Below, one piece after another: positions 1 to 33,082 of a stretch of DNA of 33,082 nucleotides. The stretch's first letter is position 1; every line of letters begins with the position of its first letter. The notes under the pieces were generated by a model. The model ran no database searches and was not told the DNA's origin. It saw nothing but the letters and a program-made list of their open reading frames with translations. The translations under genes were made by a program, and so were the position numbers. Source of the stretch: Prevotella sp. (lineage in GTDB: Bacteria; Bacteroidota; Bacteroidia; Bacteroidales; Bacteroidaceae); NCBI GenBank assembly GCA_017548275.1, contig JAFZAH010000056.1, forward strand, positions 1 through 33,082, written 5' to 3'.

Positions 1-614
1 GAGAAATAAACCTTCAAGAGAGTAATCGTGCTGAAGCATTCCGTATGTGGATGTCATCGCCCATGCCGATGGTGACATTGGTGAAGACGCTGGACGTTAG
101 CCGTTTAGTTAAAGCCAGCAAGCGAACAGGCATGAAGTTCACCATGCTGACGTGCTGGTGCGTAGGCAAGGCTGCGAGCCAGGTGGAGGAGTTCTATACG
201 CTGCCCATAGACGGAAAGCTATATCGCTACGACAAGCTTGCCGTCAACGTCATTGTAGAGAACAGCAAGGGAGGCATCAGCTCCTGCGACATTCCTTTCT
301 CTGATGACATACAGCAATTCAATCGCGACTATTTGGAACTGACCAAGCAAGCAGCGAATGAATGTAAGAGTTTCTTCCTTGACGACCATATAGTTATTGG
401 CACATCTGCCATGATACAGACGGAACTCGACTGCATCGTCAACCAATACACCGACCAGTTCTGCAATCCGATGGTGATGTGGGGCAAGTACCGCAAAGGA
501 CTATTCAAGACGACTCTACCAATTTCATTCCAATTCCATCACGTCCAGATGGATGGTGGTCATGCGGCAAAGTTTCTTCAATGTTTCCAGAATGAAATAA
601 ATAAGATGAAATAA
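1..614 (+). CDS. CAT-fold acyltransferase, 5'-truncated by window edge
   Basis: The reading frame is open from the first bases, so the true start lies outside the window; the ATG at 45 is probably internal. The C-terminal part carries FHHVQMDGGHA, matching the HHxxxDG(x)H catalytic signature of chloramphenicol acetyltransferase-type trimeric acyltransferases, whose first-position His acts as general base on the acceptor hydroxyl. The motif is followed by a short helix (AAKFLQCFQNEI) as in the family. About 204 residues are visible, close to the family's usual length of about 210-220, so only a few residues are missing. The hydrolase gene follows after 2 bases, suggesting co-transcription. The family includes true chloramphenicol resistance enzymes and many homologues of unknown substrate; nothing here establishes resistance. 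The fold assignment is firm and the substrate is unknown. Confidence 0.85.
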   Translation, partial: EINLQESNRAEAFRMWMSSPMPMVTLVKTLDVSRLVKASKRTGMKFTMLTCWCVGKAASQVEEFYTLPIDGKLYRYDKLAVNVIVENSKGGISSCDIPFSDDIQQFNRDYLELTKQAANECKSFFLDDHIVIGTSAMIQTELDCIVNQYTDQFCNPMVMWGKYRKGLFKTTLPISFQFHHVQMDGGHAAKFLQCFQNEINKMK

Positions 615-616
615 CG

Positions 617-1216
617 ATGAAAAGAGCGGTATTGTACATTCACGGTAAAGGAGGCTGTGCTACGGAGAGTGAACACTACAAGTTTCTATTAAATGATTGC
701 GACGTGATAGGCTTGGACTATCTGACGTTCAGCCCTTGGGAAACAGGCATCGAAATTCGTGAAGCCACAAAAGGACTAAAAAGTAAATACGAAAACGTCG
801 TTCTGATAGCCAACAGTATTGGGGCTTTCTTTAGCATGAATGCTGGTATTGATGACATGATACAGAAAGCCTACTTCATTTCTCCAATTGTAGATATGGA
901 GAAATTGATTACTGATATGATGAAGTGGGCAAATGTCACTGAGCAAGAACTGGAATCAAAAGGCATTATTCATACAGATTTCGGCGAAGACTTATCGTGG
1001 GATTATCTCTGCTACGTTAGAAAAAACACTATTCGTTGGCATGTGCCAACAAAGATTCTGGACGGCAGCAATGATTATCTGATGTCTATAGAAACCATCT
1101 CTAACTTTGCTAAGAAGTATCAAGCCACTCTGACCGTAATGGAAAACGGCGAGCACTGGTTTCACACTGATGAACAGATGTTATACTTGGATAATTGGAT
1201 AAAGGCAAATCAATGA
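617..1216 (+). CDS. Small alpha/beta hydrolase
   Basis: This is a 199-residue protein with the alpha/beta-hydrolase layout. An N-terminal strand and oxyanion-type loop (AVLYIHGKGG, residues 4-13) is followed by a nucleophile elbow IANSIGA with Ser67 (an A-N-S-I-G variant of GxSxG), then an acid candidate Asp153 in ILDGSNDYL and His180 in NGEHWFH. The full catalytic triad is therefore present. There is no signal peptide, so it is probably cytoplasmic. It starts 2 bases after the CAT-fold acyltransferase, so the two probably form one transcript. Substrate unknown; an esterase or thioesterase on a small acylated compound would fit. A 13-bp hairpin lies 31 bases after the stop. Confidence 0.8.
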   Translation: MKRAVLYIHGKGGCATESEHYKFLLNDCDVIGLDYLTFSPWETGIEIREATKGLKSKYENVVLIANSIGAFFSMNAGIDDMIQKAYFISPIVDMEKLITDMMKWANVTEQELESKGIIHTDFGEDLSWDYLCYVRKNTIRWHVPTKILDGSNDYLMSIETISNFAKKYQATLTVMENGEHWFHTDEQMLYLDNWIKANQ

Positions 1217-1247
1217 AAAGATTACGACTCGAAGCGACATCAAAACA

Positions 1248-1280
1248 ACGCACGGATTATTCAACCGATAATCCGTGCGT
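1248..1280 (-). terminator. Hairpin terminator of tRNA-Pro, possibly bidirectional
   Basis: A perfect 13-base inverted repeat (1248-1260 with 1268-1280) has a 7-base loop and sits between the converging hydrolase gene and tRNA-Pro. Read on the minus strand it is followed by TTGTTTTG, a modest T tract, so it best serves tRNA-Pro; the plus side has no T run but could still use the stem. Confidence 0.75.
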
Positions 1281-1288
1281 TGTAAATG

Positions 1289-1362
1289 TCGGGGCGACAG
1301 GATTCGAACCTGCGGCCGCCTGGTCCCAAACCAGGAGCGCTACCGGGCTGCGCTACACCCCG
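1289..1362 (-). tRNA. tRNA-Pro (anticodon TGG)
   Basis: On the minus strand the gene begins CGGGGTGTAGCGCAGCCCGG and folds into a standard cloverleaf. The 7-bp acceptor stem is CGGGGTG/CGCCCCG, the anticodon arm is CCTGG-TTTGGGA-CCAGG with TGG at 34-36, and the T arm contains GGTTCGAATCC. The discriminator base is A (plus-strand T at 1289). The CCA tail is not encoded. It has its own promoter just upstream. Confidence 0.97.
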
Positions 1363-1390
1363 AGGGCATGGTCTTTCGAAAAATGCGGTG

Positions 1391-1422
1391 CAAAAATACA
1401 CACTTTTTCCAGACCTTGCAAA
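1391..1422 (-). promoter_or_regulatory. Bacteroidetes-type promoter of tRNA-Pro
   Basis: Read on the minus strand, TTTG (1419-1422) lies 20 bases before TATTTTTG (1391-1398), a match to the -33/-7 consensus TTTG-N19-21-TAnnTTTG. The predicted start is about 1384, some 20 bases before the tRNA. It lies within 10 bases of the spt stop codon. Confidence 0.75.
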
Positions 1423-1431
1423 TTTTATTGA

Positions 1432-2619
1432 TTATTTGATGAGGTTTTGCTCAACAAAAATTTTCTTGAGAATCTGCACACCGCGCTCCACCTGCTCCTC
1501 TGTGTGAGTTGCCATGAGTGCGAAACGCACCAAGGTGTCCTGAGGCGCACATGCCGGCGGAATAACGGGGTTGATGAACACACCAGCATTGAAAGCCAGT
1601 GCTGTGACAAGGAATGTCTTCTCCACGTCGCGCACATAAAGCGGTATGATAGGACTTTCGGTATCGCCGATTTCGAATCCTTCCTCACGGAAACGTTTAA
1701 GCGCATAACGGGTCACTTTCCAAAGTTTTTCAATACGCTCAGGCTCTTTGCGCATGATATGCAGTGCCTCCATGGCAGCAGCCGTAGCGGCAGGCGTATT
1801 TGAAGCACTAAAGATATAAGTGCGAACAGCATGACGCAAATAGTTGATGGTATCGAAATCGGCTGCGATAAATCCACCGATACTGGCGAGACTCTTGCTG
1901 AATGTACCCATGATGAGGTCGACTTCGTCGGTCAAACCGAAATGGTCGCAAACGCCTCTTCCTTCTTTACCAAAAACGCCAATACCATGAGCCTCATCGA
2001 CCATGATGGAAGCGTTGTACTTATGTTTGAGTCTGACTATTTCAGGCAGGTTGGCCAAATCGCCTTCCATGGAGAACACGCCATCGACAACAATCAGTTT
2101 AACTGCGTTAGGCTCACATTTTTGGAGTTGGCGCTCCAAATCCTCCATGTCATTGTGTTTGAATTTGAGTTGCTTGGCAAAAGAGAGTCTGCGTCCGTCA
2201 ACGATACTCGCATGGTCGCGCTCATCGCAAATGATATAATCCTCGCGTCCGCAAACAACAGCAAGCACTCCAGAATTCACAAAGAAACCCGTGGAGAAAC
2301 ACAATGCGTCATCTTTATGCTCAAACTCAGCCAATTCTTTCTCTAATTGCACATGCAAATCGAGCGTTCCATTCAAGAACCGGCTTCCGGCGCATCCAGA
2401 ACCGTATTTATCGAGGGCTGCTTTAGCGGCATCAATGATGCGCTGATCACCCGTCAATCCTGTATATGCATTGGAGCCGAACATCAGAACCTTCTGTCCA
2501 TCCATATCCACCTCTGTGCCTTGCTTGCCAGAAATGGCCCGAAAATAGGGATAGACACCTGCAGCCATAAACTTCTGCGGCTCCCGATAATTCTTGAATC
2601 TTTCTTGTAAAAGTCCCAT
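1432..2619 (-). CDS. spt: Serine palmitoyltransferase (AOS-family PLP enzyme)
   Basis: This 395-residue protein would condense L-serine with palmitoyl-CoA to 3-ketodihydrosphingosine, the first step of sphingolipid synthesis. It has the alpha-oxoamine synthase layout: His136 in ERDHASIVDG (stacks on PLP), Asp208 and His211 in VDEAHGIG, and Schiff-base Lys242 in GTFSKSLASIGG. The N terminus MGLLQERFKNY, the stretch QKFMAAGVYPYFR and PVIPPACAPQDTLVRFALMATH closely resemble, from memory, the Bacteroides serine palmitoyltransferase rather than KBL or BioF. The frame extends 24 codons upstream, but those overlap the predicted promoter, so the ATG at 2619 is chosen. A lipid kinase is divergently transcribed next door. 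KBL/BioF remain the alternatives, at lower probability. Confidence 0.88.
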   Translation of the reverse strand: MGLLQERFKNYREPQKFMAAGVYPYFRAISGKQGTEVDMDGQKVLMFGSNAYTGLTGDQRIIDAAKAALDKYGSGCAGSRFLNGTLDLHVQLEKELAEFEHKDDALCFSTGFFVNSGVLAVVCGREDYIICDERDHASIVDGRRLSFAKQLKFKHNDMEDLERQLQKCEPNAVKLIVVDGVFSMEGDLANLPEIVRLKHKYNASIMVDEAHGIGVFGKEGRGVCDHFGLTDEVDLIMGTFSKSLASIGGFIAADFDTINYLRHAVRTYIFSASNTPAATAAAMEALHIMRKEPERIEKLWKVTRYALKRFREEGFEIGDTESPIIPLYVRDVEKTFLVTALAFNAGVFINPVIPPACAPQDTLVRFALMATHTEEQVERGVQILKKIFVEQNLIK

Positions 2620-2658
2620 TTTTAATGATTCAAATTTGATATAATTATTTTCAGGCTG

Positions 2659-2691
2659 CAAAGTTACAAAAAAAGACGTATATATCATCAA
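2659..2691 (-). promoter_or_regulatory. Predicted promoter of spt
   Basis: On the minus strand the -7 element TAACTTTG occupies 2659-2666, and a weak -33 (TTGA, around 2688-2691) lies about 22 bases upstream. Transcription would start near 2652, which excludes the upstream in-frame ATGs and supports the spt start at 2619. Confidence 0.6.
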
Positions 2692-2761
2692 TTTTTGTAA
2701 AAAATATCCTTTTAATCAAAAAAAATAGAGAAATAGAACATGAAAAATGTATGTAAATCAG

Positions 2762-2769
2762 TAATTTTG
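2762..2769 (+). promoter_or_regulatory. Predicted -7 element of the lipid kinase gene
   Basis: TAATTTTG matches TAnnTTTG and lies 34 bases before the ATG at 2804. No clear TTTG -33 is visible. The spt and lipid-kinase promoters point away from each other across about 185 bases. Confidence 0.55.
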
Positions 2770-2803
2770 CACACGTAAAATCAATGTGTACAAGAATTAT
2801 CAC

Positions 2804-3820
2804 ATGAAAATCGTATTTATCCTCAACCCGATTAGCGGTACGGTAAAAAAGGCGAAAATCCCTCAACTCATCGAGTCCTATTTAGACCAGGACCGATATA
2901 CCTATTCAATAATATACACTGAATATGCCGGTCATGCCACAGAACTCGCCTCGTCGGCCAGCCAAAATGGCGCTGATGTGGTGGTGGCCGTTGGTGGCGA
3001 CGGAACTATCAACGAGGTAGGCCGCGGTCTGATAGGCACCCAAACCGCCATGGGCATCCTGCCCTGCGGTTCCGGCAACGGTTTGGCCCGCCACCTGCGC
3101 ATTCCCGTCAATTTGAAAAAAGCCATACGACTCATCAACCAATACGAGGTACGTGATTTAGACTATGGACTGATTAACAACAATCCATTTTTCTGCACCT
3201 GCGGCATGGGGTTCGACGCATACATCAGCAAGAAATTCGCCGATGGAGGCAAACGTGGCAAGATGACGTATGTGAAATATGTACTGAAAGAAGGATTGAG
3301 ATACAAAGCCGAAGATTATGTGATAGAAGACGCCAACGGTCAATATACCTGTCACGCCTATCTGGTGTCATGCGCTAATGCCTCTCAATACGGCAACAAC
3401 GCATACATCGCCCCGCATGCTTTGATGAGCGACGGTTGGTTGGATGTCATCGTTATGTCGCCTTTTGATTTTCTTGACGCGCCTGAAGTGAGTTTTGACA
3501 TGATGAACAAGACTTTGGACCGCAGCAAAAAAGTGAAGACTTTCCATACGAAAAAAATTCACATCCACAGAGAAAATCCCGGACCAGTACATTATGACGG
3601 CGACCCGGTAATGATGGGCACTGACATTGACATTGAATTGGTGGAGCGTGGCATCAAAATCATTATCAACCCGAATGCGGAGTCGAATCCGGTTCACCCC
3701 AACCGCATGCAAAAAGTGGTGTGCAAGGTACTAAACGGACTATCAGGAATGCGTCCAAAAAACAAGAAAAATCAAGACATTATTCATTTACAAGAAGACA
3801 ATTCTTCTTCTGAGAGGTAA
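2804..3820 (+). CDS. Diacylglycerol/sphingoid-type lipid kinase
   Basis: This 338-residue protein belongs to the DAGK/NAD-kinase-like lipid kinase family (DgkB, YegS, sphingosine and ceramide kinases). The N terminus MKIVFILNPISG is the typical first strand, GGDGT occupies residues 64-68, and ILPCGSGNGLARHLRIP is the nucleotide-binding glycine-rich loop. C-terminal elements HYDGDPV and ELVERGIKIIINP also fit. It should phosphorylate a lipid hydroxyl with ATP at the membrane face. The ATG at 2804 is chosen because the protein begins exactly at the conserved strand; an ATG 18 bases upstream adds residues with no family counterpart. Its 3' end overlaps the convergent methyltransferase by 37 bases. 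The position beside serine palmitoyltransferase makes a sphingoid substrate plausible, but diacylglycerol or undecaprenol are equally possible from sequence alone. Confidence 0.87.
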   Translation: MKIVFILNPISGTVKKAKIPQLIESYLDQDRYTYSIIYTEYAGHATELASSASQNGADVVVAVGGDGTINEVGRGLIGTQTAMGILPCGSGNGLARHLRIPVNLKKAIRLINQYEVRDLDYGLINNNPFFCTCGMGFDAYISKKFADGGKRGKMTYVKYVLKEGLRYKAEDYVIEDANGQYTCHAYLVSCANASQYGNNAYIAPHALMSDGWLDVIVMSPFDFLDAPEVSFDMMNKTLDRSKKVKTFHTKKIHIHRENPGPVHYDGDPVMMGTDIDIELVERGIKIIINPNAESNPVHPNRMQKVVCKVLNGLSGMRPKNKKNQDIIHLQEDNSSSER

Positions 3821-4518
3821 AAGTCATTTGTCAATGACCGATACCAATCCGAACGTTCATCTGACGCATTTTGCAAGACCGCCACTTCTTGTGAAATTGG
3901 TTGTATCAATTGTTTAACGAATTTCATTAAACATCTTTTAGGTTGCTTTTTAGGTGTTGTTTTAATCTGCAAACAACATTGTAAGAAGAAACTAGAAATA
4001 GACGCTTCACCTTCCACATCGGATTTCACCTCAACAGGAGCGACAACAGAGAGAACCCCAGAAGGTGCAAGCAATCTATAACTAATCGAAAATAATTGAC
4101 AGAAAGAGAGGTTTTCATTATGCCTTGCCAATGCCCTCTTGGCATCTGGGTTTTTCAATGAATTAACAAAATATGGCGGATTGCTTACGATGGCATCAAA
4201 GCATTCGTCAGGACAGTTCTCGGCAAATTGTTGGATATCCTTATGGATGACCTCCACCCTATTTGCAAATGGCGAGGCTACCACATTCTCACGCGCCTGC
4301 TTGGCCGCCGCACCGTCAATCTCAACCGCCGTGACATCTGCCATAGGGAATCTCTGTGCCATCATCAAAGCGATAAGACCCGTACCCGTGCCGATGTCAA
4401 GTATTCTTTGACCGCCCTCAGCCCATGCTCCGAGCAACACACCGTCCGTTCCCACTTTCATGGCACAATGCTGCTGCCACAAGGTGAATTGTTTGAACCT
4501 GAAATAATCATTCGCCAT
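3784..4518 (-). CDS. trmN6: tRNA1(Val) adenine-37 N6-methyltransferase
   Basis: This is a 244-residue SAM-dependent methyltransferase. Motif I is ILDIGTGTGLIALMMAQ (residues 39-55), the acidic motif II is VTAVEIDGAAA, and the catalytic motif NPPY is at 113-116 followed by F. The N terminus MANDYFRFKQFTLWQQHCAMKVGTDGVLLGAW is characteristic of the TrmN6/YfiC group, which methylates A37 of tRNA-Val, and the length equals the family norm. The frame is open upstream of 4518, but those codons have no family counterpart. The last 37 bases overlap the end of the lipid kinase gene on the other strand. No clear promoter was identified. Confidence 0.88.
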   Translation of the reverse strand: MANDYFRFKQFTLWQQHCAMKVGTDGVLLGAWAEGGQRILDIGTGTGLIALMMAQRFPMADVTAVEIDGAAAKQARENVVASPFANRVEVIHKDIQQFAENCPDECFDAIVSNPPYFVNSLKNPDAKRALARHNENLSFCQLFSISYRLLAPSGVLSVVAPVEVKSDVEGEASISSFFLQCCLQIKTTPKKQPKRCLMKFVKQLIQPISQEVAVLQNASDERSDWYRSLTNDFYLSEEELSSCK

Positions 4519-4610
4519 AAGTAAATGCAAAAATACACTAAATAGGTCAATTAAGCACCATATTTTTATAAAAATAACCATTCACATTCTTATATATAGG
4601 ATAAAATGCG

Positions 4611-4618
4611 TAATTTTG
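4611..4618 (+). promoter_or_regulatory. Predicted -7 element of the lon operon
   Basis: TAATTTTG matches TAnnTTTG. It lies just inside an upstream in-frame ATG (4606), so transcription from it (start about 4625) could only use the downstream ATG at 4639. It therefore decides the lon start. Confidence 0.6.
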
Positions 4619-4638
4619 CAGTCCGAAAAAACAAGACA

Positions 4639-7110
4639 ATGGATAGAAATCACAATAATCCCTTTCAGATGATTGCCGATTACGAAGGCGACATCCAATC
4701 ACTATTCGACATTACCGTAGATCACGATATCCCCATTTTGACCACTCGCAACATGGTACTGTTTCCCGGTGTCATCGCTCCTATTATCGTAGGGCGTCCG
4801 GCGAGCCTGAAATTGATAGAAAAAGTCAAAGACCATAACGAGCAGGTGATAGGCGTGTTTTGCCAGACAGACTCAACCATTGACAGTCCAAGCACCAATG
4901 ACATCTACAACTATGGTGTATATGCCCGTGTGCTTCGCGTATTAGAGTTGCCCGGACCGGGGCAGAGCAACAATTTGACAGCCATAGTCCAAGGTTTGGG
5001 CCGTTGCCGTCTTGAAGCCATTACCAAGACACGCCCCTTCTTCATGGGTAGCACCACCCCTCAGCCCGACGTGCTTCCCGCTGAGAAAGACCGTGAATTC
5101 AAAGCCGCCGTTGAAGACCTTCGTGCGTTGACCGCAGAATATGTGCGCAAGAACGAAGATATGCCTGATGGTTCTCAATTTGCCTTGAGTAGCATCAACA
5201 ACAATATCATCGCCGTGAACTTCATCTGTTCCAACTTGCCGTTTAACATCCAAGACAAGATGAATCTGCTGCAATGCGAGGATATGAAACTACGCTTGTT
5301 CAAGTTGCTCAAAGTAATGAACAAAGAGTTGCAATTGCTGGAATTGAAACAAAGCATCCGCAGCAAGACGCGTGAGGACCTTGACGAACAGCAAAGGGAA
5401 TATTTCCTTCAACAGCAGATTAAGAACATCAAAGAAGAATTGGGCAACGGCGAGGGCTCTCCCGAGCGCGTAGAACTATTAGAAAAAGCGAAATCGAAGA
5501 AATGGAATGAGGACGTGATGCAGGTGTTCTATAAGGAATTGGATAAACTGGACACCATCAATCCTCAAAGCCCCGACTACAGTCTGTTGCTGAATTATCT
5601 GCAGATGATGGTAGATCTGCCATGGGGTGAATATACGGAAGACGACCTGAACCTCAAACGGGCAGAGCGCATCTTAAACCGTGACCACTACGGAATGGAG
5701 AAGGTGAAAGAGCGTATCTTAGAGCACATTGCCGTGTTATCGCTCCGTGGTGACTTGAAATCGCCAATCATCTGCCTGTATGGCCCTCCAGGAGTAGGCA
5801 AGACCAGCCTAGGCAAAAGCATCGCGTCCGCAATGAAACGCAAATATGTGCGTATGTCGCTTGGCGGTTTACATGATGAGTCAGAGATACGCGGCCATCG
5901 TCGCACCTACGTGGGAGCCATGCCTGGACGTATCATCAAAAACATCCAGAAAGCAGGTTCTTCCAACCCTGTATTCATCTTAGACGAGATTGACAAGGTG
6001 ACACAGCACACCATCAATGGCGACCCAGCATCGGCTCTGCTCGAAGTGTTAGACCCTGAGCAAAACAGCGCTTTCCACGACAACTATTTGGATGTAGATT
6101 TTGACCTGTCGAAAGTGTTGTTCATTGCCACAGCCAATGATTTGAACACCATCCCCCGTCCCCTACTCGACCGTATGGAAATCATTGAGGTGAGCGGATA
6201 CATCACCGAGGAAAAAATCGAGATAGCCAAACGCCATCTCATTCCCCGAGAATTGTCAAACACCGGTCTGGACTCACTCTCGCCGAAGCCGTCGTTCCAA
6301 AAGAATGCCATCGAAAAAATTATTGAGCAATACACACGTGAGAGCGGTGTGCGCCAATTGGAAAAGCAAATCAACAAAGCCTTCCGCAAATTGGCGTTCA
6401 TCAAGGCACGCGACGGCGTACTCCCCTACGACAAAGTGACGACCGACAAACTGGTTGATTTGTTGGGCAAACCGCCTTATTACCGCGATATATACCAAGG
6501 TAATGAATATGCCGGAGTGGTGACAGGTTTGGCTTGGACAAGCGTTGGCGGCGAGATACTGTTTATCGAGACATCTCTGAGCAAAGGCAAGGCCGGCAAA
6601 CTGACACTGACTGGCAATCTGGGCGACGTGATGAAAGAATCGGCCGTCATCGCATTGGAATACGTGAAAGCCCACATCGACAGTCTTGGAGTCGATTACC
6701 GTATATTCAACCAGTGGAACATCCATATCCACGTACCTGAAGGAGCCACACCTAAAGACGGACCATCAGCAGGTATCACAATAGCAACGAGTATCGCCTC
6801 GGCACTGACTCAGCGCAAGGTGAGAAAAAACACCGCCATGACAGGTGAGATTACCCTCCGTGGGAAAGTGCTTCCCGTAGGCGGCATCAAAGAAAAAATC
6901 CTCGCAGCCAAGCGCGCCGGCATTACCGACATCGTGATGTGTAGCGCCAACAAAAAAGATATTGACGAGATACCATCCATTTATCTGAAAGGAGTGGAGT
7001 TTCATTATGTCGAGAACGTCAAAGACGTGTGGGATTTCGCACTGACCGACGAGATTGTATCTCATCCAGTCAATTTCACCATTGAAGAAGAGTCACCCGT
7101 AGCCTCATGA
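4639..7110 (+). CDS. lon: ATP-dependent protease Lon
   Basis: This 823-residue cytoplasmic AAA+ serine protease degrades misfolded and regulatory proteins. From N to C: a LON substrate-binding domain ([21 protein letters not shown] onward), a coiled linker ([20 protein letters not shown]), Walker A GPPGVGKT at about 382-389, Walker [10 protein letters not shown], and a proteolytic domain with catalytic Ser710 in DGPSAGIT and Lys751 in [14 protein letters not shown]. All catalytic residues are present and the length is normal. The ATG at 4606 adds 11 residues (MRNFAVRKNKT) but overlaps the predicted -7 box, so 4639 is preferred. The stop overlaps the tgt start (ATGA), and tgt and the Lpt-type permease follow in the same operon. 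Confidence 0.97.
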
Positions 7111-8234
7111 CATTTCAAGTAGAACACAATGACCCGTCGTCAGACGCACGTGCAGGCCTGATTACCACCGACCACGGTCCTATTCAAACTCCTATCTTTA
7201 TGCCAGTAGGCACCTGTGGGAGTGTGAAAGGTGTGCATTTCAGCGAGTTGCGCGAACAGGTGAAGGCTCAAATCATCTTAGGAAACACCTATCACCTATA
7301 TCTACGTCCAGGGTTGGACATCTTACGTCAAGCAGGCGGCCTGCACCGTTTCAACACATGGGACCGTCCCATACTGACCGACTCGGGCGGTTTTCAGGTT
7401 TTCTCTCTGACCGGTATCCGCAAATTGCGTGAGGAAGGCTGTGAGTTCCGTTCCCATATTGACGGTTCAAAACACATTTTCACTCCCGAGAATGTGATTG
7501 ACACCGAACGTATCATCGGTGCGGACATCATGATGGCATTCGACGAATGTCCTCCGGGCACCAGCGACTATGAATATGCCAAGAAGAGCCTCCATCTCAC
7601 TCAGCGCTGGTTGGACCGTTGCGTAAAACGATTTGAAGAGACCGAGCCGTTATACGGCTACCATCAGAGTCTGTTCCCCATCGTTCAGGGTTGCACCTAT
7701 AAAGACTTGCGTCGAGAAGCCGCCAAGCATGTAGCCGATAAAGGCGCAGACGGCAATGCCATCGGCGGTTTGGCTGTAGGCGAGCCCACAGAGGTGATGT
7801 ATGAGATGATAGAGGTGGTGAATGAGATTTTACCAAAAGACAAGCCCCGCTATCTGATGGGAGTCGGCACCCCGCAAAATATCCTTGAGGCTATCGAGCG
7901 TGGCGTGGATATGTTTGACTGCGTGATGCCTACCCGTAACGGTCGCAACGCCATGTTATTCACTTATCAAGGCACGATGAATATGCGCAACAAGAAATGG
8001 GAGAACGATTTTAGCCCCATCGATCCCGACGGCTGTTATATCGACCAGTTGCACACGAAGGCCTATCTGCATCATCTGTTCAAAGCGCAGGAACTGTTGG
8101 CCATGCAGATAGCAAGCATCCACAATCTGGCTTTCTACCTTCGTCTGGTCGGTGACGCACGCCGCCACATTATCGCTGGTGACTTCGTGTCGTGGAAGCG
8201 CAGTATCATTGAACAATTAGGACAACGAGTATAA
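7107..8234 (+). CDS. tgt: Queuine tRNA-ribosyltransferase (TGT), zinc site apparently lost
   Basis: This 375-residue TIM-barrel enzyme exchanges G34 of tRNAs with GUN anticodons for preQ1 in the queuosine pathway. Visible family motifs are LGNTYHLYLRPG, the first catalytic Asp in LTDSGGFQVFSL, GGLAVGE, and the nucleophile Asp in MFDCVMPTRNGR. The C-terminal metal site is unusual. Where E. coli-type enzymes have DPECDCYTC, this protein has DPDGCYID, so only one of three Cys ligands remains, although the IHN histidine is kept. The start ATG overlaps the lon stop by 4 bases, implying translational coupling. The next gene begins 4 bases after the stop. No preQ1 synthesis genes are in the window, so the precursor must be made elsewhere or imported. 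Confidence 0.95.
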   Translation: MTFQVEHNDPSSDARAGLITTDHGPIQTPIFMPVGTCGSVKGVHFSELREQVKAQIILGNTYHLYLRPGLDILRQAGGLHRFNTWDRPILTDSGGFQVFSLTGIRKLREEGCEFRSHIDGSKHIFTPENVIDTERIIGADIMMAFDECPPGTSDYEYAKKSLHLTQRWLDRCVKRFEETEPLYGYHQSLFPIVQGCTYKDLRREAAKHVADKGADGNAIGGLAVGEPTEVMYEMIEVVNEILPKDKPRYLMGVGTPQNILEAIERGVDMFDCVMPTRNGRNAMLFTYQGTMNMRNKKWENDFSPIDPDGCYIDQLHTKAYLHHLFKAQELLAMQIASIHNLAFYLRLVGDARRHIIAGDFVSWKRSIIEQLGQRV

Positions 8235-8238
8235 ACGG

Positions 8239-9438
8239 ATGAAAGCGTTTATGAACCATATCAAACAACTGTTTTCCGTGCTTGCTTCATGGTTTAACAC
8301 CCATTTCGCAGGTATCGGCAAATATTTGGGCTGGCTCAACCCAAACCGCTACATCAAACGTTTGGACTGGTATATCATCCGCAAATTCATCGGTACCTAT
8401 TTCTTTGCCATCGTACTGATTATCTCTATCTCGATAGTTTTTGACGTGAATGAAAATCTGGCGAAATTCACGCAATATCACGCCCCGCTGAAAGCCATCG
8501 TCTTTGACTATTACGCCAACTTCGTCCCCTATTTCGCCAATCTTTTCAGTGCACTGTTTGTATTTATCGCGGTCATATTCTTCACATCGAAACTGGCGGG
8601 AAATTCTGAGATTATCGCCATGTTGGCCGCCGGTGTGTCTTTTAAGCGCTTGATGCGCCCCTATATGATATCCTGCGTGTTCATATCGGCATTGAGTTAC
8701 TATCTGAGCGCATATGTGATACCCCACGGCACGGTAATACGCCAAAATTTCGAAACACTTTACAAAAACAAGAAGAAAAACACTGCGGCGGAAAATGTTC
8801 AACTGCAGGTGGGCGACGGTGTAATAGCCTACATCCAGTATTACGACAATACGATGAAAAAGGGCTACGGGTTCTGTCTGTATAAGTTTGAGAATAAGAA
8901 ACTGATGAGTCACATGACCGCCACAGAGATACAGTATGATACGATATCAGACTCGAAGAACCATTGGACAGCCTACAACTGGACTATCCGTGATTTGAAA
9001 GGCCTGCGCGAGGATATCACACATGGCAGCAAGAAGGACACGACGATATTGATGGAACCGACTGATTTGGTGTATTCAAAAGGTCAGCAGGAGACCTTCA
9101 CGAGTCCGCAGTTGCGCGACTATATTTACAAGCAACAAAGCCGCGGTTCAACCAATGTGGTACAATACGAGGTGGAGTTCCACAAACGTATCGCCTCGTC
9201 ATTTGCGTCATTCATCCTGACGACCATCGGTTTTTCGTTGTCGTCGCGAAAACGCAAAGGAGGCATGGGTATGTATCTCGGTATCGGTCTGGCATTAAGT
9301 TTCGCATATATCATGCTACAGACCGTGTCGGCCACCTTTGCCATTAAAGCGGGTTGGCCACCCATTTTAGCGGCGTGGCTCCCGAATATACTTTTTGCCT
9401 TTATAGCATATTGGTGCTATAGGAAGGCGCCGAATTGA
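8239..9438 (+). CDS. LptF/LptG (YjgP/YjgQ) family permease
   Basis: This 399-residue inner-membrane protein begins with a cytoplasmic stretch and then RLDWYIIRKFIGTYFFAIVLIISISIVFDV, the typical first transmembrane segment of LptF/G permeases. Further hydrophobic segments lie near residues 95-120 and 138-158. A large soluble periplasmic domain (about 165-310) is followed by three C-terminal membrane segments ending near 395. LptF/G pair with the LptB ATPase to extract lipopolysaccharide from the inner membrane toward LptC-A-D. The sequence does not decide between LptF and LptG. It is the last gene of the lon-tgt operon, 4 bases after tgt. A second ATG 12 bases downstream (8251) is an alternative start. 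Confidence 0.85.
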   Translation: MKAFMNHIKQLFSVLASWFNTHFAGIGKYLGWLNPNRYIKRLDWYIIRKFIGTYFFAIVLIISISIVFDVNENLAKFTQYHAPLKAIVFDYYANFVPYFANLFSALFVFIAVIFFTSKLAGNSEIIAMLAAGVSFKRLMRPYMISCVFISALSYYLSAYVIPHGTVIRQNFETLYKNKKKNTAAENVQLQVGDGVIAYIQYYDNTMKKGYGFCLYKFENKKLMSHMTATEIQYDTISDSKNHWTAYNWTIRDLKGLREDITHGSKKDTTILMEPTDLVYSKGQQETFTSPQLRDYIYKQQSRGSTNVVQYEVEFHKRIASSFASFILTTIGFSLSSRKRKGGMGMYLGIGLALSFAYIMLQTVSATFAIKAGWPPILAAWLPNILFAFIAYWCYRKAPN

Positions 9439-9529
9439 TAATTGCTTATTTGGGGAACTATGGGAATAATAAGAATAATGAGAAAATGGATATTATTGCC
9501 AACGACTATAGTGCCCTTATACATTGATT

Positions 9530-10840
9530 ATGAGATTTGACGAGTTATATCTGAATGACAACATTCTTGACGCGCTGGATGACATGCGTTTTGAGACATG
9601 TACACCCATTCAGGAGAAATGCATCCCCGAAATACTTGACGGCCGCGATTTGATAGGTGTGGCACAGACCGGAACGGGCAAGACCGCGGCCTATCTGTTG
9701 CCCATTCTCAGTCTGATAGATGACGGTTATTATCCTGACGACGCCATCAACTGCATCATTATGAGTCCGACTCGTGAACTGGCCCAACAGATAGACCAGG
9801 CAATGCAAGGCTTCGGCTACTATCTGGAAAATGTGAGCAGCGTAGCGGTTTATGGCGGCAATGACGGCAACCGTTTTGAACAGGAGACAAAAGGCTTGCG
9901 TTTGGGCGCGGATGTCATCATCGCCACACCAGGGCGATTTATCAGCCATATCAACATGGGGCATGGTGATTTGAGCCGTGTGTCATTCTTTGTTTTAGAC
10001 GAGGCAGACCGTATGCTTGACATGGGTTTTTACGAGGATATCATGCGAATAGCGAAGCACTTGCCTGACACTTGCCAAACCATCATGTTCTCCGCCACCA
10101 TGCCAGAAAAAATAGAGCAATTGGCGAAAACCTTGCTCAAGGAACCTGTTGAGGTGAAATTACAGGTTAGCCGACCTGCCGACAAAATACGCCAACAGGC
10201 ATATATATGCCATGAGAACCAGAAACCGGGAATCATCAGCGACCTGTTTAAGCGCGATGAACTGAAACGAGTCATCATTTTTGCCGGTTCTAAACTGAAG
10301 GTGAAAGAGGTGAACCGCTCTTTGCGGCGCATGCACATCAACTGCGACGAGATGCACAGCGATTTGAGCCAAGCCGAGCGCGATGAGGTGATGTACCGTT
10401 TCAAAAGCGGTCAGACCGATGTGCTCGTCGCTACCGACATCGTGGCCCGTGGCATAGACATAGACGACATCAGTATCGTCATCAACTATGATGTACCCCA
10501 TGACGCCGAAGACTATGTTCACCGTGTGGGTCGCACAGCGCGTGCTGACCGAGACGGACGCGCCATCACACTTGTCCGTGGCAAAGAAATTGGTGATTTC
10601 ATGGACATTGAACGCTTCCTTGGCCGTGAGTTGGATAAACTGCCCTTGCCTGAAGGATTAGGTGAAGGTCCCGAATACATCAGAGGCAAATACGGAAAAG
10701 GCAGACCACAAGGAAAACGTAATTACAAAGGGAAGAAAGGGGGCGGCAAACCTCAGAACAAATCTTCCCAAAAAAGAAAAGAGCACAAACGTGGTTCACA
10801 CAAAAAGGGGAACAAAGAAAATCTCCCAACCCAGAATTGA
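9530..10840 (+). CDS. DEAD-box RNA helicase (RhlE-like)
   Basis: This 436-residue ATP-dependent RNA helicase has all canonical motifs: the Q motif (CTPIQEKCIP), motif I AQTGTGKT (45-52), Ia PTRELAQQ, GG, TPGR, II DEAD (157-160), III SAT (about 193), IV IIFAGS, V TDIVARGIDI and VI HRVGRTAR. The C-terminal tail after about residue 375 is Gly/Lys/Arg-rich and low-complexity, as in RhlE/DeaD tails that bind RNA nonspecifically. ATG at 9530 (MRFDELYLND) is chosen; an in-frame TTG two codons earlier is unlikely. The 91-base gap after the Lpt permease contains only a weak promoter-like TATTATTG at 9491-9498. It may act in ribosome assembly or RNA decay. Confidence 0.93.
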   Translation: MRFDELYLNDNILDALDDMRFETCTPIQEKCIPEILDGRDLIGVAQTGTGKTAAYLLPILSLIDDGYYPDDAINCIIMSPTRELAQQIDQAMQGFGYYLENVSSVAVYGGNDGNRFEQETKGLRLGADVIIATPGRFISHINMGHGDLSRVSFFVLDEADRMLDMGFYEDIMRIAKHLPDTCQTIMFSATMPEKIEQLAKTLLKEPVEVKLQVSRPADKIRQQAYICHENQKPGIISDLFKRDELKRVIIFAGSKLKVKEVNRSLRRMHINCDEMHSDLSQAERDEVMYRFKSGQTDVLVATDIVARGIDIDDISIVINYDVPHDAEDYVHRVGRTARADRDGRAITLVRGKEIGDFMDIERFLGRELDKLPLPEGLGEGPEYIRGKYGKGRPQGKRNYKGKKGGGKPQNKSSQKRKEHKRGSHKKGNKENLPTQN

Positions 10841-10906
10841 GCATCAGCATTTCCGTGCATCGTCAGACATTAAATAATTATACAAGCAATATGTTATTCC
10901 TGACAA

Positions 10907-10920
10907 TTGATATAAATCAA
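10907..10920. promoter_or_regulatory. FNR/CRP-type palindrome upstream of gdhA
   Basis: TTGATATAAATCAA is a perfect TTGAT-N4-ATCAA inverted repeat, the classical FNR half-site arrangement. Its centre lies about 104 bases before the predicted gdhA transcription start. Which regulator would read it is unknown from this window. Confidence 0.4.
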
Positions 10921-10979
10921 GAGAACAAGGCGTTTATGTGACTTTTTTCTATATTTTTTTATTTTTTTCTTTCAAAAAG

Positions 10980-11010
10980 TTTGCAAATTAACAAATTTAG
11001 TGTAATTTTG
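10980..11010 (+). promoter_or_regulatory. Consensus Bacteroidetes promoter of gdhA
   Basis: TTTG at 10980-10983 is followed by exactly 19 bases and TAATTTTG at 11003-11010, the best match to the -33/-7 consensus in the window. The predicted start near 11017 gives an AT-rich leader of about 60 bases with no Shine-Dalgarno. A T-rich tract (10941-10972) lies just upstream, possibly an UP-like element. Confidence 0.8.
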
Positions 11011-11078
11011 CAACCGAAAATTAAAATTCATAGGTAAAAAGATATTTTATATTTATACATTAATTAAGTAAAAAGATT

Positions 11079-12413
11079 ATGAATGCAGCAAATGTTATTG
11101 AGAATCTGAAACAGAGATTCCCCAACGAGCCGGAGTACATCCAGGCAGTGAGTCAGGTATTAGGTACCATTGAAGAGGAGTACAACAAGCACCCAGAGTT
11201 TGACCGTGCTAACCTCATCGAGCGTCTCTGCATTCCTGACCGTCTGGTGCAGTTCCGTGTCACATGGACTGACGACAAGGGTAACGTACAGACCAACATG
11301 GGCTACCGTATCCAGCACAACAATGCTATTGGCCCGTACAAAGGAGGTATCCGTTTCCATGCTTCTGTGAATCTGTCTATTCTGAAGTTCCTTGCTTTCG
11401 AGCAGACATTCAAGAACTCCCTGACAACCCTTCCCATGGGTGGTGCTAAGGGTGGCAGTGATTTCTCACCACGCGGCAAATCGAGCAATGAGGTGATGCG
11501 TTTCTGCCAGGCATTCATATCTGAATTATATCGTCATATCGGTCCTGACGAGGACGTACCCGCAGGTGATATCGGCGTAGGCGGACGCGAGGTGGCTTAT
11601 ATGTTCGGTATGTATAAGAAACTGACCCATCAGTGGAACGGTGTGCTGACCGGTAAAGGTCTGGAGTTTGGCGGTTCGCTGATTCGTCCCGAGGCTACCG
11701 GTTATGGTAATGTTTATTTCCTCTGCAACATGCTCGCTACCCGTGGCGACACCATCAAGGGCAAGACTATCTTGGTATCTGGCGCCGGCAACGTGGCTCA
11801 ATATACTGTTGAGAAATGTATCGAACTGGGCGGTAAGGTTGTGACTATGTCAGACTCTGACGGTTACATTTACGACCCGGACGGCATCGACCGCGAGAAA
11901 CTTGACTACATCATGGAATTGAAGAATGTTGAGCGTGGCCGTATCAAGGAATATGCTGAGCAGTATGGTGTGAAGTATGTGGAAGGCAAGAAGCCTTGGT
12001 TTGAGAAAGCCGACATCGCTCTTCCCTCAGCCACACAGAATGAGATCAACGAGGAAGCAGCCAAGGCTCTCGTAGCCAATGGTGTGATTGCCGTGAGCGA
12101 AGGTGCCAACATGCCTACCACTCCTGAGGCTATCAAGGTGTTCCAGGATGCCAAGATTCTGTACTCACCGGGTAAGGCAGCCAACGCCGGTGGTGTGTCT
12201 GTTTCAGGTCTGGAAATGAGCCAGAACTCAGAGCGTCTGCGCTGGAGCCGTGAAGAGGTTGACCAGAAGTTGCATGACATCATGAACGACATCCACGCCA
12301 ACTGTGTGAAATACGGTACAGAACCCGATGGATATATCAACTACGTGAAGGGTGCGAATATCGCCGGATTCCTGAAAGTGGCGAAAGCCATGATGGCACA
12401 GGGAATTGTCTAA
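11079..12413 (+). CDS. gdhA: Glutamate dehydrogenase (hexameric, class I)
   Basis: This 444-residue enzyme interconverts 2-oxoglutarate plus ammonia and L-glutamate, the main ammonia-assimilation route in many gut Bacteroidales. Key elements are substrate-binding GYRIQHNNAIGPYKGGIRFH (75-94), catalytic Lys124 in LPMGGAKGGSDF, and the Rossmann loop VSGAGNVAQY in the dinucleotide domain. The length is the norm for the bacterial hexameric GdhA group. That group mostly uses NADPH, but coenzyme preference is not decided by these motifs. It is a single-gene transcript with a perfect promoter and a strong terminator. Codon use looks highly optimised (CGT, GGT, AAG rich compared with neighbours), suggesting high expression. 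Confidence 0.96.
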   Translation: MNAANVIENLKQRFPNEPEYIQAVSQVLGTIEEEYNKHPEFDRANLIERLCIPDRLVQFRVTWTDDKGNVQTNMGYRIQHNNAIGPYKGGIRFHASVNLSILKFLAFEQTFKNSLTTLPMGGAKGGSDFSPRGKSSNEVMRFCQAFISELYRHIGPDEDVPAGDIGVGGREVAYMFGMYKKLTHQWNGVLTGKGLEFGGSLIRPEATGYGNVYFLCNMLATRGDTIKGKTILVSGAGNVAQYTVEKCIELGGKVVTMSDSDGYIYDPDGIDREKLDYIMELKNVERGRIKEYAEQYGVKYVEGKKPWFEKADIALPSATQNEINEEAAKALVANGVIAVSEGANMPTTPEAIKVFQDAKILYSPGKAANAGGVSVSGLEMSQNSERLRWSREEVDQKLHDIMNDIHANCVKYGTEPDGYINYVKGANIAGFLKVAKAMMAQGIV

Positions 12414-12434
12414 ACATTCAATTCGATTATCATA

Positions 12435-12473
12435 AAAATAATCCGCGAGACGCATGTCTCGCGGATTATTTTG
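12435..12473 (+). terminator. Strong rho-independent terminator after gdhA
   Basis: A 17-base perfect stem (12435-12451 with 12456-12472) has a 4-base loop and a GC-rich core (ATCCGCGAGAC). A and T runs lie at its base, so it can also serve the convergent gene on the minus strand. Confidence 0.9.
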
Positions 12474-12493
12474 TATATCAAAGAAAACTAATC

Positions 12494-12913
12494 TTAAGAT
12501 TCTGCTGTATTGTTATTTGAAACGAGGAGATCTTCAATTTCTTCCATCTCATCCTCATCAAACCATTTGGCGAGTTTCTCTTTGGCTTTGTCTTTTGCCT
12601 CGTCGGTGATTTGGTCCCAAACTTTTTTCAACACGTATGCCAACACCGCCATGTCATCGCCCAACCCCACGATAGGAATGGCATCGGGAATGGCGTCGAG
12701 TGGGCTGATGAGATAACCCAGCGCCCCGATGATAATGGCCTTGTCTTTGACCGACACCTTTTTGCTATGCAAAGAATAATATAAGACGAGTGCGGCAAAG
12801 ACCAATTTAGCCCCTGCCCTTTTTGCTATTCTTGAGATTTTGTCAACAAACCCTTTTGACGAGAATTTGTTAGAATATGACATAAAATCGGGTAATTCCA
12901 TATCAAAAGTCAC
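12494..12913 (-). CDS. DUF1232 (YkvA-like) membrane protein
   Basis: This 139-residue protein contains the DUF1232 core AIIIGALGYLISPLDAIPDAIPIVGLGDDMAVLAYVLKKV (about 61-100), with the diagnostic SPLDAIPDxIPxxGxxDD pattern. The core is preceded by a hydrophobic segment AKLVFAALVLYYSLHS (about 35-50). The C terminus is strongly charged and probably helical. Members are small membrane proteins of unknown function, sometimes linked to envelope stress. Translation could start at 12913 or at the second ATG at 12901; with a promoter at 12933-12964 the leader would be about 13 or 25 bases. It is divergent from another small membrane protein. Confidence 0.85.
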   Translation of the reverse strand: MTFDMELPDFMSYSNKFSSKGFVDKISRIAKRAGAKLVFAALVLYYSLHSKKVSVKDKAIIIGALGYLISPLDAIPDAIPIVGLGDDMAVLAYVLKKVWDQITDEAKDKAKEKLAKWFDEDEMEEIEDLLVSNNNTAES

Positions 12914-12932
12914 AATTTGGTTTAAATCGTGG

Positions 12933-12964
12933 CAAAATTACGAATAAAACATTACCTTTGCAAA
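12933..12964 (-). promoter_or_regulatory. Promoter of the DUF1232 gene
   Basis: On the minus strand, TTTG (12961-12964) is 20 bases upstream of TAATTTTG (12933-12940). The -33 end abuts the -7 element of the opposite gene at 12953-12960, so the two divergent promoters interlock and RNA polymerase probably cannot occupy both. Confidence 0.7.
12953..12960 (+). promoter_or_regulatory. Predicted -7 element of the 143-residue membrane protein gene
   Basis: TACCTTTG matches TAnnTTTG and lies 28 bases before the ATG at 12989. No good TTTG is found at the matching -33 distance. Confidence 0.55.
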
Positions 12965-12988
12965 TAATTACTATTAAAAAACAATAAG

Positions 12989-13420
12989 ATGACATTTCCA
13001 ATCACTGACGAGACAGTATCAATCATCCGCTCAAGCATTAAGGCATATCAAGAGCAGCCTGATTTTCCCAAGAAAGAAGAATATGGTATAGATGATGAGG
13101 AGTTGGACGATTTTCTTTTCGACAGCCGAGTCATCGAAGAGGTGACCATGGAGACGGAAAAGGCGCGTTTGACCCGCTTGGGCATCATTTTTGTGATACC
13201 CGTAGCCATCATGGCCATGTTCACGTTCGATACCAAATTGCGTCTTCTGATAGGCGTAGCGGGCGGTATTGTGGCGTGTTCAATCTATCTGCTGATAGAG
13301 AAAGCGATACAAATACATCATGACAAGAAACGCGCATCATCTGGTGCCGCACGTTATTGTGACGCCGTATTACAGTATTATGAGACGCATCCCATTGATG
13401 CCGAAACGGCCGCTGAATAA
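12989..13420 (+). CDS. Hypothetical protein with two membrane segments
   Basis: This is a 143-residue protein I do not recognise. The first 60 residues are soluble and acidic (EEYGIDDEELDDFLFDS). Two hydrophobic segments follow, about 65-80 (LGIIFVIPVAIMAMFTF) and 86-104 (RLLIGVAGGIVACSIYLLIEK), separated by a very short turn, then a His/Lys-rich cytoplasmic tail. The hairpin topology predicts both ends in the cytoplasm. Coding potential is supported by its own promoter-like -7 box, a start close to it and normal codon use. It lies between a divergent DUF1232 gene and the convergent RNase P RNA gene. Confidence 0.75.
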   Translation: MTFPITDETVSIIRSSIKAYQEQPDFPKKEEYGIDDEELDDFLFDSRVIEEVTMETEKARLTRLGIIFVIPVAIMAMFTFDTKLRLLIGVAGGIVACSIYLLIEKAIQIHHDKKRASSGAARYCDAVLQYYETHPIDAETAAE

Positions 13421-13443
13421 GAAGTGCTGATTAAACGAAAGAA

Positions 13444-13820
13444 AAAGCAGTGGCCCTATAAGCCGGGTTCTGTCCGTCTTTGTTTCACAAAGGCGTGTAT
13501 GTCATTTATCTAGGCCGCGAGTCACCCCGCGGCTCAAGCGTTCTACCCTCCGTCGTAAAGAAATTCGGGCGGGCATCCCTCAGACGACGGTATACGCGAA
13601 CTTGCAGCCCCCAGTAGGCACAGCCCGATGATCACCCACCGGCTGGTGGTCTCTTACACCACCTTCTCACCCTTACCCCTCACATGGAGTGGCGGTTGTT
13701 TTCTTCTGCCATCACCCACTGTCACCAATGGCTTCCATTTTCAGAAGTGGAGCGCCCTATGCTGCCCGGACTTTCCTCCCGCACAATTTGCGTGCCGGCG
13801 ACACACCGGGCCACTGCTTG
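13444..13820 (-). ncRNA. rnpB: RNase P RNA (bacterial class A type)
   Basis: This is the catalytic RNA that removes 5' leaders from tRNA precursors. On the minus strand it opens AAGCAGTGGCCC and closes GGGCCACTGCTT, forming a perfect 12-base P1 helix. The conserved 5' P4-region block GGAGGAAAGTCCGGGC is present near 13770-13785, and the 3' block GACAGAACCCGGCTTA is near 13458-13475. GGGTAAGGGTGAGAAGGTGG and a CTACTGGGGGCTGCAAG-like region also fit the universal core. The approximate length is 377 nt. The 3' end is followed by TTTTTCTTTCG, which may act with P1 as a terminator. Ends are approximate to a few bases. Protein-like frames inside it are spurious. Confidence 0.97.
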
Positions 13821-13828
13821 TTGAATGT

Positions 13829-13836
13829 CAAATATA
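13829..13836 (-). promoter_or_regulatory. Predicted -7 element of rnpB
   Basis: TATATTTG on the minus strand matches TAnnTTTG and would start transcription almost exactly at the mature 5' end (about 13820). A second match, TAATTTTG at 13892-13899, could give a longer precursor with a leader of about 65 bases. Confidence 0.6.
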
Positions 13837-13917
13837 GTATTTCGTATGGTCGCGAAAACGCAATTGTGATTTGTGATTGATTAATCGCGTGCAAAATTAC
13901 GAAATATCGTGGAAAAA

Positions 13918-14073
13918 TGTCAGTTTTATCCACATTTTTCATACTGTCAAAATGTCATTTTATTGTTTTTTCTTAAAATTAAGTAAAGTATGACATCTTG
14001 AAGAAAAGTAAAAATAGGTTTATTTGTTACGAACAGGTGTTAATATGTCATTTTTTATTGTTAAAAGGTGACA
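13918..14073. promoter_or_regulatory. Cluster of TGTCA/TGACA sites in the rnpB-htrA intergenic region
   Basis: The 350 bases between rnpB and htrA hold no gene. They contain six copies of TGTCA or its complement TGACA, at 13918, 13945, 13953, 13991, 14046 and 14069, in AT-rich sequence. Two copies sit in near-identical blocks: TGTCATTTTATTGTT at 13953 and TGTCATTTTTTATTGTT at 14046. The rest of the gap holds the rnpB promoters on the left and the htrA -7 element on the right. This may be an operator array for htrA, but no regulator is identified. Confidence 0.45.
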
Positions 14074-14112
14074 AATAACAAGCAAAAATGGCAGAATACC
14101 GAATTTTGCTTA

Positions 14113-14120
14113 TATTTTTG
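14113..14120 (+). promoter_or_regulatory. Predicted -7 element of htrA
   Basis: TATTTTTG matches TAnnTTTG. A start near 14127 would lie downstream of the in-frame ATG at 14123, so the htrA start at 14171 is preferred. Confidence 0.55.
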
Positions 14121-14170
14121 CAATGCTTTATTCAGCAAACATAAAAAGACTATCAATAATTACCAATGCA

Positions 14171-15622
14171 ATGAATAAAAACGCAAGAACAATGATTGCC
14201 ATCGCAGCGCTTGGAGCGCTGACCCTGGTTGGCGGAATGAATCCCGCCATGGCAAACACGCTTCCCCCGTCGGGTTATGTCGATTTGACCTATGCCGCAG
14301 AGAAAGCATTGCCAGCCGTAGTACATATTAAATATGTGCAAAACTCTAAAGTACAGACTATAGAGATGCAGTCTGACCCGTTTGAGGATTTCTTTTCAGA
14401 CCCGTTTGGTTTCTTCGGTAATCCCCGTGGCAACGGCGGCACCCAGCGTCGTCAGGTGCAGACCCCGAAGCGCGAGGCTTCTGGATCGGGCGTTATTATC
14501 TCCTCCGACGGTTATATCGTAACAAACAACCATGTGGTGGAAGGCGCTGACGAGTTGACCGTGACACTGAATGACAACCGTGAGTTTTCTGCCCGTATCA
14601 TAGGCACAGATAAAACGACCGACCTGGCTCTGATTAAAGTTGACGGCAAGAACCTCCCCACCCTTCCCATCGGCGACTCCGACAAACTGCGTGTCGGTGA
14701 ATGGGTCATCGCAGTGGGTAACCCGTTCAACCTGAACAGCACCGTAACAGCAGGTATTGTCAGTGCTAAGGCCCGTTCATTATATGCCAACGGGGTGGAG
14801 TCGTTCATACAGACCGACGCAGCCATCAATGCCGGCAACTCTGGCGGCGCACTGGTCAACACACAAGGCGAACTGGTTGGTATCAACGCCATGCTTTATT
14901 CACAAACCGGAAGTTACAGCGGTTATGGCTTTGCCATTCCCACCACCATCATGAATAAAGTGGTGGACGATCTGAAGAAATACGGCACCGTGCAGCGTGC
15001 TTTGCTCGACATCTCCGGTCAAGACGTGCACAACTATATCGACTTAGAAAAGTCGAAAGGCAACGAGGTCGACTTAGGCACCAACGAAGGTGTGTATGTT
15101 GCTAAAGTAAACGATGGTGGCGCCGGTTCTGAGGCAGGTCTTGAAGAGGGCGATGTCATCACTCACATCGACGGCAAGAAAGTGACGAAGATGGCAGAAC
15201 TGCAAGAGGCTCTGGCCAGCAAGCGTCCCGGCGACAAGATTACCATCAACTACCTGCACAACAAGAAGAAAGTAGAGAAGAACGTGGTACTGAAAAATGC
15301 CCAAGGCAATACGAAGGTGGTAAAGAGTGCCGATCTGGATGTGCTCGGTGCCAATTTCAAAGAAATCACCAAAGAGCAGAAAGAACAACTCAACATCAAC
15401 TCCGGTCTTGAAGTGATTAAAGTGAACAACGGTGCCATGAAAGATGCCGGTGTGACAAAAGGCTTTATCATCCAAAAGATTAACGATGTGAACATGAAGA
15501 CGCTCGACGACTTGCAGAAGGTGGTGAAAGACGCATCTACAAGCAAAGAGCCTGTTCTCTACATTCAAGGATTATATCCAACAGGAAAGAAGAAATACTT
15601 TGCCGTACAACTGTCGGAGTAA
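14171..15622 (+). CDS. htrA: HtrA/DegP-family periplasmic serine protease
   Basis: This 483-residue envelope protease/chaperone begins with a Sec-type signal peptide (NKNARTMIAIAALGALTLVGG, cleavage probably after AMA near residue 28). A trypsin-like domain carries the triad His121 (NNHVVEGA), Asp151 (TTDLALIKV) and Ser224 (NAGNSGGAL). Two PDZ domains follow, the first around GVYVAKVNDGGAGSEAGLEEGD and the second, more divergent, around LEVIKVNNGAMKDAGVTKGFII. A Gly/Arg/Asn-rich loop (FGNPRGNGGTQRRQVQTPK) between the mature N terminus and the catalytic core corresponds to the LA-loop region. The longer frame from 14123 overlaps the promoter and lacks a proper signal start. The upstream region has a conspicuous TGTCA array. 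Confidence 0.95.
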   Translation: MNKNARTMIAIAALGALTLVGGMNPAMANTLPPSGYVDLTYAAEKALPAVVHIKYVQNSKVQTIEMQSDPFEDFFSDPFGFFGNPRGNGGTQRRQVQTPKREASGSGVIISSDGYIVTNNHVVEGADELTVTLNDNREFSARIIGTDKTTDLALIKVDGKNLPTLPIGDSDKLRVGEWVIAVGNPFNLNSTVTAGIVSAKARSLYANGVESFIQTDAAINAGNSGGALVNTQGELVGINAMLYSQTGSYSGYGFAIPTTIMNKVVDDLKKYGTVQRALLDISGQDVHNYIDLEKSKGNEVDLGTNEGVYVAKVNDGGAGSEAGLEEGDVITHIDGKKVTKMAELQEALASKRPGDKITINYLHNKKKVEKNVVLKNAQGNTKVVKSADLDVLGANFKEITKEQKEQLNINSGLEVIKVNNGAMKDAGVTKGFIIQKINDVNMKTLDDLQKVVKDASTSKEPVLYIQGLYPTGKKKYFAVQLSE

Positions 15623-15667
15623 TTGCAGATTAGACAGTTCAACACATGTAAGGCTTTACAAAAACAG

Positions 15668-15705
15668 ACAAATTCGCAAATATTTGCGGATTTGTTTGTT
15701 TTTTC
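15668..15705 (+). terminator. Terminator of htrA overlapping the rpoD promoter
   Basis: A hairpin of about 12 bp (15668-15679 with 15684-15695, one T:G pair) is built from ACAAATTCGCAA and its complement and is followed by a T-rich run. The right arm and T tail coincide with the -33 element of the rpoD promoter. Confidence 0.75.
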
Positions 15706-15726
15706 CTGACAAAAGCAGTAAATTTG
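15695..15726 (+). promoter_or_regulatory. Promoter of rpoD
   Basis: TTTG at 15695-15698, then 20 bases, then TAAATTTG at 15719-15726: a good -33/-7 match. The predicted start near 15733 leaves a leader of only about 13 bases before the ATG at 15746. Confidence 0.75.
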
Positions 15727-15745
15727 CAAATTAAAACTGCGACCC

Positions 15746-16606
15746 ATGAGACAACTAAAGATCACGAAATCCACCACCAATCGAGAGACCGCATCACTCG
15801 ATAAATATCTGCGCGAGATAGGTCATGAACCCTTGATCAGCATAGAGGAAGAAGTGGAGTTGGCTCAGCGCATTCATAAAGGTGACCGCGAGGCACTGGA
15901 GAAATTGACACGCGCTAATCTGCGATTTGTCGTTTCAGTGGCCAAACAATACCAAAATCAAGGTCTGAGTCTTCCCGACCTTATTAACGAGGGAAACTTA
16001 GGTTTAATCCGTGCGGCAGAGAAATTTGACGAGACCCGCGGTTTCAAATTCATCTCCTATGCGGTGTGGTGGATTCGGCAAAGCATCTTGCAAGCCATTG
16101 CGGAACAAAGCCGTCTGGTCCGTGTGCCGTTGAATCAAGTGGGGTTGCAGGGTATCATCAACCGTGAGTTGAACAAATTTGAGCAGTTGCATGAGCGCCG
16201 TCCGAGCATTGACGAGATAGCCGACCGTGTAGATGTGCCTCAAGAGAAGATAGAAGAAGCGATGAAAGGCTCTACACGCCATGTGTCAGTAGATGCCCCT
16301 TTCGCCGACGATGAGGAGAACAGCCTGCTGGATATACTGCCTGACACAGATGCTCCAAGCGCTGATAAAGGATTGGTTGACGAGTCTCTCCGCAAGGAGA
16401 TATCCCATGCGCTCCAGATGTTGAGTGAACGCGAGCGCCATGTCATTGAGGCGTTTTTCGGCATCAACCAACCCGAGATGACCTTGGAAGAGATTGGTGA
16501 GAAATATGACTTATCTCGCGAGCGTGTACGGCAAATCAAAGAGAAAGCCATCCGCCGTCTTCGCCATAACACAAAAAATAAGATGTTGAAGACCTATTTA
16601 GGTTGA
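15746..16606 (+). CDS. rpoD: Primary sigma factor RpoD/SigA (short Bacteroidetes form)
   Basis: This 286-residue housekeeping sigma-70 factor lacks the long region 1.1 and NCR of proteobacterial RpoD, as is usual in Bacteroidetes. Region 1.2 contains [27 protein letters not shown]. Region 2 contains [37 protein letters not shown] and the melting/-10 segment [15 protein letters not shown]. Region 3 follows (VRVPLNQVG onward), and region 4 ends with the helix-turn-helix [28 protein letters not shown]. It would direct polymerase to the TAnnTTTG promoters seen across this window. Only 13 bases without a hairpin separate it from the next gene, so read-through into the downstream cassette is expected. 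Confidence 0.96.
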
Positions 16607-16619
16607 TTTTTATTATTAT

Positions 16620-17213
16620 ATGAGATTAATACGAACGATTATCTGCGTTATCGCGCTTTTATTCCTTATTAACGGCCAGTCACAAGCCAAGAGCGTCTGT
16701 AAGCCCAAGGTTTACCTTTTTGGCGTATCCATATCTTTTAACGACTCGACCGTTTATTTTACAGACGTTCAACAATTAGAGAATGCGTGGGTCATCAATA
16801 AATCAAAAATGCTGGAAGGCCGCAACGTATATGCCAACCAATTGAAGTCCTACTTTTCTGATTTGGGCGAGAAAGACCGCACTTGCGTGGTTTACTACGC
16901 ATTCTCTGAAAAAGACATCCAGAAGAAATTGGCGAAAGTACGCAAGCGTTTCACCAATCCCAAGAAACGTAAGTACGAGCATTACGAAATAAAGACCGTT
17001 GCGAGAGACTTGTTTGTTTTTCAACAGGTAACCCATCAAGATGACGAGGATGAGCCTACATTGAGTAAGGAAGAGCGTAAAGCCGCTGAGAAAGCAGCCA
17101 AGCAAGCACTCAAAGACAAGCGTAAGGCCGAGGCACAAGCCGCACGAGACAAGCGTAAAGGTGCGATGCCTCCCCCGTCAAACGGACAGAGACCCCCAAG
17201 ACCCGAGAATTAA
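16620..17213 (+). CDS. Exported Lys-rich hypothetical protein
   Basis: This is a 197-residue protein I cannot assign to a named family. It has a clear signal peptide (MRLIRTIICVIALLFLINGQSQA, cleavage after QSQA near residue 23). A globular section (about 24-140) begins CKPKVYLFGVSISFNDSTVYFTDVQQL and includes two further Cys-containing or aromatic stretches. A charged tail rich in Lys, Ala and Glu (about 145-185) is probably a long helix, and the C terminus is Pro-rich (MPPPSNGQRPPRPEN). It begins 13 bases after rpoD and ends 5 bases before the HPr-kinase-like gene, so it belongs to one operon with them. Possible roles include a structural or periplasmic partner; no function is evident. Confidence 0.8.
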   Translation: MRLIRTIICVIALLFLINGQSQAKSVCKPKVYLFGVSISFNDSTVYFTDVQQLENAWVINKSKMLEGRNVYANQLKSYFSDLGEKDRTCVVYYAFSEKDIQKKLAKVRKRFTNPKKRKYEHYEIKTVARDLFVFQQVTHQDDEDEPTLSKEERKAAEKAAKQALKDKRKAEAQAARDKRKGAMPPPSNGQRPPRPEN

Positions 17214-17218
17214 GAAGG

Positions 17219-18112
17219 ATGAGCGAGATTAACCATTTTTCTATTGCTGACCTGGGGGTAGATATCATATTTCAAGATACCCGTATCAACCAGATGAGCC
17301 TGATTCCCTCGTATGAGCCATTCCGCATCAATGAAGTCAAGGAACCGGCTTTCATCCGGCTGACCGTCGATGACACGTTGAAACCTGTTAAGAAAGAGTT
17401 GCGCGAACGTATCCGCGACTTCGACACGGGTAACGGTATCACTGTTGTTGACGAAACCCCCGAAGGCTACCAGTTTATCATCCGCGACATCCGTGGTTAC
17501 GATTGCTGTATGTTGCAGTCGAATCATGATTTCACTGATTGTCATTGTGCCTTGAACGGCAATATGGACATGCGGCGTTTCGGTTTGAACAACGCCCTGA
17601 TGTTGGTTTATTCCTTTGCTTCATCACGTAAGGATACGCTTTTGGTGCATGCTTCATTGGTGAGGAAAGGCGATTACGGTTATGCTTTTATCGCCAAGAG
17701 CGGCACAGGCAAATCCACCCAGGTAAGCATGTGGCTCCGCTATATAGAAGGTTGTGACCTGATGAACGACGACAACCCCATCATCCGTATCATTGACGGC
17801 AAGCCGTATATCTATGGCAGTCCGTGGAGCGGCAAGACCCCTTGTTACCGCAAAGTGAAGGCAAAATTGGGTGCCGTGACACGCATTGACCGTGCGCCAA
17901 CCAACAGCATTGACAAGTTGCCGCCTATTGAAGCGTTCGCGTCATTTCTCCCAGCCTGTTCGTCGATGAAATGGGACAAGGAGATATTCGGTCATGTGTG
18001 CGACACGGTTACAAAAGTAGTCGAGACGACCGGCATCTATACCCTTCACTGCCTGCCCAACCGGGAAGCCGCCGAGGTATGCCATGCCGCCATCGCCATC
18101 AAGGACGAATAA
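17219..18112 (+). CDS. HPr-kinase-like P-loop protein of a RiPP-type cassette
   Basis: This 297-residue protein has no N-terminal HPr kinase domain. Its central part matches the HprK catalytic fold: LLVHASLVRKGDYGYAFIAK leads into a P-loop AKSGTGKST (159-167), followed by the acidic pair in LMNDDNPIIR (182-190) and the glycine/lysine loop YGSPWSGKTPC (199-209). Homologues of this architecture occur in lasso-peptide and other RiPP clusters, where some phosphorylate the precursor, and in orphan Bacteroidetes cassettes often labelled PEPCK-like or HPr kinase. It lies 5 bases after the exported protein, followed by an S26-type protein and a PqqD-like protein. No HPr (PtsH) is visible nearby, which argues against a classical role in carbon catabolite control. 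Substrate unknown. Confidence 0.8.
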   Translation: MSEINHFSIADLGVDIIFQDTRINQMSLIPSYEPFRINEVKEPAFIRLTVDDTLKPVKKELRERIRDFDTGNGITVVDETPEGYQFIIRDIRGYDCCMLQSNHDFTDCHCALNGNMDMRRFGLNNALMLVYSFASSRKDTLLVHASLVRKGDYGYAFIAKSGTGKSTQVSMWLRYIEGCDLMNDDNPIIRIIDGKPYIYGSPWSGKTPCYRKVKAKLGAVTRIDRAPTNSIDKLPPIEAFASFLPACSSMKWDKEIFGHVCDTVTKVVETTGIYTLHCLPNREAAEVCHAAIAIKDE

Positions 18113-18138
18113 GACCAATTCAAAAACAAATCAGGGTC

Positions 18139-18645
18139 ATGCACATCGGACGAAAGAGAAAGCAGCAACGACAGGAACCGGAGACGAAAAAACTGTTTCC
18201 GAATGCCGTATTATTGCCTCTCGTAGTAGAATTGTTGGAGAAAGGGAAGACTGTGACACTCAACCTGCGTGGATACAGTATGCGTCCTTTTCTGGAAAAT
18301 GACCGCGACAAAGCATTACTGAAGAAAGCAGAGAACCCGAAGGTGGGTGATCCCGTCTTGGCAGAAATCTCCCCTAAACATTTTGTTCTGCACCGCATCA
18401 TTGCTATTGACGGCGAGGCGGTGACACTTCGCGGTGACGGCAATCTTTGGGAAGAGCACTGTCAGTTGTCGGACGTGAAAGGAGCAGTCATCGGTTTTTA
18501 CCGAAAGGGACGCGACAAACTTGACCGTACAGACGGTAAGAAATGGAGGATTTACTCTTGGTTTTGGACCCGCCTCTACCCTATCCGCCGCTATCTGCTG
18601 GCGTTTTACCGTCGTATCTGGCTGAAATTATTTAAACCCATATAA
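18139..18645 (+). CDS. S24/S26-type peptidase-like protein with Ser/His pair
   Basis: This 168-residue protein has the LexA/signal-peptidase fold. Nucleophile Ser47 lies in LRGYSMRPFL and a pairing His85 in HFVLHRIIAIDG, so it resembles the Ser/His dyad of SipW/ER-type signal peptidases rather than the Ser/Lys dyad of bacterial type I enzymes. LRGDGN (about 97-102) is the third family box. There is no N-terminal membrane anchor. Instead the C terminus is aromatic and basic (WFWTRLYPIRRYLLAFYRRIWLKLF), suitable for membrane association. The frame is open far upstream within the kinase gene, but those residues are out-of-frame artefacts; ATG at 18139 starts 26 bases after the kinase stop. It ends 2 bases before the PqqD-like gene. 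It may cleave a leader peptide or another partner. Confidence 0.8.
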   Translation: MHIGRKRKQQRQEPETKKLFPNAVLLPLVVELLEKGKTVTLNLRGYSMRPFLENDRDKALLKKAENPKVGDPVLAEISPKHFVLHRIIAIDGEAVTLRGDGNLWEEHCQLSDVKGAVIGFYRKGRDKLDRTDGKKWRIYSWFWTRLYPIRRYLLAFYRRIWLKLFKPI

Positions 18646-18647
18646 AA

Positions 18648-18920
18648 ATGAGAGCAAAAAAAGGATTTACCCTGCGCACTGTTGTAGGAGAGAACATCAT
18701 CGTACCTGAAGGAAAAGAAAATATCGATGTGACCAACATCGTCAGCATGAACGAGAGTGCTGCCCTGCTGTGGCAGTCTATCGTTGACAAAGAGTCATTC
18801 ACGGCAGAGGATTTGGCTCAAATACTGACCGATAATTACGAAGTAGATGAGGACACCGCCCTCACTGACGCGACAGCCATCGCAGCAAAATGGATTGAGA
18901 CGGGTATTGCGGAAGAATAA
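18648..18920 (+). CDS. PqqD-like protein (RiPP recognition element fold)
   Basis: This is a 90-residue protein of PqqD size and pattern: N-terminal strands (GFTLRTVVGENIIVPEG), the characteristic VSMNESAALLWQSI helix start (about 36-49), then FTAEDLAQILTDNYEVDEDTALTDATAIAAKWIETGI, matching the winged-helix portion of PqqD proteins. In RiPP pathways this fold binds the precursor leader and presents it to the maturase. It is the last gene of the rpoD-exported protein-kinase-S26 series, 2 bases after the S26 gene, and is followed by a 19-bp hairpin. No radical SAM enzyme, cyclase or ABC exporter is nearby. PqqD family membership is likely; leader binding is inferred. Confidence 0.85.
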   Translation: MRAKKGFTLRTVVGENIIVPEGKENIDVTNIVSMNESAALLWQSIVDKESFTAEDLAQILTDNYEVDEDTALTDATAIAAKWIETGIAEE

Positions 18921-18950
18921 CACCTTAACGCACTGAGAATCATCACTAAG

Positions 18951-18991
18951 CAATCAGAGGAAAGAAGGCTTTGCCTTCTTTCCTCTGATTG
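18951..18991. terminator. 19-bp bidirectional terminator hairpin
   Basis: A perfect 19-base inverted repeat (18951-18969 with 18973-18991) with a TTT loop lies between the convergent PqqD-like gene and gldE. T tails are short on both sides (TATTA on plus, CTTAG on minus), but stem length and position make it the common end of both operons. Confidence 0.85.
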
Positions 18992-19021
18992 TATTACAGA
19001 AATTCCACCAAAGCCTGAAAA

Positions 19022-20356
19022 TCAGCCATTGTCATTAGCGACAGATTTGATGACGACCTTAATGCGGGAGATACGTCGTTCTTCGATGGCAAGCACCTCA
19101 AAAAGATAGTTTTTGTAGATGATTTGCTCATGAACAGCGGGAAATTCGCCTTTGAGTTCGAGCAAGAGCCCTGCCAACGTGTCGGCATCGCCTTCGACAT
19201 CGGCAAACTCCTCGTCATCGATGTCAAGGATTCTGATGAGGTCGCTCAGAAGAGTTTTACCCTCAAACACATAGGTGTTCTGGTTCAGACGGGTGTAGGT
19301 TTTCTCCTCCTCGTCGTATTCATCATTGATTTCACCAACGATTTCCTCAAGGATATCTTCCAAAGTAATCAGTCCAGACGTACCGCCGAACTCATCGACC
19401 ACGATGGCGATGTGAACCTTGTTCTCCTGGAAATCGCGGAGCAAATCATCGATTTTCTTTGTCTCGGGCACGAAATATGGAGGGCGTATAAGACTCTGCC
19501 AACGGAAAGCGGCCGATTTGCCCAGATGCGGCAAAAGGTCTTTGATATAGAGAATACCTCTGATATTATCGGTATTATCCTGATAAACAGGTATGCGGCT
19601 GTAATTGTTTTCGACCACGCATTTCAGCACATCCGTGAAACTGCTTCTGATGTCAAGATCGACAATATCCTGCCGGGATGTCATCACCTCCTTAGCAGTC
19701 TCGTCTCCGAAACGTATGATGCCTTGCAACATACTTTCCTCGTCGCGTATGTCATCTTTGTCGGTCAGTTCCAACGCCTGTTCCAAATCATCGACACTTA
19801 GAATGTGATTCTCTTTTTGTACCACCTTTTCCGCAAGCACGCCACTGCGCAGTAACACCCACTCCACCGGCCAAAAGATGCGACGGAAAAACATAATACT
19901 GCCCGCTACCCTTCTGCAATACTTCAGCGAATACTGACGTCCATAGACTTTCGGCATGATTTCACCGAACAACAACAAGAGAAACGTAAGTAAGACAGTG
20001 ATGCATATAAACTCCAGCACTTTGGCATTTCCAAAATCAATGGTGTGGAGGAAAACGTAATTGCAGAGCATGATGATGGTGACGTTGACCAGATTGTTAG
20101 TGATAAGAATTGTGGCCAGCGTCCGCTCGCTGTCGTCACGCAGGATTTGGATTTTCCGGTCCGCCTCGTTTTTCTCGGGATTGAGTTCATTCATGTCTGA
20201 TGGTGAAAGGCTGAAGAAAGCGATTTCCGACCCTGAAGCGAAGCCAGAGAGTAAAAGCAGCAAAGCAGCCAGAACGGCTGCTATACATACACCCATCGTA
20301 GGTGCCATAAAATGCACCTGTGAGAGTGTTTCAGATATGATGGATGTGTCCAACAT
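19022..20356 (-). CDS. gldE: GldE-like CBS-domain / CorC-HlyC membrane protein
   Basis: This 444-residue protein has an N-terminal DUF21/CNNM membrane domain with hydrophobic segments near 20-40 (ending SGFASGSEIAFFSL), 83-103 and 115-135 (ending LFGEIMPKVYGRQYS). A CBS pair follows (about 200-320, with FVPETKKIDDLLRDFQENKVHIAIVVDEFGGTSGLITLEDILEEIVGEI). The C-terminal CorC_HlyC domain is acidic. In Flavobacterium and Bacteroidales this architecture next to ssb is called GldE; the wider family is linked to Mg/Co efflux. It starts 29 bases after ssb. No other gliding genes are in the window, so a transport or general envelope role is more likely than motility. Confidence 0.88.
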   Translation of the reverse strand: MLDTSIISETLSQVHFMAPTMGVCIAAVLAALLLLLSGFASGSEIAFFSLSPSDMNELNPEKNEADRKIQILRDDSERTLATILITNNLVNVTIIMLCNYVFLHTIDFGNAKVLEFICITVLLTFLLLLFGEIMPKVYGRQYSLKYCRRVAGSIMFFRRIFWPVEWVLLRSGVLAEKVVQKENHILSVDDLEQALELTDKDDIRDEESMLQGIIRFGDETAKEVMTSRQDIVDLDIRSSFTDVLKCVVENNYSRIPVYQDNTDNIRGILYIKDLLPHLGKSAAFRWQSLIRPPYFVPETKKIDDLLRDFQENKVHIAIVVDEFGGTSGLITLEDILEEIVGEINDEYDEEEKTYTRLNQNTYVFEGKTLLSDLIRILDIDDEEFADVEGDADTLAGLLLELKGEFPAVHEQIIYKNYLFEVLAIEERRISRIKVVIKSVANDNG

Positions 20357-20385
20357 TAGTAATCAATCCTCAGCCAAGGTTCCAT

Positions 20386-20811
20386 TCAGAATGGAACACT
20401 TCCCATGTCCACTTGCTGCTCAGCAGCATCAGCAACCTGAGGATTCTCGGGCGTCAACGGTTTGTTATCAGTTGCAGCAGCGGGCTTGGGTGACAGCATT
20501 TCCATGTTTTCACCATAAATCTCGGTAATATAACGACGCACGCCGTTTTTATCGTCATAAGAACGTGTACGGATTTGACCCTCTATATAGAGTTTGTCAC
20601 CTTTGTGCACATATTTCTCTGCCACCTTAGCCAAGCCTCTGAAAAGCACGACATTGTGCCATTCTGTACGGTCGGGAACTTGCGTGCCATTAGGCAGCGT
20701 GTAACCACGCTCAGTGGTAGCAAGTGTAAAGGACGCCACCGCCTGATCCGCATCGTAATACTTCACTTCGGGGTCACGTCCTACGTTTCCAATCAACATT
20801 GCTTTGTTCAT
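20386..20811 (-). CDS. ssb: Single-stranded DNA-binding protein
   Basis: This 141-residue SSB has an OB-fold at residues 1-105: MNKAMLIGNVGRDPEVKYY, ASFTLATTERGY, TEWHNVVLFRGLAKVAEKYVHKGDKLYIEGQIRTRSY, YITEIYGENMEML. An Ala/Pro-rich linker follows. It binds ssDNA as a tetramer and recruits repair and replication proteins through its C-terminal tip. The tip here is DMGSVPF: the final Pro-Phe is kept but the usual run of acidic residues is reduced to one Asp. It lies between a conserved hypothetical gene (25 bases upstream) and gldE, matching the ssb-gldE order known from Bacteroidetes, though mutY is absent. Confidence 0.95.
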   Translation of the reverse strand: MNKAMLIGNVGRDPEVKYYDADQAVASFTLATTERGYTLPNGTQVPDRTEWHNVVLFRGLAKVAEKYVHKGDKLYIEGQIRTRSYDDKNGVRRYITEIYGENMEMLSPKPAAATDNKPLTPENPQVADAAEQQVDMGSVPF

Positions 20812-20836
20812 AGCATCCTCCTATTCTTTAATATGA

Positions 20837-21376
20837 TTATTTCCACATGCCGAGATAGCGGAACTTGAAGTTCTTACCTTTGGCAGACGGGAACTGACTG
20901 CGGCTGTCAACACGTGTTCTCAGATAATCCACGATGCGGTTGTAGCAATCCTGTCCTGAATACGCCTTGCAATGCGCCACATAATGGGTGTCGCGGTACT
21001 CGTGCTTGCCAGTCGAAGGGATAAGCACCACGCGCTTGAAATCAAGTGCACCCTCGTACCATCCCGGCTTTTCTTCGTTGAGACGAGCCAAGAGAGGCGG
21101 TGCATCCTTTCTAACCTCATTATTATTGCTGCGAAGCGCTTTTTTCTGTTTGAAATCCGACATGTTGGCCGCTTCTGTTTTTATCACAATGAAATAGACT
21201 CTCGGGCGCACTTTATACCGTTTGGGATAGAGCACGTCGCTGTCAGCATATTCACGGATATCGGCCTCGAGGTCGGGCGACATTTCTATTTCTGGGATGG
21301 TAGAGAGAAAATCAATAGCCTCATCGGGACTATACACCAAAGTCTCTCTGTCAAAATATCTAAGATATAAATTCAT
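20837..21376 (-). CDS. Conserved hypothetical protein upstream of ssb
   Basis: This is a 179-residue protein without signal peptide or membrane segment; I recognise no named family. It starts MNLYLRYFDRETLVYSPDEAI, followed by a charged middle (SDFKQKKALRSNNNEVRKDAPPLLARLNEEKPGWYEGALDFKRVVLIPS) and an aromatic, basic C terminus ending RYLGMWK. The frame is open for 17 more codons upstream, but these run into the tRNA-Gly spacer; ATG at 21376 is preferred. It is the first gene of a tight series with ssb (25 bases) and gldE. No TAnnTTTG box lies in the 43 bases separating it from tRNA-Gly on the same strand, so transcripts may enter from the tRNA cluster. Confidence 0.78.
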   Translation of the reverse strand: MNLYLRYFDRETLVYSPDEAIDFLSTIPEIEMSPDLEADIREYADSDVLYPKRYKVRPRVYFIVIKTEAANMSDFKQKKALRSNNNEVRKDAPPLLARLNEEKPGWYEGALDFKRVVLIPSTGKHEYRDTHYVAHCKAYSGQDCYNRIVDYLRTRVDSRSQFPSAKGKNFKFRYLGMWK

Positions 21377-21419
21377 CGAAAATAATGTGTGAAAATGTTT
21401 TTCTTTTATCCTAAAAAAG

Positions 21420-21492
<73 letters not shown>

Positions 21493-21533
21493 ATCATGTT
21501 TACAAACAAAAACGTGTTTGTCAAAAATATCTT

Positions 21534-21620
21534 TGGTGAAGAGGAGGAGACTCGAACTCCCACGTCACAATTGACACTACCCCCTCAAAGTAGCGCGTCT
21601 ACCAATTCCGCCACCTCTCC
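21534..21620 (-). tRNA. tRNA-Leu (anticodon GAG), CCA encoded
   Basis: On the minus strand it starts GGAGAGGTGGCGGAATTGG, a typical type II tRNA-Leu with a long variable arm. The anticodon arm is CTACT-TTGAGGG-GGTAG, giving GAG. The 3' acceptor strand CCTCTTC pairs with GGAGAGG and is followed by A and then an encoded CCA (plus-strand TGG at 21534-21536), unlike the other tRNAs in this window. Confidence 0.95.
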
Positions 21621-21629
21621 ATCAAAAAG

Positions 21630-21766
21630 CATTCTGAATAAAACGCAGTGCCCAGAACAGGACTCGAACCTGCACGCCTCGCGGCACACGCACCTGAAAC
21701 GTGCGCGTCTACCAATTCCGCCACCTGGGCAAATAGGTAACCTTAAATAGGATTTTATTCAGAATG
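21630..21766. repeat. Perfect 14-base inverted repeat enclosing tRNA-Leu(CAG)
   Basis: CATTCTGAATAAAA at 21630-21643 and its exact complement TTTTATTCAGAATG at 21753-21766 flank the tRNA-Leu gene, leaving 5 and 22 bases of spacer. In the minus-strand transcript the arms can pair into a stem that closes a loop containing the whole tRNA, similar in plan to rRNA processing stems. No target-site duplication or transposase is present. Confidence 0.8.
21649..21730 (-). tRNA. tRNA-Leu (anticodon CAG)
   Basis: On the minus strand it starts GCCCAGGTGGCGGAATTGG. The acceptor stem GCCCAGG pairs with TCTGGGC (one G:T). The anticodon arm CACGT-TTCAGGT-GCGTG gives CAG, a long variable arm follows (TGCCGCGAGGCGT), and the T arm is CAGGTTCGAGTCCTG. 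The discriminator is A and CCA is not encoded. It is flanked by the 14-base inverted repeat. Confidence 0.95.
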
Positions 21767-21768
21767 TG

Positions 21769-21841
<73 letters not shown>

Positions 21842-21883
21842 ATAAAACGCTCTTTCGGGCGTGCATTTCTCCAAATGCGGTTG

Positions 21884-21914
21884 CAAAGGTAATCATATTT
21901 TTTGAACCGACAAA
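21884..21914 (-). promoter_or_regulatory. Promoter of the tRNA cluster
   Basis: On the minus strand, TTTG (21911-21914), then 19 bases, then TACCTTTG (21884-21891): a full -33/-7 match. The predicted start is about 21877, giving a leader of about 35 bases before the first tRNA-Gly. Confidence 0.8.
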
Positions 21915-21976
21915 CTTTTTGTGCCATTTTTTTGAAAAAACTTTTCACAAGCAAACCCAAACAAACAGCGCATAAA

Positions 21977-23110
21977 TCAGTCCATCCGATTCAAATAATC
22001 TTCATAAGAGAATGCGCGTAGCATATCAATCTGTCCGTCAAGCCGGCGTATTGCAATTGAAGGATGTGTGATACCGTTGAACATGTTTGTCTTGACCGTA
22101 GTATAATGTATCATATCTTCGAATATGATTTCATCGCCAGCCTTCAGTGGACCAGGGAATCGCCAATAACCCATAAAATCGCCTGATAGACAACTGTTGC
22201 CGCCCAGACGATATGTATTAGGGGTATCCATCGTATCTGTGATTTCCGCACCTGTCACTACCGGCATGTATGGCATCTCCAAACAGTCGGGCATATGACA
22301 TGTGAAACTGACATCAAGGATGGCCGTCTTTATGCCGTGGTCTTCCACGACATCCACCACATGGGCATGCAGGTTGCCCGTTTGCCAGGCGAATGCGCTG
22401 CCGGGCTCCATAATGACATGCAACCACGGGTATCGCTCATGGAATCCATTTAATAAATCCACCAGCAATTCTATATCATAATCCGCCCGCGTCATGAGAT
22501 GCCCTCCGCCGAAATTAATCCATTTGATTTGCGAGAACCAAGGCGAAAATTTCTCCTCTATATGCACGAGTGTGCGCTGAAACACGTCAGAACCGCTCTC
22601 ACAATGACAATGGCAATGGAAGCCGTCGATACCTTCGGGTAATTGGGCTGGCATTTTATCCACCCCTACTCCGAACCGAGTACCGGGTGCGCAGGGATTA
22701 TACAGTGCCGTCCCCACCTCGGAATACTCAGGGTTAACCCTCAGGCCGATACTAAGTGACGGATTCACCTGTTTAACCCTCTCGTAGAGGTGCTCGTATT
22801 GTGAGAGCGAATTGAATGTCAGATGAGAAGAGCAACTTGCTATAACATTCACCTCATCGTCAGTGTATGCAGGTGAATAGGTATGTGCAGGAGCGCCGAA
22901 CCGCTCGAAAGCCATCCTCGCTTCATACAGTGAACTCGCGGTCGTAGATTTGATGTACTCTTTGAAAATGGGGAAAGTCTTCCAAAGAGCGTAAGCCTTG
23001 AAAGCAAGGATCATCTCCACATCTGCCCGCTCGGCCACTTGGGTAATGAGTTGCAGATTGCGCCGCAGCGCTTTTTCATCCAATATATAAATAGGTGTCA
23101 TGTTATTCAT
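21977..23110 (-). CDS. nspC: Carboxynorspermidine/carboxyspermidine decarboxylase
   Basis: This 377-residue PLP enzyme of the alanine-racemase-fold decarboxylase group removes CO2 from carboxynorspermidine or carboxyspermidine, the last step of the alternative spermidine pathway. The PLP lysine is Lys38 in ILAFKAYALW. Other features are HLTFNSLSQYE, GLRVNPEYSEVG, GTRFGV, a His/Cys-rich DGFHCHCHCESG, INFGGGH, and MEPGSAFAWQTG (phosphate/PLP site). Toward the C terminus CLSGDFMGYW is characteristic of NspC rather than LysA. The start may be 23110 or the second ATG at 23101. The partner carboxyspermidine dehydrogenase is not in the window. It is divergent from the ThiE-like gene. Confidence 0.92.
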   Translation of the reverse strand: MNNMTPIYILDEKALRRNLQLITQVAERADVEMILAFKAYALWKTFPIFKEYIKSTTASSLYEARMAFERFGAPAHTYSPAYTDDEVNVIASCSSHLTFNSLSQYEHLYERVKQVNPSLSIGLRVNPEYSEVGTALYNPCAPGTRFGVGVDKMPAQLPEGIDGFHCHCHCESGSDVFQRTLVHIEEKFSPWFSQIKWINFGGGHLMTRADYDIELLVDLLNGFHERYPWLHVIMEPGSAFAWQTGNLHAHVVDVVEDHGIKTAILDVSFTCHMPDCLEMPYMPVVTGAEITDTMDTPNTYRLGGNSCLSGDFMGYWRFPGPLKAGDEIIFEDMIHYTTVKTNMFNGITHPSIAIRRLDGQIDMLRAFSYEDYLNRMD

Positions 23111-23138
23111 ATTGTAGTTGCTATAGAGATGTGATTTG

Positions 23139-23146
23139 CAAAAATA
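23139..23146 (-). promoter_or_regulatory. Predicted -7 element of nspC
   Basis: TATTTTTG on the minus strand matches TAnnTTTG and gives a leader of about 22 bases before the ATG at 23110. No clear -33 TTTG. Confidence 0.5.
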
Positions 23147-23185
23147 CTAAAAATGCGTAAAAACGAACTTTTTTCTACGGATAAA

Positions 23186-23217
23186 ATTGTCCGTCTAACA
23201 TATTTTTTCTACTTTTG
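23186..23217 (+). promoter_or_regulatory. Predicted promoter of the ThiE-like/prs operon
   Basis: ATTG (23186-23189) is 20 bases before TACTTTTG (23210-23217). The -7 match is full and the -33 has one mismatch. The start would be near 23224, 17 bases before the ATG. Confidence 0.65.
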
Positions 23218-23240
23218 CACAACAAAAGGTTTATCTAAGG

Positions 23241-23849
23241 ATGAAACTCGTAATTATGACCCGCCCCACTTTTTTTGTGGAGGAAGACAAGATACTTGAC
23301 GCCCTTTTCAATGAGGGGTTAGACGATTTGCATCTTTACAAACCCGATTCATCCCCCGTCTATTTGGAAAGACTGTTGTCGCTGTTGCCCGAAGATGAAT
23401 ACAAACGGATGACAGTGCACAACCATTATTATCTGAAAAACGAGTTCAAACTGGGCGGCATCCACATAGACGACCCATTAGCAGAAAAGCCCGACGGCTA
23501 CAAAGGCAACATCACACGCACTTGCACCGATTTGTCGCAATTGAAAGCGATGAAAAAGAAGAGCAAATATGTGTTTTTGAAAAACATCTTTGACAGTGTG
23601 ACGGACGAGTCTGAGACAGCGACATTTAGTCCACTCGAGTTGTCAGAAGCGACGCGCAAGGGACTGATAGACAAGCACGTCTATGCCATGGGCGGAATGA
23701 CATTGGACCGTATTAAAACAGTGAAAGAAATGGGATTCGGCGGTGTAGTGATATGCGGTGATTTATGGAATCGCTTTGACATTCACAACGGCGCCGATTT
23801 CCGTCAGATATTGTCGTATTTCAACCAATTACGCCAAGCAGCAAGATAA
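23241..23849 (+). CDS. ThiE/TenI-like protein (thiamine phosphate synthase superfamily)
   Basis: This 202-residue TIM-barrel protein resembles the thiamine phosphate synthase superfamily. Corresponding elements are MKLVIMTRP (strand 1), LGGIHIDDP (where ThiE has GxHLGQxD), NITRTCTDLSQL (the small-residue/H segment), KYVFLKNIFDSVTDES (where ThiE has DYVxxGPIFPTxTK), VYAMGGMTLDRI (ALGGI) and GFGGVVICGDLW. Several catalytic positions differ from ThiE: the Gln/Asp of HLGQxD, the glycines of GPIF and the final Lys are not kept. It may therefore not be a functional thiamine enzyme. No other thiamine genes are nearby. It is followed by prs after 40 bases with no promoter between. Confidence 0.72.
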   Translation: MKLVIMTRPTFFVEEDKILDALFNEGLDDLHLYKPDSSPVYLERLLSLLPEDEYKRMTVHNHYYLKNEFKLGGIHIDDPLAEKPDGYKGNITRTCTDLSQLKAMKKKSKYVFLKNIFDSVTDESETATFSPLELSEATRKGLIDKHVYAMGGMTLDRIKTVKEMGFGGVVICGDLWNRFDIHNGADFRQILSYFNQLRQAAR

Positions 23850-23889
23850 AGAAACGAACACTTTACCACACATACAAACAAATACAAAA

Positions 23890-24828
23890 ATGAGAGAGAA
23901 AAACTCTTTTATGGTTTTTTCCGGCACAGCCACCAAATATCTGGCAGAGAAAATCTGCCAAAGTTTAGGATGTCCTTTAGGCAAGATGCAAATCACCCAT
24001 TTCTCGGATGGTGAATTTGCCGTTTCGTATGAGGAATCGATACGCGGCCGCGATATTTTCTTGGTGCAGAGCACCTTCCCCAACAGCGACAACCTGATGG
24101 AACTGCTGTTGATGATAGATGCAGCCAAGCGCGCCTCAGCCCGTTGTATCAACGCCGTGATACCTTATTTCGGATGGGCCCGTCAGGACCGCAAAGACAA
24201 ACCTCGCGTAAGCATCGGAGCCAAACTGGTGGCCGACCTGCTGATGGCAGCAGGTATCAACCGTGTAATCACGATGGATTTGCACGCCGACCAGATACAG
24301 GGATTCTTCAATGTGCCCGTTGACCATCTTTATGCCTCAGGGGTTATTTTGCCTTACATACAAAGCCTACATTTAGAAGACTTGTGTATCGCCTCACCCG
24401 ACGTAGGCGGTTCGAAACGTGCCAACGCTTACGCTAAATACCTTGGTTGTCCGTTGGTGCTCTGTAATAAGACCCGTGCGCGCGCCAATGTTGTGGACAG
24501 CATCCAAATTATCGGTGACGTGAAAGACAAGAACGTGATTGTCGTTGATGATATGGTTGACACTGCCGGCACAATTACCAAAGCCGCCGACGTGATGAAA
24601 GCCGCCGGTGCGAAGAGTGTGAGAGCGTGTGCCTCACATTGTGTGATGAGCGGTCCGGCAAGTGACCGCGTGTTGGACTCTTCTTTAGAGGAAATCGTAT
24701 TTACCGACTCCATCCCTTATACACACCGTTGCGCGAAGGTGAAGCAATTGTCCGTGGCAGATATGTTTGCCGAAACCATCCGCCGTGTGATAGACAATGA
24801 AAGTATCAGCGACCAATACCTGATTTGA
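23890..24828 (+). CDS. prs: Ribose-phosphate pyrophosphokinase (PRPP synthetase)
   Basis: This 312-residue class I PRPP synthetase makes PRPP from ribose-5-phosphate and ATP for nucleotide, His, Trp and NAD synthesis. Seen motifs: SDGEFAVSYEESIRGRDIFLVQS, the ATP-binding flexible-loop region YFGWARQDRKDKPRVSIGAKLVADLL, metal-binding MDLHADQIQGFF, and the PRPP loop VIVVDDMVDTAGTI. The length matches the family. The frame is open 44 codons upstream into the ThiE-like gene, but MREKNSFMVFSGTAT at 23890 fits the family start. Its stop overlaps the next start (TGATG), implying coupling to the lipoprotein gene. Confidence 0.96.
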   Translation: MREKNSFMVFSGTATKYLAEKICQSLGCPLGKMQITHFSDGEFAVSYEESIRGRDIFLVQSTFPNSDNLMELLLMIDAAKRASARCINAVIPYFGWARQDRKDKPRVSIGAKLVADLLMAAGINRVITMDLHADQIQGFFNVPVDHLYASGVILPYIQSLHLEDLCIASPDVGGSKRANAYAKYLGCPLVLCNKTRARANVVDSIQIIGDVKDKNVIVVDDMVDTAGTITKAADVMKAAGAKSVRACASHCVMSGPASDRVLDSSLEEIVFTDSIPYTHRCAKVKQLSVADMFAETIRRVIDNESISDQYLI

Positions 24829-25940
24829 TGAGAAAAAAAAGTTACCTTTATGCGGTTCTGGGGTGTGCCATGTTGTTTGTTGCTGCATGTCAGACCTCTC
24901 AACCTGCCGACAACTTCACAATTGAAGGGTCGGCAGAGGGACTTGCAGATGGTGACACCCTATACCTGACCAATGACATCAATAGTGGTATCCCATTCGA
25001 CATGGTGGTCATTGAAAACGGAAAATTCAATCTTTCCGGTCAGGCGGACATATCCCAGATGTGCATGGTTTACAGCACAAAACTATCAGAATTACAGATA
25101 CCATTTTTTTTAGAACCCGGAACCATCCAAATGCAATTGTCGGCTGACGGGGAATCGCGTGTTTCGGGAACACAAAACAACGAAGACTTGCAAGCCATTA
25201 ACGATTCCATACAGAAGTATGATGACAATGTGAGCATTATCATCAACAACCTGTACGAGAATTCGGCAACAAAAGAAGAGCATGAGGACGCTGCCCGCCA
25301 GACCCGTCAAGAAGCGGAACGGCTAAATGATTATTTGTTACGTACTGCTCAGCGCAACATTAACAATGAATTGGGCTTTTATATACTTACCCGCGAAGAA
25401 AGTGCGCTGATACCAGAAAAACGTCTGGAACTAATCCGTCAGATGCCGGAACAATTCAAGAGCCGACCAGAAATCATCGAGATAGAAAAAGGACTGAATA
25501 CGGTGACAGAAAACCGGGCTGCACCAGAGCAAATCACCGATGTCATATTGACCCGTCCCGACGAAACTTCCACAACATTGGCCGAAGAAGTGGGAAAAAA
25601 CCGTGTCACGGTGATTCACTTCTGGGCAAGTTGGTGCGCTCCCTATCTCCGCGAATTACCGGAAATCAAACGTCTGTATAGACGCTATAGCGAGGATGGA
25701 CTCGGTATGATCGGGCTCTCGCTTGACAATGACGAGCGCGCATGGAGAAACTCCATTGAAAGATACAGCCTGACATGGACGCAATTATCTGACATGAAGG
25801 GTTGGGAAAGCAACATGATTAACGCCTTCCAAGTTGATGGACTTCCCTACTTCGTTATTGCCGACCGTACAGGTAAAATATTGGCAACCGGCACCTCCAA
25901 AGAGGAATTGATGGAGGTCATCCAAGAAGCATTGCAATAA
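24828..25940 (+). CDS. DUF4369/thioredoxin-fold lipoprotein with incomplete CxxC
   Basis: This 370-residue lipoprotein has a hydrophobic leader and lipobox FVAAC with Cys21. The N-terminal DUF4369-type beta domain (about 30-125) contains IEGSAEGLADGDTLYLTND. A charged helical middle (about 125-230) is followed by a TlpA/AhpC-type thioredoxin domain (about 240-370) with VIHFWASWCAPYLRELP. The expected CxxC is C270-A-P-Y273, so the resolving cysteine is replaced by tyrosine and normal disulfide reduction is unlikely. The cis-Pro region GLPYFVIAD is present. Start: ATG at 24828 overlapping the prs stop by one base. It is the last gene of the ThiE-like-prs operon. It would be anchored in the periplasm or outer membrane. 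Confidence 0.88.
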   Translation: MRKKSYLYAVLGCAMLFVAACQTSQPADNFTIEGSAEGLADGDTLYLTNDINSGIPFDMVVIENGKFNLSGQADISQMCMVYSTKLSELQIPFFLEPGTIQMQLSADGESRVSGTQNNEDLQAINDSIQKYDDNVSIIINNLYENSATKEEHEDAARQTRQEAERLNDYLLRTAQRNINNELGFYILTREESALIPEKRLELIRQMPEQFKSRPEIIEIEKGLNTVTENRAAPEQITDVILTRPDETSTTLAEEVGKNRVTVIHFWASWCAPYLRELPEIKRLYRRYSEDGLGMIGLSLDNDERAWRNSIERYSLTWTQLSDMKGWESNMINAFQVDGLPYFVIADRTGKILATGTSKEELMEVIQEALQ

Positions 25941-26006
25941 TCCTCACATCTGTTATAACAAATTTTGAGGGTTTGTTCTATACACCTAAAAACAATTCTA
26001 CGCCTT

Positions 26007-27743
26007 ATGAAAAAACCTAATTACATTCTATTATTGGCGGCATTCGGACTAAGCATGACAGCGAATGCGCAGTTTAACATTCCGCCCCCCGGGGATCCTG
26101 TGTGCGCTGATTGCGGGGGTAAGGACGGGCACCGTCCCGGGTGCAAGTGGTACGAAGAGGATGAGACGGAGGAGGAGTCATCACCACAGCCATCGACGCC
26201 CCAAAGGCCTCCAACGCCATCAACACCGAAGCCATCGACACCGACGCCATCGACCCATCTGAGCGACTATACACCACAGCAAGAGCACCACAACAACAAC
26301 TGGCTTCAGGAGTATTATTCGATACCCGCCGAAAGACGTGAGATGCTTGAAGCCCACCTCGAAAACTTCTACGGCGACTATTCTGTGTACAGCGTGCCTG
26401 GCAAGGGCATGGGCATCTGGAAAAAATCAAGCGACGGAACCACCTGGCACTATCCACCTCATTACGAGCGCGTGTGGATGCTGGACGGCTCTACTGCGGC
26501 CATGCAGTTGAAAACCACCAAGAAATGGGGCGTGGAGGATGTAGAATATAAAGAGACCATCATCGACTACGAATTCGATGAGGTGAAGTATTATCCCGAA
26601 CTGTCGTCGCTGTTTCTCAACAAGCGCGACGAGTTTAACCGCAACCACTGGAAACTCTTCTCCGGTGACGGTGTATGGGAAACCCAAGACGGCTTCGATT
26701 TTGATTTCCAGGAGGTGATACTCAAAGACAGTCCATACCGTGCCTACTGCCAGTTGCAAGACGGCCGGTGGCTTATCCTCAACAACATAGACAAAATGTC
26801 AGAAGACCCAATGGCCCCGACCATCAGCCGCGTGGTCAACAGCGTGGAAGACCACAAGGTGTATCTTGACGGACATTATCAAGAGTGCCTGATTGTGTCG
26901 GAGCCCGACGACGACGGCAAGGTACGTTTCGGACTGATGACCACCGACGGAGAATTGTTCAGCAACACCAATTACGACCGGATAGAAAAGATGGGGCCGT
27001 TCAGCAACTATGTCAAGGTGTGGAAAGACGGGAAGTGTGGTGTCTTAGAGTTGGTTTCTCGCCGTGATGACGACGGCCAGACCTATTACGGTTTTTTTGA
27101 GACCATCGCACCAGAGTACGATATGTTTAAGACCGAGCACTTGAGGTTGGCCAAAGACCCGAAGACCTACACCTATTGCATGGTAGGCAGTGACGACAGG
27201 TACGCGCTAACACTGGCCGACGTGGACAAGCCCGTGACACTGCCGACTATTTATTCTGCCGCCGAGGTGGAACAATTCGCCCCACGGTTATTCTCAGAAG
27301 GCAAGAATACTGTACCCGTGAAAGAGGACGTCGATAACGACTATAAGGCATTCTGCGAGAACAGGGCCATCAACGTACTACAACGGCTCAATACGGCCAC
27401 CGACAAGGAAGAGGCCGTGTATCAGGCACATCAAGACATGAAAGAAGAGAAGTTGCAGAAAGATTACCTCCACATACAGCACGAACTACATCGTAAAGAC
27501 TATCAACTCGGCAAATACGACAAAGCACGTCAGGCATACGAGGTGAAGACAGCATGGGGCACGGTGATGATGCCCGTACCTCAGTCTGAGGCAGAGAGCG
27601 TGAAAAAGGCTTGGAAAGCGACAGTGAAAGACATGACCATCAAACCCGCCCTTCAATTGGATCCAGTGACCAACCGACCTGTCATTATTGACATCAAGGC
27701 ACTTGTCGATGGAAAAGTGTATGGTTCGCAGGAGGATTGGTGA
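26007..27743 (+). CDS. Large exported protein with Cys/His cluster and Pro/Thr/Ser linker
   Basis: This is a 578-residue protein I cannot name. It has a signal peptide (KKPNYILLLAAFGLSMTANA, cleavage before QF near residue 21-22). A short Cys/His motif follows, C33-x2-C36-x5-H42-x3-C46 (CADCGGKDGHRPGC), resembling a zinc knuckle. After an acidic patch comes a low-complexity Pro/Ser/Thr linker (about 60-88). A long beta-rich domain is full of Trp and aromatic residues, with segments such as KVWKDGKCGVLEL that look like WG-type beta repeats. The last 130 residues are helical and charged. ATG at 26007 is chosen because it begins the signal peptide; an ATG 42 bases earlier adds no sensible sequence. 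Probably periplasmic or surface-located. Confidence 0.82.
   Translation: MKKPNYILLLAAFGLSMTANAQFNIPPPGDPVCADCGGKDGHRPGCKWYEEDETEEESSPQPSTPQRPPTPSTPKPSTPTPSTHLSDYTPQQEHHNNNWLQEYYSIPAERREMLEAHLENFYGDYSVYSVPGKGMGIWKKSSDGTTWHYPPHYERVWMLDGSTAAMQLKTTKKWGVEDVEYKETIIDYEFDEVKYYPELSSLFLNKRDEFNRNHWKLFSGDGVWETQDGFDFDFQEVILKDSPYRAYCQLQDGRWLILNNIDKMSEDPMAPTISRVVNSVEDHKVYLDGHYQECLIVSEPDDDGKVRFGLMTTDGELFSNTNYDRIEKMGPFSNYVKVWKDGKCGVLELVSRRDDDGQTYYGFFETIAPEYDMFKTEHLRLAKDPKTYTYCMVGSDDRYALTLADVDKPVTLPTIYSAAEVEQFAPRLFSEGKNTVPVKEDVDNDYKAFCENRAINVLQRLNTATDKEEAVYQAHQDMKEEKLQKDYLHIQHELHRKDYQLGKYDKARQAYEVKTAWGTVMMPVPQSEAESVKKAWKATVKDMTIKPALQLDPVTNRPVIIDIKALVDGKVYGSQEDW
26186..26257 (+). repeat. Imperfect CCATCGACACC-type repeats encoding the Pro/Thr/Ser linker
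   Basis: Several degenerate copies of GCCATCGACACC or close variants (CCATCGACGCC, CCATCAACACC, CCATCGACACC, CCATCGACCC) occur in tandem and encode PST-type repeats (PSTPQRPPTPSTPKPSTPTP). Such minisatellites can vary in copy number between strains. They lie inside the exported-protein gene. Confidence 0.75.
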
Positions 27744-27773
27744 GATTCTCTAAGGCTAAGCCATAACAGCATA

Positions 27774-27809
27774 AAAAATGGTGGAGAATGTGATTTCTCC
27801 ACCATTTTT
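27774..27809. terminator. Bidirectional terminator between exported-protein gene and glgP
   Basis: A perfect 15-base inverted repeat (27774-27788 with 27795-27809) has a 6-base loop, a GGTGGAGAA core, and A and T runs at the base on both strands. It sits between two convergent genes. Confidence 0.9.
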
Positions 27810-27826
27810 ATGTATAGCACTTTCGT

Positions 27827-30382
27827 TTAGAGCCACTTCACATAGCAGAAGTCCTGGCGATGAGGCAGGTTGTCGTTCTTGGGATACATACGTATGGCCG
27901 TTTTGAACGAGCCGGCATGGTCGGGTTCAATCTTACACTCGAAGGTGTAAAGATTACCCTCACGATTCACCAACTGGAACGGACGCACCTTGTATACTTT
28001 GTCCTCGCCTTTCGCATCGGTAGTTACTGAAACGAACTCCAGTCCGACGGCATCATCGAGTCCCTGCTCGTCAATGACAAACCGTACTGTGAACCCGATA
28101 CCTGTCTCCACGCCAGCCTCAGTGAGGTCAGACTCACGCGACACGACACTGATACTGTCCCAGCGCTCTGCAACGGTCTCTTTCCAAAGGGCAATCTCAC
28201 GAGCCAATTGGTTGCCATTGGCCTGTAATTTCTCAGAGCGTGCAGCCAGTTTGTTATAGAACTTATCATAGTAGTCATCCAACTGACGCTTCATCGTGTA
28301 ATGAGGTGCGATGGTAGCGATGGAGTTTTTGATGACCTTGATCCAACCTGTGCTATAACCTTTCTTATTCTTGTCATAATAGAGCGGAATAATCTCGTTC
28401 TCAAGCAGACCGTAAATGGTTGCGGCATCAAGTTGGTCTTGATAAGCCTGGTTCTCGTAAGTACGTTTCTCGGTCAATGCCCATCCGGCACCTTCACGAT
28501 ATCCTTCGAGCCACCATCCGTCAAGCACGGACAGGTTGACCACACCATTCATCTCTGCTTTCTCACCAGATGTACCTGATGCTTCGAGGGGACGTGTTGG
28601 TGTGTTCATCCAGATATCCACACCAGAGACCAGACGGCGAGCCAACTGGAAGTCATAGTCCTCGAGGAAGATAATTTTTCCGAGGAACTCAGGACGCTGG
28701 CTGATTTCGTAGATACGTTTGATGAGTCCTTGACCGGCACCGTCAGCAGGATGTGCTTTACCAGAGAAGATGAACTGCACAGGATGTTCGGGGTTATTGA
28801 CGATTTTCTCCAGACGGTTGAGGTCGGTAAAAAGCAAGTGTGCACGTTTGTAAGTGGCGAAACGACGGCAGAAACCAATCATCAGGGCATTGGGATTGAT
28901 GCGCTCGAGCAGGGAAACCACTCGTGAGGGGTCACCCTGATTCTTCAGCCATGTCTCACGGAACTTATCACGGATGTACTTCACGAGTTTCTGCTTCAAC
29001 GCCATGCGTGTAGCCCAGATTTCCTCGTCAGGCACGTTATAAATAGCATGCCAGATATCCTCATTGCTCTGGTCGTTCATGAAATTCTCATCGAAATATT
29101 TCGCATAGAGTTTGCGCCACTCGGTAGCGGCCCATGACGGGAAGTGCACACCATTGGTGACATAACCCACATGGTTCTCTTCAGGATAATAGCCTTTCCA
29201 GATAGGAGCAAACATCTTCTGGCTGACCCATCCGTGGAGTTTGCTTACGCCGTTGACCTCCTGACAGGTGTTGCAGGCGAATGTTGACATGCTGAATTTC
29301 TCAGAGTGATTTTCCGGGTTCTGGCGTCCCATGCCGATGAACTCATCCCATGTGATGCCGAGCATGGCGGGATAACCGCTCATGTATTTGCCGAAAAGGC
29401 CCTCGTCAAAGTAGTCGTGACCGGCGGGTACCGGTGTGTGGCAGGTGTAAAGACCTGAGACGCGCACCAGTTCAAGTGCCTGATTAAACGACATGCCACT
29501 CTGGACGTAATCACAAAGACGCTGCAGGTTGCACAATGCCGCATGTCCCTCGTTGCAGTGATAAATCTGCTTTTTGATTCCGAGTTTCTTCAGCACGAGC
29601 ATGCCGCCGATGCCGAGGAGAATCTCCTGTTTCAAGCGGTTTTCCCAGTCGCCGCCATAAAGTGTGTGGGTGATGGGTTTGTCGAACTCTGAGTTCATCT
29701 CATTGTCTGTGTCGAGCAGGTAGAGAGCAATACGACCCACATTCACGCGCCAAACGTATGCGTGAACCTGATAGTTCATATAGGGCACATCGACGACCAG
29801 AGGATTGCCTTCAGCGTCAAGTTGACGTTCGATGGGCAGTGAGTTAAAGTTCTGCGCCTCGTAGTTGGCAATCTGCTGTCCGTCCATACTGAGTGACTGT
29901 TTGAAATAGCCAAAACGGTATAGGAAACCAATGGCACACATATCTACGTTGCTGTCGGAAGCCTCTTTCAAGTAGTCACCTGCGAGCATACCCAGACCAC
30001 CGGAATAAATTTTCAGGACCTGATTCAATCCATACTCCATGCTGAAATAAGCAACAGAGGGGCGGTTGGCATCAGGTTTAACATCCATATATTTTCTGTA
30101 TTTGGCATAAACGTCCTTCACGCGCTTCATGATGGTCTTATCCTTCACGATTTCCGTCTTGCGGTCATAACTCAGACGTTCGAGCAGAAGCACGGGGTTG
30201 TGACTTACTTCCTCGTACAAATTTTCATCCAGACTTTTCCACAAATTTCTTGCTTCATAGTTCCATGCCCACCACATGTTGTGTGACAGTTCGTCGAGGC
30301 ATTTCAATTCCTCGGGCAGACGTGACTTTACAGCAATCTCCTTCCATTGAGGAGCATTCGCATAATCTGCTTTGATTTTCAT
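27827..30382 (-). CDS. glgP: Alpha-glucan (glycogen) phosphorylase, DUF3417 type
   Basis: This 851-residue GT35 enzyme releases glucose-1-phosphate from glycogen or maltodextrins. The N-terminal DUF3417 part contains [14 protein letters not shown], typical of the bacterial/archaeal short phosphorylases. [34 protein letters not shown] marks the catalytic domain. The PLP region reads [25 protein letters not shown] with the Schiff-base Lys kept. The C-terminal domain after about 720 is beta-rich. It is the second gene of a minus-strand operon, 42 bases after glycogen synthase, so degradation and synthesis enzymes are co-expressed. No branching enzyme is in the window. Confidence 0.95.
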
Positions 30383-30424
30383 AAAAAAAATTAATATTTA
30401 TGTAAATGACAATAATCGATATAA

Positions 30425-32083
30425 TCAATCCCTTTCTTCCGCTTTTCTCAGTGCGAAATCGTAGGCTTGCCAATAATATTTGATAAATTCACTCCAAAGT
30501 GCTTTTTTCGACAGTTTATCGGCATTGGCACGTGCTTTCTTCACATCAGCCTCGCTCATGTTGGAGAAATTAGCAACCTCGTCTTTGATGGCATCAGCCA
30601 CTTCAGAATAGTTATAGTCGGTACGATGAATGACCTTGACACCATCAATCAAATTGCTATAGCCACCTTTCACAGAGTTCGCCCAAAGTCCGAAACCTGC
30701 CAAATCGGTAGTGATGCAAGGTACTTTGAACGCCACCGCCTCGAGTGGAGTATAACCCCACGGCTCGTAATATGAGGGATAAATGCACAAGTCATTGCCT
30801 AAAACGAGATCATAGTATGACATATTGAGCACACCGTCGTCGCCTGTGAGATAACATGGCAGGAAAATCAGTTTCACCTTGTCTTCCTTCCTGTTCCACA
30901 TGTTAAGATATTTCAACATACCCAACACATTATCATGACTCATGTTGTGAAGCCAATGAGTAATCAAGGGCACCTCGAGCGGTGTATCATAAGACTTACC
31001 TGTCTGTAAACGCTCAACGAGGTCTTTGCGAGGTTCACCGACCCATCCGGGTACTTCGATAAAGGCCAGCACGGTCTTATGAAGATCGCGGTCGCGCAAC
31101 AAACGGTTCATCGCCTCAATATAGACATCTACGCCTTTGTTGCGGAACTCATATCTACCGCTTGTAGAAACAATTAGCACATCGCCATCTAACTGCGTGC
31201 CCATCAGTGCATTAGCGACATCTATTAAACGTTTCCTTGCAGCCTTTCTTTTATTATTGAATTGTATGCCTTTAGGCACGAAATTGTTTTCGAAACCATT
31301 CGGCAATACAAAATCTACGGGCTTATCCAGCAGTTCTTTACATTCATTGGCAGTGATGTCGCTCACTGTGGTGAAACAATCTACGTTGACAGCCGTCTGC
31401 TTCTCAATGGAATGTTTGCTCTGCATATTGAGTTCACCAGACATCTGGTCACCATTATACGCAAAAAGATAATCATAGAGCGGTTTGTTGTTGCCAGCAA
31501 TTGACCTACCAATGCTCGTGGCATGAGTGGTGAAAAGAGTTGCGACTTTTGGCAGTTTGTATTTGATATACAACAACCCGAGTCCCGTCATCCACTCATT
31601 GCCGTGATAGACGACCCGTTTGTTAAGATTTTTCAAATAAAAGTTATAGTAACTCTCTACGACTAAGGCTGCTGCGTACGAAAACATCGAAGCCTCGTCA
31701 TAATCACCATAAGCATGAAGGCTATCAACATGATAAAGTTCCCACAAACGTGTATAAATCCAGTCTTTCAGTTCAAAATAGGGCTTGAAATCAACAAGTA
31801 TGGCTATAGGGCTTCCAGGGATATTCCAACGTCCTATTCTGAAATGCAGACCACCTTTTGAAGCATTTTCACGCCATTCGCTGAGCAAATCAGTATCTTC
31901 AATGAAATAGGGTGATTTTTCATCTGTCCAACAGTCGGGACCTATGAAAAATACACGGTCTTTCATGGCATTCTGCAACGTCTTTGCCCTCGTGGACAAT
32001 ACCGTATAGATGCCACCCACCTTATTACAGACCTCCCAACTTGATTCAAAAATATAATCGGGAGATAACCATTCCTTACCCAT
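30425..32083 (-). CDS. Glycogen synthase, GT3 (eukaryote-like) family
   Basis: This 552-residue glycosyltransferase of family GT3 is the animal/yeast-type glycogen synthase also used by Bacteroidetes in place of GT5 GlgA. The N terminus IFESSWEVCNKVGGIYTVLSTRA is the donor-loop motif. Other signatures are VVYHGNEWMTGLGLLYIK, LFTTHATSIGRSIAGN, VDCFTTVSDITANE, VLPNGFENNF and the C-terminal PSYYEPWGYTPLEAVAFKVPCITTDLAGFG, which holds the E-x7-E type catalytic glutamates. It extends alpha-1,4-glucan from UDP- or ADP-glucose; donor choice cannot be read from sequence. The protein is shorter than eukaryotic enzymes and appears to lack their terminal regulatory phosphorylation arms. It is first in the operon with glgP. 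Confidence 0.93.
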   Translation of the reverse strand: MGKEWLSPDYIFESSWEVCNKVGGIYTVLSTRAKTLQNAMKDRVFFIGPDCWTDEKSPYFIEDTDLLSEWRENASKGGLHFRIGRWNIPGSPIAILVDFKPYFELKDWIYTRLWELYHVDSLHAYGDYDEASMFSYAAALVVESYYNFYLKNLNKRVVYHGNEWMTGLGLLYIKYKLPKVATLFTTHATSIGRSIAGNNKPLYDYLFAYNGDQMSGELNMQSKHSIEKQTAVNVDCFTTVSDITANECKELLDKPVDFVLPNGFENNFVPKGIQFNNKRKAARKRLIDVANALMGTQLDGDVLIVSTSGRYEFRNKGVDVYIEAMNRLLRDRDLHKTVLAFIEVPGWVGEPRKDLVERLQTGKSYDTPLEVPLITHWLHNMSHDNVLGMLKYLNMWNRKEDKVKLIFLPCYLTGDDGVLNMSYYDLVLGNDLCIYPSYYEPWGYTPLEAVAFKVPCITTDLAGFGLWANSVKGGYSNLIDGVKVIHRTDYNYSEVADAIKDEVANFSNMSEADVKKARANADKLSKKALWSEFIKYYWQAYDFALRKAEERD

Positions 32084-32103
32084 AAAACTAATATTAGTGT
32101 TTG

Positions 32104-32111
32104 CAAATTTA
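32104..32111 (-). promoter_or_regulatory. Predicted -7 element of the glycogen operon
   Basis: TAAATTTG on the minus strand matches TAnnTTTG and lies 20 bases before the ATG at 32083. No clear TTTG -33 is visible. Confidence 0.55.
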
Positions 32112-32208
32112 CTGAAAAATACGAAAAAAAATGGAATAAATCTCCAGTTTTTTAGTAAAAACCACTGATTACTTGATATAAAATATCTATGTATGATTTT
32201 TTTAAGTT

Positions 32209-32216
32209 AACTTTGC
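32209..32216 (+). promoter_or_regulatory. Predicted -7 element of the small secreted protein gene
   Basis: TAACTTTG matches TAnnTTTG. Transcription from about 32223 excludes the upstream in-frame ATG at 32189 and supports the start at 32234. Confidence 0.6.
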
Positions 32217-32233
32217 CACAAAATGATTGTGAT

Positions 32234-32662
32234 ATGAAAAAGTATTTGTTGACAGTTCTACTGACAATATGTGTTTTTGAGGGCTATGCCCAAGAGGCAC
32301 GTCCATTTGAAGCAAAGATCTATAATTCTGAGTTTCAGATGTTCATCAAGATGAATCTTTATGAAAAGAATATACTATTGCCTGACGACGGAGCGGTGCT
32401 GGGCGAGATGGCCGGCTATTTCTGGACGAAACGAGACTCCCGGAAATGGTATATCCTCGATGCAGAATTGATAGATGACCATACGGCACACATGTCTTTA
32501 GTCAACGACTTCGGCAGTGAAGATTTTGAGGCAATTATAACCTACAACGGTGACGGCAAATACACCTTCAAGAGAACAGAAGGTTCCACACTTAAGATTG
32601 TAGTCAAAAACAAGTTCGTCAGAATACCAAAGGAAGTGGTATTTGAAATAGAAAATGAGTGA
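32234..32662 (+). CDS. Small secreted protein of unknown function
   Basis: This 142-residue protein has a signal peptide (KKYLLTVLLTICVFEGYAQ, cleavage after YAQ or EGYA near residue 18-20). The mature part is short and beta-rich: FEAKIYNSEFQMFIKMNLYEKNILLPDD, then WYILDAELIDDHTAHMSLVND, then DFEAIITYNGDGKYTFKR. I recognise no named family. Comparable small exported proteins are common in Bacteroidales. The start is fixed by the promoter and by the signal peptide. It lies between the glycogen operon (divergent) and the 3' end of the rRNA operon (convergent). Confidence 0.8.
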   Translation: MKKYLLTVLLTICVFEGYAQEARPFEAKIYNSEFQMFIKMNLYEKNILLPDDGAVLGEMAGYFWTKRDSRKWYILDAELIDDHTAHMSLVNDFGSEDFEAIITYNGDGKYTFKRTEGSTLKIVVKNKFVRIPKEVVFEIENE

Positions 32663-32751
32663 TGGTTGTTTTTAGAAAAAAGTAAAAGAAACAACTGGGC
32701 AACCTTGTATAGTTTAAGATATCCTAGGAATCCTAAAAATCATAGAAACAC

Positions 32752-32790
32752 AAAAAAACCAGCCGCCGGGGAATCATCCCTGACGGCTGG
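32752..32790 (-). terminator. Terminator of the rRNA operon
   Basis: On the minus strand a GC-rich stem (32778-32790 with about 32759-32771: CCAGCCGTCAGGG against CCCCGGCGGCTGG, with one or two mismatches) is followed by TTTTTTTG. It lies 16 bases after the 5S 3' end. Confidence 0.9.
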
Positions 32791-32805
32791 CGTGTCATGT
32801 AAAAA

Positions 32806-32915
32806 AGGCGGCCTCCTACTCTCCCGCATTGCATTGCAGTACCATCGGCGCAAGCGGGCTTAACTTCTCTGTTCGGGATGGGAAGAGGTGGGACCCCGCC
32901 GCAATAACCACCTGA
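32806..32915 (-). rRNA. rrf: 5S ribosomal RNA
   Basis: Minus-strand sequence starting TCAGGTGGTTATTGCGGCGG and ending GGGAGAGTAGGAGGCCGCC. The terminal helix pairs GGTGGTT with GGCCGCC. The conserved 5S blocks CCCACCTCTTCCCATCCCGAACAGAGAAGTTAAGCCCGC and GCGCCGATGGTACTGCAAT-type sequence are present. Length is about 110 nt; ends are accurate to a few bases. Confidence 0.95.
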
Positions 32916-33025
32916 TATAAGGGTTGACAGGCGGCAACAAGACAAAAACCATGAACAAACTCCCCATCAGGGAGAAACAAAACAAAACAGGACGACGGCG
33001 ATACAGCCGTAAACACGGCACGGGC

Positions 33026-33082
33026 GAAAGCGTTCGGGCAATTAGTAGCGCTCGGCTTTGACGTCACCGTCTTTACACCTGC
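33026..33082 (-). rRNA. rrl: 23S ribosomal RNA, 3' end only
   Basis: The last bases, read on the minus strand, are GCAGGTGTAAAGACGGTGACGTCAAAGCCGAGCGCTACTAATTGCCCG, which matches the 3' terminus of Bacteroidetes 23S rRNA. The rest of the gene lies beyond the window. The 3' boundary (about 33026) is approximate. The spacer to 5S (32916-33025) holds no gene. Confidence 0.85.

Follow-up and report, generated by a model that had tools for sequence, protein, structure and literature searches.

Linear polyphosphorylated peptides (LPPs) arise from a pathway that unites an HprK-like kinase, a stand-alone RiPP recognition element (RRE) and a signal-peptidase-like peptidase (Popov et al. 2026, PMC13381572). 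In the account given in the main text of that paper, the kinase phosphorylates Ser3 of the core, the peptidase LppS (catalytic residues S29, H68 and D93) cuts only together with its RRE, and residues N33 and D70 of the RRE, LppB, bind the YxxP leader; by our count from the paper, the phosphorylated Ser of LppA lies 18 residues past the Tyr. The family, described in 2026 as one of unknown role, is according to its authors restricted to Bacillota, where its clusters are patchy, mobile and often found in capsule loci, and a term search of the main text returned no instance of 'Bacteroid'. Nor did we find a paper in the open-licence literature on the combination described here in Bacteroidales.

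The window, by which we mean the whole 33,082-nucleotide stretch of DNA that was analysed, is the entire contig C56 of a Prevotella genome (3.2 Mb, 87% complete). It carries genes for an exported Lys-rich protein (Exp), an HprK-like kinase (K), a leader peptidase (S) and a PqqD/RRE protein (B), and our analysis confirmed all four where the original prediction had located them (Table 1). For a further protein of the window, 143 residues long and encoded at 12989–13420, Pfam gave no match at 0.001.

Table 1 Coordinates of the cassette, its neighbour and its conserved residues in the window. Residues of S are paired with LppS positions by motif, and those of B with LppB numbering through the TfuB1 alignment.
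Feature	Position	Strand	Remarks
RpoD-like primary-type sigma factor	15746..16606	+	Pfam Sigma70 regions 1.2, 2, 3 and 4
Exp, exported Lys-rich protein	16620..17213	+	Trio partner (suggested); in 73/80 of best loci
K, HprK-like P-loop kinase (LppK counterpart)	17219..18112	+	P-loop, NDD and PWSGK(T) motifs kept; 1ko7 profile match
K, P-loop S161-T167 (SGTGKST)	17699..17719	+	S161, G162, G164, K165 and T167 each in 99% of 94 Prevotella-type kinases; 98% at most positions in 41 other copies
K, N183-D184-D185	17765..17773	+	99% of Prevotella-type copies, 93-98% of other copies
S, signal-peptidase/LexA-fold serine peptidase (LppS counterpart)	18142..18645	+	AlphaFold2 model and structure matches; start codon chosen at 18142
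S, Ser46, putative catalytic	18277..18279	+	LppS S29; 98% of 94 Prevotella-type, 100% of 38 other copies
S, His84, putative catalytic	18391..18393	+	LppS H68; 98% and 100% of the same sets
S, Asp99, putative catalytic	18436..18438	+	LppS D93; 99% and 100% of the same sets
B, stand-alone PqqD-fold RRE (LppB counterpart)	18648..18920	+	PF05402, 45.9 bits; TfuB1 (6jx3)
B, Asn35	18750..18752	+	LppB N33 (leader Pro); 100% of 90 Prevotella-type, 100% of 40 other copies
B, Asp74	18867..18869	+	LppB D70 (leader Tyr); 100% of 90 Prevotella-type, 88% of 40 other copies

Genes K, S and B form a conserved unit. All three are present in 36 of the 38 kinase-bearing loci from relatives, the exceptions being L043, which has neither peptidase nor PqqD, and L038, which has no peptidase match. 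They also occur together in 76 of the 80 loci L101-L180, in the order K-S-B on a single strand in 74; these loci are the best 80 of more than 586 matches and for that reason favour Prevotella-type copies, and they have some genomes in common with a second set, L011-L030. The remaining four loci of the 80 lack PqqD only, on contigs that stop 27 to 823 bases past the peptidase gene. The original prediction had staked its reading on the trio being conserved as a unit, and on this point it survives. For the trio, pN is far below pS. Across the order, 42 of 295 genomes match the kinase at E 2e-25 or better and 110 of 295 at 0.001, where the weak matches are perhaps P-loop noise.

Other arrangements were seen at individual loci. 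The PqqD gene lies on the strand opposite to kinase and peptidase in L011 (8392-8661) and L030 (9963-10238); an invertible switch around PqqD was considered here and rejected, no long flanking inverted repeats being present in the three stretches examined. In L118 (12189-13964), about 4 kb separates the kinase from PqqD and a peptidase match, both of which are on the opposite strand, and L040 and L042 each have an additional, divergent PqqD-like gene next to the kinase. A related K-S-B set in L046 (334-2206 onward) has as its neighbour a radical SAM protein that matches SPASM weakly, and is perhaps another RiPP type.

Conserved in the kinase, besides its P-loop, is N183-D184-D185, by analogy with HprK the probable catalytic/Mg site. 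As single sequences, kinase and peptidase score under the family cut-offs; the best NCBIfam matches of the kinase, reached via its P-loop half, are HPr-rel-A (TIGR04352; 22.4 bits, cut-off 200) and SynChlorMet ScmC (TIGR04249; 22.2 bits, cut-off 125). A kinase profile has HPr kinase 1ko7 as its top match (E 2.9e-5), with modest specificity, ABC transporters with a similar P-loop scoring nearly equally. The peptidase is modelled with a LexA/signal-peptidase fold, in agreement with its structure matches. The 90-residue PqqD protein, whose fold was the other point on which the original prediction was made to depend, clears the Pfam cut-off, and its closest solved relative is the lasso-peptide RRE TfuB1. 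In Prevotella-type copies the putative catalytic and YxxP-gripping residues are kept at 98-100%. The kinase/leader-binding/peptidase toolkit that was originally proposed, with a possible distant precursor, consists of the same three parts as the LPP pathway set out in the main text of PMC13381572.

Exp is found in 73 of the 80 loci L101-L180 and RpoD in 54, and in 19 of these loci Exp is present but RpoD is missing from the stretch (best 80 of more than 586 matches), which marks Exp as a member of the unit and RpoD mainly as a neighbour. All 20 loci of the set L011-L030 do have the sigma factor upstream of the cassette; it is probably context only. The AlphaFold2 model of Exp has a pLDDT of 89.3, and structure searches with it gave no confident fold match. 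The earlier suggestion that the exported protein might be the substrate is not supported, the window's copy having no YxxP leader or motif; its tight linkage (73/80 of these top-ranking loci) suggests instead that Exp is a partner of the trio.

Two architectures can be distinguished: the Prevotella type, Exp-K-S-B, and that of other Bacteroidales, in which the trio is joined by an ABC exporter and an NTP transferase (PF14907). Among 19 extended loci fetched with their flanks, eight have K, S, B, the NTP transferase and the ABC exporter, which is the LPP core set. Exp is absent from these fuller clusters; only one of the 19, the Prevotella-type L275, has it. The description of the cassette as an orphan therefore holds for the window, where neither an NTP transferase nor an MsbA-like exporter is found in the neighbourhood, and fails elsewhere in Bacteroidales, where fuller clusters exist. 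In L032, for example, a 501-residue protein bearing the C-terminal tail described below is followed 12 bases on by a peptide, and then by the NTP transferase, K, S, B and the exporter. L256 (5764-17652) holds PqqD, NTP transferase, kinase, Wza/Wzc-like genes (by eye), a precursor-like peptide, peptidase and exporter. Peptidase and ABC exporter are fused in one ORF in L048 (1716-3956, by Pfam), and in two of the 19 extended loci, L271 (8907-11168) and L273 (6095-8377), a single ORF matches both by HMM and BLAST.

Matches to a leader profile number 11, spread over nine loci, near the 38 non-Prevotella-type trio loci (566 kb) and three near 98 Prevotella-type loci (1527 kb), a control set that includes repeats because L011-L030 and L101-L180 overlap in genomes. 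The corresponding densities, 19.4 and 2.0 per Mb, differ about tenfold (P 9e-5, or 3e-4 minus the one training sequence), and the reversed DNA of both locus sets gave no leader-profile match at 10 bits or more. That 29 of the 38 non-Prevotella-type loci have no such match nearby counts against the explanation that we prefer below.

On contig C56 itself, neither the DNA leader pattern nor a peptide-profile search revealed a precursor. In the source genome, the DNA pattern ATG-K-K-x-Y-x-x-P has six matches, all of which open into peptides of 53-71 residues, against none for the reversed pattern. A profile built from 34 peptides, to which this genome contributed three, finds 18 places (E 3e-13 to 0.035); two of these, at two contig ends, are identical in sequence, leaving 17 distinct candidates. 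These have the form MKKxYxxP...[LM]xxS, and all are away from the trio contig. The idea of a distant precursor is borne out to the extent that the genome has faraway peptides with the expected leader, which may be the ones modified. Also unlinked to the trio are an MsbA-like ABC exporter, 45% identical to that of the L256 cluster, and three NTP transferases, of which one is only 86 bases away from a candidate peptide.

Across the genus and one relative, we collected 65 distinct peptides, retained from 83 distinct translations once artefacts and those below 38 or above 90 residues had been dropped. They have MKKxYxxP and a hydrophobic pair in common, together with a tail rich in acidic residues (Asp+Glu 27%, Lys+Arg 7% over the 65). 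A Ser lies 19-20 residues past the leader Tyr in 36 of 65, and 44 of 65 have a Trp within the last 15 residues. We rejected the DNA pattern as proof by itself, since it picks up many artefacts (MKKRYLAPS antisense, MKKVYADP, MKKIYRVP/SVP, AYAFPPTAF); alone it is weak, with matches in 177 of the order's 295 genomes, some of them antisense or with in-frame stops. In the 247 genomes of the genus, the leader pattern has 1043 matches against 69 for a control. Kinase-positive genomes (n=219) average 4.5 matches and kinase-negative ones (n=28) 1.9 (Mann-Whitney P 8e-6), a comparison of raw pattern matches in which related genomes are not independent, only part of the candidates are scored per genome, kinase matches include other classes such as the EPS-type L043 of G004, and the 28 negatives comprise 20 listed and eight inferred from absence in the positive list. 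No pattern match occurs in 26 of the 219 kinase-positive genomes. Four genomes (G376, G425, G455 and G494) have 7-14 pattern matches yet no kinase match at 1e-10, and count against the reading of the trio as a hub acting in trans.

For 52 of the 65 peptides, a same-strand ORF of at least 130 codons ends no more than 260 bases upstream, and 41 of these 52 ORFs end in a common tail, for example YDLQGRRVxxPxKGLYIVNGKKVVVK; the median gap between a tail-bearing ORF and its peptide is 18 bases. The tail occurs in seven of 840 control ORFs, which are class-1 neighbours unmatched to secreted proteins. Its pattern is partly fitted, having been written after 27 upstream ends had been read, and it fits 21 of those 27 and 20 of the 38 ends unread beforehand. 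The form G[LVI]YIxNGKKxxxK was seen on large secreted-looking proteins preceding peptides in L276-L295 and others. Five of nine upstream proteins have Pfam domains above the cut-off (Big_2, dockerin, Ig-like and, twice, BspA-type LRR). The TIGR04183 C-terminal sorting domain was found at 0.01 in none of nine, a set in which one protein is minus its N-terminal part and another is a C-terminal part alone, and the 24 TIGR04183 places of the source genome do not include these upstream genes. The idea that the upstream proteins are standard T9SS cargo was rejected on these grounds and because known TIGR04183 ends in the same genome look different. In view of this negative result, we claim a shared tail only.

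Taken together, these observations make it probable that the trio is the K, S, B core of an LPP-like maturation pathway that has become fixed in Prevotella and acts in trans. In the scheme that we infer for its chemistry, substrates and product, a short precursor would be expressed from a distant gene, often one immediately after that of a secreted surface protein, and its MKKxYxxP leader would dock on the PqqD protein via Asn35 and Asp74. The HprK-like kinase would then phosphorylate the Ser about 19-20 residues past the leader Tyr, and the LexA/signal-peptidase-fold enzyme, with the peptide presented by PqqD, would cleave it a few residues upstream of that Ser. The acidic core could be carried over the inner membrane by the unlinked MsbA-like ABC exporter, an NTP transferase perhaps adding a further group beforehand, and Exp may act as a periplasmic partner.

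The linkage of Exp to the trio (73/80 of the top-ranking loci, above the 54/80 of RpoD) and its absence from the fuller clusters would also fit a trio recruited to Exp or to another conserved envelope protein, the dispersed peptides being handled elsewhere or left unmodified. No precursor lies near the Prevotella-type trio beyond background, and the four genomes with many peptides and no kinase match point the same way. The YxxP-binding residues of the RRE nevertheless stay fixed even though the window's Exp has no YxxP, kinase-bearing genomes have more peptides, and the same leader recurs inside the fuller clusters, so that we regard recruitment as unlikely.

We give still less credence to a role of the trio in envelope polysaccharide assembly, in which the kinase would have a sugar or lipid carrier as its substrate, with the peptides as bystanders. 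This would accommodate the L043 kinase, which adjoins Poly_export in the absence of peptidase and PqqD, the Wza/Wzc-like genes of L256 and the two source-genome NTP transferases that lie among sugar genes (both by eye), and LPP clusters are likewise often in capsule loci (PMC13381572, main text). At the window locus, however, no sugar genes adjoin the trio. Furthermore, we know of no job on sugar for an RRE with a leader-peptidase-like enzyme. Local precursor, exporter and NTP transferase are all missing at the window, as they would be if the trio were a decaying remnant of a RiPP cluster since lost, but putative catalytic and binding residues at 98-100%, pN far below pS and the retention of the trio over many species make decay the disfavoured and by far the least probable reading.

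If the trio is an LPP-like core acting in trans, the LPP family would extend from Bacillota to another phylum, a proposed enzyme could be assigned to short gut and rumen proteins whose family has no name, and the trio would be a RiPP-like system with genome-scattered substrates, of a kind that cluster-based mining would miss. The tie between candidate substrates and surface proteins would also give the family a testable role. More tentatively, and with less than even confidence, we suggest that a RiPP pathway has turned housekeeping in Prevotella, with one fixed hub serving dozens of dispersed, unrelated cores, each operon-paired with a large secreted protein, so that the surface would be decorated or assembled with phosphopeptides and the output would not be one natural product.

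Among known systems, the Bacteroidales GG-leader/C39 RiPP clusters (PMC10352776) share with the trio the order and a leader-peptidase and exporter logic, but rely on C39 peptidases and on radical SAM/YcaO enzymes; the main text, searched by term, names no HprK-like kinase, S24 or nucleotidyltransferase. Phosphorylated lasso peptides of the paeninodin and Bsf types, as presented in PMC10368454 and PMC5067487, share the kinase, the B1 RRE, the NTP transferase, the ABC exporter and a YxxPxL leader; the leader peptidase here is instead a serine enzyme of another fold, and neither a lasso cyclase C (Asn-synthetase-like) nor a B2 cysteine peptidase was found among the Pfam-scanned window genes and the scanned part of the related loci. 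Compared with LPPs as described in the main text of PMC13381572, the host is Bacteroidales, and the Prevotella locus has K, S and B without A, N and D, beside Exp and often rpoD; it is widely fixed, whereas the Bacillota clusters are patchy and mobile. Candidate precursors are many and dispersed in each genome, often behind a tail-bearing protein, and mostly acidic; they have no HQxIxFET, and their Tyr-Ser spacing is 19-20 (36/65) rather than 18. Because contig C56 has no in-cluster precursor with YxxPxVLxHQxIxFETxxS and the window neither an NTP transferase nor an MsbA-like exporter clustered with the trio, we do not file the trio as an LPP member. Like the LPP pathway, however, the window trio comprises an HprK-like kinase, a stand-alone RRE that keeps the predicted Asn and Asp for YxxP, and a signal-peptidase-like leader peptidase with a putative Ser/His/Asp triad, and other Bacteroidales add to it an NTP transferase, an ABC exporter and YxxP-leader precursors with a later Ser, sometimes with polysaccharide genes nearby.
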